Origin: Jannaschia pohangensis
Lineage (GTDB): Bacteria; Pseudomonadota; Alphaproteobacteria; Rhodobacterales; Rhodobacteraceae
Assembly: GCF_900113875.1 (NCBI RefSeq)
Contig: NZ_FORA01000001.1
Location: forward strand, 682,001 to 746,000
Length of the DNA stretch: 64,000 bases
Direction: 5' to 3'
Made by a program: the position numbers and the translations under genes. Below are positions 1 to 64,000 of the stretch, one piece after another; position 1 is the first letter of the stretch, and each line of letters starts with the position of its first letter. The notes under the pieces are model-generated. The model was not told the origin of the DNA. It saw only the letters and a program-made list of their open reading frames with translations, and did not search any database.

Positions 1-39
1 CCTGGCACTCCTTCATTCGAAAATGTCGAAGAGGGAAAG

Positions 40-116
40 TGGCGCGGTTGACGGGGCTCGAACCCGCGACCCCCGGCGTGACAGGCCGGTACTCTAACCA
101 ACTGAGCTACAACCGC
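40..116 (-). tRNA. tRNA-Asp (GTC)
   Basis: Read on the minus strand this folds as a complete cloverleaf. The 7-bp acceptor stem is GCGGTTG/CAACCGC, the D-arm holds AGCTCAGTTGGTTAGA, the anticodon loop is CTGTCAC with anticodon GTC, and the T-arm holds GGTTCGAGCC. The 3' CCA is encoded. Anticodon GTC reads the aspartate codons. Confidence 0.97.
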
Positions 117-307
117 GCATCCGCCGGTCGCCCGGCGTGTGCGGTGTCTATGGCGCGCCCCCCGTCCCGTCAAGCGGGGAGAGCCGTGTTTTTTAGCCAT
201 CCGCCCCCGGCCTATTCGTGCACCTGTCCCAAACCCGGGTCCGGCCCACATCGCTTGCCCATCGTCCCCGCCCCGCTACAGTGCCCCATCTGGGAGAGGG
301 AGCGAAA

Positions 308-1057
308 ATGGAAAACATCGCATTGGTCACCGGCGCAGCCCGGGGCATCGGCTTGGCCACCACCAAACTGTTTCTGGCCGAAGGCCGCCGCGTCATCATG
401 GTGGACAACGATACCGAGGAACTGGCCCATGCGGCCACCGACCTGACCGGTGCCATTCCCCTGCCCTGCGATGTCAGCGACCCGGACGCGGTCGCGCAAC
501 TGGCGGCACGCGCCAAGGCAGAGATCGGCAACGTCTCTGCCGTCGTCAACAACGCGGGACTGGCCGACTTCGGCCCGATCGAGACGACCGATTTCGAAAG
601 ATGGCGCCAGGTCATGGCCACCAACCTGGACGGCGTATTCCTTATATCGCAGGCCTTTACATCCTCCCTGAAGGCGACTCGCGGCGCCATCGTGAACATC
701 GCATCCATCAGCGCCCTGCGCGCCTCGACGCTGCGCGTGGCCTACGGCACTTCCAAAGCCGGGGTTGCCCATCTGACCCAACAACAGGCGGTCGAACTGG
801 GGGAGCACGGCATACGGGTGAATTGCGTTTGCCCCGGCCCGGTGCGCACGAAATTGGCGATGGCAGTCCATACGCAGCAAATCATCGATGCCTACCACGA
901 TGCGATTCCGCTCAACCGGTATGGTCAGGAGACCGAGATTGCCGAGGCGATCGTCTGGCTCTGTTCCGACAAGGCCAGCTTTGTCACTGGTCAACGCCTG
1001 GCCGTGGACGGCGGGTTCGAGGCGACGGGAATCGGTCTTCCGGCGTTGCGAAGCTAA
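308..1057 (+). CDS. SDR family NAD(P)-dependent oxidoreductase
   Basis: A 249-residue classical short-chain dehydrogenase/reductase that would oxidise or reduce a hydroxyl/carbonyl substrate with NAD(P)H in the cytoplasm. The cofactor motif TGAARGIG is at residues 8-15, NNAG at 81-84, and the catalytic tetrad fits N106, S133, Y146 and K150 (YGTSK). The acidic residue after beta-2 (VDND, about residue 33) suggests preference for NAD(H). The ATG at 308 is chosen because GGGAGAGGGAGCG precedes it and the protein then begins right at beta-1; a longer in-frame start exists at 218. It stands alone between tRNA-Asp and the convergent ammonium transporter gene, so context does not give the substrate. 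Confidence 0.9.
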   Translation: MENIALVTGAARGIGLATTKLFLAEGRRVIMVDNDTEELAHAATDLTGAIPLPCDVSDPDAVAQLAARAKAEIGNVSAVVNNAGLADFGPIETTDFERWRQVMATNLDGVFLISQAFTSSLKATRGAIVNIASISALRASTLRVAYGTSKAGVAHLTQQQAVELGEHGIRVNCVCPGPVRTKLAMAVHTQQIIDAYHDAIPLNRYGQETEIAEAIVWLCSDKASFVTGQRLAVDGGFEATGIGLPALRS

Positions 1058-1151
1058 GCCGCGACCCAGCGGCTTTATCGCAGCGGCAGACAGGCATGCC
1101 GATCACCGGGCCGAACCCATCTATTGGCTCGATGGGTCAGGCTTGAGCCGA

Positions 1152-4007
1152 TCAGGCCGCCTTGCGGGGCACCGAATGGTCTCCGGTGAAGGTCTCCAGA
1201 TAGTCGAGGGTCTTGCCGACTTCGGTGTTGAGCTGTTCGGACAGTTTCGACGTCTTGCTGGCAAGCGCGAGGTTGTCCTCCGCACTCCTGGAGACTTCGT
1301 CAGCGCGCGCGCGCATGTCGACGACCTGCTTTTGCTGCAGCGCCCCGACCTCGCAGAGCCGTTCGACGCAGGACGAACTTTCGGCCATCGCTTCCGTAAT
1401 GCTGGCCAGGGACTGATTGGCTTCGGACACCAGTTTCACTCCCTGAGACACCGCGTTCTGCACGCCATCCGTCCGGATCCGGATCTCGCCCGCGGCCTCG
1501 GCCGTGCGGGTCGCGAGGTTTCGGACTTCCTGGGCCACAACCTGAAATCCCTTGGCAGAATCCTGTCCGGAACCGCCACCGTTTCCGCCACGGATCGCCT
1601 CGATCGAGGCGTTGATGCTGATCATCGTCGTCTGGTTCGATATCTCCTCGATCAGGGCGACGGCCTCGGAAATGGCGGACATGGCGGCATCGATCTCGGT
1701 CATGTGTTCCCGCGTCCGGGTCGTCAGGTCCCGACCATGGCCCGCGCGTTGTGCCGCCGTCTTGCACAGGGCGTCGGCGGTCATCGCGGTCGACAGCGTC
1801 TCGCCGTTGGCGCGGGTCAGGTCTTCCATGAGGTTGCGGTTCTCCTCCAGCGAGGCGCGCTGGAGCTGTGACTTCTGGCGAATATCCTCGTTGCTCTCGG
1901 CGATTTTCGTGCTGGTCTGAAACACGGCGTCAGCGGTGCCCTTGATCTGGCTCATCAAGTTCGAGATGCCGCCCGCCATGTCCGAAACGGCGTCGCCAAT
2001 CTCGGCATAACGACCGGAGTAGTCGCCCGACATCTGTGCCGTCAGATCGCCGCTTCCAACAGCCCGCAGGGTTTCGAACAACTCGGTCAGGCCGCGCTCC
2101 GATATCTCGCACAGGGCGTTGATATCACCACACAGATCCGCAAAGGCGCCCTGCTTGCCGTCCATGCTGACGGTTGTGCTGAAATTGCCGTGGGCTGCGG
2201 AACTTACCGTGGACTGCACCTGCTCGAGGACAAGGCCGAAGGTGTCGAGCGTCGCATTGATCGACTCCTGGATTTCGGCCAGTGATCCCTCGAATTTGCC
2301 TTCGATACGTTGTGAAAGATCGCCGCGTGACACGGCCGCGAGGCTGAGCCCGATGGCCTGCAACGTCTGCTCGGTCGCGTCGCAGATGTCATTGATCCCT
2401 GAAGATATCTCCAAAAGGAAGTCTTTCTTGCCCTCGGTCGACAGCCGTTTGCTGTAGTCGCCCTTGGCACAGGCCTTCATCACATCGGACACCTCGGCCT
2501 CGACGGCCATGCGCTTGGCTTTCTCGGTCAGGTACTTCTGCTGTTCGGCGGCGTGTTCGCCATCGATGTTGTCCATGATCTTGTTGAAGAGGACGCTCAT
2601 CTCATAGGCCTCGTCCCCGTAGTCCATCTCGAGCCGCTTTTTCGCGCCTGTCATGTCCCGGGCCACCTCGGCCATGATCGTCTGCAGGATCCCCGTTCCC
2701 ATGGGCGTATCGTGCTCGCTTACGTTGAGGCCGTCCGTCTCCTCCTTGGCGGTGACGCGAAGACCACCGCCATGGGGCCCGAGCACAAAGAAGCGATCGG
2801 CAGCCTTGAGGATGATGTATCCGGTACCGAAGGACCAAGCGAAGACGAGGACGATGCCCTGAAGCTGCACGAAAGCCTGGCTCAACCGACTGCCGGTCAC
2901 CAGCGCCTCTTCGGGACCGAACAGGGCGACGGCCAGCGTTCCGAACATGCCCGCGAAGCCGTGGACCGGAATCGCGCCCAGGGGATCGTCGATCTTCAGG
3001 ATATCTTCCAGAAGGATGGTCGCAAAATGCACGACGACACCGGCGAGCACTCCGATGAAGAAGGCAGCCTGGGGCGTCATGATGTCGGCCCCCGCGGTGA
3101 TCGCCACAAGGCCGCCCAACGTGCCGTTGATCGACGACACGGGGCGAAACACGCCCATCCCGATGCGACCGATGATCATCAAGGAAAGACCGCCGCCCGC
3201 ACCCGCCACAACGGTGTTCGCCACGACCTGAGCGAATTCCGTGGTGCCCGTCAGGACAGAGCCGCCATTGAAGCCGATCCACCCGACCCAGAGGATGACG
3301 ACGCCACATGTGGACAGGACCGGCGAATGGCCATGCAGCACGCGAGCCTTGCCGTTCTCGTCGTACTTGCCGATTCGGGGCCCGAGGATGACGACGGCGG
3401 CAAGGGCGACCCAAGCACCGACAGAATGCACGACCGTGGAGCCAGCGAAATCCATGAAACCGAGGGATTTCAGGAACGGCTCATTGTCTGTGTTGAGCAG
3501 ATCGCCCCAGGCCCAATGGCCCGCGACCGGATAGATCAGCAGGGCAATCGCGACGGTCGAGATGAGGTAGCCGTTGATCGCCATCCGCTCGGCAACGGCG
3601 CCCGACACGATGGTGGCAGCGGTGCCGCAGAACATCATCTGGAAGACGAAAAAGGTCACGTCCCAGCCTTCGAAGGCCCCGAAGAACAGCATATCGGGCT
3701 GCCACCCCCAGATGCCGTTCCCGCTGATCCCGAACATGAGCATGTAGCCGAAGGCCCCGAACAGGCAGACCGACACGATGAAATCCATCAGGTTCTTCTG
3801 GGCCACGTTCACGGAATTCTTCGACCGGACTTCCCCGGCTTCGAGCAGCAGGAACCCGGCCTGCATCAGGAAGACGAGCGCCGCCGCGGTGATCGTCCAG
3901 ACATGATCGAGGTCGGTCTGAAGGGCGAGACGGTCGGCCGGGCCTTGGGCAAAGGCCACCGCGGGAAAAATCGCCGACCCCATTGCGAGCGCAACCGTTC
4001 TGATCAT
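1152..4007 (-). CDS. Ammonium transporter (Amt) fused to poly-HAMP and methyl-accepting chemotaxis signalling domain
   Basis: About 951 residues in one uninterrupted frame. A signal peptide (cut near AFAQ) precedes an Amt/Rh channel to about residue 420. The conserved Asp of MDFAGSTVVH and the twin pore histidines (one in STVVH, one in IPVHGF) are present, so the channel looks competent. The usual Amt tail motif (NVSEH) follows. Then, instead of ending, the protein continues with about four HAMP-like repeats (cores GDYSKRL, GDLSQRIEG, GNFSTTV, GDLTAQMSG; about residues 480-700) and a long coiled coil with a chemoreceptor hairpin (EEISNQTTMISINASIEA, then KGFQVVAQEVRNLATRT). It is probably an ammonium sensor that signals through a CheA-like partner (inference). 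The inner ATG at 4007 is chosen because GGAGG lies 8 nt upstream. No che genes are nearby. The hairpin tip has an unusual glycine-rich insertion. Confidence 0.9.
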   Translation of the reverse strand: MIRTVALAMGSAIFPAVAFAQGPADRLALQTDLDHVWTITAAALVFLMQAGFLLLEAGEVRSKNSVNVAQKNLMDFIVSVCLFGAFGYMLMFGISGNGIWGWQPDMLFFGAFEGWDVTFFVFQMMFCGTAATIVSGAVAERMAINGYLISTVAIALLIYPVAGHWAWGDLLNTDNEPFLKSLGFMDFAGSTVVHSVGAWVALAAVVILGPRIGKYDENGKARVLHGHSPVLSTCGVVILWVGWIGFNGGSVLTGTTEFAQVVANTVVAGAGGGLSLMIIGRIGMGVFRPVSSINGTLGGLVAITAGADIMTPQAAFFIGVLAGVVVHFATILLEDILKIDDPLGAIPVHGFAGMFGTLAVALFGPEEALVTGSRLSQAFVQLQGIVLVFAWSFGTGYIILKAADRFFVLGPHGGGLRVTAKEETDGLNVSEHDTPMGTGILQTIMAEVARDMTGAKKRLEMDYGDEAYEMSVLFNKIMDNIDGEHAAEQQKYLTEKAKRMAVEAEVSDVMKACAKGDYSKRLSTEGKKDFLLEISSGINDICDATEQTLQAIGLSLAAVSRGDLSQRIEGKFEGSLAEIQESINATLDTFGLVLEQVQSTVSSAAHGNFSTTVSMDGKQGAFADLCGDINALCEISERGLTELFETLRAVGSGDLTAQMSGDYSGRYAEIGDAVSDMAGGISNLMSQIKGTADAVFQTSTKIAESNEDIRQKSQLQRASLEENRNLMEDLTRANGETLSTAMTADALCKTAAQRAGHGRDLTTRTREHMTEIDAAMSAISEAVALIEEISNQTTMISINASIEAIRGGNGGGSGQDSAKGFQVVAQEVRNLATRTAEAAGEIRIRTDGVQNAVSQGVKLVSEANQSLASITEAMAESSSCVERLCEVGALQQKQVVDMRARADEVSRSAEDNLALASKTSKLSEQLNTEVGKTLDYLETFTGDHSVPRKAA

Positions 4008-4125
4008 CTGCCTGGCCTCCACCATCGCTGTGATGTGGGGCCTAAGGCAAAGGTCTTGCCAAACATTTAACCGGCGCGCGCGTCACGCCATAGCCCGGCG
4101 CTTTTCGTCATGTCAGGGGTTTGGC

Positions 4126-4201
4126 TGGTGGGTGGTGAGGGGCTCGAACCCCCGACATCCTCGGTGTAAACGAGACGCTCTACCAACTGAGCTAACCACC
4201 C
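4126..4201 (-). tRNA. tRNA-Val (TAC)
   Basis: The minus strand gives a complete cloverleaf: acceptor stem GGGTGGT/ACCACCC, D-arm TAGCTCAGTTGGTAGAGC, anticodon loop TTTACAC with anticodon TAC, and T-arm GGTTCGAGCCCC. The 3' CCA is encoded. TAC reads valine GUA. A second valine isoacceptor lies 0.7 kb away. Confidence 0.96.
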
Positions 4202-4236
4202 ACGCGTTGCCCGGATACCGCCTTGGCCGGATGGCA

Positions 4237-4839
4237 TCAAGGGCGTGCGTCGGGCCAATCGGAGAGAATCGGCGTCAAGCGGCGCTCCATGCCCCGGGCC
4301 AAGTGGAACGCGATGCCCTGCCCGCCGACCAGTTGAGATATTGCCGCCCTCGGAAGCCCGAGGACGATCGTCCGCAGCATCCGCGCCGTCATGCCGTGCG
4401 TCACGAGGATCGTCGGTCCGGCAAGATCCGCCAGAAACGACCGGCACCGCTCTTCCAGCGCATCGAACCCCTCGCCACCGGGCGCGGCCCCGTAGAGGTC
4501 GAGCAGGTCGGCATCGGCCGACATACCGGGGCTTTGCCGGATGGTCTCGACCGCGACGCCGGTCCATTCCCCAACCTCGATCTCGCGCAGGCGCGAGTCG
4601 GTGCGGGGCGGCGTCCCGAACGCCAGCTCGGCTGTCGTGCTGGCGCGGGGTTGCGGGCTGCTCAGCAGGGCATGGCCTTTCGGCCCGATCCCCATACGTG
4701 CGAACATCGAACCAAGGGCGAGCGCCTGCGCACGCCCCCGGGCGGTCAGCGCCGAATCGCGTGCCCCCTGCCAGCGGCCCTGCAGATTCCATTCGGTTTC
4801 GCCATGGCGGAACAGGATCAGTTCGGGCAAATCAGCCAA
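4237..4839 (-). CDS. Histidine phosphatase family protein
   Basis: A 200-residue protein of the phosphoglycerate-mutase-like histidine phosphatase superfamily. The signature LFRHGETEWN is at residues 9-18, with the phospho-accepting His at about 12. The second catalytic His is in LVTHGM near residue 149, and an acidic residue suited to proton donation is in LREIEVGEW. Such enzymes remove phosphate from small molecules or proteins in the cytoplasm; the substrate cannot be read from sequence. The gene sits between two valine tRNAs on the same strand and may be cotranscribed with them. No signal peptide or membrane segment is visible. Confidence 0.88.
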   Translation of the reverse strand: MADLPELILFRHGETEWNLQGRWQGARDSALTARGRAQALALGSMFARMGIGPKGHALLSSPQPRASTTAELAFGTPPRTDSRLREIEVGEWTGVAVETIRQSPGMSADADLLDLYGAAPGGEGFDALEERCRSFLADLAGPTILVTHGMTARMLRTIVLGLPRAAISQLVGGQGIAFHLARGMERRLTPILSDWPDARP

Positions 4840-4864
4840 CGCGCATTCCGGACAAGAAGGGAAA

Positions 4865-4939
4865 TGGTGGGTGATAAGGGATTTGAACCCCTGACATCTT
4901 CGATGTGAACGAAGCGCTCTACCACTGAGCTAATCACCC
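4865..4939 (-). tRNA. tRNA-Val (CAC)
   Basis: The minus strand folds with acceptor stem GGGTGAT/ATCACCC, anticodon stem CTTCG/CGAAG with loop TTCACAT (anticodon CAC), and T-arm GGTTCAAATCCC. The 3' CCA is encoded. CAC reads valine GUG. Confidence 0.96.
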
Positions 4940-5131
4940 ATTCCATGGGCGGCTTTAGGCGATGGCGCAGAAGGGATCAAGTCCGCTTGTGGCAAATTTC
5001 CCCGCTCGTCCGAGGGTCCACAGGGTTCGGCGAAAATGGGGCAGAGTGGAACTTTTCCGCCCAAATTGGCGTTTAGACCTCTGAATCGTAGCGTGACTGC
5101 AAGGCAAAAAGACGAAAATCCATTGAATGTC

Positions 5132-5159
5132 TTGACTCATACCCCCCTCGCCGCACAGT
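5132..5159 (+). promoter_or_regulatory. Possible sigma-70 promoter of the 62-residue exported protein
   Basis: TTGACT (5132-5137) is a good -35 element. Sixteen bases later CACAGT (5154-5159) is a weak -10. Transcription would start near 5166, giving a leader of about 30 nt before the ATG at 5197. The match is modest and not tested. Confidence 0.35.
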
Positions 5160-5196
5160 CGGCGTTAATTACCGAAACTCTGCTTAAGGACACGAC

Positions 5197-5385
5197 ATGA
5201 CCCGCGCACTCACTCTCGCCGCCGCCATCGCCGTAGCAACTGCAACCACCGCTGCCGCCGGCAACACTGCTCCCGCTCCTGTGGAACCGCAGGTCATCGT
5301 CTCCGACACCTCGTCGTCGGCCGGCGAAGGCTACATCGTTCCGCTACTCTTCCTGGTGTTCCTGGCGAACGCTTTGGGCAACTGA
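5197..5385 (+). CDS. Small exported membrane protein of unknown function
   Basis: A 62-residue protein with an alanine-rich signal peptide (residues 1 to about 21, probable cut near AAAG), a short Pro/Ser-rich stretch (GNTAPAPVEP), and a C-terminal hydrophobic segment (IVPLLFLVFLANAL) that could anchor it in the membrane. AAGGA lies 7 nt before the ATG, a probable promoter lies upstream and a clear terminator follows, so this is a real monocistronic gene. I do not recognise a function. The mature N terminus resembles that of the outer-membrane barrel protein at 12685 (GN-x-AP...EP). Confidence 0.8.
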   Translation: MTRALTLAAAIAVATATTAAAGNTAPAPVEPQVIVSDTSSSAGEGYIVPLLFLVFLANALGN

Positions 5386-5420
5386 GCCGACTTGACGATC
5401 CGGCCCTTGGGGCCAAGAGG

Positions 5421-5443
5421 AAGGGCCCTTCGGGGTCCTTTTT
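5421..5443 (+). terminator. Rho-independent terminator after the 62-residue protein
   Basis: An 8-bp stem AAGGGCCC/GGGTCCTT (one G-T pair) closes a TTCG tetraloop and is followed by T residues. It ends the small exported-protein transcript and lies just before the glutaminase gene. Confidence 0.85.
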
Positions 5444-5464
5444 CTATTGAGATGGACCGGTCGC

Positions 5465-6376
5465 ATGGACCTGCAACAGATACTGGACGATATCGCCACC
5501 GAGGTGGCGTCACTCCCCGATCTGGGGCGGGTGGCGACCTATATCCCCGAACTGGCCGATGTGGACCCCGGTCATTTCGGCCTGGCGATCGCGCTCCCTG
5601 ATGGTCGGGTCCTGACCAGTGGCGAAGCCGATGCGCCGTTCTCGATCCAGTCGGTCTCCAAGGTCTTCACGCTCGCCCTGGCCCTTGGCCGTCTGGGCGA
5701 GCTTTTGTGGCACCGGGTCGGTCGAGAGCCATCGGGCCATGCCTTCAACTCGATTCTCCAGCTCGAACAGGAGGCGGGAATCCCCCGTAACCCGTTCATC
5801 AATGCCGGTGCAATCGTCGTGACCGATGCGATTCTGGAGGGTCGCCAGCCCCGCGAGGTTCTGGGGGAATTGCTGCGCTTCATCCGGGGCGCGACCGATG
5901 ACGAGGATATCCGCATCAATGATCGGGTCGCCGCCTCCGAGCAGGCGCATGGTCATCGCAACATGGCCTTGGCGCAGTTCATGGCGGCCCATGGAAACCT
6001 GCGCAATCCGGTCGAGATGACCTGCGGCACCTATTTCCACCAATGCGCCATCGAGATGTCGTGCCGCCAGCTGGCCTGCGCCGGGCGGTTCCTGGTCGGG
6101 GGGCCGGGTATGCCCCGGCTCATCGCGCCGGCACGGGTGCGGCGGATCAATGCGCTGATGATGATGTGCGGCCATTACGACGCATCGGGCGACTTTGCGT
6201 TCAACGTCGGCCTGCCCGCCAAGAGTGGGGTCGGAGGCGGCATCCTGGCCATCGCGCCGGGGCGCGCATCCATTGCCGTCTGGTCCCCGGGGCTGAACGC
6301 CAACGGAAACTCTCTCCGCGGCACCTATGCGATCAAGCGGTTGACCGAGATGACGGGCTGGTCCGTCTTCGGCTAG
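5465..6376 (+). CDS. glsA: Glutaminase
   Basis: A 303-residue serine-dependent glutaminase (glutamine to glutamate plus ammonia). The catalytic SxxK motif is SVSK at residues 63-66. Other family signatures include [16 protein letters not shown] and the C-terminal KSGVGGGI with [10 protein letters not shown]. Length fits the bacterial GlsA family (about 300-310). The ATG at 5465 gives the expected N terminus; a TTG at 5447 would add six residues. It is monocistronic, bounded by terminators on both sides, and cytosolic. Its product ammonia relates functionally to the ammonium transporter-sensor upstream, but the two genes are not in one operon. Confidence 0.95.
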
Positions 6377-6393
6377 GCCGGACGGCGGACGCG

Positions 6394-6421
6394 AAAAGGG
6401 CCCCACGAGGGGGCCCTTTCC
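6394..6421. terminator. Bidirectional terminator between glsA and lon
   Basis: A perfect 10-bp stem AAAGGGCCCC/GGGGCCCTTT with a 5-nt loop (6395-6419). It has A residues before and T residues after, so it can terminate both convergent genes. Confidence 0.85.
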
Positions 6422-6434
6422 TTGATCTGGTGGA

Positions 6435-8837
6435 TCAGTGGGCAGTGGCGGCCTGGCCCCCACCCTGCGCCGCCTTGGCGGCCAGCGCAGCAGCCTCTTC
6501 GGCGGCCTCGTCCCATTCGATCGGCTCCGGCGTCTTGGTCAGGGCCAGTTTCAGAACCTGCGACACGTGCTTCACGGGCACGATCTTGAGCCCGTTCTTC
6601 ACGCTGTCGGGTAATTCGGCCAGGTCCTTCTCGTTCTCCTCGGGGATGAGAACGGTCGTGATCCCGCCCCGAAGTGCGGCCAGAAGTTTCTCTTTCAGAC
6701 CGCCGATGGGCATCGCATTGCCGCGAAGCGAGACCTCGCCGGTCATGGCGATATCGCGACGCACCGGGATCCCCGTCAACGACGACACAATGGACGTCAC
6801 CATGGCCAGACCGGCCGACGGCCCGTCCTTGGGTGTGGCGCCGTCGGGCACGTGGACGTGGATGTCCATGCTGTCGAACTTCGGCGGCTTGATCCCGATC
6901 TGCGGCGCGATGGAGCGGACATAGCTGCTGGCGGCGTCGATGCTTTCCTTCATCACGTCGCCCAGTTTGCCGGTCGTCTTCATCCGCCCCTTCCCGGGGA
7001 GTTTCAGCGCCTCGATGTGCAGCAGGTCGCCGCCGACACTGGTATAGGCAAGCCCGGTGACCACCCCGACCTGATCCTCCATCTCGGCCAGGCCGTAGCG
7101 GTACTTCTTGACGCCAAGGAAATCGTTCAGGTTTTCCTTCGTCACGTTCACCGACTTGTCCTTGCGCCCGACGATGCGGGTCACGGCCTTGCGGGCGATC
7201 TTGGCAAGCTCACGCTCCAGGTTCCGCACGCCCGCCTCCCGGGTGTAGGTGCGCACCATCTCCTGCAGGACATCGTCCGAGATCGAGAATTCGCCCTTGC
7301 GCAGGCCGTGGTTCTTGATCTGCTTGGGCAGCAGGTGCTGCTTGGCGATCTCGACCTTCTCGTCCTCGGTGTAGCCGGCCAGACTGATGATCTCCATCCG
7401 GTCAAGAAGCGGGCTCGGCATGTTGTAGGAGTTGGCCGTCGTCAGGAACATCACGTTCGACAGGTCATATTCGACTTCGAGGTAGTGATCGACGAAGGTC
7501 CCGTTCTGTTCGGGGTCCAGCACCTCCAACATGGCCGACGCGGGGTCGCCCCGGAAATCCTGACCCATCTTGTCGATTTCATCGAGCAGGATGAGCGGGT
7601 TGGTCGTCTTGGCCTTTTTCAGCGCCTGGATGATCTTGCCGGGCATGGAACCGATATAGGTCCGACGGTGACCGCGAATCTCGCTCTCGTCGCGCACACC
7701 GCCGAGCGAGATGCGGATGAACTCGCGCCCCGTGGCCTTGGCGACCGACTTGCCAAGCGACGTCTTGCCGACACCCGGAGGTCCGACAAGGCAGAGGATC
7801 GGGCCCTTCAGCTTGGCCGAACGCGCCTGAACCGCCAGATACTCGACAATCCGTTCCTTGACCTTCTCAAGACCGTAGTGATCCTTATCAAGGACTTCCT
7901 GGGCCTTGTTGATGTCCTTCTTGACGCGCGACTTGGTGCCCCACGGGATCGACAGCATCCAGTCGAGGTAGTTGCGCACCACCGTCGCCTCGGCCGACAT
8001 GGGGGACATGTTGCGCAGCTTCTTGAGCTCCGCATCCGCCTTGTCACGGGCTTCCTTGGACAGCTTGGTCGCGTTGATGCGGCCTTCGAGTTCGGCCACC
8101 TCGTTCTGGCCATCCTCGCCGTCGCCCAGTTCCTTTTGAATGGCCTTCATCTGCTCATTCAGGTAATATTCGCGCTGCGTGCGCTCCATCTGGTTCTTGA
8201 CGCGGCTCTTGATGCGCTTTTCGACCTGCAGGACGGACATTTCGCCCTGCATCATGCCATAGACCTTCTCGATCCGGTCGGACACGGTCAGCATTTCCAG
8301 CAGTTCCTGCTTCTGCCCGACCTCGATCCCGAGGTGGCCAGACACCAGATCGACCAGCTTGGCCGGGTCCTTGGCTTCCGACACGGCGCCAAGCGCCTCT
8401 TCGGGGATGTTCTTCTTGACCTTGGCGTAGCGCTCGAATTCCTCGGCCACGCTGTTGATAAGCGCGTCGATGGTCGCATCGTCGCCCCGCACTTCGGTCA
8501 GGGTCGTGGCTTCGGCCTCGAAGAAGCTTTCGTTGTCGATGAAGCGCGTGATCTTGACCCGGCGACGCCCCTCGACCAGCACCTTTACGGTCCCGTCAGG
8601 CAGTTTGAGCAATTGCAGCACATTGGCCAGCACACCGACGCGGTAGATCCCGTCGGTCCCCGGCTCATCCGCCGAGGGGTCGACCTGGCTGGACAGCAGG
8701 ATCTGCTTGTCCTGGGCCATCACCTCCTCGAGGGCGCGGACCGAGCGGTCCCGTCCCACGAAAAGCGGCACGATCATGTGGGGGAAGACCACGATATCGC
8801 GCAGCGGCAGCACGGGATGTATTGAATTCGTCATCAT
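6435..8837 (-). CDS. lon: ATP-dependent protease La (Lon)
   Basis: An 800-residue LonA protease that degrades misfolded and regulatory proteins in the cytoplasm. The N-terminal LON substrate-binding domain starts at [19 protein letters not shown] coiled region leads to the AAA+ module with Walker [10 protein letters not shown] (about residue 355) and Walker [10 protein letters not shown]. The C-terminal protease domain has the Ser-Lys dyad: Ser674 in DGPSAG and Lys717 in GGLKEK. Two adjacent ATG codons start the frame. AAAGGA lies 3 nt before the first (8837) and 6 nt before the second (8834), so either could be used. A heat-shock-type promoter lies about 70 nt upstream. Confidence 0.97.
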
Positions 8838-9275
8838 CTATCCTTTCGCAAAGGCCCCGTGCCCCGAACGCGGCGGCTTGGGGGCCCTTCGTTGTCCTGC
8901 TCTAATTGGGGTGATCTGACAGCGACTTCAACGGCAGCCGTTCTGGCAATCGTTCCCGGTTGGTTCATGACTCTAGGGGGCCATTCGGGCGGCGCAAGGG
9001 GAAGCATTGCATTCGCGACAGGTTTTAGCCGGGCGGCAACGGGCTTCCCGCGATGCGGCGACTTGGCCGAAACGGGCCAATCAGGGCCTTCGCGCCACTT
9101 TGTTCGCGACCGGGAACCAATGCTGCGCAGAAATCCGGCCGTTTCGCGACGGTTGTCGTCAAGTTTATTAGGATACTACTTATTAACCAATATCTTAAGC
9201 ATGTTTCAGAGGATTTGCGGGTCTTCCAATCTTCGCTACACTGAGGTCACGACGCCGCCCGAATCCCGGTGCTTG
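8838..9275. other. Intergenic region between lon and a divergent hypothetical gene
   Basis: No convincing gene is seen in these 438 bases. The lon side carries a sigma-32-like promoter. The other side holds three copies of the octamer TTCGCGAC (9012, 9103, 9143) and an AT-rich patch at 9160-9200 that probably contains the promoter of the gene starting at 9276. Confidence 0.6.
8904..8932 (-). promoter_or_regulatory. Sigma-32 (RpoH) type promoter of lon
   Basis: On the minus strand GTTGAAG (-35, 8926-8932) and CCCCAATT (-10, 8904-8911) are separated by 14 nt. This closely matches the heat-shock consensus CTTGAAA / CCCCATNT. Transcription would start about 60 nt before lon, a well-known member of the heat-shock regulon. 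Confidence 0.6.
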
Positions 9276-9974
9276 ATGCTGGGTAACGACACAGTCCCCA
9301 TCTGCGAGTCCCTCGTGATCCACGCCACGTTCCCAACCGGCCCCCTTGCCCCCGTCCAGGCGATCCCCGTCGCCCATGTCCGGGACCTGCGTGCCGCGCA
9401 GATGGCGGCGGCGCGGGCCGAGAAACTTGCGGCGTCCCGGGCTCTCAAGCGGACGCACCACATGCGCGGCCATGTCCGGCGGGTCCAGCCGGTCTGGGAC
9501 TCCGGGCCTGCGACGAATCTGCTGGCGCTGGCCTTGGCTGAATACGCCCGCATCGGCAACTTTCAGGGCGCCCTCGTTGGCAGCCCGGACTTCATCAGCC
9601 GCCTCGACGACAGCGGCGCCCTGACCTTTCGGCATCGCGACGGCAACATCCTGGGCACGTTCGAGCGCAAGAAGGCGAACATCCGCATTCGAGGTGCCGA
9701 GGCCGGGATGGTGATGCGCGATGTCGTGTCGCTGTTCTGCGACGGCCCGGCCGGACGCCCGGAACTGGCGACGATCGGCGCGCGCGGACGCACCGTCCAC
9801 ATGGCCAAGTCAAGCCTCTGGGGTGACCGCACGATGCGCTATGCCTGCATGGAACAGGGTGTCTCGGGAAGCGGCAAACCCGAGGCGACGCTGCTGCTGC
9901 GCCCGCTTGCCGCGCCGGTCCTTGTCCTGACGGACCCCATCGAGCTGCCGAGCCGCCGCGTCCTTAGCGCCTGA
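9276..9974 (+). CDS. Hypothetical protein
   Basis: A 232-residue soluble protein that I do not recognise. There is no signal peptide or membrane segment. The N-terminal third has an Ala/Arg-rich helical stretch (RAAQMAAARAEKLAASRALKR). The C-terminal two thirds look like alternating strands with several Gly turns. The ATG at 9276 is preferred for lack of a better ribosome site; an in-frame ATG at 9201 would add 25 residues. It is followed by a terminator shared with the convergent gene, so it is monocistronic. Codon use looks like that of its neighbours. Confidence 0.6.
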   Translation: MLGNDTVPICESLVIHATFPTGPLAPVQAIPVAHVRDLRAAQMAAARAEKLAASRALKRTHHMRGHVRRVQPVWDSGPATNLLALALAEYARIGNFQGALVGSPDFISRLDDSGALTFRHRDGNILGTFERKKANIRIRGAEAGMVMRDVVSLFCDGPAGRPELATIGARGRTVHMAKSSLWGDRTMRYACMEQGVSGSGKPEATLLLRPLAAPVLVLTDPIELPSRRVLSA

Positions 9975-9996
9975 ACCACCCCTGCTTACCGAAAAC

Positions 9997-10025
9997 GCCG
10001 CGCCCGTTTCCGAGCGCGGCTTTTC
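9997..10025. terminator. Bidirectional terminator between two hypothetical genes
   Basis: A 7-bp stem GCCGCGC/GCGCGGC with a 10-nt loop is followed by TTTTC on the plus strand, and by GTTTTC when read on the minus strand. It fits both convergent genes. Confidence 0.75.
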
Positions 10026-10046
10026 TTTGCCCCGAAGGCTGTACCG

Positions 10047-11132
10047 TTACCGGAACTGCCGCGCGATGATCGGCAAGGCGCGTTCGGCCCGTCCCAACTC
10101 ACCCGCGTCGAAACCGTCGCTATGCTCCATCCAGGACACGCCAAGAGCGCTCTTGCCGCGCAGGAACGCCCCCTGCCCCGGAACATATTTGCCATAGAGC
10201 TCCTCGACCCGGTTCAACACGTGGCTGCCGGGCGCGCGATAGCCGATCTTGACGCCGCCGCCATGGCGAGTGCCATTGCTGCCGGCCCGACGCTCACGCG
10301 GATAATTCGGATCGCTCGGCATCTGGGAGATGCTGCCCGCGTTGCGCCAGCCCGTCCGGCTCGAATTGCCTCCCCAATCCTCGTAGGACGTCATCTTGTA
10401 GTCCATCGACAGAAGGATCCCCATCCAGAGCGAAAGCTCCAGCGACTCGGCCGCCCTGACGTGACTGGGAACTCGGCTGCTCATCGGGGCGTCTTGGATG
10501 AAGCGGCTTCGGCCCAGGGCAGCCGCCACAGCGTTCCTGTCGGCCTGCGACAGGGACGAAGAGCGCAGGTTTCTGGCCATCGTCAAAAGGAAGCTGGAAT
10601 GCGCCCGGACCCAGGTATCGAGCTCCAGAAAGAACTTCATCTCCGACTTCATCTCGGTCATCGCGGCCTGGAACGGGTTGGAGGTCAGTCCCGATGCGGC
10701 GGCGTTCGTCAGCGACTTGCTGATCTTGCCGGTCACGAAATCGAAGGCCTCGCCCAACATGTAGCGCGATGCTTCGCTGTCGAGCACGTGGTCGGCGGCC
10801 CGGTACAACAGCCGCTGGTTGCCGCGCAGAACAAGGCGCAGCGACGCATCGCCGACGGCCCGTGACAGGGTCGCGTGGCCCATTCGCGCCGTCATCCAGC
10901 CCCCGACGGGGATGGTGACGGCGATGCTGATGAGGCTCGCGAAAAGCTCGGCCCGGGCCCTGTCCGAGGCCTGTTGCCTTTCGATGGTGCCCTTCACCGC
11001 ATTGAAGGCGTCGCTGTAGGCGCTGGAGAGCGGATTCCGCCAGTGCAGCATATGCTGTCCGTGCGCCCAATTGGTATCTGCTTCAAGATCGGCGACGGTA
11101 TAGGAACCGCCAGAACCGGAACGTGGTGCCAT
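10047..11132 (-). CDS. Hypothetical protein
   Basis: A 361-residue protein of no family I recognise. The N terminus is Ser/Gly-rich (SGSGGSY). One moderately hydrophobic stretch near residues 65-82 (FASLISIAVTIPVGGW) is followed by a mostly helical middle. A polar Gly/Asn/Arg-rich region (about 255-300: GGNSSRTGWRN, RRAGSNGTRHGGG) then precedes a C-terminal helical segment. There is no signal peptide. The ribosome site overlaps a short inverted repeat (TGAGA/TCTCA) just before the ATG. It is monocistronic, ended by the bidirectional terminator, and its neighbours give no functional clue. Confidence 0.65.
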   Translation of the reverse strand: MAPRSGSGGSYTVADLEADTNWAHGQHMLHWRNPLSSAYSDAFNAVKGTIERQQASDRARAELFASLISIAVTIPVGGWMTARMGHATLSRAVGDASLRLVLRGNQRLLYRAADHVLDSEASRYMLGEAFDFVTGKISKSLTNAAASGLTSNPFQAAMTEMKSEMKFFLELDTWVRAHSSFLLTMARNLRSSSLSQADRNAVAAALGRSRFIQDAPMSSRVPSHVRAAESLELSLWMGILLSMDYKMTSYEDWGGNSSRTGWRNAGSISQMPSDPNYPRERRAGSNGTRHGGGVKIGYRAPGSHVLNRVEELYGKYVPGQGAFLRGKSALGVSWMEHSDGFDAGELGRAERALPIIARQFR

Positions 11133-11280
11133 TGAGAAATCTCATTTTCAAAGTATCTATGGCGCGCAGTTAACGCCAAGACAGCTTGCGAATGCAACCT
11201 GTTTGGCCGGGTGTCCGGGCCGTTGTTTCCGTCTGCGGACCAGCCGGTCACATGGGTGATATCTGTTCCCCGAGCAGGCT

Positions 11281-12411
11281 CTAGACGGGCTCGATATCAC
11301 CCGCCGCCCGCAAGGCGTGAAACCCCGATTCCCACGTCGCGAAGGTGCCTTCGGCGATGGCTGCGCGCATCTCGGCCATGATCTGCTGGAAATAATGCAG
11401 GTTGTGCCAGGTCAGAAGCATGCCCCCGATCATCTCTTGCGAGCGGATCACGTGGTGCAGGTAAGCGCGGGAATACCCGGTGCAGGCGGGGCAACCGCAA
11501 GCCTCGTCCAGGGGGCGCGGGTCGTCCGCGTGGCGGGCGTTGCGCAGGTTGACCTGACCGCGCCGCGTCCACCCCTGCCCGGTGCGCCCCGACCGCGAGG
11601 GCAGGACGCAATCCATCATGTCCACACCGCGCTTGACGGCGCCCACGATATCGTCGGGCTTGCCCACCCCCATCAGGTAGCGTGGCTTGTCTTCGGGCAG
11701 CTGTCCCGGCGCGAAATCCAGCACGTCGAACATCGCCTCCTGCCCCTCGCCCACGGCCAACCCGCCGATGGCATAGCCTTCGAACCCGATGGCGCGCAGG
11801 GCCGCGGCGCTCTCGGCCCGCAATTCCGGGTCGAGGCCGCCTTGCTGGATGCCGAACAGCGCGTGACCAGGCCGGTCGCCAAAGGCCGCGCGCGACCGCG
11901 CCGCCCAATCCATCGACAGCCGCATCGACGCGGCGATCCGGTCGCGGTCGGCGGGCAAGGCGGGGCATTCGTCGAAGCACATGACGATGTCGCTGCCAAG
12001 AAGACGCTGGATCTCCATCGACCGCTCGGGAGTCAGGCGGTGCCTGGACCCGTCGATATGGCTTTTGAACGTCACACCATCCTTGTCGAGCTTGCGCAGC
12101 GCGCCAAGGGACATGACCTGAAACCCGCCGGAATCGGTCAGGATCGGTTTGTCCCAGTTCATGAAATGATGCAGCCCGCCCAACCGGTCGATCCGCTCGG
12201 CCGTGGGGCGCAGCATCAGGTGATAGGTGTTGCCCAGAAGGATGTCCGCCCCCGTGGCGGCAACCGACTCGGGCAGCATCGCCTTGACCGTCGCCGCCGT
12301 GCCCACGGGCATGAAGGCAGGCGTCCGGATGTCGCCCCGCGGGGTCGAGATGACGCCGGTGCGGGCCTGACCGTCGGTGGCGCCGAGCGCAAAACTGAAT
12401 CGCTTGCCCAT
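11281..12411 (-). CDS. tgt: tRNA-guanine(34) transglycosylase
   Basis: A 376-residue Tgt that exchanges the wobble guanine of GUN-anticodon tRNAs for the queuosine precursor preQ1. It has the TIM-barrel sequence of the family: [10 protein letters not shown], the substrate loop [11 protein letters not shown] with a catalytic Asp, GGLAVGE, and a C-terminal zinc site formed by CGCPAC and a later His. The ATG at 12411 gives the standard length and has AAAAGGA upstream; the longer frame adds 68 residues unlike the family. The partner enzyme QueA is encoded about 23 kb away in the window, not adjacent. Confidence 0.96.
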
Positions 12412-12684
12412 CTGGGGGTCCTTTTGCTTCGGCCGGAGGGAACCGGCGGCACCTTGCCCGAACACCGGCAAGATCGCGCTGCCCCATAGCAGCCTCGTTA
12501 CAGGCCTGTCACCCTTCTGGCGGGCCGCCGCGCAACCGGGATCGGGCATCGGCGGTCGATGGCCCATCCCGAAGTCGCGATGGAACGGGCCCTTCATTCG
12601 GGACGTTTCCCCCATAGCTCGACAGAGCAGCCCCCGCCCGGGTTACCGGACAAGGGGGCAGAGCAGATAAAAAGGAGACTACCC

Positions 12685-13269
12685 ATGAAACGTCATTTGA
12701 CGCTGATGATCCTTCCGCTTCTGGCCACCCCGGCCTTTGCGGGAAACATCGCCCCGCCGCCCGCCCCGCTGGAACCGGCCCCCGTGTTCGTCGACCCTGC
12801 CCCCGTCGGATATGATTGGAGCGGTTTCTCGGTCGGTGCACAGATCGGTTACGCAGACGCGAACGCCACCGGCGGCCTCGAGGGCGAGGGCGCGATCGGC
12901 GGTTTGCGGGCCAACTATGACCTCGATCTGGGCAATTGGGTCGTTGGCGCCGGGATCGACTATGACACCACGAACATTGATCTGAGCGGCGCAGCCACCG
13001 TCGACAACGTTCTGCGGGTCAAGGGCCGTGCGGGCATTGATGGCGGCCGCAACCTCTACTACGCGACCGCCGGCTACGCCCAGGCCGAAACCGATCTGAT
13101 CGGTGACGGCGACGGATATTTCGCGGGTCTCGGATACGAGGTTTTCGTGACCGACCAGCTGACCGTCGGCACCGAGGTGCTTTATCACGAGTTCGATGAC
13201 TTCGACGGCGCCCCCGGTGTCGAGGCCGACGCCACCACGGCGCAGGTCTCGCTCAACTGGCGGTTCTGA
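12685..13269 (+). CDS. Outer-membrane beta-barrel protein (porin-like)
   Basis: A 194-residue exported protein. The signal peptide (residues 1-19, cut after AFA) is followed by a Pro-rich linker (GNIAPPPAPLEPAP). Alternating amphipathic strands then end in a terminal Phe (SLNWRF), as is typical for barrels inserted by the BAM complex. Strand content and size suggest an eight-stranded barrel similar to Omp25/OmpA-like or OmpW-like proteins. AAAAGGAG lies upstream of the chosen ATG, and a hairpin follows the stop. The physiological role cannot be read from sequence. The mature N terminus resembles the 62-residue protein at 5197. Confidence 0.85.
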   Translation: MKRHLTLMILPLLATPAFAGNIAPPPAPLEPAPVFVDPAPVGYDWSGFSVGAQIGYADANATGGLEGEGAIGGLRANYDLDLGNWVVGAGIDYDTTNIDLSGAATVDNVLRVKGRAGIDGGRNLYYATAGYAQAETDLIGDGDGYFAGLGYEVFVTDQLTVGTEVLYHEFDDFDGAPGVEADATTAQVSLNWRF

Positions 13270-13278
13270 AACCGTCTG

Positions 13279-13307
13279 CCTCGGGCGCCGGAAAACAGCG
13301 CCCGGGG
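13279..13307 (+). terminator. Hairpin after the beta-barrel gene
   Basis: A 10-bp stem CCTCGGGCGC/GCGCCCGGGG (one T-G pair) with a 9-nt loop, followed by a pyrimidine-rich CATCTTCCCTCTTT. The T run is imperfect, so this is a probable rather than certain terminator. Confidence 0.55.
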
Positions 13308-13363
13308 CATCTTCCCTCTTTGACGACAAGCGCTTAGACTGCGTCTTAGGGGGACGTTCGGCA

Positions 13364-14101
13364 ATGCTTTACGACAGATGCGCCGAGATCGAGGCGCTGT
13401 CCGACGCGGATGCCGTCTGGCGCAGGGCAATCGACATCCTGGCGGACGAAGGCATCCCGGTGGTTATGCACCTGGCCTCTGCTCCGGACCGCAGCGACGT
13501 GCGGGTGATGACCACGACGCCAGAGATCCACGCCGCCGTGCCGCCCGCAGACGATCCGTTTCTGGAGCATTGTTGCAGCAGTTACCGGATCACCCACACC
13601 GGCGCCGCTTTTCTCGACGATTATCCCTATCTTCCCGACATCGCGCGCGACTTCATCAAGGCCGCCGTGTCCCATGGATTTCGGTCCGGCCTCGGCATTC
13701 CCATGCGGCTGGAAGGCTCGCCCCGATTTGGCGGATTCAACCTGGGCAGCCCGTTGGACAGGGTCGCATTCGAGGCGCAGATCATCCCGCGCGAAGAGGA
13801 GTTCCGCCTGTTCTGCCTTGTCGTTCACCGCAGGCTTGAGGAATTGTCGACGCCGCCGCCCGTGGAGGGGGAAGACCTTTTCCGGCACCTCCTCCTGTCG
13901 CCGCCGGCGTCCCGCCTTGACGCGCTCAGCCCTCGGGAGCGCGAGGTTCTCTATCTTCAGGCGCGGGGCCTGTCCCGCAAGGAAGTCGCGCGCATGTGCG
14001 GCATTTCCCCCCATACCGTCGCCGAATACACCGCCAACGCCTATCGCAAGACGGGCATCCGCAACCGGGCCGAGGCGGCACGGGTCGTTTTCGGCGCCTG
14101 A
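13364..14101 (+). CDS. LuxR-family transcriptional regulator
   Basis: A 245-residue regulator. The C-terminal LuxR/GerE helix-turn-helix is clear (LSPREREVLYLQARGLSRKE, then ISPHTVAEYTANAYRKTGI). The N-terminal 160 residues have an autoinducer-binding-like shape (GLGIPMRLEGSPRFGGFNLG). However, the usual W/Y/D-P cluster of acyl-homoserine-lactone receptors is not evident, and no luxI homolog is in the window. It is therefore best called an orphan LuxR-type regulator of unknown signal. The ATG at 13364 is chosen because the longer frame runs back through the upstream barrel gene. Confidence 0.85.
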   Translation: MLYDRCAEIEALSDADAVWRRAIDILADEGIPVVMHLASAPDRSDVRVMTTTPEIHAAVPPADDPFLEHCCSSYRITHTGAAFLDDYPYLPDIARDFIKAAVSHGFRSGLGIPMRLEGSPRFGGFNLGSPLDRVAFEAQIIPREEEFRLFCLVVHRRLEELSTPPPVEGEDLFRHLLLSPPASRLDALSPREREVLYLQARGLSRKEVARMCGISPHTVAEYTANAYRKTGIRNRAEAARVVFGA

Positions 14102-14182
14102 TGCGCCCTGCGGGCCTGCGCCCCCCTTTACCCGGCAGCGCACAATCCTTATCTTTTCACTCGACAACTGTTGGGACATCCG

Positions 14183-14548
14183 ATGACTGCTGAGCAGAAT
14201 GACCGCCTCGAAGGGACGCCGCTGATCGCGCCGTCGACGACCGATCACCCGCTGCACGAACCCGTGGTCGAGGCGTGCCGGTCGGTGTTCGACCCGGAAA
14301 TCCCGGTGAACATCTTCGACTTGGGCCTCGTCTATACCATCGACATCGGGTCCGAGAATGACGTCCGCGTTCTGATGACCCTGACCGCGCCCGGCTGTCC
14401 CGTGGCGGGCGAGATGCCCGGTTGGGTGGCCGATGCCGTGTCCTCCGTGCCCGGCGTCAAGACCGTCGATGTCGACCTCGTGTGGGAGCCGCCCTGGGGC
14501 ATGGAGATGATGTCCGACGAGGCCCGCCTGGAACTGGGCTTCATGTAG
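14183..14548 (+). CDS. SufT-like MIP18/DUF59 Fe-S assembly protein
   Basis: A 121-residue protein of the MIP18 (DUF59, PaaD/SufT) family that helps mature iron-sulphur proteins. The diagnostic stretch is VFDPEIPVNIFDLGLVY. The conserved Cys is in LTAPGCPVAG, and the family ending DLVWEPPWGMEMMSDEAR is intact. It is the first gene of a same-strand pair with an A-type Fe-S carrier 65 nt downstream, which supports the role. The ATG at 14183 gives the standard start; a TTG four codons upstream is possible. The rest of a suf operon is not in the window. Confidence 0.88.
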   Translation: MTAEQNDRLEGTPLIAPSTTDHPLHEPVVEACRSVFDPEIPVNIFDLGLVYTIDIGSENDVRVLMTLTAPGCPVAGEMPGWVADAVSSVPGVKTVDVDLVWEPPWGMEMMSDEARLELGFM

Positions 14549-14613
14549 ACCACCCCCGCACCCCTTGAGCGTGGACCCGAGGAGGCCTAGGTTCAAGTCA
14601 AAGGAGCGCCAAG

Positions 14614-14982
14614 ATGTTCGCTATCCCCGGCCAATCCCCCGTGACCGTGACCCCCGCTGCCGCGGCTCAGATTGCCCGCCTCATGACCCGGCAGAAGGCC
14701 GCGGGGCTGCGCATCGGCGTCAAGAAGGGCGGCTGCGCGGGCATGGAATACACCATGGACTATGTGACCGAGATCGAGCCGCACGACGAAGTGGTCGACC
14801 TTGACGGCGGTGCGCGGGTTATGATCGCGCCCATGGCGCAGATGTTCCTGTTCGGCACGGAGATCGACTACGAGACGTCCCTGCTGGAATCGGGCTTCAA
14901 GTTCCGCAATCCCAATGTCGTCGACGCCTGCGGTTGCGGCGAGTCGATCAAGTTCGACGAGTCTCTGGGCACCTCCACCTGA
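14614..14982 (+). CDS. A-type iron-sulphur cluster assembly protein (HesB/IscA/SufA family)
   Basis: A 122-residue A-type carrier that passes Fe-S clusters to apo-proteins. The three ligand cysteines are present: C41 in KKGGCAGM and the pair C106/C108 in DACGCGESIKF. The core VTVTPAAAAQI is typical. It is preceded by AAAGGAG and follows the SufT-like gene in the same direction; triose-phosphate isomerase follows 33 nt later and may be cotranscribed. Whether it is functionally SufA or a generic IscA-like protein cannot be decided without the rest of the suf operon. Confidence 0.92.
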   Translation: MFAIPGQSPVTVTPAAAAQIARLMTRQKAAGLRIGVKKGGCAGMEYTMDYVTEIEPHDEVVDLDGGARVMIAPMAQMFLFGTEIDYETSLLESGFKFRNPNVVDACGCGESIKFDESLGTST

Positions 14983-15015
14983 TCGCGCTATCCCCTGTGC
15001 AAACAGGAGGATCCC

Positions 15016-15738
15016 ATGACGAAGAAAATCGCCGCCGGAAACTGGAAGATGAACGGGCTGGTGTCCGATCTCTCGGACATCCTCGATATCGACAGACAGA
15101 TCGAAGGGCTGGAGTGCACCACGGTGATCTGCCTGCCCGCGACGCTGCTCTATGCGTCTGACGGCGATCCGCGTCAGCGGGTGGAGATCGGTGGCCAATA
15201 CTGCCACCCCGCCGCGTCCGGCGCGCATACGGGCGACATTTCCGCGCCCATGCTCGCCGACGCGGGCGCCACCTGGTGCATCACCGGCCATTCCGAACGT
15301 CGGACCGACCGGAACGAGACCGACGCCGACGTGCGCGCCCAGACCGAGGCCGTCTGGGCCGCAGGCATGACCGCGATCCTCTGCATCGGCGAGACGCTGG
15401 CGCAGCGCGAGGCGGGCGAAACGCTTGCCGTCCTGACCGCGCAACTTGCCGGATCGCTGCCCGAAGGGGCCACCGCCGACAACACCGTCCTTGCCTATGA
15501 ACCCGTCTGGGCCATTGGCACGGGCAAGGTCGCCAGCCCCGAACAGGTGGCCGAAGTCCACGACGCCCTGCGCGCGCAGGTCGGGGCGGACATGAGCCTG
15601 CTCTATGGGGGGTCCGTGAAGGCCGCCAATGCCGCCGAGATCTTTGCCCTCGCCAACGTCAACGGCGGGTTGGTGGGCGGGGCCAGCCTCAAGGCCGCGG
15701 ATTTCGTGCCCATCGTGCAGGCCCTTGCGGCGTCCTGA
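15016..15738 (+). CDS. tpiA: Triose-phosphate isomerase
   Basis: A 240-residue TIM-barrel enzyme that interconverts dihydroxyacetone phosphate and glyceraldehyde 3-phosphate in central carbon metabolism. The catalytic residues are visible: N9 and K11 (GNWKMNG), H92 (ITGHSERR) and E162 (YEPVWAIGTG). The phosphate-binding loop LLYGGSVK is intact. Length is slightly short but normal for alphaproteobacteria. CAGGAGG lies before the ATG. It probably ends a small operon with the two Fe-S assembly genes, since a strong terminator follows. Confidence 0.97.
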   Translation: MTKKIAAGNWKMNGLVSDLSDILDIDRQIEGLECTTVICLPATLLYASDGDPRQRVEIGGQYCHPAASGAHTGDISAPMLADAGATWCITGHSERRTDRNETDADVRAQTEAVWAAGMTAILCIGETLAQREAGETLAVLTAQLAGSLPEGATADNTVLAYEPVWAIGTGKVASPEQVAEVHDALRAQVGADMSLLYGGSVKAANAAEIFALANVNGGLVGGASLKAADFVPIVQALAAS

Positions 15739-15767
15739 CGGGGCACGACCATCGCCGAGACAAATGA

Positions 15768-15796
15768 CGGGCGGGCATCGCAAGGATGCCCGCCCG
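15768..15796. terminator. Bidirectional terminator between tpiA and dctM
   Basis: A perfect 12-bp stem CGGGCGGGCATC/GATGCCCGCCCG with a 5-nt loop, flanked by A-rich sequence on the left and TTCGTCTATTT on the right. It separates the convergent tpiA and dctPQM transcripts. Confidence 0.8.
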
Positions 15797-15801
15797 TTCG
15801 T

Positions 15802-17241
15802 CTATTTGATGATGAGTTCCGGTCCCATGACCAGCGTCGGCAACCAGGTCGAGATCGCCGGAATATAGGTCACCATGATCAGGAAGATGAACAGCACGCC
15901 AAGGAACGGCAGGGCCGCCTTGACCACGGCCATCATCGACATGCCCGCCACGCCCGACGTCACGAAGAGGTTCAGGCCGACCGGCGGGGTGATCATCCCG
16001 ATTTCCATGTTCACCACCATGATGATGCCCAGATGGATCGGGTCGATTCCCAGTTCGATGGCAATAGGGAACACCAGCGGCGCGACGATGACCAGAAGGC
16101 CCGATGGCTCCATGAACTGACCGCCGATCAGCAGGATGACGTTCACCATGATGAGGAAGGTCACCGGCCCCAGACCCGCGCCGAGCATGGCGTTGGCGAT
16201 GGACTGCGGGATCTGCTCATCCGTCAGGACGTGCTTGAGGATCAACGCGTTGGCGATGATGAACATCAGCGTGATGGTCAACTTGCCCGCATCCAGCAGG
16301 GTGTCGCGCGTGTCGCGGTGGAAGAACGCCGTGATGAGGGCCTGCGGATGCGACAGCAGCGATTTCGGCGTCCCCATCGGGGCATCCATGCCCTCGGCCA
16401 CGGCCGCGCCCACCGATTGCGCGGGCTTCGCGGCCAGCGGGCCGATGTCGCGATAGACGAACATGGCCACGATGAAGGCATAGACCGATGCGACGGCCGC
16501 AGCCTCGGTCGGCGTGAAGATCGCGCCGGTGACCCCCGGAATGCCATAGATCCCGAGCATGATGATCGCAATCAGCATCAGGCCCCAGAACGCCCCCCGG
16601 AACGATGCGCCGACCTCGGCCCATCCGGCGAAGTCGCCCTTCGGCATGTTCCGCTTCACGGCGATGATATAGATCGCGACCATCAGCATGAAACCGGCCA
16701 GAAGGCCCGGGATGACGCCTGCAAGGAACATGCGCCCGACCGACACATCGGTGGCCGAGGCATAGACCACCATCACGATGGACGGCGGAATCAGGATGCC
16801 GAGCGTGCCCGCGTTGCAGATCACGCCTGCCGCGAACTCCTTGGTATAGCCCGCCTGCTTCATCGCCGCGATGACGATGGTGCCGATGGCGACCACGGTG
16901 GCGGGCGACGACCCCGACAGGGCGGCGAACATCATGCAGGCAAAGACGCCCGCGATGGCGAGGCCGCCCCGGAAATGCCCGACGCAGGCGATGGAGAAGC
17001 GGATGATCCGCCGCGCCACGCCGCCCGTCGACATGAAGCTGGACGCAAGGATGAAGAACGGAATGGCGAGCAAGGTATAGTGCCCGGCCATCGCTTGATA
17101 GAAGGACTGCGCAATCGAGGCGAGCGAGGTGTCCGAAAAGGCCAGCAGGAAGACGATCGAGCTGAACCCGAGGGAGACCGCAATCGGCACGCCAAGCAGC
17201 AGCAGGCCGACGATCATCACGAAGAGAAGAACGACTTCCAT
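15802..17241 (-). CDS. dctM: TRAP transporter large permease
   Basis: A 479-residue polytopic membrane protein, the DctM subunit of a tripartite ATP-independent periplasmic transporter that drives uptake with the sodium or proton gradient. It has about 12 hydrophobic helices and family motifs such as IPFFILASSFM, AALSGSSPATVVAIG, GILIPPSIVMVVY and ITPPVGLNLFV. It is longer than the common 425-440 residues because of a hydrophilic insertion near residues 270-320. It is the last gene of dctP-dctQ-dctM, starting 3 nt after dctQ. By comparison with R. capsulatus the substrate is probably a C4-dicarboxylate (inference). Confidence 0.95.
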   Translation of the reverse strand: MEVVLLFVMIVGLLLLGVPIAVSLGFSSIVFLLAFSDTSLASIAQSFYQAMAGHYTLLAIPFFILASSFMSTGGVARRIIRFSIACVGHFRGGLAIAGVFACMMFAALSGSSPATVVAIGTIVIAAMKQAGYTKEFAAGVICNAGTLGILIPPSIVMVVYASATDVSVGRMFLAGVIPGLLAGFMLMVAIYIIAVKRNMPKGDFAGWAEVGASFRGAFWGLMLIAIIMLGIYGIPGVTGAIFTPTEAAAVASVYAFIVAMFVYRDIGPLAAKPAQSVGAAVAEGMDAPMGTPKSLLSHPQALITAFFHRDTRDTLLDAGKLTITLMFIIANALILKHVLTDEQIPQSIANAMLGAGLGPVTFLIMVNVILLIGGQFMEPSGLLVIVAPLVFPIAIELGIDPIHLGIIMVVNMEIGMITPPVGLNLFVTSGVAGMSMMAVVKAALPFLGVLFIFLIMVTYIPAISTWLPTLVMGPELIIK

Positions 17242-17244
17242 GGC

Positions 17245-17934
17245 TCAGGCCCCCTGACGCTTGAGAGTTTCGGCGGCCTCGGCCACCTCGTCTTCGGCTT
17301 CGTGGCTGACGATCAGCGACGACCGCGTGCCCCGGGCGACGGCCACGACGGCCTGGACGACACGGAACAGGATCAGGGCGGACCCGAAGGGCAGGATGAA
17401 ATAGGGCACGACGCGCGGCATCTTTTCATAGACCTCGCCTTGGTTGATCAATGGCTCCAGCCAGCCGAACAGCCAGCGGAGCGGCGGCACCTGGTCGGTC
17501 ACATACCATGCCTGATCGCGTGTGTTTTCCCACCCGGTCGGGAACCACTGCCCCGACGTGCGGTCGAGTGCGGCAAACGGCGCCCAATAATCCCACGACC
17601 CCTTGAGGAGCAGGAAGGCATAGGCAATCGTCACCGCCCCCGCCAGCAGGGCACAGATGCGCTTGCCCCGGTCCGGCAGCAGGTTCGTGACCGCGTCCAC
17701 CCCAAGGTGCGACGTGATCTTGAAGGCATAGCTGACGCCAAAGATCACCAGCCAGGAGAACAGGATCAGGATGACTTCGAGCGACCAGATCAGGGACGAG
17801 TTGAAGGCATAGCGCAACACGACATTCACGAAGGCAAGCAGCGTCATTAATCCAAGGAGGACCGCAATGGCCGTCTCCTCGAATTCATGGACGAAGCGCC
17901 CGATCCGGCCTTTCGGCTCAAAACGTGTTCCCAT
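17245..17934 (-). CDS. dctQ: TRAP transporter small permease
   Basis: A 229-residue DctQ subunit with four membrane helices. The first begins near AIAVLLGLMTLLAFVNVVLRY and is followed by the typical SLEVILILFSWLVIFGVSYAF. A periplasmic loop of about 70 residues between the last two helices makes it longer than most DctQ proteins, similar to the R. capsulatus C4-dicarboxylate DctQ of comparable size. The ATG at 17934 has GGAGGGG upstream; the longer frame runs back into dctP. It couples with DctM, which follows with almost no gap. Confidence 0.92.
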   Translation of the reverse strand: MGTRFEPKGRIGRFVHEFEETAIAVLLGLMTLLAFVNVVLRYAFNSSLIWSLEVILILFSWLVIFGVSYAFKITSHLGVDAVTNLLPDRGKRICALLAGAVTIAYAFLLLKGSWDYWAPFAALDRTSGQWFPTGWENTRDQAWYVTDQVPPLRWLFGWLEPLINQGEVYEKMPRVVPYFILPFGSALILFRVVQAVVAVARGTRSSLIVSHEAEDEVAEAAETLKRQGA

Positions 17935-18016
17935 GATCACCCCTCCCCTGGACGAAATCCGGTCGCGCGCCCCCGGGATACGGGGACGCGCTGTCTTTGG
18001 GCCGTGAGGCCCGGGC

Positions 18017-19012
18017 TTAGTTCGAGTAGCTCGCGGCGGCGTCGATGACGTCCTGGCCAATGCCTTCGGCAAACTGCGCCCAGACCGGCTTCATGGCCTC
18101 GACCCATGCGGCCCGCTGCTCGGGGGTCAGCTGGCGGACGACGCCGCCGGCGGCCAGGATCTGCTCCTTGGCTTCCTCGTTGACGCGGGTCGACTCGGAG
18201 TTGCGGGCCTCGGTCACCTCGTTGAGGATCGTCAGGAACTGATCCCGCACATCCGCGTCAAGGCTGTCGAGCCAATCGACGGGCGCCACGACCAGATAGT
18301 CGATGATGCCGTGGTTGGTCTCGGTGATGCCGTCCTGAACCTCGAAGAACTTCTGGCCGTGGATGTTCGACCAGGTGTTCTCCTGCCCGTCGACAACGCC
18401 CGTCTGGAGCGCGCCGTAAACTTCGGCAAAGGCCATCGGCTGCGGCGAGGCGCCGATCGCTTCCATCTGGGCGACCAGAACGTCGGAGGGCTGAACCCGG
18501 AACTTCAGGCCGTTGGCATCCGTCGGCAGCTCCAGCGGGACGCTTGCAGACATCTGCTTCATGCCGTTGTGCCAGAAGCCGAGGCCCTGAAGGCCGCGAC
18601 GCTGCATGGAATCGAGCAGTGCCTGACCGTCCTCGGAGCTCTGATAGGCGTCGACCGCGTTGATGTCCTTGAACATGAAGGGCAGGTCGAAGACCTGGAA
18701 GACCTTGGTGATCGGCTCGAAAAGCGACAGAGACGGCGCGGCAAGCTGCACGTCGCCCTGAAGCATCGCCTCGAGCACCTGTTCGTCGGTATAAAGCGTG
18801 GAGTTCGGGAAGATCTCCATGCACATCGTGCCGTCCATCTCGGCGTTCACACGCTCGGCCAGAAGGGCGGCAGCAATGCCCTTGGGGTGCCGGTCGGTGT
18901 TGGTCACATGCGAGAACTTCACGACGATTTCGCCGTCGTCACAGGCGGCCTGCGCCACTTGTGCGGTCATCGTCAGAGCCAGCGCCACGGCTGTTGTAGT
19001 CAGGAACTTCAT
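18017..19012 (-). CDS. dctP: TRAP transporter solute-binding protein (DctP family)
   Basis: A 331-residue periplasmic substrate-binding protein. The signal peptide (residues 1-22, cut after AQA) is followed by the DctP fold. The substrate carboxylate-binding Arg is probably the one in LKFRVQPSDV, and the conserved region AEVYGALQTGVVDGQENTW is intact. It delivers solute to DctQM encoded directly downstream. High similarity in motif layout to C4-dicarboxylate DctP supports malate/fumarate/succinate as substrates (inference). It lies 163 nt downstream of dctD on the same strand, and that gap holds an inverted repeat that may be an operator. Confidence 0.95.
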   Translation of the reverse strand: MKFLTTTAVALALTMTAQVAQAACDDGEIVVKFSHVTNTDRHPKGIAAALLAERVNAEMDGTMCMEIFPNSTLYTDEQVLEAMLQGDVQLAAPSLSLFEPITKVFQVFDLPFMFKDINAVDAYQSSEDGQALLDSMQRRGLQGLGFWHNGMKQMSASVPLELPTDANGLKFRVQPSDVLVAQMEAIGASPQPMAFAEVYGALQTGVVDGQENTWSNIHGQKFFEVQDGITETNHGIIDYLVVAPVDWLDSLDADVRDQFLTILNEVTEARNSESTRVNEEAKEQILAAGGVVRQLTPEQRAAWVEAMKPVWAQFAEGIGQDVIDAAASYSN

Positions 19013-19091
19013 ATCTCTCTCCCTAGAGTCGGCACATCCTCCCGATGCGCTTCTGGGGCAAGGCTACAATCGGAATCGCCGGGGTAAAGAT

Positions 19092-19123
19092 CGAAGTTTG
19101 TTGGTGGTTCGACTATAACTTCG
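19092..19123. promoter_or_regulatory. Inverted repeat upstream of dctP
   Basis: CGAAGTT (19092-19098) and AACTTCG (19117-19123) form a perfect 7-bp inverted repeat with an 18-bp spacer in the dctD-dctP gap. It may be a regulator site, possibly for the neighbouring DctD, or a fold in the leader RNA. No sigma-54 promoter was found beside it. Confidence 0.3.
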
Positions 19124-19175
19124 TCAATGTCTTACGGGTCGATCTTAAAGCGCTGCATCCGCCCCGTGCGGGTTT

Positions 19176-20390
19176 TCACACACCCTGATCGGGGCGAAAG
19201 TCCTCGGGGCGCAGGGCATGACGCGCCAATTTGTCGTAGAACGTCTTGCGCGGCAGGTCGAGATCGCGGGCGGCGGCGCTCGCCTGCCCCTCGTGACGGA
19301 TCAGCGTCTCGATCAGGATCGACTTTTCCACCGCGCGCATCCGGTCGGCCAATCCCGCCCGCGGCGTCCCCGGCTCATCCTCAAGGCCCATGGCATAGCG
19401 CATCGCGTGGTTCATCAGGCCGCGCGCGTTCCCCGGCCAATCCCGCGCCATCAGCCGCGCCTGAACATCCGGCGGCACCTCGGGCACGGGCAGGTCGGCC
19501 TGTTCGCAGGCCTGGGCAAGATAGTGCTGAAACAGCACCGGAATGTCCGTCGGCCGGTCGCGCAGGGGCGGAATGTGGACGCGCAACGCTTCCAGCCGGA
19601 ACGAAAGGTCGGGAATGACGGTCCGCGACAGGGTGGCGGCCTTCTGGTTCGTCGCCAGCAGCAGGCGCGCCCCGGTTTCGGGCAATTGATGTTGCAACGC
19701 GGCGGGCAGCGCGTCGATGTGGTCGATGAAGAGGCTCCCGCCATCGGCCAGCGCCAGCGCCTCGGCCAGGGATACCGCATCGAGCGCCGGGGCCGTCCGC
19801 TTGACGAAGGGCCCGCCCGCCCGCTGGCTCATCAGGTGGATGACCTCGGCGACCTTGGAGGTGCCGGTGCCCGGCTCGCCGTGGATCAGCACGGCATCGG
19901 TTCCCCGGGCGACGGTGCGCACCGTCTCGCGCAGGGCGATCGACTGCGGCGAGGCCCCGGCCAGCATCCGCGCGGCCACATCGCCACCCTCGAGCGCGCT
20001 GCGGGCCTTGCGGGCGGTCAGGGTCGCGCGCCGCAGGTCCAGCGCGCGGCGCACGGTCGACACCAGCTCGTCGGGATCGCAGGGCTTTTCGAGGAAGGCA
20101 AAGGCCCCTTCGGCCATCCCGCGCAGGGCCGTTGGCACATCCCCCTCGCCCGTCAGCAGGATCACCGGCAGATCCGGGTCCATCCGTCGCGCCACGGCCA
20201 GCAGGTGAAACCCGTCGCGCCCCGGCATCCTGATGTCGCTGACCACGACACCTTGCAGGTCGCGGTCCAGACGGGGTTGCGCGGCCAGATAGCTGCCCGC
20301 CTGGACCACCCGCAGGTCCGCAAGCTCCAGCGTCTGGGACAGCGCCTCGCGCACATGGATGTCGTCCTCGACCAGCAGCACGTCGATCAT
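19176..20390 (-). CDS. dctD: DctD-type response regulator with degenerate AAA+ domain
   Basis: A 404-residue NtrC-family regulator. The receiver domain has an acidic pocket (VEDD), a phospho-acceptor Asp in VVSDIRMPG and Lys in EKPCDPDEL. The central AAA+ domain is abnormal: Walker A reads GEPGTGTSK with Thr where the essential Lys should be, Walker B reads LFIDHID instead of DE, and the GAFTGA loop that contacts sigma-54 is absent. A Fis-type HTH closes the protein (ASAAARDLDLPRKTFYDKLA). The start ATG overlaps the stop of dctB by 4 nt (ATGA). It very probably responds to DctB and controls dctPQM without sigma-54 (inference). Confidence 0.9.
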   Translation of the reverse strand: MIDVLLVEDDIHVREALSQTLELADLRVVQAGSYLAAQPRLDRDLQGVVVSDIRMPGRDGFHLLAVARRMDPDLPVILLTGEGDVPTALRGMAEGAFAFLEKPCDPDELVSTVRRALDLRRATLTARKARSALEGGDVAARMLAGASPQSIALRETVRTVARGTDAVLIHGEPGTGTSKVAEVIHLMSQRAGGPFVKRTAPALDAVSLAEALALADGGSLFIDHIDALPAALQHQLPETGARLLLATNQKAATLSRTVIPDLSFRLEALRVHIPPLRDRPTDIPVLFQHYLAQACEQADLPVPEVPPDVQARLMARDWPGNARGLMNHAMRYAMGLEDEPGTPRAGLADRMRAVEKSILIETLIRHEGQASAAARDLDLPRKTFYDKLARHALRPEDFRPDQGV

Positions 20391-22060
20391 GCGGCATCCT
20401 CCTGCGTCGCGGCGACGGGCGGCAAGGTGACCGAGAACTCCGCCCCGTCCCCCGTGTTGCGCCCGCGAATGGTGCCCCCGAAGCCCGCCACGATCCCATA
20501 GCTGATCGACAGGCCAAGCCCGAGGCCCGCCCCGACTTCCTTGGTTGTATAGAAGGGGTCGAAGATCTTTTCGCCATTCTCGAGCCCGGTCCCCGTGTCC
20601 CGTACCGTCAGGCAGGGCGGATTGTCGGCAAGCGTCACGGTCAGAACCTTTTCGGCGCTCTGCTCCATGGCGTCGATGGCGTTGCCGATCAGGTTGACCA
20701 GAACCTGACCCAAGCGCACCTCGCCGCCCATGGCCAGCACGGGACCGGGGTCGAGGATCAGGCGCGTCTCGATCCCGGCCTCGCGCCTGCGCGTCTCGGT
20801 GATCTCCAGCGCCGCCTCGACGACGGTGGCGAGGTCGGTTTCGACCGCGTCCTGCGGCTCGGCCCGGGCAAAGGACGACAGGTTGCGGATGATCCGCCCC
20901 ATCCGCCCCGCCAGGTCGCCGATACGTTGCAGATTGCCGGCCGAGGCTTCGGTGTTGCCGCGTTCCAGAAAGGTCACGGCATTCTGCGCAAAACTGCGGA
21001 TCGCCATGAGCGGCTGGTTCAATTCGTGGCTTATGCCCGCCGACATCTGGCCCAGGGCCGACAGTTTGCCCGCCTGCACCAGATCGGCCTGCGCGCGCGT
21101 CAGACGGGCCTCGGCCTCGCGCCGTTCGCGCACCTCGTCGGTCAGGCGGGCGTTGGCCTCGGTCAGGGCCTGTGTGCGATCCAGCACCCGCGCCTCGAGC
21201 TGCATGTTGGCCCGGGCCAGCACGCGCCGCCGCTCCCACAAGAAGATCAGCGCCGCGCCAAGCACCAGAAGCGCCGCTGCCGCCGCCTGCGCCCGGGCCA
21301 GGGCCAGTGCGCGGGCCGGGGCGGTATCGAGCAGGACCTCGGCGGTCAGGCCAAGCGTCTCGACCGGGATTTCGAGGTGCAGGGCGTCGCGCGGAATATA
21401 CCGCCCCGCCTCGATCACGCGGATATCGTGGCCCTGGAACGGACGCAGGTCCTGCGGCGGTGGGCCGGCCAGCAATTCCTCGCGGTTCGAAACGACGACG
21501 CGCCCCGCCTTGTCGGTGAAGTAAATCGCGAGCGGGTCGCCGCGCCAACTGCTCTCCAGCGTCGGAAGATCGCGCACCACGGCCACCGCCCCGGCCATGC
21601 GGCCATCGCGCCCGAACACCGGCGCACCATGGGCCAGCGACCGCCCCGTCGGCATCGGGCCAAGCCCGAGCGCGCCATGCCGCGTGCGTTGAAACCACTG
21701 CGTTCCCGACAGATCGCCGGCTGTGCCTGCCGAGGACGCCAGAACCCGGCCCGTGCGGTCGACGACAACGATGTCGGACGCCCCGGATCGGTCGGCGAAA
21801 TGCTGAAGCCGAAGGGGCGAGATGCTGACATCGTCGGGGCGCAGAACACCGAACCGAAGGGCCGGATCCTCGGCCAGGATGACGGCCAGATCTCGGGTCC
21901 GCTGCAATTCCAGCCGCAGCCTGTCGGCGGCCAGGTCGAGGTCTGAGCGCCCCTTGGCGTCCAGCGCCGTCAGCGCCGTGCCAAGCGTCGTCCACCAGAC
22001 CGCCGTCGCCAGCAGAGCGGTGGCCAGAACATAGAGCAGGATGGCGAAGGCGCGGTGCAT
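20387..22060 (-). CDS. dctB: DctB-type sensor histidine kinase
   Basis: A 557-residue membrane sensor kinase. Transmembrane helices near residues 5-28 and 275-297 flank a periplasmic PAS/Cache-like sensor domain. A coiled coil then leads to the dimerisation/phosphotransfer box (ISHELNQPLMAIRSF) and the ATPase domain with N box (NLIGNAIDAM), G1 (DTGTGL) and G2 (GLGLGLSI). The ATG at 22060 is chosen because the longer frame has an Arg/Pro-rich leader unlike the family. It is the first gene of dctB-dctD, divergent from the P450 gene, and is predicted to sense external C4-dicarboxylates for the adjacent TRAP system. Confidence 0.93.
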   Translation of the reverse strand: MHRAFAILLYVLATALLATAVWWTTLGTALTALDAKGRSDLDLAADRLRLELQRTRDLAVILAEDPALRFGVLRPDDVSISPLRLQHFADRSGASDIVVVDRTGRVLASSAGTAGDLSGTQWFQRTRHGALGLGPMPTGRSLAHGAPVFGRDGRMAGAVAVVRDLPTLESSWRGDPLAIYFTDKAGRVVVSNREELLAGPPPQDLRPFQGHDIRVIEAGRYIPRDALHLEIPVETLGLTAEVLLDTAPARALALARAQAAAAALLVLGAALIFLWERRRVLARANMQLEARVLDRTQALTEANARLTDEVRERREAEARLTRAQADLVQAGKLSALGQMSAGISHELNQPLMAIRSFAQNAVTFLERGNTEASAGNLQRIGDLAGRMGRIIRNLSSFARAEPQDAVETDLATVVEAALEITETRRREAGIETRLILDPGPVLAMGGEVRLGQVLVNLIGNAIDAMEQSAEKVLTVTLADNPPCLTVRDTGTGLENGEKIFDPFYTTKEVGAGLGLGLSISYGIVAGFGGTIRGRNTGDGAEFSVTLPPVAATQEDAA

Positions 22061-22137
22061 GGGCCGCAGACTAGGGCCTTGGCATCGACGGGCCAAGGGT
22101 GCTTGACGCGCCGCCACGCCCCGGCCACCCCTGCGGA

Positions 22138-23295
22138 ATGGAAACCTTCGACCAATGCCCGACCGACCCCGCCTTCGTGCAGGACCCCTACCCCTTCTAT
22201 GACCGCCTGCGCGCCGCCGGGCCGCTGTCGGTCTGGCGCGACTACGCCATGCCGGTCGCCTCGGGGCACGCTGTCGTGGGCGCGTTGCTGCGCGACCGGC
22301 GGTTCGGGCGCGAAGACCCGTTCCCGCCGCCCCGCCCCGACCATCAGGCGGGCTTCTGGGCCATCGAGGATCACTCCATGCTTGAGCTGGAGCCGCCGCG
22401 CCACACGCGCCTGCGGTCACAGGTGCTGCGCGCCTTTACCTCCCGCCGCATCCAGGCCCTCGGCCCCGAGATCGCGGCCCTGGCCCACAGCCTGATCGAC
22501 GCTTTTCCGGCGGGTGAGTTCGACCTGCTCGACGCCTTCGCGCGGCCCCTGCCCGTACGCGTCATCGCCCGCCTTCTGGGCGTCCCCGAGACGGATGCCC
22601 CCCTGCTTCTGAGGTGGTCGAATGCGATGGTCGGCATGTACCAGGCACGCCGGACCCAGGCCGACGAAGTGGCCGCCGCAAGGGCCGCCGGCGAATTCAC
22701 CGCCTATCTGCACGACATCTTTCGCGCGCCACAGCCGGACAGCCTGATCGCGCAGCTTCTGACCGTGTCGACCGAAGGCAAGCTGAGCCCCGAAGAGGTC
22801 ACGGCGACCTGCGTCCTGCTGCTCAATGCGGGTCACGAGGCGACGGTTCATACCCTTGGCAACGGCGTCGCGGGGCTATGCTCGGCGGGTCTTTGGGGGC
22901 ACCCCGTCACCGCCGACCTGGTGGAGGAGGTGCTGCGCCATGATGCCCCACTGCACATGTTCACCCGCTACGCGATGGAAGACCTCAGCCTTTTCGGCCA
23001 CGACTTCGCGCGCGGCGACAGGGTCGGCCTGCTGCTTGCGGCGGCGAACCGCGATCCGGCGGTCTATGACGACCCTGCCTGTTTCGACGTGGCCCGTTAT
23101 CCCGAGGCGCCCGTCTCGACCAGTTTCGGCGCCGGGCTGCACTTTTGCCTTGGCGCGCCACTGGCGCGCCTGGAACTGCTCGAAGGGCTGCGCGTGCTGG
23201 CCGAACGCTGCCCCGGCCTGACGGTGGCCACCCCGCCGCGCTACGCCGACATCTATCATTTCCACGGGTTGGAGCGGCTGGAGGTTCGGCGCTAG
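22138..23295 (+). CDS. Cytochrome P450
   Basis: A 385-residue soluble bacterial P450. The heme-binding loop FGAGLHFCLGAPLAR carries the axial Cys at about residue 337. The oxygen-activating I-helix reads LLNAGHEATVH, and the ExxR motif is in EEVLRHDAP. The heme-binding region LEPPRHTRLRSQVLRAFTSR is typical. The substrate is unknown, and no ferredoxin or ferredoxin reductase gene is adjacent, so electrons must come from partners elsewhere. The ATG at 22138 gives the usual N terminus. It is transcribed away from dctB with only 77 nt between them. Confidence 0.93.
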   Translation: METFDQCPTDPAFVQDPYPFYDRLRAAGPLSVWRDYAMPVASGHAVVGALLRDRRFGREDPFPPPRPDHQAGFWAIEDHSMLELEPPRHTRLRSQVLRAFTSRRIQALGPEIAALAHSLIDAFPAGEFDLLDAFARPLPVRVIARLLGVPETDAPLLLRWSNAMVGMYQARRTQADEVAAARAAGEFTAYLHDIFRAPQPDSLIAQLLTVSTEGKLSPEEVTATCVLLLNAGHEATVHTLGNGVAGLCSAGLWGHPVTADLVEEVLRHDAPLHMFTRYAMEDLSLFGHDFARGDRVGLLLAAANRDPAVYDDPACFDVARYPEAPVSTSFGAGLHFCLGAPLARLELLEGLRVLAERCPGLTVATPPRYADIYHFHGLERLEVRR

Positions 23296-23302
23296 CGCGG
23301 GC

Positions 23303-24130
23303 CTATTCGCCCTGACCCTCGAAGAAGTCGCGCGCCAGGTCGGTCCAGCCGCGGGGCAATCCGTGGCCGCCGTCGTGCATGACGAAGCGAACGCGCCCCT
23401 CGGCCTCGCAGGAGGCATCCCAGTCGCGGATGCGGAAGCGGTCGTCGATGGTGATCTCGTCCGGGTTCGACCGGCAGCCGTTCCGGTCGCGCGCATAGCC
23501 GAGCGAATCCCAGACCGACCCCTGATGCCAGTCACGGATGCCGCGTCCTTCCAAAGGCACCTGCCCGTCGGCAAAGCCATGGACCTGCATCACCGGCAAT
23601 CCCGCAAGGCCCGCGCATTCCGTGGGGTTCGGGCGACGGAGCGCCCCGGCCACCGACACCATGCCCGCCAGTCTGTCGCCCGCCTCGCAGGCAAAGAGCC
23701 AGGCCATCGACCCGCCTGCCGAAAACCCGCTGGCAAAGATGCGGTCTCGGTCCAGCGGAAGGCGCGCGGCCACGTCATCGAGGATGGCCACCGTCAGCGC
23801 CACCTCGTCGCGCGGGGCACCGACGCGGGCGGGATTGGAGCGGAAGTTCTGCCCCTCGCGCATAGGCCCGTTGGGCGCGATGAGCAGGTAGCCGCGGTCG
23901 GCAAAACTGTCGTTCAATCCGGCGGACCGGAATATCTGCGCCCCCGATCCGCGGTGGCCGTGAAAGAAGATCAACGCAGGGAGCGGCGTCTCCCCGTCCC
24001 AATCGTCGGGCACCACAAGATGATATGACCCCTCGCCCACCTCGCAGGCCGCATCGGGGCCGCAGGGGGTGATTTCGGTTTGGGCAAGAGCGGGGCCCGC
24101 AAGAAGCAGCAGGGCAAGGATCATACGCAT
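23303..24130 (-). CDS. Secreted PHB-depolymerase-like / feruloyl-esterase-like alpha/beta hydrolase
   Basis: A 275-residue exported hydrolase. The signal peptide ends near ALAQ. The alpha/beta-hydrolase fold shows the oxyanion strand PALIFFHGHRGSG, the nucleophile elbow GFSAGGSM, a probable acid in VHGFADGQVP and the catalytic His in HDGGHGLP. It resembles LpqC/polyhydroxybutyrate-depolymerase-family esterases, which cut ester bonds in polymers or aromatic esters; the true substrate is not evident. Its stop lies 8 nt from the stop of the convergent P450. It follows the uvrA group on the same strand by 65 nt. Confidence 0.87.
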   Translation of the reverse strand: MRMILALLLLAGPALAQTEITPCGPDAACEVGEGSYHLVVPDDWDGETPLPALIFFHGHRGSGAQIFRSAGLNDSFADRGYLLIAPNGPMREGQNFRSNPARVGAPRDEVALTVAILDDVAARLPLDRDRIFASGFSAGGSMAWLFACEAGDRLAGMVSVAGALRRPNPTECAGLAGLPVMQVHGFADGQVPLEGRGIRDWHQGSVWDSLGYARDRNGCRSNPDEITIDDRFRIRDWDASCEAEGRVRFVMHDGGHGLPRGWTDLARDFFEGQGE

Positions 24131-24195
24131 CGCACCAGAGTGCGTGTCCGCCGCGCCGCGTCAACTGCCCGATGATCACGTCACTGAGATTGTGC

Positions 24196-24590
24196 CTATC
24201 GGATCCGGAATTCCGGAGTCCCGCGAAGCTGCGGGTCGCTGGCGATCGACAGGCAATGGCGCAGCAAAAGCCCCATGTCGATGCGGGCCTGCGGACTGTC
24301 GGGCATGGTCTGCCAATGCTCTGCCGTGCGCGCCGCAATGGCTTCGGAGCGGCTTGCCCCGTCGAAACCGCTTGCGCGTTCGAGGAAGTCCGGAACGGCT
24401 TCGGTCAGGAGCGTTTGGAGCGCCGCATCCTCTACCTCGAGAACCGAAAGGAATCCGCTGCAATAAGCGGTCCCCCGGGTCCAGCCCGAGGATGCACCGG
24501 TTTCGCCCATGAGAACGGTCACCCGGTCGGTTTCGGTCTGGGCAAAAGCCGGCCCGGCAATCAGGATCGCGCAGACGACGGACGCGCGTG

Positions 24591-24594
<4 letters not shown>
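24196..24594 (-). CDS. Small exported protein of unknown function, coupled to uvrA
   Basis: A 132-residue protein with a signal peptide (cut near AFAQ) and a helical mature part with two cysteines (AYCSGF and LLRHCLS) that could form a disulphide. Its ATG overlaps the uvrA stop codon by 4 nt (ATGA), so it is translationally coupled to uvrA. I do not recognise the family. The coupling may be accidental packing, or it may place the gene under SOS control. Confidence 0.7.
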
Positions 24595-27449
<2,855 letters not shown>

Positions 27450-27526
27450 GTCGCCCCCGAAAGCTGCGCGTCACTACCTAGTCGGCGGGGCGCGGCTTGC
27501 AATCCGTTCCACACGGGATTCGGGTG

Positions 27527-27541
27527 GAACATTTACGGAAC
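27527..27541 (-). promoter_or_regulatory. LexA (SOS) box upstream of uvrA
   Basis: On the minus strand the sequence is GTTC-N7-GTTC (GTTCCGTAAATGTTC). This is an exact match to the alphaproteobacterial LexA operator, 78 nt before the uvrA start. uvrA is a known LexA target in R. sphaeroides. Confidence 0.85.
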
Positions 27542-27576
27542 GTTTACCACCTGCCCCGGTCCGGCGCCAGCCCGGC

Positions 27577-28704
27577 CTATCTGTGGCCCCGTGCCAGCCG
27601 CAGGCCGGTCCAGACCGACAGGACGCCGCCCAGAAGGGCCGCCGCCCCCGCGACCGTCATCAGCACGCCCAGACCGCCCGTTGCCGCAAAGGCCAGAACC
27701 GGCGTGCCGGTGACGGTGCCGAGGTTGCCAAGCTGCGCAATCGCCCCCGTCGCGCGGGCGCGGTCCCCGGGCAGGATGTTGAGCGCCGGGATTGCCGCAA
27801 AGCTGGCCCCGGGAATCAGGCCCATGGCGGCGAACCCCACCTCGACCGCGCCCGGCAGGCCGAAGGCCGTTCCCAGAAGGCCGAGCAGGGTGCCCAGGTA
27901 GCCCGCCGCCGCGACCTTCCACGGCGCGAACCAGCGACAGACCGCACCACCGGCCAGCGTCGTGGCCAGCGTGACCAGTGGCAGAACGGTCGCAAGCCCC
28001 GGCCGTCCAAGCATGTTGGGCACAGTCGCGATTAGTGCGATGAACAGGAATGTGTAGCAGAAAAAGCCAAGCCCGGGCGCGACATAGCTGAGCCGCCCAT
28101 AGATCGCGCGGTGCATCGCCACCGGCTCAAGAACGACGGCATGGGGCACCGACCGCGGCAACCGCCGCCACAGGACCGCCGCCAGGATCAAGAGGCCCAA
28201 GCCATGCAGCGCGAACAGCAGCGGCAGACCCCCTTGCGCCAGAACGAACGGGAACAGCCAGCCCGACAGGGCCAGTGACGCCCCGAAGAACACCGCCCAA
28301 AGGCCCATGACCAGCGGCCTGTCCCGCTCGGACGCGGCGGCGGCCATGAGCGGCGGCCCGGCGACCACGAGGCAGAGATGGGCGACCCCCTCCACCACGC
28401 GCGTCGCCGCAAAAAGCCAAAGTGGCGGCATCAGTGCCTGGATCCCCGACATCGCGGCCCCGAGGATCAGCCCCGCCAGGAACGTCCGCGCCAGGCCGAA
28501 CCCCGCCGCCAAAGCCCCCGCCATCGCGCCAAAGACCAAGCCGACCAGCCCGACCAGCGACACCATGAAGGCCACTTGCGGCACCTGCCGATCAAAGGCC
28601 ACGCCGACCTCGGGCAAAGTCAGGGTGATCTTGCCGAACTGTGCCGCCGCAAAAAGCCCGGCCACGAAAATAAGAGCCACAAGGCCGGGACGTGTGCGTT
28701 CCAT
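27577..28704 (-). CDS. MFS transporter
   Basis: A 375-residue polytopic protein with about 11-12 hydrophobic helices, of the major facilitator superfamily. The first-half signature is weak (GAMAGALAAGFGLARTF after helix 2), and the central loop (RRLPRSVPHAV) separates the two six-helix bundles. The substrate is unknown. The ATG at 28704 starts immediately before helix 1; the longer frame adds 96 residues of non-membrane character. It ends about 36 nt upstream of the LexA box of uvrA and shares no obvious operon partner. Confidence 0.82.
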   Translation of the reverse strand: MERTRPGLVALIFVAGLFAAAQFGKITLTLPEVGVAFDRQVPQVAFMVSLVGLVGLVFGAMAGALAAGFGLARTFLAGLILGAAMSGIQALMPPLWLFAATRVVEGVAHLCLVVAGPPLMAAAASERDRPLVMGLWAVFFGASLALSGWLFPFVLAQGGLPLLFALHGLGLLILAAVLWRRLPRSVPHAVVLEPVAMHRAIYGRLSYVAPGLGFFCYTFLFIALIATVPNMLGRPGLATVLPLVTLATTLAGGAVCRWFAPWKVAAAGYLGTLLGLLGTAFGLPGAVEVGFAAMGLIPGASFAAIPALNILPGDRARATGAIAQLGNLGTVTGTPVLAFAATGGLGVLMTVAGAAALLGGVLSVWTGLRLARGHR

Positions 28705-28843
28705 GACCCCGTCATGACAGCTTCGCGCGTCCTCTGCGACCCCGGTCGATGACCCGGCAATTTCCAAGAAGTCGTCAAAATGTCGCCAGACTTCTTGGGC
28801 GATTTGGGGGCCGACGACGAGATTGATTCCGGAAGGCACAGAC

Positions 28844-29782
28844 GTGGAAACGCTCAACAGACTGGCCCATGTGTTCAACACCAATCTGATCCTGAGCATC
28901 GGGGTCGTGCCCGTTCTGATGTGCGTCGCTCTTGCGGTTTTCTGGGGCAAGCGCGCCGAATTCAGCTGGCACGCGATCCAGAACACCAGCACGACCCTTC
29001 TGATCGGCGTGCTGAATTACGGTGTGGCCCTGCTTTTCTACAAGGAGATCAGCGGTTTCATCCAATCTGTCTACGATGCCCTTCGCATTCCCACGCTGCC
29101 CGAAGATTTCTGGGTCGGCATGCCACTTTTGGCAGTCGCCCTGATCGGGATCGTCGCCAAGGATTTCGTCGATTACTGGAACCACCGCCTGATGCATACG
29201 AAGTGGGCATGGCCCACCCATGCGGCCCATCATTCGGACACCCACGTCAACGCCTTCAGCACCTTCCGCGTTCACGCGCTCGAAGCGATCCTGATGACGA
29301 GCAGCTACATCTTCCTGCTGACCTGGCTCCAGATGCCGAATGCCATCCCGCTCGTGCTGATGCTGACGGCGCTGCACAACATGTATGTCCACATGGACCT
29401 GCCCTATGAGCATGGGCCGCTCAAATACCTGATCGCGTCGCCCGTCTTCCACCGCTGGCACCACGCCGACGCGCCCGAGGCCTATGGCAAGAACCTCGCC
29501 AATCACATGCCACTCTGGGACCGTCTGTTCGGCACCTATTATGCGCCCGGCCGGTGCGAGGCACCGATGGGCGCTCTGGCGTCGGGTGTCGAAGACAAGA
29601 ACCCGATTGCGATCTATGCCTATCCGGCCTTTGCCTGGGCGCGGCTGATCCGGGACGAATGGACCGCGCACCCCGAACTTGCGGGCAAATTCAAGGAGAT
29701 GGGTCCCGCCAATATCGAGGCGCGCATGCGCGAGTCGGCCCGCAATCGCGGCAACAATCGCGGCGACGGGTTGCGCCCCTGA
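28844..29782 (+). CDS. Sterol desaturase / fatty-acid hydroxylase family protein
   Basis: A 312-residue integral membrane di-iron enzyme. Membrane helices surround the histidine boxes HRLMH, HAAHH and HRWHH that hold the metal centre of this superfamily, which hydroxylates or desaturates lipids and related substrates. The GTG at 28844 is favoured because GGAAGG lies 7 nt upstream; a TTG at 28823 would add seven residues. The C-terminal tail (AAHPELAGKFKEMG region) is soluble. The substrate could be a fatty acid, carotenoid or sterol-like lipid; context does not decide. Confidence 0.87.
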   Translation: METLNRLAHVFNTNLILSIGVVPVLMCVALAVFWGKRAEFSWHAIQNTSTTLLIGVLNYGVALLFYKEISGFIQSVYDALRIPTLPEDFWVGMPLLAVALIGIVAKDFVDYWNHRLMHTKWAWPTHAAHHSDTHVNAFSTFRVHALEAILMTSSYIFLLTWLQMPNAIPLVLMLTALHNMYVHMDLPYEHGPLKYLIASPVFHRWHHADAPEAYGKNLANHMPLWDRLFGTYYAPGRCEAPMGALASGVEDKNPIAIYAYPAFAWARLIRDEWTAHPELAGKFKEMGPANIEARMRESARNRGNNRGDGLRP

Positions 29783-29786
29783 CGCC

Positions 29787-30149
29787 TCAGGTCAGCCAGA
29801 CCGCCAAAAGGGCCAGACCGGCGGGAACCGTTTGAACGAAAAGGATGCGCCGTGACGCCGTGACCGCCCCGTAAAGACCGGCCACCGCGACGCAAATCAG
29901 GAAGAACGTGGCCACCCGCGCGGCCCAGGCCGGATCGCCGATCAGCAATGACCAGATCAGTCCGGCCGCGAGGAAGCCATTATAGAGCCCCTGATTGCCC
30001 GCCATCGACACCGTGCGGGCAAAGAGGTCGCGGTCGAAGGCGGGAAAGACCTTGGGGCCGCGCCGTTCCCAGGCGAACATCTCGAACCAGCAGATGTAGA
30101 GGTGGAGGAGCGCGATCAGCCCCACCAGAATGCTTGCGATCAGTCCCAT
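29787..30149 (-). CDS. DUF1304 family membrane protein
   Basis: A 120-residue protein with four predicted membrane helices. The DUF1304 signature is HLYICWFEMFAWE followed by a conserved NQGLYNGFLAAGL. The function of the family is unknown. GGAGGG lies just before the ATG at 30149; a TTG one codon upstream also opens the frame. Its stop almost touches the stop of the convergent sterol-desaturase-like gene, and a terminator separates it from lpdA upstream. Confidence 0.85.
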   Translation of the reverse strand: MGLIASILVGLIALLHLYICWFEMFAWERRGPKVFPAFDRDLFARTVSMAGNQGLYNGFLAAGLIWSLLIGDPAWAARVATFFLICVAVAGLYGAVTASRRILFVQTVPAGLALLAVWLT

Positions 30150-30185
30150 CAAACCCTCCTTGGCCCACCTCGGGTACCGGAATGC

Positions 30186-30212
30186 AAAAGGGGACCTGGA
30201 CGGCCCCCTTTC
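30186..30212 (-). terminator. Rho-independent terminator after lpdA
   Basis: On the minus strand AAAGGGG and CCCCTTT form a 7-bp stem with an 11-nt loop followed by TTTTGC. It lies just beyond the lpdA stop. Confidence 0.75.
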
Positions 30213-30254
30213 GACATCGAAACATGTCCCGGGCGTCGGCCGGACGCCCTGGGG

Positions 30255-31649
30255 TCAGAAGTGGATGGCGCGCCCGTCGGCGTCCAGCACGCTTTCGTGC
30301 ATCATCTCCGACAGGGTGGGATGCGGAAAGACGGTATGCGCCAGGTCTTCCTCGGTCGTCTCCAGTTGGCGACCGATGACGTAGCCCTGGATCAGCTCGG
30401 TCACCTCCGCCCCGATCATATGCGCTCCGAGCAATTCGCCGGTCTTCTTGTCGAAGATGGTCTTCACCATCCCCTCGGGTTCGCCCAGGGCGATGGCCTT
30501 GCCGTTGCCGATGAAGGGGAAATGGCCGACCTTGATGTCAAACCCTGCTTCCTTGGCCTTGGCTTCGGTCAGGCCGACGCTGGCGACTTGCGGGTGGCAA
30601 TAGGTGCAGCCCGCGATGCTTTCGGGGCGGACCGGATGCACGTCGTTCTTGCCCGCGATCAGCTCGGCCACCATGACGCCCTCGTGGCTGGCCTTGTGGG
30701 CAAGCCAGGGCGCGCCCGCGATGTCACCGATGGCATAAAGCCCCTCGACCCCGGTGCGGCAATATTCGTCGGTCACCACATGGGTCCGGTCGATCTTGAC
30801 CCCGGCCTCCTCCAGCCCCAGTCCTTCGACGTTGCCGACGATGCCGACGGCGGAAATCACGGTGTCGAACTCGTGCTTTTCTTCCTTGCCGCCCGCCTCG
30901 ATGGTGGCGATGACCTTGGTCTTCTGCCGGTCCAGCGACTTGACGATGGCCTTTTGCAGGATCTTCATTCCCTGTTTTTCGAACTGCTTCTTGGCGAAGG
31001 CGGAAATCTCCTCGTCCTCCACCGGCAGGATGCGGTCCATGACCTCGACCACGGTCGTATCCGCGCCAAGGGTGTTGTAGAAACTTGCGAACTCGATGCC
31101 GATGGCGCCCGAACCGATCACCAGAAGCTTCTTGGGCATATGCGGCGGCTGAAGCGCGTGCTTGTAGTTCCAGACCCGCTCGCCATCCGCCTCGAGGCCC
31201 GGAAGGTTGCGCGCCCGCGCGCCGGTGGCCAGCACGATGTTCTTGGCCGTCAGCTCTTCGGTGCCCTTGTCGGTCTTGACGGTGACCTTGCCCTTCCCGG
31301 CCAGCTTGGCCTCGCCCATGATGGTGGTCACCTTGTTCTTCTTGAACAGGTGGCCGATCCCGCCCGACAGCTGCTTGGCGACGCCGCGCGACCGCTTGAC
31401 CACGGCGTCGAGGTCATAGTCGATCCCGTCGCACTTCAGCCCGAACTCCTTGGCGCGGTGCATCAGGTGAAACACCTCGGACGAGCGCAGCATCGCCTTC
31501 GTCGGGATGCAGCCCCAGTTGAGACAGATGCCGCCCAGATGCTCCCGCTCCACGCAGGCGACCTTCATGCCAAGCTGCGTGGCCCGAATTGCCGCGACAT
31601 AGCCGCCGGGGCCGGCCCCGATCACGATAAGGTCGAAGTTCTGCGCCAT
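30255..31649 (-). CDS. lpdA: Dihydrolipoyl dehydrogenase
   Basis: A 464-residue flavoprotein, the E3 component that reoxidises dihydrolipoamide in 2-oxoacid dehydrogenase complexes or the glycine cleavage system. The FAD site is GAGPGG (residues 11-16). The redox disulphide is C42/C47 (GGICLNWGCIPTKAM), the NAD site is GSGAIGIEFASFY, and the C-terminal His-Glu pair is in FPHPTLSEMMHES. It stands alone with its own terminator, not beside E1/E2 genes, so which complex it serves cannot be told. TATAAT at 31691-31696 (minus strand) may be its -10 box. Confidence 0.95.
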   Translation of the reverse strand: MAQNFDLIVIGAGPGGYVAAIRATQLGMKVACVEREHLGGICLNWGCIPTKAMLRSSEVFHLMHRAKEFGLKCDGIDYDLDAVVKRSRGVAKQLSGGIGHLFKKNKVTTIMGEAKLAGKGKVTVKTDKGTEELTAKNIVLATGARARNLPGLEADGERVWNYKHALQPPHMPKKLLVIGSGAIGIEFASFYNTLGADTTVVEVMDRILPVEDEEISAFAKKQFEKQGMKILQKAIVKSLDRQKTKVIATIEAGGKEEKHEFDTVISAVGIVGNVEGLGLEEAGVKIDRTHVVTDEYCRTGVEGLYAIGDIAGAPWLAHKASHEGVMVAELIAGKNDVHPVRPESIAGCTYCHPQVASVGLTEAKAKEAGFDIKVGHFPFIGNGKAIALGEPEGMVKTIFDKKTGELLGAHMIGAEVTELIQGYVIGRQLETTEEDLAHTVFPHPTLSEMMHESVLDADGRAIHF

Positions 31650-31824
31650 GGGTGCACCTTTCGGATGATTAACTCGTTTAACGTTGAACTATTATATCGG
31701 GCGACCCAAGGGAAGGGCTGCGAGCGCAAGGCCGCCCTGCCCGGACCGCGTATCGCATCGTCGCCGCAGTGAAATCGCGGGTCTGGGGCCGCCCGCGCGT
31801 CCAAATGCCCCGGTGATCGCGGCG

Positions 31825-32415
31825 TCAAGCCCCCGCCGCGCCCAGCCTGGCGACCCGGGTCAGCCAACGGTCCACCGCGCCCTCCTTGGGGTGACTGGTG
31901 CCCGCGAACCAGGTGAAGCGGGTCGGTTTGATCCCGACGAAGCCCAGGATCTGGCCGTCGATCTGGCGCAGCATCGCCTTGCCATAGACCAGCCGCATGA
32001 ACCAATAGGGCGTGTCCGCCGTGATGATGACCCGCGCCGTGCGCCCACCCAGAAGCGGGGTCGGCATCCCCATCTTGGTGACCCGCGTGTCAAAGGCCCG
32101 GCCCGGTAACAGGACACGGTCGAACAAGCCCTTCAGACGCGCGGGCAGTCCGCCCCACCACATCGGGACGGTCAGGACGATGTGGTTCGCCCATTCGATC
32201 TGTTCGATCACGTTGTCCAGATCCGGCTCCAGTGGCTTCCACGAGTCGTAGTTGCCCTGCCCGAAATCCGCATCGAAGGACAACGCCGACAGATGGGCAA
32301 CGCGAACCTGGTGGCCCGCCGCCGTCGCCTTGGCGGCGTAGGTCTCGGCAAAGCTGCGCGACAGGGAGGTTTCGGCCGGATGACCATCGAGGATGAAGAT
32401 GCGCTTGGTGTCCAT
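31825..32415 (-). CDS. NAD(P)H-dependent quinone/flavin oxidoreductase (flavodoxin-like fold)
   Basis: A 196-residue flavoprotein of the NAD(P)H dehydrogenase (quinone) family (MdaB/KefF/YwrO-like). The FMN-binding start is IFILDGHPAETSLSRSF, and the second flavin loop is VLTVPMWWGGLPARLKG. It would reduce quinones or related electrophiles by two electrons. AAGGAG precedes the ATG at 32415. It is divergent from a TetR regulator gene, and the gap between them holds three copies of one palindrome, so it is very probably repressed by that regulator and induced by a toxic or quinone-like compound (inference). Confidence 0.9.
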   Translation of the reverse strand: MDTKRIFILDGHPAETSLSRSFAETYAAKATAAGHQVRVAHLSALSFDADFGQGNYDSWKPLEPDLDNVIEQIEWANHIVLTVPMWWGGLPARLKGLFDRVLLPGRAFDTRVTKMGMPTPLLGGRTARVIITADTPYWFMRLVYGKAMLRQIDGQILGFVGIKPTRFTWFAGTSHPKEGAVDRWLTRVARLGAAGA

Positions 32416-32431
32416 GGTTGTCTCCTTAAAC

Positions 32432-32492
32432 TGACCATGGTCACATTTCAAGATAATTGACCGTGGTCAATAGTGTAATTTGACCATGGTCA
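32432..32492. promoter_or_regulatory. Three palindromic operators for the TetR-family regulator
   Basis: The 12-bp palindrome TGACCATGGTCA occurs at 32432-32443 and 32481-32492, and a near-perfect copy TGACCGTGGTCA at 32458-32469. The third extends to TTTGACCATGGTCAAA. Centres are 26 and 23 bp apart. They fill the gap between the divergent oxidoreductase and tetR genes. The outer copies abut the two starts, which suits repression of both genes. Confidence 0.8.
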
Positions 32493-32515
32493 AAATATAT
32501 GTCAGAGCCTCACCT

Positions 32516-33103
32516 ATGGCCCGAACACCCCAGAAACGAACGCTCGAAACCCGTGCCCGCCTTGTGGCGGTGGCGCAGGATATCGTCGCGCGCAACGGGT
32601 TCGAGGCCCTGCGGGTCGAGGATGTGGTGCAGGTTGCGGGCGTCGCAAAGGGCACGTTCTTTGCCCATTTCCGCGACAAGGATGCGCTGATGGATCGCCT
32701 GATCGGCGCGCGGCTGGACGCAGAGATCGACGCGATGGTCGCCGCCCCCCCGCCCCGCGACTTGGCCCAGATGGTCGACCGGCTTGTCCCGCTGCTGACC
32801 TTCATGACCAGCGAGCGCTATGTCTTCGACGTGATCCTGCGCTATTCCGGGGCCGCCGCCCGCGAGGAGATCGGGGCGATCGCCACGACCTTCGGTCGCC
32901 AAATCGAGGTCTTCATCGGCTGGATCGAGGGCGGCGATTTCCGCCGCGACGTTCCGGCGGCGATCCTGGCCGAGGGGGTACAGGCCTTCGCGGTGCAGGT
33001 AATGGCGCTGCGATTTTGCGCCTTGCACGGCGGGAACGGGTTGCGCGACCCGCTGTCGACCTATCTCGCGGCCTGGCTTTCGCCGCCTCAGCCCTCGGCC
33101 TGA
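32516..33103 (+). CDS. TetR family transcriptional regulator
   Basis: A 195-residue repressor. The N-terminal TetR helix-turn-helix is clear (ARNGFEALRVEDVVQVAGVA followed by GTFFAHFRDKDAL). The C-terminal ligand-binding domain is all-helical and variable, so the inducer is unknown. The ATG at 32516 places the DNA-binding domain at the usual distance from the N terminus; ATG 32486 and TTG 32480 lie inside an operator and are less likely. It is divergent from a quinone oxidoreductase gene with three shared operators. Its last 16 bases overlap the end of the convergent DUF924 gene. Confidence 0.92.
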   Translation: MARTPQKRTLETRARLVAVAQDIVARNGFEALRVEDVVQVAGVAKGTFFAHFRDKDALMDRLIGARLDAEIDAMVAAPPPRDLAQMVDRLVPLLTFMTSERYVFDVILRYSGAAAREEIGAIATTFGRQIEVFIGWIEGGDFRRDVPAAILAEGVQAFAVQVMALRFCALHGGNGLRDPLSTYLAAWLSPPQPSA

Positions 33104-33660
33104 AGGTCCCGTACGACGGCGCCATAGCTGCCAGAGTCGAGGAAGGCCTGCTCGGCCGAAGATGTCCGGCGCCCCAGGGCGTCATTGCGGAACGGAAACC
33201 GCCCGAACCGGCGGATGACTTCGCGGTGCGCCCGCGCGTGGAGCAGCGTCTCGGGCGCGTCCATCCGCGTCAGGATCATGCGCACGGCGCGCGACTGGTC
33301 CTGTAAACTCTCCGAATGCTCCAGCGGCAGATAGAAGAATTGCCGCCCCGCCCCCTCGATCTGCGTATCAAGGCCCCGCGAGAGGGCGCCATAGACGACC
33401 GACCGGGCCAAAGGATCGGTGGCAAAGGCCTGCGCCGTGCCGCGGAACATGTTGCGCGAAAACTGATCCGTCAGGATCAAGAGCGCCAGTGCCCCGCGCG
33501 CCGTCACCGCCCAATGCGCCAGCTTGTCCTGTCGCGCCGCATCCCATGCGGCCCCGAACCGCGTGCGGATTGTCGCGTCCAGCTTCGGGTCGGACTTGTA
33601 CCAATCGGCCGGCTCGCACTCTTCAAGCCAGAACGTCAGGACGTCTTCGGGATCGATCAT
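33088..33660 (-). CDS. DUF924 family protein
   Basis: A 190-residue soluble helical protein. The family signature is visible: VLTFWLEECEPADWYKSDPKLD, the core LALLILTDQFSRNMFRGT, and YLPLEHSESLQDQ. The fold is TPR-like; the biochemical role of DUF924 is unknown. The ATG at 33660 gives the standard start. It lies 7 nt downstream of the MFS gene on the same strand, so the two are probably cotranscribed. Its 3' end overlaps that of tetR by 16 nt. Confidence 0.88.
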   Translation of the reverse strand: MIDPEDVLTFWLEECEPADWYKSDPKLDATIRTRFGAAWDAARQDKLAHWAVTARGALALLILTDQFSRNMFRGTAQAFATDPLARSVVYGALSRGLDTQIEGAGRQFFYLPLEHSESLQDQSRAVRMILTRMDAPETLLHARAHREVIRRFGRFPFRNDALGRRTSSAEQAFLDSGSYGAVVRDLQAEG

Positions 33661-33667
33661 GGGAACC

Positions 33668-34939
33668 TCACGCTGCGGCATCGGTCGGAGGGGTGTTCTC
33701 GGCGGCTTCCTCCTCCCATTCCTCGACAAGATTGCCCATGGTCACGGGCGTCGTCACCATGGGCGCCATCGCGACGAAACTGCCGGTGGTGTCCGACTGG
33801 ATCGCGGCGCGTCGGCTCATCCGCCAGACCGCGTAGACCGCCAGCAGAACCATCAGCACGCCGATGAACACGAAGAACCCGGCCGGCCCCAATTTCGACA
33901 TGAGCCAACCTGTCAGCAGCGGGCCACCGATGGCCCCGACGCCGTTCACAAACAGCAACCGGGCCGAGGCCGAAGCCATGTCTTCGGGGTCGAGGTAATC
34001 GTTCGTATAGGCAAGCAAGATCGCATAGAGCGGATTGGCCATGCCGCCGATTAGCAGGGCCGAAACCATCAGACCGTTGACGCCGCCCAGACCCGAAAAG
34101 CCCAGACCGCAGGCCAAAGCGCCGACAATGGCACCGGCCACGACCAGCTGACGGCGATCCATCCGGTCCGACAGCCAGCCGATGGGATATTGCAGAACCA
34201 TCCCGCCCGCATAGATCGCCGACACGAAAAGCGCGATCTGGCCGGTGGTCAACTGCGCCTGCGCACCGAACACCCCCGCCATCCCGAATAGCGCCGAGAA
34301 GACCGCCCCCAGAAGGAACACCCCCACGAACCCCAGGGGCGACACACGGTAGAGCGCGCGAAACGACATCGGTTTCGTCGTCGCAAAGGGCGGTACCGGC
34401 GTCGCCGACAGAAGGATGGGCGCAAAGGCCAGCGACACGAGGACCGACACGATGACGAACAGCTCGTATTCGCTTGCGTCGCCATAGGCAAAGAGGGCCT
34501 GCGCCGCGACGATCCCGATCATCTGGGCGATGATATAGAGCGACAGCGCGCGGCCCCGCGTCTCGTTCGTCGTCGTATTGTTGAGCCAGCTTTCGCTGAC
34601 GATGTAGACGCCGCAGAAGCAGAACCCCAGAAGCAGGCGCAGCAGGACCCAAGCCACCGGATTGGTGAGGGCCGGATACATGATGAGACCCGCCGAGGCG
34701 AGCGAGCCGAGGAAGGCGAAGACCCGCACATGGCCGACCCGCCGGATCAGGTCGGGCACGAACTGCGACCCCAGAAGGAAGCCCGCGAAATAGGCCGACA
34801 TGATGATGGACATCGCGGCGGTCGAGAAGCCCTCGATCTCGCCGCGCACGCCGAGCAGAGTGCCCTGCATCCCGTTGCCGACCATCAACAGGCCGATGCC
34901 GAGCAGCAAGGCCCAGGAGTTTCGAACGACAGACAGCAT
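33668..34939 (-). CDS. MFS transporter (YcaD-like)
   Basis: A 423-residue transporter with 12 predicted membrane helices. The loop 2-3 motif is modified (GSQFVPDLIRRVGHVRVF), and helix 4 carries the ESWLNN motif with ETRGRALSLY seen in the YcaD-like branch of the major facilitator superfamily. The acidic C-terminal tail (EEWEEEAAENTPP) is cytoplasmic. The substrate is unknown. It leads a two-gene unit with DUF924. Confidence 0.87.
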   Translation of the reverse strand: MLSVVRNSWALLLGIGLLMVGNGMQGTLLGVRGEIEGFSTAAMSIIMSAYFAGFLLGSQFVPDLIRRVGHVRVFAFLGSLASAGLIMYPALTNPVAWVLLRLLLGFCFCGVYIVSESWLNNTTTNETRGRALSLYIIAQMIGIVAAQALFAYGDASEYELFVIVSVLVSLAFAPILLSATPVPPFATTKPMSFRALYRVSPLGFVGVFLLGAVFSALFGMAGVFGAQAQLTTGQIALFVSAIYAGGMVLQYPIGWLSDRMDRRQLVVAGAIVGALACGLGFSGLGGVNGLMVSALLIGGMANPLYAILLAYTNDYLDPEDMASASARLLFVNGVGAIGGPLLTGWLMSKLGPAGFFVFIGVLMVLLAVYAVWRMSRRAAIQSDTTGSFVAMAPMVTTPVTMGNLVEEWEEEAAENTPPTDAAA

Positions 34940-35093
34940 GAGGGGGCACCAGAGGGAACGAATATCCTCGCGCCTACGCCCCGCTCCGGGCCGGGTCTAG
35001 GGTAAAAACGACGCCTTCATGTCGCCTGCGTCCCTGCCTCGGCGGCCTGCCGCCAAACCGACCGGAAAGCGCGCCCCGCAGGATGGCCCTGCG

Positions 35094-36152
35094 TCAGGGC
35101 GCGGGCAGCAGAAGCGAGGCGTCCCCATAGCTGAAGAATCGGTAGCGTTCGGCAACCGCATGGGCATAGGCCGCCAGCATCCTGTCGCGCCCCATCAGCG
35201 CCGAAACCAGCATCAGCAGCGTCGATTGCGGCAGGTGAAAATTGGTGATGAGGCCGTCTGCCACGCGGAATTCGAACCCGGGATAGATGAAGATATCCGT
35301 CTCGTCCCGGAACGGCGCGATCATGCCCTCGGGCCCCGCCGCCGCGCTCTCGATCAGGCGCAGCGCCGTGGTGCCGACCGGGATGACCCGCCCGCCAGCG
35401 GCCTTGGTGGCGGCGATGGCGGCGGCGGCCTCGGGCGTGACCTCCCCCCATTCGGCATGCATCCGGTGCGTGGTCACATCCTCGACCTTGACCGGCAGGA
35501 ATGTCCCCGCGCCCACGTGCAGCGTGACTTCGGTAAAGTCGACGCCTTGATCCCGCAGCGCCGCAAGCAGGGGCGCGTCGAAATGCAGGCTGGCCGTCGG
35601 GGCCGCCACCGCGCCCGCGTGACGTGCCCAGATCGTCTGGTAGTCGTCGCGGTCCTGCGCATCCGGTTTCCGCTTGGCCGCGATGTAGGGCGGCAACGGC
35701 ATGTGCCCGACCGCATCCAGCGCCGCCTGCAACGCCGCCCCGTCGCGGTCGAAGCGGATCACGGCGTCGGTCTCGTCGCGGGCCACGACCTCGGCCCCAA
35801 GACCCTCGGGCAGGGCCAGCCGGTCGCCCGCCTTCAGCTTGCGCAGGGGTTTGGCCAGCGTCCGCCAGGTGCCGGCCGCCTGGGGCGCGGTCAGCGTCAG
35901 CTCGACCTGCGCCGCGACCGGGCCTTCGGGCGTCACGCGGTGCCGAACCCCGGCCAGCCGCGCGGGAATGACCTTGGTGTTGTTCAGGACCAGCCGGTCG
36001 CCCGGGCGGAGCCACCGGGTCAGGTCGCGCACCACCGCATCCGTCAGCCTGTCACCCTCGGCCACCAGCATCCGCGCCGACGACCGGGGCCGCGCGGGCC
36101 GTGTCGCGATCAGGTCTTCGGGCAGGTCGAAATCGAAATCGGAGAGTTTCAT
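35094..36152 (-). CDS. queA: S-adenosylmethionine:tRNA ribosyltransferase-isomerase
   Basis: A 352-residue QueA, which transfers and isomerises the ribosyl group of AdoMet onto preQ1 in tRNA to form epoxyqueuosine. It begins with the usual [20 protein letters not shown]. The family motifs [44 protein letters not shown] and [14 protein letters not shown] are intact. It acts after Tgt, whose gene lies elsewhere in the window. It starts 28 nt upstream of the end of the convergent-facing AsmA-like gene on the same strand, so that gene may be its upstream operon partner. Confidence 0.96.
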
Positions 36153-36180
36153 GGCAGCGCCTTAGCACCGCCCCCGCGCC

Positions 36181-39100
36181 TCAGGAAGGCGGCGCGCGAC
36201 GGAAGATTTCGCGAAACACACCGGGCGTCAGGATCGACAGCGGGTTGACCGAGACATTCGGGGCCGCCGCCGCCCCGGTCAGCCGATAGGTGAAGCCGAA
36301 CAGCCCTTCGTCGCGCCGCGCGAACAGCGCGCCGAACAGGCCGTTCACCAGATAGATCGGAGAGATCACGCCCTGCAGGTCCATCCGCTTGGACCCCAGA
36401 TCATAGCGCCCGTCCGCCGTGATCGACATGGAGGGGCCGACGGCGCTGGCGCGCTGCACCACGATGTCGTCGGGGCGCAGGGTAAAGTCGGTCTCGACCG
36501 TCTGGAAGAACAGCCCCTCGCCGCCCAGTTGCTCCAGAATGCCGACCACAGACAGCGCCTGGAGCAGCGAGGCGAGCGCCGGGGCATTGCGCACCCGGAC
36601 GTCGGCCATGCGGACCGCACCCGCATAGACACCGGTTTGCCCCGTCGGGCGCAGGGTCAGGGTCAGCGATCCGCCCCGCGCATCCTCGAACAGGCCCGCC
36701 GAGCGCAGGACGGCGCCCGCATCCGTGCCGCGCACCTGCACCGCCGTGCCGCCCCCCTGCGGCGCGACCACGCCCTCGACAGCGGCCCCGCCATTGAGTC
36801 GCCCGGTGAACTGCCCCGACGAATTGCGCAACGTCGCGCGCAGGTCGGTCAGGGCGATCCCCTCGGATATTGTCAACCGGTTCAGCGCGATGTCGAGCGG
36901 CGCGCCATCGCCGCCGCCCCCGTCGCCACCGACCAGCAGGGCCTGACGCAGGTCCGCCGAGCCGCCGCGAATGGAAATGGCCGGCGCCGCCCCCGCACCG
37001 CGCCCGGTCAGGACAAGCGGCCCCTGGAACCAGCCGGTGTCGACGCGGTCGAAATTGGCCCGCTCCAACCCGCCACCCGGGCGCAGGGTCACGCTGCCCC
37101 GCGCGCTCAGGCCCCGCGCGTCGAGGGCGACGGCCGTCACCTCGGGCGTCTCGCCCAGGGTCGCCTCGAGCGTCAGGGTCGCGGCGCGATCGCGCGGCTT
37201 TGACCAGCTGATCGCGGGCAGCGCCACCGACAGGCCGGCCAGGTCGCTTTCGACGCTCAGGCGCGGGGGCTGGCCCTGGGGCAGGCGCACGCGGATCCGG
37301 GCGCTGGTGGTCCCGCGCAGATCGAAGGCGTCGATGGCGATGCCAAGGCGCGACAGGCCGTCGGGGTCGATCCGCGCCACACCCGTCACTTCGCCCGGAT
37401 CGAGACGAGGCACCCCGGTCGGCGGCGGCGCGTCGGGGTCGATGGGCTCGGTCGAGGGCGGCGGCAGGGCCTGCGACCAGCGGCCCGAGAACGGCACCCC
37501 GTCCAGCCGCAGATCGCCGCCGATCTGGACCCGCTCCGCATTGGCGGTCAGGGTCAGCGCCTCCCCCGTCAGATTGCGCCCCGGAATGAGCGTCCGGCTT
37601 TCCACCCCGCGCAGGTCGGCCTCGACGGCATAGAAGATGTCGGCGGGCGCATTCCCCTTTTTCAGCGGCAATCGCACCTCCACCCGCGCCTCGGCCTGCC
37701 CCGACGCCAGATCGCGCCCCCGGTCCAACCGCTGGAGCAGGCGGAACGGCGCATTGTCGAGCAGGGTCAGCATGTCGGGCACGGACCCCCGGGCCAGCAG
37801 GTTCAACTCTCCATTGGCGGGCCGGACGGTGGCGTCGGGAATGGCAAAGACCGATCCCGCAATGTCGATCCGCCCCGACGGGTCGGGCGTCGCGGGGCCG
37901 ATGGCGGGCACCGTGCCGCGATCCACCCGGATCGTCAGGCGGTTGCCGTCCAGCTGTGCCGCGCCCCAGGCTTCCTCGGCCGGGGGCATGAACCGCATGT
38001 AGCGAAAGCGCCCGTCCTCGAAGGCGAAACTGGCCAGTACGTCCGGAGGGGCGTCGGGATGTAGCCGGACGAGCCCTGTCGCGTCACGGGCCAGACCGCC
38101 GAGCATGTTGGTCACGAACCAGTCGCGCGATTGCGGCAGCAGGTCGGGCGGCCAGAGGGCGACCAGCTCGCCCACCTCCATCTGCGGCACGGCGAGGCGC
38201 AGACTGCCCGCGACGCCGGTCTCCTCGAAGGTCAGGCGCCCGGACACGCGCGCCGTGCCCGAAGGCCCGGTGAGCATGGCCTGACCGATGCGCAGGCCCA
38301 GGATGTCCTGCGTCAGCCGCGCCTCGAACACGCCCTGCTCGAATTCGACCCGGCGGTCGAACATCCCGTCCGGATCGAGGATCGTCCGCCCCAACCGCAG
38401 TTGCAGCTGCGCCGCGCCCGTGAGCCCCTCTTCCAGCAGGATCTGGCCATCTGCCCCCACCTGCAGCGCGTCCGAGGAGGCCGATATCTCGGTCAGGCCG
38501 ATACGGTCCGAACCGGGTACCCAATCGAAGGCCAGCACCGCGCGGTCGAGCGCAAAGACAGGCCGGTCGACCATGGCGGAGTCGGTGGCCACCAACCGGC
38601 CAACAAGCGGACCCGGCACGCCGTCTTCGGACAGCGATATCGTCGCCGTCGCCGCAACTTGCCCGGTGACCAGCGTCAGCGCCGGCACATTGGGCACCAC
38701 TTCGGCCAGCCCCGACAGCGACAGCCCCCTGAGCGCGACATCGGCCTGCGCCCCCTGCCCGCGTCCGTCACGCCGGACCCGGACCTCAAGCTCGGCCGTC
38801 CGCCCCCCAAGGCGGAACCCGGACGACAGCGCCACGGCAACGCCAGAACCATCACGCCGCCATTCAAGGTTGCCATCCTCCACCTGTTCATCGAGCCCGG
38901 TGATCGCATCGCGGAACCGCAGGGTGACGCCGTCCACCTGCACATTCATCAGGTCGGCGATGACCGGGGTGGCCAACGCATCGTCCAGCGCGGCAAGCGC
39001 CTCGGGCCAGGTCGACGGCAGCGCTCCGGCGTCGCGCCCGAAGGCGAGCGACAGCCGCCCGTCGGCATCCCGGCTGATGTCGAGGATCAGGCCGGTCACG

Positions 39101-39471
39101 CTCATCTGCCGGGGCCGCACCTTGCCCCGCAGCAGGGCGGCACCGTCGAGCGCCACCCGCGCCTCGGGCACCGTGGCCAGTGGCGGGCCGGGCGCGATCG
39201 GCACCAATTGCGCATCGCGGACCTGAAGACGCAGCGCCTGCGCCTCAAGATCATAGGCCAGCGCCACGCCCCCCACGGACAGCCGGTTCGGGGCCAGCCC
39301 GCGCGACAACCGTTCCTCGACCCGCGCGACCGTCCAGTCCGGCAGGGCAATCGGCCCCTGCGTCAACCGGTAGGCCGCACCGCCGACGACGCCGATCAGC
39401 ACCAGCAACAGCCACATCATCCCGCGCAACAGGCGGCGCGGGCGGCGACGGGGCGGCTCGGGCAGTGACAT
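36181..39471 (-). CDS. AsmA/YhdP-type (DUF3971) envelope protein
   Basis: A 1096-residue protein with an Arg-rich cytoplasmic start, one membrane helix (LLRGMMWLLLVLIGVVGGAAY region) and a very long periplasmic part built of repeated beta-strand units. The order and C-terminal region (DLQGVISPIYLVNGLFGALF, then YRLTGAAAAPNVSVNPLSIL) match YhdP/AsmA-like proteins, a family thought to bridge inner and outer membranes for phospholipid transport. The ATG at 39471 is just before the basic segment and has AAGGG upstream; a longer frame would add 40 residues overlapping the divergent bcp gene region. It is followed by queA on the same strand. Confidence 0.85.
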   Translation of the reverse strand: MSLPEPPRRRPRRLLRGMMWLLLVLIGVVGGAAYRLTQGPIALPDWTVARVEERLSRGLAPNRLSVGGVALAYDLEAQALRLQVRDAQLVPIAPGPPLATVPEARVALDGAALLRGKVRPRQMSVTGLILDISRDADGRLSLAFGRDAGALPSTWPEALAALDDALATPVIADLMNVQVDGVTLRFRDAITGLDEQVEDGNLEWRRDGSGVAVALSSGFRLGGRTAELEVRVRRDGRGQGAQADVALRGLSLSGLAEVVPNVPALTLVTGQVAATATISLSEDGVPGPLVGRLVATDSAMVDRPVFALDRAVLAFDWVPGSDRIGLTEISASSDALQVGADGQILLEEGLTGAAQLQLRLGRTILDPDGMFDRRVEFEQGVFEARLTQDILGLRIGQAMLTGPSGTARVSGRLTFEETGVAGSLRLAVPQMEVGELVALWPPDLLPQSRDWFVTNMLGGLARDATGLVRLHPDAPPDVLASFAFEDGRFRYMRFMPPAEEAWGAAQLDGNRLTIRVDRGTVPAIGPATPDPSGRIDIAGSVFAIPDATVRPANGELNLLARGSVPDMLTLLDNAPFRLLQRLDRGRDLASGQAEARVEVRLPLKKGNAPADIFYAVEADLRGVESRTLIPGRNLTGEALTLTANAERVQIGGDLRLDGVPFSGRWSQALPPPSTEPIDPDAPPPTGVPRLDPGEVTGVARIDPDGLSRLGIAIDAFDLRGTTSARIRVRLPQGQPPRLSVESDLAGLSVALPAISWSKPRDRAATLTLEATLGETPEVTAVALDARGLSARGSVTLRPGGGLERANFDRVDTGWFQGPLVLTGRGAGAAPAISIRGGSADLRQALLVGGDGGGGDGAPLDIALNRLTISEGIALTDLRATLRNSSGQFTGRLNGGAAVEGVVAPQGGGTAVQVRGTDAGAVLRSAGLFEDARGGSLTLTLRPTGQTGVYAGAVRMADVRVRNAPALASLLQALSVVGILEQLGGEGLFFQTVETDFTLRPDDIVVQRASAVGPSMSITADGRYDLGSKRMDLQGVISPIYLVNGLFGALFARRDEGLFGFTYRLTGAAAAPNVSVNPLSILTPGVFREIFRRAPPS

Positions 39472-39574
39472 CGACGGCGGACCCTTCCGGTCGGGATATT
39501 CGTCGGGCCATCTTGACCTGCCCCCCACCGGGTTCCAAGTCCTGCCAGAGTCGCAGCCAGAAGGAGACGCCGAA

Positions 39575-40038
<464 letters not shown>

Positions 40039-40042
<4 letters not shown>

Positions 40043-40854
40043 GCCTGACGCTCGCCCAGATGGCGGTAGAGGTGCTGACCACTGCCGATGCCCGCGCCAA
40101 GACCGCCCTGTCGCGACGTCACGCGGCGACCTGGCGCGCGGCCCGGGCGGGCGATGCGCCGACGATCGAGGTGGGGACGGCGACGCCGCCGATGCGTCCG
40201 GCGCGGCCCGATGCACCCGAACTTCTCCATCCGCGCGACGTGCCCCGCCGCAAGCCCGGCACGCCCGAGGGGCGGATCGCCCTCCTCCATGCGGTCGCAC
40301 ATATCGAGCTGAATGCCGTCGACCTGCATTGGGACATCATCGCGCGGTTCAGCGGCACGCGCCTGCCCCTTGGGTTTTGCGATGACTGGGTCAAGGCGGC
40401 GGACGAGGAGTCGAAGCACTTCAACCTGATGGCCGATTGCCTCGAGGCGGCGGGAAGTCACTACGGCGCGCTGCCTGCCCATGCCGGGATGTGGCGCGCC
40501 GCCGAGGATACCGCCGAGGACATGATGGCACGGCTCGCGGTCGTGCCCATGGTGCTGGAGGCGCGCGGGCTGGACGTGACGCCGGGCATGATCGAGGTTT
40601 TTCGCCGCGCCAAGGCCAGTGACGCGGTCACGGCGCTCGAGACGATCTATGCCGAGGAAGTCGCCCACGTGGCCTATGGGTCGAAGTGGTTTCACTTCCT
40701 CTGCGGGCGTCACGACCTCGATCCCAAGGAGGTGTTTCATGCGCTGGTGCGCAAGCATTTCCACGGAAACCTGCGCCCGCCCTTCAACGAGGAAAAGCGC
40801 GCCGAAGCCGGGATTCCCCCTGATTTCTATTGGCCTTTGACCGAAGACGCCTGA
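40039..40854 (+). CDS. DUF455 ferritin-like protein
   Basis: A 271-residue helical protein of the ferritin-like DUF455 family. Glu and His residues suited to a di-iron site are in LLHAVAHIELNAVDL, DEESKHFNLM and YAEEVAHVAYG. The biochemical activity of the family is not established. The start is GTG, overlapping the bcp stop by 4 nt. An N-terminal linker (residues 30-70, Pro/Arg-rich) precedes the helical bundle. Coupling to a peroxiredoxin suggests a link to iron or peroxide. Confidence 0.87.
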
Positions 40855-41108
40855 CGGCAATGGTCCGACATTCCCTAGGGTCAACCGGAAACGCGTTGGA
40901 TTTCGCGGGGTTACCAGCCTGTGCAAACCGGCGAGATTCTGCCACCCGGGCTGGTCAAAAAACTCGCAAAGGTTGCTTAAAAGACGATCAATCCGTAGGA
41001 AGCGGCAGTCGTCGACAGCCCGATTACAAGGGTGCGGCGTTTGGGGGTATGGGACCGCGAGCCGCATTTCACGTTTGAAAGGCACGCGCACAGACACGGG
41101 AGACGGAC

Positions 41109-42437
41109 GTGAAGCAACGCCTGTCGGACAGACTGAACGCACGCCTTGAACGGCATCTACCTGAGCAGCGGCTCTTCATGAAATCGGAAGAAGGCACCCG
41201 TTTCGTACGGATGCGTCCCCTGACGCAGGCCTCGGTCCTGCTGGGCGGTGCGCTTGTCCTGGGCTGGACGGTTGTCGTCACATCCTTCTTTCTGATCGGC
41301 GCGATCACGTCCGGGTCCAACCGGGACCAGACGGCCCGCGCCCAGATCGCCTATGAGACGCGGCTGGCCGCGTTGTCGTCGGAACGCGATATCCGCGCCG
41401 CCGAATCCGAGCAGGCGCTGGAACGGTTCTATGCCGCCCTCGAAGAGGTCTCGAAGATGCAGGGGATCGTCCTTGCCTCCGAGCAGCGGGTCCGCGAGCT
41501 GGAAACCGGGATCGAAGTCATCCAGCGCACGCTGCGCCGCACCGTGACCGAACGCAACGAAGCCCGCGACGCCGTCGAGACCCTTGAAGCTCGACTGGAG
41601 GGCGCGCCCGAAGCCGCCGCCCTGGCCGAGCGTCTGGCCGCCGACAGCGCCGCCACCGCCGAGGCCCTCGCCACGGTTCTGGACAGCACCGCAAAGGCGC
41701 GCGACGACGCCATGCTGGTGGCCGAAACCGCCGACGCGGAAATTGCCCGGATGGAAGCCCTTGCCGAAGTCATGGCCGACCGCAACGACCGCATTTTCAC
41801 CCGTCTCGAGGACGCGCTGGAAACCTCGCTCGCCCCGCTGGACCGTGTGTTCTCGCGCGCTGGCATCTCGTCGGACGCGCTGCTGCAATCGGTGCGCAGC
41901 GGCTACGCGGGCCAGGGTGGGCCGCTGGAGCCGGTCGTTCTGTCGACGCGCGGCGGCGGCAACATTCCGGACATCGAAACCGATCGGGCCAACCGCATTC
42001 TCGACAAGCTGGACGATGTCGGCATGTATCGCTCTGCCGCCGAAAGCCTGCCGATCGCCCATCCGGTCAGCGCCCCGCACCGCCGCACCTCGGGCTTTGG
42101 TCCCCGTTGGGGCCGGATGCACTCGGGCATGGATTTCGCCTCCAGCCGCGGCACGCCGATCCAGGCGACGGCGGATGGCGTCGTGACGCATGCCGGGTGG
42201 CAGTCGGGTTACGGCAAGCTGATCAAGATCGAACATGCGCTCGGGTTCGAGACGCGCTATGCGCATCTGAACTCCATAAATGTGAGCGTGGGTCAAAGGG
42301 TCTCGCGCGGACAGACCATCGGTGGTATGGGAACCACCGGACGGTCGACCGGTGTGCACCTCCACTATGAGATTCGCCGCGGCGGTCAGGCCCTCAACCC
42401 ACTCACCTTCATAAACGCAGGTCAGGATGTTTTCTAA
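41109..42437 (+). CDS. M23 family metallopeptidase with N-terminal membrane anchor and coiled coil
   Basis: A 442-residue envelope protein. One membrane helix near residues 40-68 (VLLGGALVLGWTVVVTSFFL) is followed by a long coiled coil (about 80-240) and a C-terminal LytM/M23 domain with zinc ligands in RMHSGMDFA and GVHLHYEI. It is predicted to cut peptidoglycan cross-links, and with intact ligands is probably active. The GTG start at 41109 has GGGAGACGG upstream. It overlaps the start of the bactofilin gene by 11 nt; M23 peptidases partnered with bactofilins shape the cell wall in other alphaproteobacteria. Confidence 0.92.
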   Translation: MKQRLSDRLNARLERHLPEQRLFMKSEEGTRFVRMRPLTQASVLLGGALVLGWTVVVTSFFLIGAITSGSNRDQTARAQIAYETRLAALSSERDIRAAESEQALERFYAALEEVSKMQGIVLASEQRVRELETGIEVIQRTLRRTVTERNEARDAVETLEARLEGAPEAAALAERLAADSAATAEALATVLDSTAKARDDAMLVAETADAEIARMEALAEVMADRNDRIFTRLEDALETSLAPLDRVFSRAGISSDALLQSVRSGYAGQGGPLEPVVLSTRGGGNIPDIETDRANRILDKLDDVGMYRSAAESLPIAHPVSAPHRRTSGFGPRWGRMHSGMDFASSRGTPIQATADGVVTHAGWQSGYGKLIKIEHALGFETRYAHLNSINVSVGQRVSRGQTIGGMGTTGRSTGVHLHYEIRRGGQALNPLTFINAGQDVF

Positions 42438-42939
42438 ATCGAAACTGAACCAGCCCGGTGGCGACACCGGGGACAAGCCCTCCAACCCGGCGACGGGCCA
42501 GGGCGCCACGACGCCACCGTCCAAGCCGGCCGGACTTGAACTGGGGGCCGGTTCGGCCGCCATGAAGCCCAAGGTCGCGCCGTCGACGCTGTCTTCGGAC
42601 CTTGTTATCAAGGGCGATATCCGCACCTCCGGTGACATCCAGGTCGAGGGTGAGGTCGAGGGCAATATCCAGGCGCATCTTCTGACCGTCGGCGAAACCG
42701 CTACCGTGCGTGGCGAGGTCATCGCCGACGACATCGTGGTAAACGGCCGCGTCATCGGTCGCGTCCGCGGCCTGAAGGTCCGGCTGACGTCGACCGCGCG
42801 GGTCGAGGGCGACATCATCCACAAGACCATCGCCATCGAATCGGGTGCACATTTCGAAGGCGCCGTGCAGCGTCAGGATGACCCGCTCGGCGGTGCCAAG
42901 TCGGTCGCCAAGACGGCCACCGAGGCCCCCAAGCCCTGA
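42427..42939 (+). CDS. bacA: Bactofilin (polymer-forming cytoskeletal protein)
   Basis: A 170-residue bactofilin. The central beta-helix domain (about residues 55-145) has the repeating pattern of the family (VIKGDIRTSGDIQVEGEVEG, then ATVRGEVIADDIVVNGRVIG). Flexible Pro/Gly-rich tails flank it (NQPGGDTGDKPSNPATGQG; KSVAKTATEAPKP). Bactofilins self-assemble into membrane-bound filaments that place cell-wall enzymes. The overlap with the M23 peptidase gene strongly supports joint function. A terminator follows, so this is the end of the operon. Confidence 0.95.
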   Translation: MFSKSKLNQPGGDTGDKPSNPATGQGATTPPSKPAGLELGAGSAAMKPKVAPSTLSSDLVIKGDIRTSGDIQVEGEVEGNIQAHLLTVGETATVRGEVIADDIVVNGRVIGRVRGLKVRLTSTARVEGDIIHKTIAIESGAHFEGAVQRQDDPLGGAKSVAKTATEAPKP

Positions 42940-42962
42940 TCCGTCACCATGACGACGCAGAA

Positions 42963-42996
42963 AAGAACCCCGCCCCTTCAATGGCGCGGGGTTTCT
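42963..42996 (+). terminator. Terminator after the bactofilin gene
   Basis: An 8-bp stem AACCCCGC/GCGGGGTT with a 12-nt loop is followed by TTCTCGTTT. Its position right after the bacA stop marks the operon end, and shows that the next coding region starts downstream of it. Confidence 0.75.
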
Positions 42997-43044
42997 CGTT
43001 TGCCGGGGCTGGAGGGGCGGATCCCGAAATCGGACCGGGGGGCC

Positions 43045-44298
43045 GTGGTGTTGGCCACGCTCGGCTCGCTCGGGGATCTCTATCCCGTCCTGTCGGTGGC
43101 CCGCGCGCTCGAAGGGTTCGGGGTCGAGGTGCGGCTGGCGCTGTCGCCCGACGATTGCGACATGGCGCGACGGTGGGGTCTGCTCGCCACGCCGGTCGGC
43201 CCGTCCGAGGCCGAGGGGCTGGAGCTGGCCGGGATGACCCGCGACGAGTTGGCCGCCGACGTGCTGCGCGATCCGGGCCGCTTGCTGAACCGGACCCTGA
43301 TACCGCTTCTGCCGGACATCACGCGCCAGATGGACGAGCTTTGCGTCGGCGCGGCCTGTGTCGCGGGAACGGCCTTTGCCCTTGGGGCACCGCTGGCCGC
43401 GGAGCGTGCCGATCTGCCCTTCGTGCCGCTGGTCCTGCAACCGATGCTGACGTTTTCCGCTGACGATCCGCCCGTGGCCCGGGGTTTCGGTCTGACCATC
43501 AAGGACCCGCAGAGCGACCTTGCGCGGCGCTGGAACCGGGGGCAGATCGCGCTGGCCCGGACCGTGCTGCGGCTGCGGCACCAAAGACCGCTGAACCGCG
43601 CGCGGGCCGCGCTCGACCTGCCGCAGAGCACTGCGACGCCGCTGATGGACCCGGCCCCGAACATCCCGTTTCGACTGGGTCTCTGGTCGCGCCACTTTTC
43701 CCCCTTGCCCCGCGACCGGCGGGAGGGGTGGCACCTGACAGGATTTCCGCCCGCGCCCAATGGCGACCTGTCCCGCGAGGTTCAGGACTGGATCGATGCG
43801 GGCCCTGCCCCGCTGGTCGTGACCCTCGGCAGCATCGCGCAGAACATCGCAGGTCCGAATTTCTGGGACGAGGCCGTCAGGCTTGCCCGGGGCATGGGCC
43901 TGCGGGCAGTCCTTCTGCACGGCGAGGCGACGGTGCCGACCGGGCCCGACATCCTCGCCCTGCCCTATGCCGCCCATGGGCCGCTCTTTCCGCAGGCCGC
44001 CGCGATCCTGCACCACGGCGGAATCGGCACCACGGCCGAGGCGATCCGGTCGGGCCGCCCGCAGCTTGTCCTGCCTGTCGGCGGCGACCAGCCCGACAAC
44101 GCGGCCCGGCTGGTCCGTCTGGGGTTGGCGGCGACGGTGCCCGCGAAATCCTTTCGGGCGGACAAGGCAATTGTCCCGCTGCGCGCGCTGCTGGACCGGT
44201 TCGATTATGCGAAGGCCGCTGACCTGGGAACGGGCATCCGGATCGAGGACGGCGCGCGTCAGGCCGCGCTGCATCTTGCGGGTCTTGTGAACCGCTAG
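43045..44298 (+). CDS. UDP-glycosyltransferase-like protein (GT-B, GT1 family)
   Basis: About 417 residues. The N-terminal GT-B motif ATLGSLGDLYPVLSVARAL and the C-terminal sugar-nucleotide-binding signature HHGGIGTTAEAIRSGRPQL with VGGDQPDNA match GT1 enzymes such as sterol or macrolide glucosyltransferases and RhlB. The acceptor is unknown; lipid or secondary-metabolite targets are possible. The GTG at 43045 (or 43048) is chosen because the bacA terminator lies inside the longer frame that begins at 42949. It ends 6 nt from the convergent prfB stop. Confidence 0.82.
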   Translation: MVLATLGSLGDLYPVLSVARALEGFGVEVRLALSPDDCDMARRWGLLATPVGPSEAEGLELAGMTRDELAADVLRDPGRLLNRTLIPLLPDITRQMDELCVGAACVAGTAFALGAPLAAERADLPFVPLVLQPMLTFSADDPPVARGFGLTIKDPQSDLARRWNRGQIALARTVLRLRHQRPLNRARAALDLPQSTATPLMDPAPNIPFRLGLWSRHFSPLPRDRREGWHLTGFPPAPNGDLSREVQDWIDAGPAPLVVTLGSIAQNIAGPNFWDEAVRLARGMGLRAVLLHGEATVPTGPDILALPYAAHGPLFPQAAAILHHGGIGTTAEAIRSGRPQLVLPVGGDQPDNAARLVRLGLAATVPAKSFRADKAIVPLRALLDRFDYAKAADLGTGIRIEDGARQAALHLAGLVNR

Positions 44299-44304
44299 GC
44301 CGAC

Positions 44305-45429
44305 CTAGCCGCCCGAGGTATCGGCGCGGCTTTTGCCCGAAGCATCCGAGGCAAGCACGCTCGCCATCACCCCGTCCAGCGCACCATCCAGAACGCCGGA
44401 GGTGTCCGACGTCTCATAGCCGGTGCGCAGATCCTTGACCATTTGGTAAGGCTGCAGGACGTAGGACCGGATCTGGTTGCCCCATCCCGCATCGCCCTTG
44501 GCTTCGTGCGCGGCGTTGATGTCGGCGTTCCGCCGATCCAGTTCCAGCTGATAGAGCCGGGATTTCAGCGCCTTCATGGCGATATCGCGGTTCTGGTGCT
44601 GCGACTTTTCGGAGGATGTGACGACAATATTGGTGGGCAGGTGCGTGATCCGCACCGCCGAGTCGGTGGTGTTGACGTGCTGACCGCCGGCCCCCGACGA
44701 CCGATAGGTGTCGATGCGGATGTCATTTGGCTGCACGTCGATCTCGATGTTGTCGTCGACGACCGGATAGACCCAGACCGAACAGAACGAGGTGTGCCGC
44801 CGCGCGCTGCTGTCATAGGGGCTGATCCGGACGAGGCGGTGAACGCCCGATTCCGACTTGAGCCAGCCATAGGCGTTCTTGCCGCTGATCTTGTAGGCGG
44901 CGGATTTGATGCCCGCCTCTTCGCCCGGCGTGGTCGATTGCAGTTCCACGTCATAGCCGCGCTTTTCGGCCCACCGGACGTACATCCGGGCCAGCATCGA
45001 CGCCCAGTCGCAGGATTCCGTCCCGCCGGCACCCGAGTTGATTTCGAGGAAGGTATCGTTGCCGTCGGCCTCGCCATCGAGCAGGGCCTCAAGCTCCTTC
45101 TCGGCGGCGGTTTTGACCAGCGAAGCGATGGCGGCTTCGGCCTCGGCGACGACTTCGGTGTCGTTCTCCATCTCGCCCAACTCGATCATCTCGATATTGT
45201 CGGCGGTGTCGCGCTCGAGCGTCTCGATCCCCTCGATGCTGTCCATCAGGGCCTGACGGTCGCGCATCAACTGCTGCGCCCGCTCCGGCTTGTCCCAGAG
45301 GGTCGGATCCTCGATCATCGCGTTGAATTCTTCCAACCGATGCGCCGCGGTTTCCCAGTCCAGACGCCGCTTGAGCAGCGCCACGGATTTGGCGATGGAA
45401 TCGACGTTGTTCTGAACTTCTGCGCGCAA
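44305..45429 (-). CDS. prfB: Peptide chain release factor 2
   Basis: A 374-residue RF2 that recognises UGA and UAA stop codons. The catalytic GGQ is in [18 protein letters not shown]. The decoding tripeptide is SPY ([16 protein letters not shown]) where E. coli has SPF. The gene is one continuous frame, so the +1 programmed frameshift that regulates E. coli prfB is absent. It lies 79 nt downstream of the PBP1A gene on the same strand's opposite end, i.e. its start faces the PBP1A stop, and both are minus-strand genes. Confidence 0.97.
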
Positions 45430-45507
45430 GGGTCACCACCTGAGGGGTCGAAAGATACCGGCCCGTGACCTACCGCGAGGCCCGGGCCGCCACAAGAGCC
45501 GCCGCCG

Positions 45508-48108
45508 TCAGTAGAGACCCCCGGAACTCAGACCGCCAAAGGTAGCCCGCCCGGGCACCACGACACTGCGCCCGGTCGAGGTCTGGACCTGCGTCGCGGC
45601 AGGCACATTGCCCCCGTCCTCGGCATCGCCCTCGCCCCGTCCGAACAGCGGCAGGTCGCCCGCCATCGCAAAACCACCGTCGATGACCGTGCCACCGCCG
45701 ATGCCGATGAACGGATCGTCGCCTTCGCGGAAGTATTCGGACACCACATTCTCGCCTGTGGCCGAGTCCGGCAGGCGCGCGCCGGTATAGCGGTCGATCT
45801 TCACGAAGTATCCGCCTTCGGGCACTTCGAACGGCCCGCCGCCGTATTTCTTGATCGCTTCGCGCATGAATTCATTGAACACGGGGCCGCACATGCCGCC
45901 GCCCGATGCACCGCTGCCCAGGGACCGGGGCCGGTCGTGACCGATGTAGCAACCTGCCGCGATGGTGGACGAAAAGCCGACGAACCAGACATCCTTGGAG
46001 TCGTTCGTGGTCCCCGTTTTGCCCGCAACCGGAACGGAGAGGTTGACGGTGCCCGCCGCCGTGCCGCGCTCCACCACGCCGCGCATCATCGACGTCAGCT
46101 GATAGGCGGTGATCGCATCCATGACACGCTCGCGGTTCGATACGATCCGGGGGCCGTACCCCGCCTGAAGCGAGGCGAACTGCTCGCAGTCGTTGCAGAC
46201 CCGCTGATCGTGCCGGAACACGGTACGGCCATAGCGATCCTGGATGCGGTCGACCAGCGTCGGCTCCACCCGCTCGCCGCCGTTGGCGAACATCGCGTAG
46301 GCGGCGACCATCTTGTAGAGCGTCGTCTCCTGAGAGCCGAGGGAATTGGCCAGAAGCTCGTCCATGTCATCATAGACGCCGAACCGTTCGGCATAGCTCG
46401 CCACGGTGCCCATCCCGACATCCTGCGCCAGACGCACGGTCATCAGGTTGCGCGACCGCTCGATCCCGGTGCGCAGGGGCGACGGACCATAGAAGCGGTT
46501 GGACGCGTTCTTTGGACGCCAGATTTCGCCGCCCGACAGGATCTCGATGGGCGCGTCGACGACGATGGTGTTCGGCTGATACCCGCTATCGAGGGCAGCG
46601 GCATAGACAAAGGGCTTGAAGCTGGAGCCCGGCTGACGGGTCGCCTGGGTCGCGCGGTTGAAGACCGAGTCCTGATAGCTGAACCCGCCCTGCATCGCGA
46701 TCACGCGGCCGGTGTTCACGTCCATGGCCATGAAGCCGCCCTGCACTTCGGGCACCTGACGCAGGGACCAACGCAGCAATTCGCCGCTGTTGTCATCGGT
46801 CATCCGGCGCACGTGGACCACGTCGCCTTGGGTGAAGTTGTCAAAGAAGTTGCCGCGCATCCACTGGATATCCTCGCGCGGGACACTGACGAGGTCATCT
46901 TCGCCCTCGACGCCCAGGGTCACCGATTGATCGGCAATCTCGAGGACGACGGCGGGCAGCCACGGGTTTTCCAACTTGATGTCGCGGGCCACGTCGGTGT
47001 TGGCCAGTGCCGTGCGCCAGGCCACCTCGTCGCCAAGCAGCTCGGCGGCGATCGTCTTGCCGGTGCCGCGCCAGACGCCCTGCCCCCGGTCATAGCTTTC
47101 GAGGGCGCGTTGCAGCGCCTCGGCAGCGACCTGCTGCATTTCCGCGTCGATGGTCGCGCGGACATTGAAGCCCTGGGTGAAGAACGCCTCCTCGCCGAAG
47201 TCGGCGGTCAGCTGGCGACGGATCTCGTCGGTGAAATAGTCGCGCGGCGGCAGGGCGGCGCGGAAGGGCGTGAAATGACCCGACTGCACGGTCAGAAGGG
47301 GCGATGTCTGGGCCTCCTCCATCTCGGCGCGGGTGATGTATCCGTTCTCGAACATCTCGCGCAGGACGAAATTGCGCCGGTCGATGGCGCGCTCGGCCTG
47401 ACGGACGGGGTGATAGTCGGACGGGGCCTTGGGCAGGATCGCGAGATAGGCCGCCTCTTCCAGGGTGAGGTCAGCCAGGGTCTTGTTGAAATAGGTCTGG
47501 GCCGCTGCGGCCACGCCATAGGAGTTCTGACCCAGAAAAATCTCGTTGAGATACAACTCAAGGATGTCTTCCTTGCCAAGCGTCTCCTCGATCCGGGAGG
47601 CGAGGATGATTTCCTTCACTTTCCGCTCCGCGCTGCGGTCCGACGACAGCAGGAAGTTCTTCATCACCTGCTGCGTGATCGTCGACGCCCCGCGCAGACG
47701 CCCACCCTTGGCGGCATCCACGGCAGCGGCGATCATGCCCATGGGGTCATAGCCCGCGTGCACATAGAAATTCTTGTCCTCGGCCGAGATGAAGGCCCGC
47801 TTCACCAGATCGGGGATCTCTTCGGCGGGCGCGAACAGGCGGCGTTCCCGGGCGAATTCGTCGATCAGTCGGCCCTCGCCCGAATAGATGCGGCTGATGG
47901 TCGGGGGCGTGTACTGCGCCAATTGCTCGTGGTTCGGCAGGTCGCGGCCATACATCCAGAGCACGCCGCCAATGCTGACGGCGGCGGCAATCACCCCAAG
48001 CGTCAGAGCCGAGAAGATCCCGCCGAGCGATGACAGGATGAACATCGCCGCACCCCGGAAACTGCCCGAGATCGCGGCAGTCATCGCCCTGATCGTGCTT
48101 TTCAACAT
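45508..48108 (-). CDS. mrcA: Penicillin-binding protein 1A (bifunctional glycosyltransferase/transpeptidase)
   Basis: An 866-residue class A PBP that polymerises and cross-links peptidoglycan. A membrane anchor lies near residues 35-55. The GT51 domain has EDKNFYVHAGYDPMGM, GASTITQQVMKNFLL and RKVKEIILASRIEE. The transpeptidase domain carries the nucleophile in GSSFKPFVYAA, SRN, and KTGTTNDSKD. An OB-like insert and an Asn/Gly-rich C-terminal tail (from about residue 790) are typical of PBP1A. The ATG at 48108 is chosen; the longer frame adds 44 atypical residues. It is downstream of the amidase gene by about 150 nt. Confidence 0.95.
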   Translation of the reverse strand: MLKSTIRAMTAAISGSFRGAAMFILSSLGGIFSALTLGVIAAAVSIGGVLWMYGRDLPNHEQLAQYTPPTISRIYSGEGRLIDEFARERRLFAPAEEIPDLVKRAFISAEDKNFYVHAGYDPMGMIAAAVDAAKGGRLRGASTITQQVMKNFLLSSDRSAERKVKEIILASRIEETLGKEDILELYLNEIFLGQNSYGVAAAAQTYFNKTLADLTLEEAAYLAILPKAPSDYHPVRQAERAIDRRNFVLREMFENGYITRAEMEEAQTSPLLTVQSGHFTPFRAALPPRDYFTDEIRRQLTADFGEEAFFTQGFNVRATIDAEMQQVAAEALQRALESYDRGQGVWRGTGKTIAAELLGDEVAWRTALANTDVARDIKLENPWLPAVVLEIADQSVTLGVEGEDDLVSVPREDIQWMRGNFFDNFTQGDVVHVRRMTDDNSGELLRWSLRQVPEVQGGFMAMDVNTGRVIAMQGGFSYQDSVFNRATQATRQPGSSFKPFVYAAALDSGYQPNTIVVDAPIEILSGGEIWRPKNASNRFYGPSPLRTGIERSRNLMTVRLAQDVGMGTVASYAERFGVYDDMDELLANSLGSQETTLYKMVAAYAMFANGGERVEPTLVDRIQDRYGRTVFRHDQRVCNDCEQFASLQAGYGPRIVSNRERVMDAITAYQLTSMMRGVVERGTAAGTVNLSVPVAGKTGTTNDSKDVWFVGFSSTIAAGCYIGHDRPRSLGSGASGGGMCGPVFNEFMREAIKKYGGGPFEVPEGGYFVKIDRYTGARLPDSATGENVVSEYFREGDDPFIGIGGGTVIDGGFAMAGDLPLFGRGEGDAEDGGNVPAATQVQTSTGRSVVVPGRATFGGLSSGGLY

Positions 48109-48255
48109 TGCCGTACCCCAATCGTCGCGGGCCTGTCCGCAAACTTGCCGCATCATAGGCCGACAGCCGCGCCGCGTCAAAGCACCCAAGGCTCCGAAAG
48201 CGGCCATCTGCCCACCACAAACCCCTTGTTTCCCGGTCACATCCCCGTGACGGAC

Positions 48256-49422
48256 CTATTGCCGCAGTCGCGTGACGGCACGGGCGTCGATCTCGGCCCA
48301 GGCCTCGACGCTGCGGGCGACCGCCGTGGCCATCCGGCCCCGCCAGTCCGGCGACATCAGGTTGGCAAGGTCGGTTGGGTCGGACATGAACCCCAGTTCC
48401 AGCAGGACCGACGGAATGTCGGGCGCCTTCAGAACCGTGAACCGCGCCCCCAATCGGGGCCGCTTGTGCAGCCGCACGCCCGCCTCGCCCAACCCTTCGA
48501 CCAAAGCATCGGCCAGCGCCTCGGACCGGGCGGCGGTTTCCGCCTGCGCCAGATCGATCAGGACGCGGGCGATCTCATCCCCCTGTTCCGGCAATTCCAC
48601 GCCCAGAAGCAGGTCATCGCGCGCCTGCCGTTCCGCCAGTTCCGCGGACAGCGCGTCGCCGTCGCTATCGGCCAGGGTATAGACCGTGGCCCCCTCGGCC
48701 CCGCCGCCCTCCACCGCATCCGCATGGAGCGAAATCAGAAGGTCCGCAGACCATGCGCGCGCGACGGTCGTCCGCCCGCGCAGGCCGACGAATTCGTCAC
48801 CGTCGCGGGTGAAGACGACCTGATGCCCGTCACGACGCAGCACCGCCGCCAGTTCGCCCGCAAACCGCAGCATGAGGTCGGCTTCGGTCACGCCGCCCCG
48901 TTCCGCGCCCGAGTCGATGCCGCCGTGCCCGGGGTCGAGCGCCACAACCAGCGGGCGGCTGCCGTCCTGGCGGGGGCGCGGGGTCACGTCGATGGGGGCC
49001 GGTGCGGCCTGCCACGCCAATGGGACGAGCGGCCCGGTTCTGGGCGTCCCCTCCTCCAGCGTCACGGTGATCGTCGCGGGCGACCCGCTCGCCATGGAGG
49101 CCGCCGTGACGACCATCGGCCCGTCAAGCGCCAGCAGCAGCCGGGACCATCCCGGGCTGATCCGCCCGGCCAGCGTCTGCCCGATGCCATCCAGACCGCC
49201 CGCAGGCAGGGTCGACCAGTCGACCTCCGAGGTGTCGAGGACAAGGCGCCAGGGGTCGGCCTCCACGAAGACGCGCCAGGGGACGGCACGGTCCAGCGTC
49301 AGGGTCAGCTCCACCTCTTCCGCATCGCCCTCACCCGCGACGGCCACCACAGTGGCGCGCGGCATATCCTGTGCTGCGACCGGCAGGGCCAGGACCAGCA
49401 GAAGGCACAGAAACCGGATCAT
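48256..49422 (-). CDS. N-acetylmuramoyl-L-alanine amidase (AmiC type)
   Basis: A 388-residue periplasmic zinc amidase that splits the septal wall by cutting between MurNAc and L-Ala. It has a signal peptide (cut near VAAQ), an N-terminal AMIN domain (residues about 25-120) that targets peptidoglycan, and an Amidase_3 domain. Zinc and catalytic residues are in ALDPGHGGIDSG, GVTEADLML, SLHADAV and SVLLELGFMSD. The start overlaps the aminotransferase stop (ATGA), so the two are cotranscribed, with PBP1A further downstream in the same direction. Confidence 0.95.
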   Translation of the reverse strand: MIRFLCLLLVLALPVAAQDMPRATVVAVAGEGDAEEVELTLTLDRAVPWRVFVEADPWRLVLDTSEVDWSTLPAGGLDGIGQTLAGRISPGWSRLLLALDGPMVVTAASMASGSPATITVTLEEGTPRTGPLVPLAWQAAPAPIDVTPRPRQDGSRPLVVALDPGHGGIDSGAERGGVTEADLMLRFAGELAAVLRRDGHQVVFTRDGDEFVGLRGRTTVARAWSADLLISLHADAVEGGGAEGATVYTLADSDGDALSAELAERQARDDLLLGVELPEQGDEIARVLIDLAQAETAARSEALADALVEGLGEAGVRLHKRPRLGARFTVLKAPDIPSVLLELGFMSDPTDLANLMSPDWRGRMATAVARSVEAWAEIDARAVTRLRQ

Positions 49423-50570
49423 CGGGCCGCCATGAAGGCTGTGAGCCGGTCCAGCCCTTCCGCGATATCCGCCGTGGCGCGGGCATAGCTGAACCGGAGC
49501 GTTCCGCCCCCGCGCACCGGGTCGAAATCAAGGCCAGGCGTGACCGCGACACCAGCCTTTTCAAGGATTTCCGAGGCGAACTTCACGCTGTCATCGGTCA
49601 GATGGCTGACATCGGCATAGATGTAGAATGCCCCGTCCGGCGGCGCGATCCGGTCGAAGCCCGCACCGGGCAACCTCTCCAGCATCAACGCCCGGTTGCG
49701 TGCATAGACCGACAAGTTGGCCGACAGATCCGCCTCTGCATCCAGCGCATGCAGCGCCGCGATCTGGCTGGCATGGGGGGCGCAGATGAACATGTTCTGG
49801 GCCAGACGCTCGACGGTGCGGACGTGGTCTTCGGGGACGACCATCCAGCCGATGCGCCAGCCGGTCATGCTGAAATACTTGCTGAAGGAATTGATGACGT
49901 AGACGTCGTCCGACACCTCGAGCGCGCTGATCGCCCGCCCCTCGTACTGGATGCCGTGATAGATCTCGTCCGAGATGAAAGCCGTGTCCTGCGCCGCGCA
50001 GCGCGCGATCAGGGCGGCCATCGCGTCGCGGTCCAGCATCGTCCCCGTCGGGTTAGAGGGCGAGGCGACGATCAACCCCGCCAGGTCCGCCGGAATGTCG
50101 CCTGCCACCGGCTGATACCGGTTGGCCGCCGCCGTCTCGATCCCCACGGCCCTGAGCGACAAGGCCTTCAGGATCTGGCGATAGGAGGGATAGCCCGGCA
50201 ACCCGAGGCCCACCCGGTCGCCCGCATCGAAGAGCGTGGTAAAGGCCAGCAGGAACCCCGCCGACGATCCGGCGGTGACGACGATGCGACCGGGATCAAG
50301 GTCGAGACCGTACCATTTGCCATATAATTCCGCGATTTTGGCGCGCAGTTCCGGCAGGCCCAGGGCCACGGTATAGCCGAGCGGCCCCGCCTCCATCGCT
50401 CGGGCCAGACCGGCGCGGGCCACTTCCGGGGCGGCAGTGCCGGGCTGGCCGACTTCCATGTGGATCACGCTGCGCCCGGCGGCTTCGGCCCGGCGCGCCT
50501 GTTCCATCACGTCCATGACGATGAAGGGATCGACCCCGGAGCGTTCCGAGACACGCCTTGCACCTGACAT
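49419..50570 (-). CDS. Pyridoxal-phosphate aminotransferase (class I/II)
   Basis: A 383-residue fold-type I aminotransferase. The PLP-binding Lys is in SFSKYFSMTGWRIGW. Other family landmarks are ASPSNPTGTML, the Asp-x-x-Tyr pair in SDEIYHGIQYEG, and the C-terminal substrate Arg in TLRFSYARA. The amino-group donor and acceptor are not evident; aspartate-aminotransferase-like or aromatic specificity is possible. The ATG at 50570 is preceded by GGAG 6 nt upstream; an in-frame ATG four codons earlier is less well placed. It overlaps the amidase start by 4 nt and is divergent from the M48 protease gene. Confidence 0.9.
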   Translation of the reverse strand: MSGARRVSERSGVDPFIVMDVMEQARRAEAAGRSVIHMEVGQPGTAAPEVARAGLARAMEAGPLGYTVALGLPELRAKIAELYGKWYGLDLDPGRIVVTAGSSAGFLLAFTTLFDAGDRVGLGLPGYPSYRQILKALSLRAVGIETAAANRYQPVAGDIPADLAGLIVASPSNPTGTMLDRDAMAALIARCAAQDTAFISDEIYHGIQYEGRAISALEVSDDVYVINSFSKYFSMTGWRIGWMVVPEDHVRTVERLAQNMFICAPHASQIAALHALDAEADLSANLSVYARNRALMLERLPGAGFDRIAPPDGAFYIYADVSHLTDDSVKFASEILEKAGVAVTPGLDFDPVRGGGTLRFSYARATADIAEGLDRLTAFMAAR

Positions 50571-50662
50571 CTGCCGCTCCATACTCTGCCCTGCGCGTCC
50601 TGATGCCCCGGCCCGCCCGGTGGGGTCAATGCGGCGCGACGCCTGACCCGGGAGAGTATCCG

Positions 50663-51961
50663 ATGATCCGCCTGTTTGCCGCCCTCTGCGCAGTTGCCGC
50701 TCTGACCCTGCAACCGGCGCGCGCCCAGGGCCTGATCCGCGACGCGGAAATCGAATACGCCCTTGCACAGGTCGCGCAACCCATCCTGCAACAGGCGGGG
50801 CTGCCGGGGTCGGTGCGGATCTACATCATCGACAATGACCGCATGAATGCCTTCGTGGGCGACGCGCGGGCCATCTTCATCCATTCCGGCCTCCTCCTGC
50901 GGCTCGAGTCGGCGGACCAGTTGCAGGCCGTCATCGCCCACGAGGCCGCCCATATCGCCAACGGTCATCTGACGCGCCGCCCGGCTGCGGCCAGATCGGC
51001 GGCCACGGCGGCGAAACTGGGCCTGATCCTGTCGGCGGCGGCTGCGGCGGCGGGGGGCGGGCGCGCAGGCCTCGGGGTTGCGGCGGGCACGGCTTCTGCG
51101 GCGCAGCGCAGCCTGTTCGCCCACACCCGCGCCGAAGAGGCGAGCGCCGATCAATCCTCCCTGCGCTACATGGCCGCCGCCGGGGTGAACCCGCAGGCCG
51201 CCCGCGAGGTGCTGGAGCTGTTCCGGGGTCAGGAGATGCTGTCCGTAGGCCGCCAGGACCCCTATGCCCAGACCCATCCGTTGACCCGTGACCGCATCCG
51301 TGCCGTCGAGGGCTTCGCCGCCGCCGTGACGCCCCGCACCACCGACCGCAGCGCCGTCGACTATTGGTATGCCCGGGCCACCGGCAAGCTGTCGGCCTTC
51401 ATCCGCGCGCCGTCCTGGACCCTGCGGCAAGTGGGGCGGTCGGGCGACGAGGTGTCGGTTTTGCGCCGCGCCATCGCCGAACACCGCAAGCCGGACCTGA
51501 ACCGCGCCCTGTCCGCCATCGACAGCCTGATCGCGGCGCGCCCGAACGACCCGTATTTCCATGAGCTTCGGGGCCAATTCCTGCTGGAAGCCGGACAGGC
51601 CGGGGCCGCCGTCGGCAGCTATCGCAGGGCCGCGGACCTCGCCCCCCGCTCCGCCCTGATCCGCGCGGGTCTGGGGCGCGCCATGCTGGCCGCCGATCAG
51701 ACGGGCGAAGCCCTGCGGGTGCTGGAGAGCGCGCGGGCGAGCGACCCCTATGATCCGAACCTGCTGCGTGATCTGGCCACGGCCCATGCGCGGTCGGGTC
51801 AGAACGGAATGGCGTCGGTCGCCACGGCGGAACGCTATGCCGTGCTTGGCCGCCTTGCCGATGCGCGCATCCACGCGGAGCGGGCGTCGGGCATCCTGCC
51901 GCGCGGGTCGTCGGGTTGGCTCCGCGCGCAGGACATCCTGGCCGTCGCACCGCGCCAGTAA
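50663..51961 (+). CDS. Periplasmic M48 metalloprotease with TPR-like C-terminal region (BepA-like)
   Basis: A 432-residue exported protease. A signal peptide (cut near ARAQ) precedes the M48 domain. The zinc motif is HEAAH (residues 93-97), the third ligand lies in the EEASADQ stretch, and a hydrophobic Ala/Gly-rich loop (LGLILSAAAAAAGGG) may act as a membrane-dipping or plug segment. The C-terminal 190 residues contain tetratricopeptide-like helices (YRRAADLAPRSALIRAG, LRVLESARASDPYDP). This matches BepA/YfgC, which maintains outer-membrane protein assembly and LPS transport proteins. GGGAGAG precedes the ATG; a terminator follows. Confidence 0.92.
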   Translation: MIRLFAALCAVAALTLQPARAQGLIRDAEIEYALAQVAQPILQQAGLPGSVRIYIIDNDRMNAFVGDARAIFIHSGLLLRLESADQLQAVIAHEAAHIANGHLTRRPAAARSAATAAKLGLILSAAAAAAGGGRAGLGVAAGTASAAQRSLFAHTRAEEASADQSSLRYMAAAGVNPQAAREVLELFRGQEMLSVGRQDPYAQTHPLTRDRIRAVEGFAAAVTPRTTDRSAVDYWYARATGKLSAFIRAPSWTLRQVGRSGDEVSVLRRAIAEHRKPDLNRALSAIDSLIAARPNDPYFHELRGQFLLEAGQAGAAVGSYRRAADLAPRSALIRAGLGRAMLAADQTGEALRVLESARASDPYDPNLLRDLATAHARSGQNGMASVATAERYAVLGRLADARIHAERASGILPRGSSGWLRAQDILAVAPRQ

Positions 51962-51975
51962 CCCGTCAGGGACGA

Positions 51976-52000
51976 AAAAACGCGCCCGAAGGCGCGTTTG
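51976..52000. terminator. Bidirectional terminator between the M48 protease and rne
   Basis: A 9-bp stem AAACGCGCC/GGCGCGTTT with a CGAA tetraloop, with A residues before and T residues after. It serves both convergent genes. Confidence 0.85.
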
Positions 52001-52022
52001 ATCTTTGGGCTATTCCGCTCGG

Positions 52023-54920
52023 TCAGCTGCCGAACGACCACCAACCCTTGCGCTTGGGCTTTGCTTCGTCCGCTGCCTGAATCTCGGCGGCGGGCTCCTC
52101 CGCCACGGCGGCGGGGGGTTCGTCGGCGGCGGGGGCCTCCTGCTCGACCACCGGCTCCGGTGTGGCAGCCGTGGCGCTATCGGCAGCCTCAGCAGCCTCG
52201 ACCACCTCGTCCGACACCGTTGCGGGTGCCTTGGCGCGGGCCCGGCTGCGGCTCTTGGGCTTTGCCTTGGCCGGTTCCTCGGGGGCATCCGCCACCTCGG
52301 CCTCAGCCGCGGGCTCGGACGTGTCCGCGCTCGGGGTCTCGGCTTCGGTCGACTTCTTGGAGCGCGACCGGCTGCGGGACCGTGACTTGGGCTTGGGGGC
52401 CTCTTCGACCTTGTCAGCCGGGGCTTCGGCGGCAGGTGCCTCCTCGGCCTCCGCCGTGGTCTCGGCCTCCGGTTCGGCGGAATCATCGTCACCCGACGCC
52501 TGATCGCGGCCATTGCCCTGATCGTCGCGGGTATCCTGACCCTCGCCATTGCCGGGCTTCTTGCGACGCGACCGGCGACGGCGTTTGCGCTTGGGCTTGT
52601 CCTCGCCGTCCTCGTCGCGCGGGGCTTCGGCGGGAGTTTCAGCCTGTTCCTCGGCCAGGGCCTGGGCTTCGGCTTCATCCGCGGCGTCGGCCTCGGCGTC
52701 GACCACATCATCCTCGTCCTCGTCGTCACCCGACCAGGCCGTGTCCATCTGCACGACACTGGACGGCTTCGGCACGATCCGCGTCGCCGTCTTGAACTTC
52801 TCGATGCTGTAATCGGGCGCGATCATATGGGCATCCGCGACCACGCGAACGGCCATGTCATAGCGCATCTCGATCCCTGCAAGATGCTCGCGCTTCTCGT
52901 TCATCAGGTAGTTGCAGACGTCGACCGGCACCTTCAACAGCACCTCGCGCGACCGCTTGCGCGTTCCTTCCTCCTCAAGGGCGCGCAGGATCTGCAGCGC
53001 CACCGAATCGTCGGACCGGATCAGGCCGGTGCCGTGGCAATGCGGGCAGGACTGCGTCGTCGCCTCCAGCATGCCGGGACGCAGACGCTGACGCGACATC
53101 TCCAGCAGGCCGAAGCCCGAAATGCGGCCCACCTGAATGCGGGCGCGGTCGTGCTTGAGCGCATCCTTCAGGCGTTTCTCCACGGCAGCGTTGTTCTTGC
53201 GCTCGTCCATGTCGATGAAGTCGATGACGATCAGGCCGGCGAGATCGCGCAGCTTCATCTGACGGGCGACTTCGGTCGCGGCCTCCAGGTTGGTCTTGGT
53301 CGCGGTGTCCTCGATGGAGCCTTCCTTGGTCGCCTTGCCCGAGTTCACGTCGATGGCCACCAGCGCTTCGGTGATGCCGATGACGATGTAGCCGCCCGAG
53401 GGCAGTTGCACCGTCGGATTGAACATCGACGCCAGATAGCTTTCGACGCCATGCTTTGCAAAGAGCGGCTGGCCCCGGCCATCGTGCAGTTTCACGTTCT
53501 TCGCATGCGACGGCATGATGAGCTTCATGTAGTCCTTGGCGTCGCGGTATCCGGCCTCGCCCTCGACGATGACCTCGTCGATCTCGCGGCTGTAGAGGTC
53601 GCGGATCGAGCGGTGGATCAGGTTGCCTTCCTCGTAGATCGGGGCGGGCGCGATGGATTTGAGCGTCAGCGCGCGGACCTGTTCCCACATCCGTTGCAGG
53701 TATTCATAGTCGCGCTTGATCTCGGTCTTGGTGCGCTTGGCCCCTGCGGTGCGCACGATCAGGCCCGCGCCCTGCGGCACGTCGATTTCCTGTGCGATTT
53801 CCTTGAGCTTCTTGCGGTCGGCGGCGTTGGTGATCTTGCGGCTGATGCCGCCGCCCCGCGCCGTGTTGGGCATCAGGACGCAGTAGCGGCCGGCCAGCGA
53901 CAGATAGGTGGTCAGCGCCGCGCCCTTGTTGCCGCGCTCTTCCTTGACGACCTGCACCAGCATGATCTGGCGGACCTTCACGACCTCCTGGATCTTGTAC
54001 TTGCGGGCCTTGGGCCGGGGCACCCGCACGGGGCGGATGTCTTCGGGCGCATCGTCGTCGGCGATGGTCTCGACACCGTTGTCGGTGATCTCTGAATCCG
54101 CATCGGCCTCGGCTGCCTTGGCCGTGGGCTTCTTGCGGCTGCGCGAGCGGCTCTTCTTGGGGGCGGGTTCCTCGACGGGGGCAGAGGCATCCTCGTCCTC
54201 GTCCTCGCCCAGGTCGACGGTTTCCATGCCCGACGGCTCGGACCGGGCGGGCGCCTCGTCTTCGTCTTCTTCCGGCGCATCGCCCTCAGTGACGATCTCG
54301 TCCTCAAGGCCGGTATCTTCGGCAATCGTCGTCACCGGGCCGTCGTCATCCTCCGCCTCGGAAGCGGTCGAAGTGGCCTCGGTCGCGGCCTCGGACATCT
54401 CGGCGGAACTGCCTTCGGCAACGCCTTCGACGGACGCCGTTCCGGCGGATTGATCCTCGGGCAACTCGGTCTTCTTCTTGGAGCGCGAGCGGGTCCGGCT
54501 GCGCGACCGGCTCTTTTTCGGAGCCTCGGCCTCGCCGTCGGCTTCTGCCGTCTCGCCGTCGTCGTCGTTCTGGGCGGCACGGCCCGACGCGCGGGCGCCC
54601 GCCGCCTCGTCTGCGGCGGCCTGCGCCTCGGCATAGGCGCGTTCCTCGGCCAGAATCGCATCGCGGTCGGCCTTGGGGATCTGATAATAATCCGGGTGGA
54701 TTTCCGAGAACGCCAGGAACCCGTGCCGGTTGCCGCCGTAGTCGATAAAGGCCGCCTGCAGCGACGGCTCGACGCGCGTCACCTTGGCCAGATAGATATT
54801 ACCCGCAAGCTGCCGCTTGTTCAGGCTTTCAAAATCAAATTCTTCGACCTTGTTTCCGTCTGCCACCACGACCCGGGTTTCTTCCGGGTGGGTGGCGTCG
54901 ATCAGCATTTTCTTCGCCAT
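52023..54920 (-). CDS. rne: Ribonuclease E
   Basis: A 965-residue RNase E, the essential endonuclease of mRNA decay and rRNA/tRNA processing. It begins MAKKMLIDATHPEETRVVV. The S1 RNA-binding domain is interrupted by an acidic/basic low-complexity insertion (about residues 95-325), as is known for alphaproteobacterial RNase E. The catalytic core has the metal-binding Asp in VVDFIDMDE-like VIDFIDMDERKNN and in AIDVNSGKATK, and the zinc-link CPHCHGTG. The C-terminal tail (from about 715) is disordered and rich in Glu, Ala and Arg/Ser blocks that would bind RNA and degradosome partners. The ATG at 54920 gives the family N terminus. Confidence 0.97.
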   Translation of the reverse strand: MAKKMLIDATHPEETRVVVADGNKVEEFDFESLNKRQLAGNIYLAKVTRVEPSLQAAFIDYGGNRHGFLAFSEIHPDYYQIPKADRDAILAEERAYAEAQAAADEAAGARASGRAAQNDDDGETAEADGEAEAPKKSRSRSRTRSRSKKKTELPEDQSAGTASVEGVAEGSSAEMSEAATEATSTASEAEDDDGPVTTIAEDTGLEDEIVTEGDAPEEDEDEAPARSEPSGMETVDLGEDEDEDASAPVEEPAPKKSRSRSRKKPTAKAAEADADSEITDNGVETIADDDAPEDIRPVRVPRPKARKYKIQEVVKVRQIMLVQVVKEERGNKGAALTTYLSLAGRYCVLMPNTARGGGISRKITNAADRKKLKEIAQEIDVPQGAGLIVRTAGAKRTKTEIKRDYEYLQRMWEQVRALTLKSIAPAPIYEEGNLIHRSIRDLYSREIDEVIVEGEAGYRDAKDYMKLIMPSHAKNVKLHDGRGQPLFAKHGVESYLASMFNPTVQLPSGGYIVIGITEALVAIDVNSGKATKEGSIEDTATKTNLEAATEVARQMKLRDLAGLIVIDFIDMDERKNNAAVEKRLKDALKHDRARIQVGRISGFGLLEMSRQRLRPGMLEATTQSCPHCHGTGLIRSDDSVALQILRALEEEGTRKRSREVLLKVPVDVCNYLMNEKREHLAGIEMRYDMAVRVVADAHMIAPDYSIEKFKTATRIVPKPSSVVQMDTAWSGDDEDEDDVVDAEADAADEAEAQALAEEQAETPAEAPRDEDGEDKPKRKRRRRSRRKKPGNGEGQDTRDDQGNGRDQASGDDDSAEPEAETTAEAEEAPAAEAPADKVEEAPKPKSRSRSRSRSKKSTEAETPSADTSEPAAEAEVADAPEEPAKAKPKSRSRARAKAPATVSDEVVEAAEAADSATAATPEPVVEQEAPAADEPPAAVAEEPAAEIQAADEAKPKRKGWWSFGS

Positions 54921-55320
54921 TGTACTTTCCGCGACAGCAGAGCGGCCCCCCGGGGGGCGCCGACCTTGTCTGTCTTTGTGATGGGGCAATGGCCGGCATG
55001 ACGGCGGCGGGGCGGTCTAGCCGCAATCCCACCGTTCCTGTCATGTCCTGCGTCATCGCGCGTCTACTCCGACACGAAGCCATGAAACATCAATGACTTC
55101 GGGCCAAACTGGGCCCGGGAACCCCCGGACGTCTCACTCGAAAACGGCTTTCGCGCGCCTTCGCAAACTTCCCCCGATGCGCGGACCTCAAGACGGGGCC
55201 GATGATGCACGGGAAAGAATCTCACCGGTTCCGACCGCCGACCAATCCGCGGCACAACCGTATTTCATGTCTGTTACAAAAACCCGCCCGTTGCAATGGC
55301 GGATCGCCCGTGCGGCTGCG
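54921..55320. other. Intergenic region upstream of rne
   Basis: I see no credible gene in these 400 bases. The part nearest rne contains a GCCCCCCGGGGGGC palindrome (about 54942-54956) that could fold in the leader RNA. RNase E is autoregulated through its 5' leader in other bacteria, so a structured leader is plausible, but nothing here identifies it. Confidence 0.5.
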
Positions 55321-56157
55321 TCAGAACCAACCGAAACACAGGACAGGCGGCGGCAGGGTGAAATCCGACAGGTCGGGCTCCCGGTCCCCGCAAACCCAAG
55401 CGATCAGCGTCGTCTGATAGTCGTTGGGCCAGGGCAGATCGTTCGAGCGGGTCATCATCGGGAACAGGAAATCGGGCCGCTCCACATCGACATAGAGCAT
55501 CCGGGCCAGCGGTTGGACCTGTCCCGCCCCGGGCCCTTCGAACACATGGAGCGACCGTGCGGTGCGGCCCTTGCCGGGTGCCAACGGCCCGAGCAGGTCG
55601 GGAAACCGACCCGCAAACGTCTCGTATTCGTCAAAGACCATCACCAGATCGGTCTCGAAGGGTAACTCTGCGACCTCGCTCAGCGGCGGTTCCCAATAAT
55701 CCAGCAAGGGGCCGGTCAACGGGCGATAGAGCGTGCCCGAACCCGCGATGATATCGCCGACGGTCGCCCCGTCACGACCCGCCAGCGTCTGTGTCGCGAT
55801 GACGAGCAGGTGAACCGAAGCAGCCTCCGCATAGGTGTCGATGGCGAACATCAGATCCTCTTTCGACAGCCGGTCGGGAACCACGATCAGAATATGGCGC
55901 CCGTCCAGCTCGACCGTTTCGGGCCAATGGACGGTGGCAGCGATCCAGGCTTCCGTGCGCTTGGCCGACAGCAGACCCCACCCCCAGGGAACGGTGAAGA
56001 AAGCGACGAGAACGGCAAGCATCCCCGCCCCCATCACCCGCACCCCCCGACGCCGGTTCTTCAGCGCGAAGAGACCGCCAAGCAGAACCCCGGCCAGGAC
56101 GATAAAATAGGCCGCCAGCCCCGCGACCAGCAGAAGCGCCGTTGTCTCGGAAATCAT
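55321..56157 (-). CDS. Membrane protein of unknown function, paralog C of a three-gene cluster
   Basis: A 278-residue protein with two N-terminal membrane helices (about residues 5-30 and 38-62) and a soluble C-terminal domain. It shares landmarks with the product at 56652-57512: HWPETVELDGRHILIV (there FWPETLDLSGRHVLVI), LVMVFDEYETF (there IVISLDEQDFF), RSLHVFEGPGAGQV (there WSLHVYEVPGGQI) and a closing WVCG (there WFCG). Two Cys near the end are conserved in spirit. I recognise no family. Its ATG overlaps the stop of the preceding gene (ATGA), so the three form one transcription unit. Confidence 0.8.
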   Translation of the reverse strand: MISETTALLLVAGLAAYFIVLAGVLLGGLFALKNRRRGVRVMGAGMLAVLVAFFTVPWGWGLLSAKRTEAWIAATVHWPETVELDGRHILIVVPDRLSKEDLMFAIDTYAEAASVHLLVIATQTLAGRDGATVGDIIAGSGTLYRPLTGPLLDYWEPPLSEVAELPFETDLVMVFDEYETFAGRFPDLLGPLAPGKGRTARSLHVFEGPGAGQVQPLARMLYVDVERPDFLFPMMTRSNDLPWPNDYQTTLIAWVCGDREPDLSDFTLPPPVLCFGWF

Positions 56158-56561
56158 GCCGCCCCGGCCGGTCCACAGAGGGCGATATTCTGGCACAGAA
56201 GCCTGCACATCAGCGGCCTGAAGGTGGACCCACCCACGAACAGGATCGACTTGCCGGTCAGGTCGATCGGCGTCCTGTCGATCTCCATCGAAGGGGCCGC
56301 GGCCAGCTGCCGCTCCCACACGGTGTCATCCAGAAAGGGTTGGGCCACGAAGATGGCGATGGCCACCAGCGCCGCCGCGATACCCGCCAGGATATGCACG
56401 CGAAACAGGACGAAGACGCCGAACGCCACGGACCAGAGGATCGCCCAAACGAGGCCCATGAAAAAGAACAGAACCCCTGCCCCGATCAGCCAGATGCCAA
56501 GCAGGCTTTTGTAGAATGGCGGTGTGGGGTCGGGGTTCGGACGCGGGCCGTTGTCGGACAT
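56154..56561 (-). CDS. Short membrane protein, truncated-looking paralog B of the cluster
   Basis: A 135-residue protein with two membrane helices near residues 20-45 and 50-75, then a short tail with the cluster motif (IDLTGKSILFVGG, matching the DLSGRHVLVI and ELDGRHILIV stretches of its neighbours) and three cysteines (MCRLLCQNIALC). It stops where the larger paralogs continue for another 150 residues, so it is either a truncated copy or a specialised short form. AAAGG lies before the chosen ATG at 56561. It overlaps the next gene by 4 nt. Confidence 0.72.
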   Translation of the reverse strand: MSDNGPRPNPDPTPPFYKSLLGIWLIGAGVLFFFMGLVWAILWSVAFGVFVLFRVHILAGIAAALVAIAIFVAQPFLDDTVWERQLAAAPSMEIDRTPIDLTGKSILFVGGSTFRPLMCRLLCQNIALCGPAGAA

Positions 56562-56651
56562 GAAAGACCTTTCTGAAAATTCAGGCACCAGTGTCGCAGC
56601 CGCGAACAGTGCAATCAAATCAAAAGGAGAGGGCCGCTGATCCGGGGCCTT

Positions 56652-57512
56652 TCAGCCGGGGAAGAAATCCACACAGTCGGGCGCGGCATCGGTCCCGCAG
56701 AACCAGCGCGACAGGACCGCATCATACCCCGCGCCATCCGGCAGGAACGGCGCATCGGAGGTGATCGGGAAGAAGGGTCTCGGAATGTCGGGGCGCACCT
56801 GCATCATCCGGGCGACAAGATCGGCTTCTGTCAGGTTCCCGATCTGCCCGCCCGGCACCTCGTAGACATGCAAAGACCACCGCACATCCAGCGCATCCTC
56901 TTCGCCCAGGCCCGACGTGGTACGCTGTGTAGCGACGAAGAAGTCCTGTTCATCCAGCGAGATGACGATATCCACGCGGTCCGGAACCGGCGCTTCCTGC
57001 CAATCGAGACCCGGATCGTCGGGATAGCCATAAGCAGGCTCGGCTGCAGGATCGGGCACCAGCCTGACCCCACCCCCAAGCGGCAATCTCCACGCCGAAA
57101 GGCCGGGCCAGCCGTCATCTGTCCAATCCATCAGATCGGTATACGCCAGATAAACCGACGCGGCCCCGGTGCGCGTGACCAGCGGCGTGCAGAAATCACA
57201 ATACGAGCTGTTGCGGATCACAAGGACATGACGGCCCGAAAGGTCGAGCGTCTCGGGCCAGAAGGACGCGGCTTCAATCCGGGCGGCCTGCTGACGGGCG
57301 GGGATCTGCGCCGAAAGCCACGGTCCGATCAGGAGCGCCAGAACCCCAAACACCAATGCCGCGCCGATCAGGCGGCCGACGCCGCGCTTGCGCACCATCA
57401 GGACAAGCCCGCCAATCGCGACAAGCGCCACCAGGGCGATGCCACCGATCACGATGAGCGCGACAATCTCGTACCCACCTGACCCGAAGGATTCGAGCGT
57501 GATGGTCCTCAC
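56652..57512 (-). CDS. Membrane protein of unknown function, paralog A of a three-gene cluster
   Basis: A 286-residue protein with two N-terminal membrane helices (about residues 16-40 and 48-68) and a soluble domain. The domain starts at FWPETLDLSGRHVLVI and includes a CxxC-like SYCDFCTP and the ending WFCGTDAAPDC. It is clearly homologous to the protein at 55321-56157 by shared landmarks along its length. No family is recognised. It begins 3 nt after the stop of the DctD-like regulator gene (57509), overlapping it by 4 nt on the same strand, so it may be cotranscribed with that two-component system. Confidence 0.8.
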   Translation of the reverse strand: MRTITLESFGSGGYEIVALIVIGGIALVALVAIGGLVLMVRKRGVGRLIGAALVFGVLALLIGPWLSAQIPARQQAARIEAASFWPETLDLSGRHVLVIRNSSYCDFCTPLVTRTGAASVYLAYTDLMDWTDDGWPGLSAWRLPLGGGVRLVPDPAAEPAYGYPDDPGLDWQEAPVPDRVDIVISLDEQDFFVATQRTTSGLGEEDALDVRWSLHVYEVPGGQIGNLTEADLVARMMQVRPDIPRPFFPITSDAPFLPDGAGYDAVLSRWFCGTDAAPDCVDFFPG

Positions 57513-58843
57513 AGATAGTTGGACCGGCTCAGGCCGTATTTCGCCATCTTCTCGTTCAGGGTCCGGCGGGGCAGCGACAGTTCTTCCATCACGCTCGCGA
57601 TCGACCCGCGATGACGCCGCATCGTGTTGTCGATCAGCATGCGCTCGAAGGCTTCGACATATTCCTTGAGGGGCTTGCCCTCGGTCGTGACCTGCACCGT
57701 CTCGCCCTGCTCCTGCGTGTCCGACATCAGAAGCGAAGAGATGGAACCGGTGCCGCGCCGCTGCTGCAGCACCGCACGCTCGCCCAGATTGATGAGCTGG
57801 CGCACGTTGCCGGGCCAGGGCGCCTGCAACAGTTGCGCGGCCTCCTGTGCGGACAATTGCGGCGGGGTGGCGCCGTATTCCTCGCCGAAACTCTCGGCGA
57901 AATGGGTGAACAGGGTCAGCACATCCTCGCCCCGGTTGCGCAGCGGCGGCAGGACAAGCTTCATCGCCGCCAGACGGAAGAACAGGTCGGGGCGCAGGCT
58001 GTCTTCCAGCGTCTTCTCGGGGTCGGAGCCGTTGTGGATGGCGACGATCCGGGTTTCCGCCGGCGTCCCCTGATCGTTGATGAAGGTCAACAGACGAGCC
58101 TGAAGCGCCAGCGGCAGCGCCTCGATATCCTCGAGCACAAGCGTGCCGCCCCGGGCCTCCTCGACCAGCGGCAGGCCGCCTTCGGTCACGGGGCCGAATA
58201 GCTTGGCGCCCAACTCATCCTCGCCCAGGGCCGCGCAGGAGGTCATGGCAAAGGTCTTGCCCGCCCGTGGCCCGACGGCATGCAGCGCATGGGCGACCAG
58301 GGTCTTGCCCGTCCCCGTTTCCCCGTCGATCAGGACGTGGGTATCGGCTTGGCCCAGGTCCAGAATATCCTCGCGCAGACGCTCCATCGCGGGGCTGGTA
58401 CCGATCAGCTTGCGCATCAGGACCGTGCCGTCGGACAATTCACGCCGCAGCGCCCGGTTGTCGAGCGTCAGCTTGCGGGCCTGCGCCGCACGGCGGGCCA
58501 GATCGGTCAGCCGGTCGGGATTGAACGGCTTTTCCATGAAATCATAGGCGCCAAGCTGCATCGCCTCGACCGCCATGGGCACGTCGCCGTGGCCGGTGAT
58601 CATGATGACGGGCAGCGAGCTGTCGGCGCTCATCAGCTTTTTCAGGAACTGCATCCCGTCCATGCCGGGCATGCGGATGTCGCTGATGACGACGCCGGGG
58701 AATTCAGGCGTGATCTTCTTGAGGGCTTCCTCTGCCGAGGGATACGTCTCTGTCGCAAAGCCCGAGAGGGCCAGCCACTGGCTGATCGATTGCCGCATGT
58801 CCTGTTCGTCGTCGACAATCGCGATCCGGGTCTGGTTGGCCAT
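57509..58843 (-). CDS. DctD-like response regulator lacking GAFTGA (second system)
   Basis: A 444-residue NtrC-family regulator. The receiver has VDDEQD, the phospho-Asp in VVISDIRMPGMDG and Lys in EKPFNPDRL. The AAA+ domain keeps Walker A (GETGTGKT), but Walker B reads LVLEDIEAL (Glu-Asp instead of Asp-Glu), and the sigma-54-contacting GAFTGA loop is replaced by LFGPVTEGGLPLVEEA. A Fis-type HTH ends the protein (SIASVMEELSLPRRTLNEKM). The ATG at 58843 has AGGA upstream; an ATG four codons earlier overlaps the kinase stop. It pairs with the kinase gene immediately upstream. Confidence 0.9.
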   Translation of the reverse strand: MANQTRIAIVDDEQDMRQSISQWLALSGFATETYPSAEEALKKITPEFPGVVISDIRMPGMDGMQFLKKLMSADSSLPVIMITGHGDVPMAVEAMQLGAYDFMEKPFNPDRLTDLARRAAQARKLTLDNRALRRELSDGTVLMRKLIGTSPAMERLREDILDLGQADTHVLIDGETGTGKTLVAHALHAVGPRAGKTFAMTSCAALGEDELGAKLFGPVTEGGLPLVEEARGGTLVLEDIEALPLALQARLLTFINDQGTPAETRIVAIHNGSDPEKTLEDSLRPDLFFRLAAMKLVLPPLRNRGEDVLTLFTHFAESFGEEYGATPPQLSAQEAAQLLQAPWPGNVRQLINLGERAVLQQRRGTGSISSLLMSDTQEQGETVQVTTEGKPLKEYVEAFERMLIDNTMRRHRGSIASVMEELSLPRRTLNEKMAKYGLSRSNYL

Positions 58844-58851
58844 CAAAGTCC

Positions 58852-60663
58852 TCATTCAGCTGCATCAAGCGCCATATCAATGTTCGGTAAGCGAACTTCA
58901 AACACCGCGCCGCCCCTGACGGCATTTCGCGCGGTCAACCGCCCACCAAGGTCGGTGATAATTCCCGATGAAATCGCCAGGCCAAGGCCCACGCCTTCGC
59001 CCGGTTTCTTGGTCGTATAGAATGGTTCGAACAACTTGTCGGGGGACTCGATCCCGGGGCCGGTGTCGCGGACGGCCAGCACCACATCCTCGCCCGCGGT
59101 CAGAAGGATATCCAACTCCCGATCCTCAACCTCGCGCATCGCATCGAGGGCGTTGCGCACAAGGTTGATGATGACCTGCTCCAGCCGCAGCCGGTCGGCC
59201 GTCACCATCACCGGTGTCTCGGGCATTATCTGGCTCAACCGGACCTGCTCCTGACGCAACTGCGGCTCCATCAGGGTCAGGGCGGAACTGACGGCCTGGC
59301 GCACATCAACGGGTTCGAAGGCATCGCCACCCTTGCGGGCATAGGATTTCAGCTGCCGCGTGATCGCGCCCATCCGCTCGATCAGGTCGTCGATCCGCTG
59401 GAACGACGACAACGCCTCGTCGGCGCGCCGCCGTTGGAGGAGGAGCTTGGCCCCCGCCAGATAGGTCTTCATCGCGGCAAGCGGCTGGTTCAATTCGTGG
59501 CTGACGGCGGCCGACATCTCGCCCAGGGCGGCCAGTTTTGACGACTGGGCAAGGCTCTGCTCGGTTTCCTTCAGCTCTTCCTGCACGCGCTTGCGCTCCG
59601 CGATCTCCCGGCTCAGGCGGTCGTTGAGGCGGCGCAACTGCGTCGATTCCCGCTGGACCAGCAGCGACCGCAACGTGGTGCGCCGGTTGAGCAGATAGAA
59701 TCCGAGCGCCAGCAGCAGCGCGAAGCCGGTGATGATGAGCGCCAGAACGCCATTCACCCGTTCGCGCACCGACTCGTAACTGGTGAAGCTCACCAACCGC
59801 CACCCCCGGAAGGGCACCCGCGTCTCGAGCTGGATCAGCGCCGCACCGGCATAGAACGCCTCGTCAGAATCCGCCTGGAACGCCCCGGTCGTGGCCAGCG
59901 CCCGCTCCAGCGCCGACGGCACCGACGTCTGCTTGATCGCCGTCTCAAGCGGTTGCCCGCGCCAGCGCGGTTCGGTCGACAGGATGACCGTGCCCCCCGC
60001 GTCGGTCACGGCCACGGCGGCGGTGGTGCCGCGCCAGCGGCTTTCGAACTGCGCCAGGTTGACCTGCACCTGCAACACGCCCAACTGACGCGGGCCGTCC
60101 TGCACGATCCGACTGAAGCTTGCCTCGTAAGCGCCTGTTTCATTGGGAAAGATGGTAAAGACCGTGTCGGTCGTATCCTGCGCTTCGGTAAAGAAGGGGC
60201 GGTTGGTATAGGTCTGGCCCAACTGCTCCCGGTCGGTGGCGGCGACGGTGCGACCGTCCATGTCCATCAGCCGGATCGAGGCCGCGCCGATGTCGTCCAC
60301 ATAGGAAATCAGGCGCTGGCTCGACGTCGAGAAATCGCGCGCGTTCAACGCCTGGATCAGCGTCGGATCGCGCGACAGCAGCAGGGGGACGACCGAATTG
60401 CGCTGCAACTCCGACAGGATGGCACCGGCATAGAGCGACTGGCGCAGTTCGGCCCGCTGCCGCGTCGTCTCGACGAAACGCTCGGTCAAAAGCCCGTTGG
60501 CGAACCAGATCGCCGCCCCGGCCGCCAGGATCCCGCCGACGATCAACAGGCGCACGGGCCACGGCAGATGCGGCGTCTCGCTTGGCGGGACGCTCATCGG
60601 TGGAATCGTCAGGTTGGTGTCAGGCCGGGCGGCACGTCGCCCGAAGAGGTCGCGCAAAGACAT
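58852..60663 (-). CDS. DctB-like sensor histidine kinase (second system)
   Basis: A 603-residue membrane sensor kinase. Helices near residues 36-58 and 307-330 flank a large periplasmic Cache-type sensor domain (with GQTYTNRPFFTEAQDTTDTV typical of DctB-like sensors). The phosphotransfer box is VSHELNQPLAAMKTY, and the ATPase domain has NLVRNALDAM, DTGPGI and GVGLGLAI. Its stop overlaps a possible ATG of the regulator gene. The ligand is unknown: the DctB class senses C4-dicarboxylates, but no transporter gene is adjacent here. purQ lies 58 nt upstream on the same strand. Confidence 0.92.
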   Translation of the reverse strand: MSLRDLFGRRAARPDTNLTIPPMSVPPSETPHLPWPVRLLIVGGILAAGAAIWFANGLLTERFVETTRQRAELRQSLYAGAILSELQRNSVVPLLLSRDPTLIQALNARDFSTSSQRLISYVDDIGAASIRLMDMDGRTVAATDREQLGQTYTNRPFFTEAQDTTDTVFTIFPNETGAYEASFSRIVQDGPRQLGVLQVQVNLAQFESRWRGTTAAVAVTDAGGTVILSTEPRWRGQPLETAIKQTSVPSALERALATTGAFQADSDEAFYAGAALIQLETRVPFRGWRLVSFTSYESVRERVNGVLALIITGFALLLALGFYLLNRRTTLRSLLVQRESTQLRRLNDRLSREIAERKRVQEELKETEQSLAQSSKLAALGEMSAAVSHELNQPLAAMKTYLAGAKLLLQRRRADEALSSFQRIDDLIERMGAITRQLKSYARKGGDAFEPVDVRQAVSSALTLMEPQLRQEQVRLSQIMPETPVMVTADRLRLEQVIINLVRNALDAMREVEDRELDILLTAGEDVVLAVRDTGPGIESPDKLFEPFYTTKKPGEGVGLGLAISSGIITDLGGRLTARNAVRGGAVFEVRLPNIDMALDAAE

Positions 60664-60721
60664 GGTCCTGTCTATCCCTGCCCCCCGTCCGGCTCAAGCG
60701 TCGTAAGCGGAGGGCTGCCAT

Positions 60722-61390
60722 TCAGGCAGAGACCAGCGCTTCGGCCAGCCCGCGGAACAGCGCCGCGCCATCCGTTCCGCCCTGCATCGGGTCGGCGGCC
60801 CGCTCGGGGTGGGGCATCATGCCCAGGACGCGGCGGTTCTCGCTCAGGATGCCCGCGATGCCGTCCATCGCCCCGTTCGGCGTCGCGACATAGCGGAAGG
60901 CCACCCGGTCTTCGCCCGACAGCCGTCGCAGCGTCTCGGTATCAGCGGTGTAATTGCCTTCGTGGTGGGCGATCGGGATGTCGATCACCTGACCCCTCTT
61001 GTAGGGGCGGGTAAACGCGCTGTCCGTCGTCTCGACCCGCAGACCGACGGTCTGGCAGATGTACTTGAGCCCCGCATTGCGCAAAAGCGCGCCGGGCAGC
61101 AGCTTGGTCTCGGTCAGGATCTGGAACCCGTTGCAGGGCCCGAAGACGTAGCCGCCCCGCGTCGCATGGGTCTTGAGGGCTGCGGCAATCGGCGACTGGG
61201 CCGCGATGGCCCCGCAGCGCAGGTAGTCGCCATAGCTGAACCCGCCCGGCACCCCGACCAGATCGACGCCCTCGGGCAGCGTCGTTTCCTTGTGCCAGAC
61301 CATCATCGTGTCGAACCCGGCGGCGCGGAAGGCCACGGCCAGATCGCGGTCGCAGTTGGACCCGGGGAAGACGAGGACGGCAGCTTTCAT
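60722..61390 (-). CDS. purQ: Phosphoribosylformylglycinamidine synthase, glutaminase subunit
   Basis: A 222-residue class I glutamine amidotransferase that supplies ammonia to PurL in purine synthesis. The nucleophile is C86 in [12 protein letters not shown], and the catalytic His-Glu pair is in [11 protein letters not shown]. It starts with the typical [16 protein letters not shown]. In many relatives purS lies just upstream, but here the upstream 250 nt hold no purS and purL is not in the window, so the purine genes are dispersed or lie beyond this segment. Confidence 0.97.
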
Positions 61391-61640
61391 GGGATGACCT
61401 TTGCAAAGGACAGTTGGACCTGCGCGCGGCTTGTCACATCCCGCAGCGAAGTTCCAGCACCTCGCGACCCCGAGATCAGCTCCGTGCGAACCACGGATTT
61501 CCGGCGGCTTCCCGCTCTAAGCGCAGGCTTAGGCCCGCGGTTTAAGCGGCCCTCCAATGGTGTGGCGAGGTCCAGGCCGTCAGGTCGAGGCCGACGACAA
61601 CACCCGTTGCCGTTTCACACCCGATCCCGAGGAGACCACA

Positions 61641-61892
61641 ATGAAGAAATTCGCACTCATCGCCCTGATCGCCATGACGTCCCCCGCCCTGGCGCAGGAC
61701 CTTACCACCGAGACCCTGCTCGGCACCACGCTCGAAGAGGTTCAGGCCAGCCTGACCGAAATGGGCTACGAGGTCCGCAAGGCCGAAATGGAAGACGGCA
61801 AGATCGAGATCTACTTCGTCAAGGACGGCGCCATGGGCGAGGTCTATGTCGACCCCGCGACCGGTGCCATCACCAAGCTCGACATGAACTGA
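61641..61892 (+). CDS. Exported PepSY-domain protein
   Basis: An 83-residue periplasmic protein: signal peptide (residues 1-19, cut after ALAQ) and one PepSY domain (TTLEEVQASLTEMGYEV then MGEVYVDPATGAITKLDMN). PepSY domains occur beside proteases and redox membrane proteins and are thought to bind or inhibit partners. GAGGAG precedes the ATG. It is the first gene of a run with cytochrome b561 (7 nt later) and a membrane-anchored HTH protein. Confidence 0.88.
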   Translation: MKKFALIALIAMTSPALAQDLTTETLLGTTLEEVQASLTEMGYEVRKAEMEDGKIEIYFVKDGAMGEVYVDPATGAITKLDMN

Positions 61893-61899
61893 GACGGTC

Positions 61900-62475
61900 A
61901 TGTCGATCCTGTCCGATCAACACAGCGGGCGCTCCGGCGCCCGCGACATCCCGGTCTGGGACCCGCTGGTGCGCCTGATCCACTGGTCCCTTCTGGCGAC
62001 AATCGTGGTCAACGGCGCGCTGACCGATGTCGAAGGCGACCTGCACGAATGGGTCGGCTATGTGGCCCTGGGCCTTGTCGCCATCCGCCTCGTCTGGGCC
62101 GTCGTCGGCCCCCGCCCCGCGCGGTTCACCGCCTTTCCGCCCAACCCAATGCGGGCCATCCGCCACCTGCGCGCCATGCGGGCCGGGGACGACACCGTCC
62201 ATCTGTCGCACAACCCGCTTGGCGCGCTGATGGTCTACAACATCTGGGCGACCGTTCTTGCCATCGGCGTCACCGGCTACATGATGACGACGCTGCGCTT
62301 TTTCGGGATCGACTGGGTCGAGACGGCGCATGAGCTGGCCTTCGACTGGCTGATGATCTCGGTTGCGCTGCATGTCGCCGGCGTAGCCCTCGACAGCTGG
62401 CGGTCCGGTGTCAATCTGGTGCGCGCCATGGTATCGGGCTCCAAGAGAATTCCCCACGGGAAAAACGTCGAATGA
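61900..62475 (+). CDS. Cytochrome b561 family protein
   Basis: A 191-residue integral membrane di-heme protein with four helices. Heme-ligand histidines are in RLIHWSLLATIVV, LHEWVGYVALGL, and the last helices (AHELAFDWLMISVALHVAG). Bacterial b561 proteins move electrons across or within the cytoplasmic membrane, from quinol to oxidants or the reverse. It lies between the PepSY gene and the HTH gene, overlapping the latter by 4 nt (ATGA). Confidence 0.9.
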   Translation: MSILSDQHSGRSGARDIPVWDPLVRLIHWSLLATIVVNGALTDVEGDLHEWVGYVALGLVAIRLVWAVVGPRPARFTAFPPNPMRAIRHLRAMRAGDDTVHLSHNPLGALMVYNIWATVLAIGVTGYMMTTLRFFGIDWVETAHELAFDWLMISVALHVAGVALDSWRSGVNLVRAMVSGSKRIPHGKNVE

Positions 62476-63029
62476 AACGAGCGATATGGCCCGCCGACGG
62501 CAAGACCCGACGCGCGACCACTCTTGCGGCGATCATCCTTTTGCAAGCCCTCTGCGCGCTGTTCTTCATCGGTGACGTCGTGACGGACCTGCTCGAAGGC
62601 GCGGCCTTCGTCGACCTTCACTTCGGGGTCGAGACCCTGGCCGCCATCGCCCTGCTGATCGGCGTCGCTTTCATGATGCTGGAGTTGCGGCTGCTGCTGT
62701 CGCGCATGGACCAGATGGATACGGGCCTCATGATCGCGCGCGGCAGGATGGCCGAGGTGATGCAGGGCTTCTTCGACGACTGGCACCTGACCGAGGCCGA
62801 AAGGGACGTGGCGATCATGGTCCTCAAGGGCCTCGACAACACCCCCATCGCCGAGGTTCGCCAGACTGCCGCTGGCACCGTCCGTGCCCAGACCACCAGC
62901 ATCTATGCCAAGTCCGGCACCAGCGGCCGCCCTCAGTTCGTGAGCCTCTTCGTCGAGGAGCTGATGTCGGGCGACTTCGAAGTCCCGCCGTCCACGTCCC
63001 CGCGCGCCCTGACCGAAAGCGCCCGCTGA
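62472..63029 (+). CDS. Membrane-anchored LuxR-type HTH protein
   Basis: A 185-residue protein with two N-terminal membrane helices (about residues 16-40 and 53-72), a short linker helix and a C-terminal LuxR/GerE-type helix-turn-helix (LTEAERDVAIMVLKGLDNTP then TVRAQTTSIYAKSGTSGR). It has no receiver or ligand domain, so signal input must come through the membrane part or partner proteins. Because it is translationally coupled to cytochrome b561, a redox or quinone signal is an attractive but unproven idea. Its DNA targets are unknown. Confidence 0.85.
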   Translation: MKRAIWPADGKTRRATTLAAIILLQALCALFFIGDVVTDLLEGAAFVDLHFGVETLAAIALLIGVAFMMLELRLLLSRMDQMDTGLMIARGRMAEVMQGFFDDWHLTEAERDVAIMVLKGLDNTPIAEVRQTAAGTVRAQTTSIYAKSGTSGRPQFVSLFVEELMSGDFEVPPSTSPRALTESAR

Positions 63030-63270
63030 CCCAAGCGGTCGGGTCCGCGCATAAACCCGCTTTTGACATGCGATAACACGCGAAATCCCCGCGTCCCGGC
63101 CCCTCCGGTCATCGGATAGCGGCGGTGAAACCCCTAGATCCGAAGCTGTAGCCGAACGGAGATTCGGGTCGGGCAATCCGCCCCTTCTCCTCCCTCACAG
63201 GCTCGGTCACGGACCGGGCACAGATCAGACCAATGCCGACCCCGCGTCGGCCCCTTCCCGGAGATACGAC

Positions 63271-63489
63271 ATGAAAATCCTGCTTCCCCTCGTCACCGCC
63301 ACCGCCCTTCTGTCGGGCTGCGCCCAGGGCGGCTTCATCGACAGCGACATGGAGCGCGGCCTCGTCGGCGCGGCCGTCGGATACGGTGCGGCCAAGGCCA
63401 TCAACGGCAACGGCGACCGTGGCGCGATCATCGGCGGCCTGGCCGGTGTGTTCTGCGACGATGCGGGCTTCTGCACCCGCGCCCGCTGA
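63271..63489 (+). CDS. Small lipoprotein with glycine-zipper-like segment
   Basis: A 72-residue lipoprotein. The signal peptide ends in the lipobox LLSGC, so Cys17 would be lipidated. The mature part has a Gly/Ala-rich hydrophobic stretch (GLVGAAVGYGAAKAI and GAIIGGLAGVF) that resembles glycine-zipper segments, and two further Cys (FCDDAGFC) that may form a disulphide. GGAGA precedes the ATG. No specific function can be assigned. Confidence 0.8.
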   Translation: MKILLPLVTATALLSGCAQGGFIDSDMERGLVGAAVGYGAAKAINGNGDRGAIIGGLAGVFCDDAGFCTRAR

Positions 63490-63503
63490 CCTGACAGACT
63501 GGC

Positions 63504-63526
63504 GATGCCCGGCAGGTCCGGGCGTC
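63504..63526. terminator. Hairpin between the lipoprotein and alcohol dehydrogenase genes
   Basis: A 9-bp stem GATGCCCGG/CCGGGCGTC with a 5-nt loop lies between the two convergent stops. There is no T run, so it may be a weak or factor-assisted terminator. Confidence 0.4.
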
Positions 63527-63539
63527 GTCGCCTTCGGCC

Positions 63540-64000
63540 TCAGCGGCTGAAATCGGTGATGACCGCCACGCCCGGCGGTGTCGGGCCGTTGAAGGCGGCC
63601 AATTCGGCGGACGTGTCCGACAGCGCCACCTCCCGCGCGATCAGGGGCGACATGTCGACCTTGCCGCTGGTGATCATGCCGAGCAGGGACGGATAGCGCC
63701 ACGCCGGCATCCCGCGTGTCCCGAACAGCGCAAGGTTGCCCATGTAGACGGTGTTCATGTCCACTTCCATCCGGGCAGTATGACCGACCGGCATCCCGAC
63801 CTGCACGTGCCGCCCGCGCGGGCGCAGGCATTTGATCGACCCGTTGACCGTCACCGGAATGCCCAGGGCCTCGACCGAGACATGGGCCCCGCCGCCGGTG
63901 ATCTCCTTGATCTGCGCCGCCGTGTCGTCACTGGCCAGAACCGCCGCGTCGATGCCGAGGCCCAGGGCGTGGTCCAGCTTCTCCTGCACGATATCCACGA
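63540..64000 (-). CDS. Zinc-dependent alcohol dehydrogenase family protein (partial, 5' end outside window)
   Basis: The C-terminal 150 or so residues of a medium-chain dehydrogenase/reductase; the rest lies beyond the right end. Visible landmarks are the end of the Rossmann fold (HVSVEALGIPVTVNGSIKCL then RGRHVQVGMPVG), the lobe YMGNLALFGTRGMPAWRYPS, and the closing VAVITDFSR. The N-terminal zinc ligands and start cannot be seen. The substrate is unknown. Confidence 0.85.
   Translation of the reverse strand, partial: VDIVQEKLDHALGLGIDAAVLASDDTAAQIKEITGGGAHVSVEALGIPVTVNGSIKCLRPRGRHVQVGMPVGHTARMEVDMNTVYMGNLALFGTRGMPAWRYPSLLGMITSGKVDMSPLIAREVALSDTSAELAAFNGPTPPGVAVITDFSR

Follow-up and report, generated by a model that had tools for sequence, protein, structure and literature searches.

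A probable ammonium chemoreceptor of Jannaschia pohangensis in which an Amt channel domain is fused to poly-HAMP and chemoreceptor signalling domains

The described protein closest to the one analyzed here is Ks-Amt5 of Candidatus Kuenenia stuttgartiensis (6EU6), in which an Amt domain is likewise fused to a cytosolic signalling domain. According to its report (PMC5764959), Ks-Amt5 binds NH4+ without transporting it efficiently, NH4+ modulates its kinase, and the output is a histidine kinase without HAMP. Amt domains are also fused to GGDEF-EAL modules in Rhizobiaceae and others, where the output, judging from the domains, would be cyclic-di-GMP turnover rather than CheA signalling. A further system is Sd-Amt1 of Shewanella denitrificans, a shorter chain (644-661 aa) whose output domain we take to be a diguanylate cyclase. 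Its structures were deposited under differing titles, 8QJ3 and 8QJ4 as a "Receptor" and 8QPF as an "Ammonium Transporter." On the chemoreceptor side, a succession of HAMP units is found in the receptors of the Aer2 type, the sensing part of Aer2 itself being a PAS-haem domain. The 5TMR-MCP fusions (PMC11109136) likewise couple a membrane fold resembling a transporter to an MCP output, the fold being that of an S component and not of an Amt.

In the window, that is, the whole 64,000-nucleotide stretch of J. pohangensis DNA analyzed, we found a gene at 1152..4007 (minus strand) whose open frame and Pfam matches define a 951-aa protein of Amt-HAMP-polyHAMP-MCP build. The initial annotation had proposed a single uninterrupted frame for Amt, HAMP, and MCP parts, and such a frame is indeed present, specifically on the minus strand, where it is unbroken along the whole gene; the plus strand of the same stretch is interrupted by stops. 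A possible ribosome-binding site, GGAGG (4016..4020, minus strand), lies 8 bases before the ATG at 4007, and an alternative in-frame ATG lies at 4025. A scan of 900-4300 for sigma-70 promoters found none, with 0.4 expected by chance. The G+C content of the gene is 0.62 versus 0.66 for the window, and its third-position G+C (0.81) is inside the range of its neighbors (0.76-0.85). Inspection by eye gave a signal-peptide-like N terminus (residues 1-20, 3948..4007, minus strand), and the translation ends in Ala-Ala (1155..1160, minus strand). A single-chain predicted model (mean pLDDT 79.7, pTM 0.54, from an alignment of 31 rows) comprised the Amt fold, five units read as helix-connector-helix, and a hairpin of residues 666-808 and 815-941; it was weak (pLDDT below 50) at 558-563, 569-595, 619-621, 810-814, and 942-951.

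We then searched other genomes for the same architecture. With the own genome included, matches were found in 3 of 60 near genomes (E ≤ 1e-100), 6 of 394 family genomes (at 1e-110), and 4 of 398 phylum genomes, the two large searches scoring two candidates per genome. The ten relatives from other genomes comprised six Amt-MCP, three Amt-PAS-GGDEF-EAL, and one Amt-kinase protein. Among the best 80 of 408 relatives from a wider scan of named genomes, sorted by a domain search, there were 41 Amt-MCP proteins (three of them apparently from genomes of the first ten relatives, namely, L026/L041, L027/L071, and L028/L076), 37 Amt-GGDEF-EAL proteins (6 with PAS), 1 Amt-kinase, and 1 protein cut by a contig end; since these are the best 80 of 408, the shares of the architectures are not unbiased. 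The wider scan selected on the patterns [ST][VI]NVAQKN and [VI]GW[IL]GFNG, so counts at S65, N67, V68, A69, Q70, K71, N72, and F246, which lie within them, are biased, while position 428 is outside both patterns. The carriers among the matches listed include Roseobacter, Thioclava, Rhodovulum, Tritonibacter, Rhodospira, Terasakiella, Azospirillum halopraeferens, Roseibium, Pseudovibrio, and Woodsholea, as well as one Rubrivivax MAG record, and an Amt-MCP (L232) also occurs in a genome of another class (G587). The initial annotation had regarded the Amt-poly-HAMP-MCP chain as less familiar; the architecture it described stands, and the Amt-MCP architecture is recurrent, mostly in Alphaproteobacteria. 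These relatives also bear on the trivial explanation that an assembly or sequencing error had joined separate amt and mcp genes. Because other genomes carry the same Amt-MCP joint in one open frame (6 of the 10 relatives and 41 of the 80 best among the 408), we rejected an artefact, in favor of which nothing was found and which is scarcely credible. Among the papers listed in literature searches that covered few subscription journals, none dealt with an Amt-MCP fusion. An article by Tremblay and Hallenbeck from 2009 may treat additional fusions.

The Amt channel domain (residues 34-434, 2706..3908, minus strand) was delimited by Pfam and by profile and structure matches, with Ammonium_transp PF00909 covering residues 36-434 (E 9.6e-106, 354 bits versus a cut-off of 23.2). 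The residues of transport are kept in the alignment (pore H194 and H349, D186, W167, F126, F246, and S250), which bears out the earlier reading of a complete channel with twin pore histidines and the conserved Asp. Both histidines are present in 43 of 44 MCP-fused rows, the exception being L101. The closest solved sequences were 6EU6 (Ks-Amt5) and 8QJ3/8QPF (Sd-Amt1), before other Amts. The same order was obtained with the fold of the model, for which the top match was 6EU6 (TM 0.95 of target), followed by 8QJ4/8QJ3/8QPF (0.93-0.94 of target). Identity to Ks-Amt5 over the Amt fold was 42%. We scored as inner-site letters the residues Q49, E56, N72, D75, T132, and S135, which align with the ammonium site of Ks-Amt5: Q24, E31, N47, D50, and T109 of that protein correspond to Q49, E56, N72, D75, and T132, while its T51 and T112 are not matched letter for letter and read F76 and S135 here. 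The six letters are invariant in 44/44 MCP-fused, 40/40 GGDEF-EAL-fused, and 2/2 kinase-fused rows, and the full set is absent from the three unfused Amts of the host genome. Of 18 further fused rows, three of which repeat earlier places, two deviate in the site and another one is partial; the 119-row Amt set omits L055, which is truncated at a contig end, and L046, whose Amt part is incomplete. All six letters occur, however, in 6 of 44 unfused Amts as well, so they are a trait of a subfamily, and for this reason we rejected the inner site as proof of sensing. A longer loop 5 was likewise rejected as a mark of a sensor, its length being shared by 19 of 44 unfused Amts. Of the three residues blocking the pore of Ks-Amt5, F27 is matched by F52, while Y30 and F34 are replaced by L55 and E59; this trio is reported for Ks-Amt5 alone and was not treated as a requirement of the family.

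The initial annotation had called the protein a one-protein ammonium transceptor, that is, an Amt part still importing ammonium and an MCP part that reports transport or is set by it. The retention of the twin histidines, the Phe gate, the vestibule Trp, and the Asp, with both histidines in nearly all MCP-fused rows, would agree with such a protein, as would the unfused Amts with identical inner-site letters. Ks-Amt5, however, keeps the same transport residues without efficient translocation of NH4+, according to PMC5764959. Moreover, within the first long helix, all 9 rows of the protein's own group have a polar or charged residue at position 59 (in order, E, T, H, T, Q, Q, S, S, and S), compared with M or L in 39 of the 44 unfused Amts, and the three other Amts of the genome could serve uptake. 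We regard continued import as unlikely, and we keep the sensing half of the transceptor proposal as the more probable one, in view of the analogy with Ks-Amt5 and of the GLN-bearing branch of fused Amts presented below. The two readings overlap, as a transceptor would still be a chemoreceptor.

At the cytosolic end of the channel the protein reads GLNVSEH (residues 426-432, 2712..2732, minus strand), with Asn428 at a position where the aligned unfused Amts have Asp. Asn (GLN) was found at this position in 104/104 fused rows, representing 101 distinct places, as L155, L156, and L157 duplicate rows already counted (L030, L031, and L029). Asp (GLD) was found in 41 of 44 unfused rows, the other three (L130, L137, and L146, the last counted as unfused without a domain scan) being partial alignments with no letter there. 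In a second set, Asn was present in 19/19 fused rows, 5 of which re-read places of the first set, and Asp in 20 of 21 unfused rows, with 1 unaligned. Both 6EU6 and 8QJ3 also read GLN in the sequence alignments. Judged on these alignments, the exit motif appears to be a better discriminator of fused from unfused Amts than the inner-site letters. The motif is followed by a HAMP-like module, u1 (residues 439-500, 2508..2693, minus strand), delimited from the Pfam HAMP matches of relatives, the model, and a u1 HMM. Its similarity to the other HAMPs of the protein is at noise level (z -0.6 to 2.5), and Pfam HAMP falls on its place in 2 of 10 relatives, above the cut-off in L048 and just below it in L059. 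The u1 HMM, built from 45 MCP fusions, nevertheless found 49 of 58 GGDEF-EAL and kinase fusions with GLNxxEH cut off the targets (weakest shown E 1e-4, one motif-less row omitted). A HAMP-like exit module is thus common to the MCP, kinase, and GGDEF-EAL fusions of Amt.

Behind u1 lie two di-HAMPs, residues 501-595 (2223..2507, minus strand) and 596-690 (1938..2222, minus strand), both delimited by Pfam, self-comparison, and the model. HAMP_2 matched in three stretches (E 4.7e-17), HAMP PF00672 scored 24.1 bits, just below its cut-off of 25, and in the self-comparison the pair at about 501-595 recurs as the pair at about 595-690 (z = 18 versus 200 shuffles). Consecutive HAMP domains are supported by Pfam, by the repeat score, and by the model, which is weak in part of the region. 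The about four HAMP-like units proposed initially were thus recovered as two di-HAMP repeats with the MCP hairpin behind them, the HMM search finding both HAMP_2 and MCPsignal in the C-terminal half. The NCBIfam Aer2 model matches residues 595-946, with 169 bits versus a cut-off of 1200, and PDB 3VOL matches 451-590. Whereas Ks-Amt5 has a kinase as its output, the present protein has u1, two di-HAMPs, and an MCP hairpin.

The hairpin, a Tsr-like coiled coil (residues 691-941, 1185..1937, minus strand; Pfam, Tsr alignment, and model), contains the MCPsignal match PF00015 (residues 748-911, E 5.1e-20, 72.4 bits versus a cut-off of 34.6). Against Tsr structures it aligned gap-free over 692-935 apart from 7 extra, glycine-rich residues in the turn (residues 809-819, 1551..1583, minus strand). 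The host MCP L037, whose hairpin is also Tsr-like, aligned to Tsr without gaps throughout, and both hairpins therefore belong to the length class of Tsr, which we take to be 36H. Residues 593-944 are collinear with residues 403-747 of L037 (28% identity with 7 gap positions; E 6e-44, three proteins being compared). The HAMP units and hairpin are collinear with those of the host MCPs L037 and L038, which, unlike the present protein, have no Amt domain and an ordinary tip. At the expected methylation sites, ASLEE on the N arm matches Tsr, and the site region of the C arm differs.

The tip departs from the usual sequence (QTTMISINA in place of QTNLLALNA), and since the turn is also 7 residues longer than that of Tsr, docking on CheA/CheW is not assured. 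Turn lengths vary within the own nine-row group (16, 12, 8, 15, 10, 10, 9, 9, and 9), with a length of 9 in the other Amt-MCP rows (34 of the 36 readable by the tip pattern). These observations would suit a receptor uncoupled from the flagellar array, its altered tip barring CheA/CheW or its output being another one. They are countered by the rest of the hairpin, which is gap-free relative to Tsr, by N799, E803, and R806, which are present here and invariant in the 31 Amt-MCPs of one alignment (L084, outside that alignment, has Asn at the place of the Arg), and by the host genome, in which a CheW-domain search found no second CheA. Uncoupling from the array is, in our opinion, quite improbable. 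The same search had two hits in the genome, a single CheA and a single CheW, which lie within a run of CheY-like, CheA, CheW, CheR, and CheY-like genes about 325 kb from the Amt-MCP gene; the genome also has one flagellin match and seven MCPsignal matches in six proteins. No che gene was found among the six neighboring open reading frames scanned, two of which had no Pfam match, in agreement with the earlier remark that the partner must be sought elsewhere. Among 45 Amt-MCP loci, 44 had no match to the CheA, CheW, CheR, or CheY of the host genome within the flank examined, and one (L052) had a weak CheR- and CheY-like pair nearby.

To explore the history of the fusion, we built a maximum-likelihood tree by a quick method from 91 of the 148 Amt domains, placing the root on four rows without a fusion. 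The tree omits six rows that are partial or duplicates (L155, L156, L157, L177, L067, and L060), 24 of the 40 rows with GGDEF-EAL, and 27 of the 44 without a fusion; L170, L004, L101, and L159 were flagged as long. The 74 fused rows formed one branch (SH-aLRT 98) with the 17 unfused rows outside it, 14 of the 74 being called fused by frame length only (over 600 aa for rows of the phylum search), with their output type unsorted. The comparison with Amt-histidine kinase and Amt-GGDEF sensors drawn in the initial annotation holds, and the GGDEF-EAL proteins share both this branch and the exit module. In the 398 phylum genomes, the own genome excluded, the 18 places nearest this Amt all lay in frames of at least 741 aa and were followed by five unfused Amts. 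On the tree, the protein and L024 fell together into a Rhodobacterales group of nine rows (SH-aLRT 100). The MCP-fused state required two changes on the tree, of which the well supported branches alone force one. The Tsr-like hairpin kind required three changes versus the rest, the kinds being split by which hairpin query scored higher, in some cases by small margins; the MCP half may therefore have been gained or swapped on more than one occasion. Between exit motif and tip, the other hairpin kind has a largely constant spacing (208 residues in 24 of 45 rows and 209 in 4), and the own group has 372-373 residues in five of its rows and 232-282 in the remaining four.

In the window, the gene lies between a short-chain dehydrogenase gene (218..1057, plus strand; ORF scan and locus comparison) and tRNA-Val(tac) (4126..4201, minus strand; tRNA call and locus comparison), the left- and right-hand neighbors of the insertion point, and is the only gene identified in the gap of 3068 bases. 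In species of the same genus, we compared the surroundings of the matching tRNA-Val genes, six stretches in all. In two of them (G010 and G012) the dehydrogenase lies about 98 and about 32 bases from tRNA-Val(tac), with nothing like the Amt-MCP gene between; in the other four, no dehydrogenase of this kind was found. Of the 19 other genus members searched, one (G018) had a match, at 45% identity and in a different part of its genome, and a closer relative (L024, 55% identity) is found in another genus (G067). This pattern fits a patchily distributed, perhaps transferred single gene. Integration mediated by the tRNA gene was considered and rejected, as 1000-1200 and 3900-4260 share no stretch of 9 to 20 bases, and no flanking repeat was found around the gene.

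Taken as a whole, the sequence comparisons make it likely that the protein serves as a chemoreceptor for ammonium, with a former ammonium channel as its sensing part, and that it senses, probably, by binding NH4+. We infer that NH4+ would be the ligand, bound rather than passed, and that the hairpin would dock on CheA/CheW; any direction of the response would be of the same conjectural kind. In such a receptor, external NH4+ would pass the selectivity vestibule and occupy the inner site formed by the six residues scored above, and the Amt trimer would change shape upon occupancy. The cytosolic exit segment (GLNxxEH plus u1) would relay the change to the two di-HAMPs in series, and these would pass the signal to the hairpin, which would control the single CheA/CheW complex and so flagellar motility. 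Amt proteins are trimers and MCPs dimers, and two Amt trimers could supply the six chains of one MCP trimer-of-dimers, purely as a geometrical suggestion. A bolder composite can be imagined, in which Amt and the exit module form a portable ammonium-sensing cassette, the Asp-to-Asn exchange (GLD to GLN) marks and may even cause the conversion of channel to receptor by uncoupling the C-terminal gate, and two Amt trimers feed three MCP dimers so that the channel itself builds the trimer-of-dimers of the array; as a joint proposition we hold it to be doubtful.

Ammonium is a central nutrient, and in the literature searched we found no paper describing a bacterial chemoreceptor for ammonium with this architecture. 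One sensory channel with three types of output would make it possible to test directly how a transporter fold that is trimeric can drive dimeric signalling proteins. The difference between GLN and GLD, if it holds true in wider sets, would provide annotation with a simple marker distinguishing likely sensors from transporters.

The receptor gene stands as a single-gene insertion (window 1058-4125) with a dehydrogenase gene on one side and tRNA-Val(tac) on the other, and the same site was found without the insert in 2 of the 6 same-genus stretches read (G010 and G012). At a distance of 1.4 kb from the receptor gene is a gene for glutaminase, an ammonia-releasing enzyme (window 5465-6376). A glutaminase gene was also found near lon in four of the six same-genus stretches, three of which belong to genomes without an Amt-MCP match; its proximity to the receptor gene is therefore probably due to chance.

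In 28 of 45 Amt-MCPs (loci L044-L119), the distance from the exit motif directly behind the channel to the tip of the hairpin was 208 or 209 residues, a spacing that looks as if measured. In the Amt-MCP of a Rickettsiales MAG (L101:624-3080), a long-branch row of odd letter composition, the two pore histidines and the Ser of the vestibule have been lost, with S, N, and L in their places; the protein may be a receptor whose pore is dead. Azospirillum halopraeferens carries two Amt-MCP copies (L059 and L060), one on each of two contigs, equal in match range, identity, and length.

The receptor itself ends in Ala-Ala (window 1155-1160). Such an ending was seen in 13 of the 14 Amt-MCPs whose hairpin scored nearer the Tsr-like query and in none of the remaining 31, namely, 30 nearer the long type plus L063, which is truncated and whose hairpin was unscored. 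Across all long open reading frames, the Amt-MCPs included, this ending was present in 30 of 561. The Jannaschia pohangensis genome has three ordinary MCPs, and two likewise end in Ala-Ala; it also encodes two short, atypical MCP-like proteins, on contig 15 (L035:8300-9031) and contig 6 (L036:7255-8658). Since McpA of Caulobacter is a ClpXP substrate (PMC8973945), the terminal Ala-Ala may be a degradation tag.
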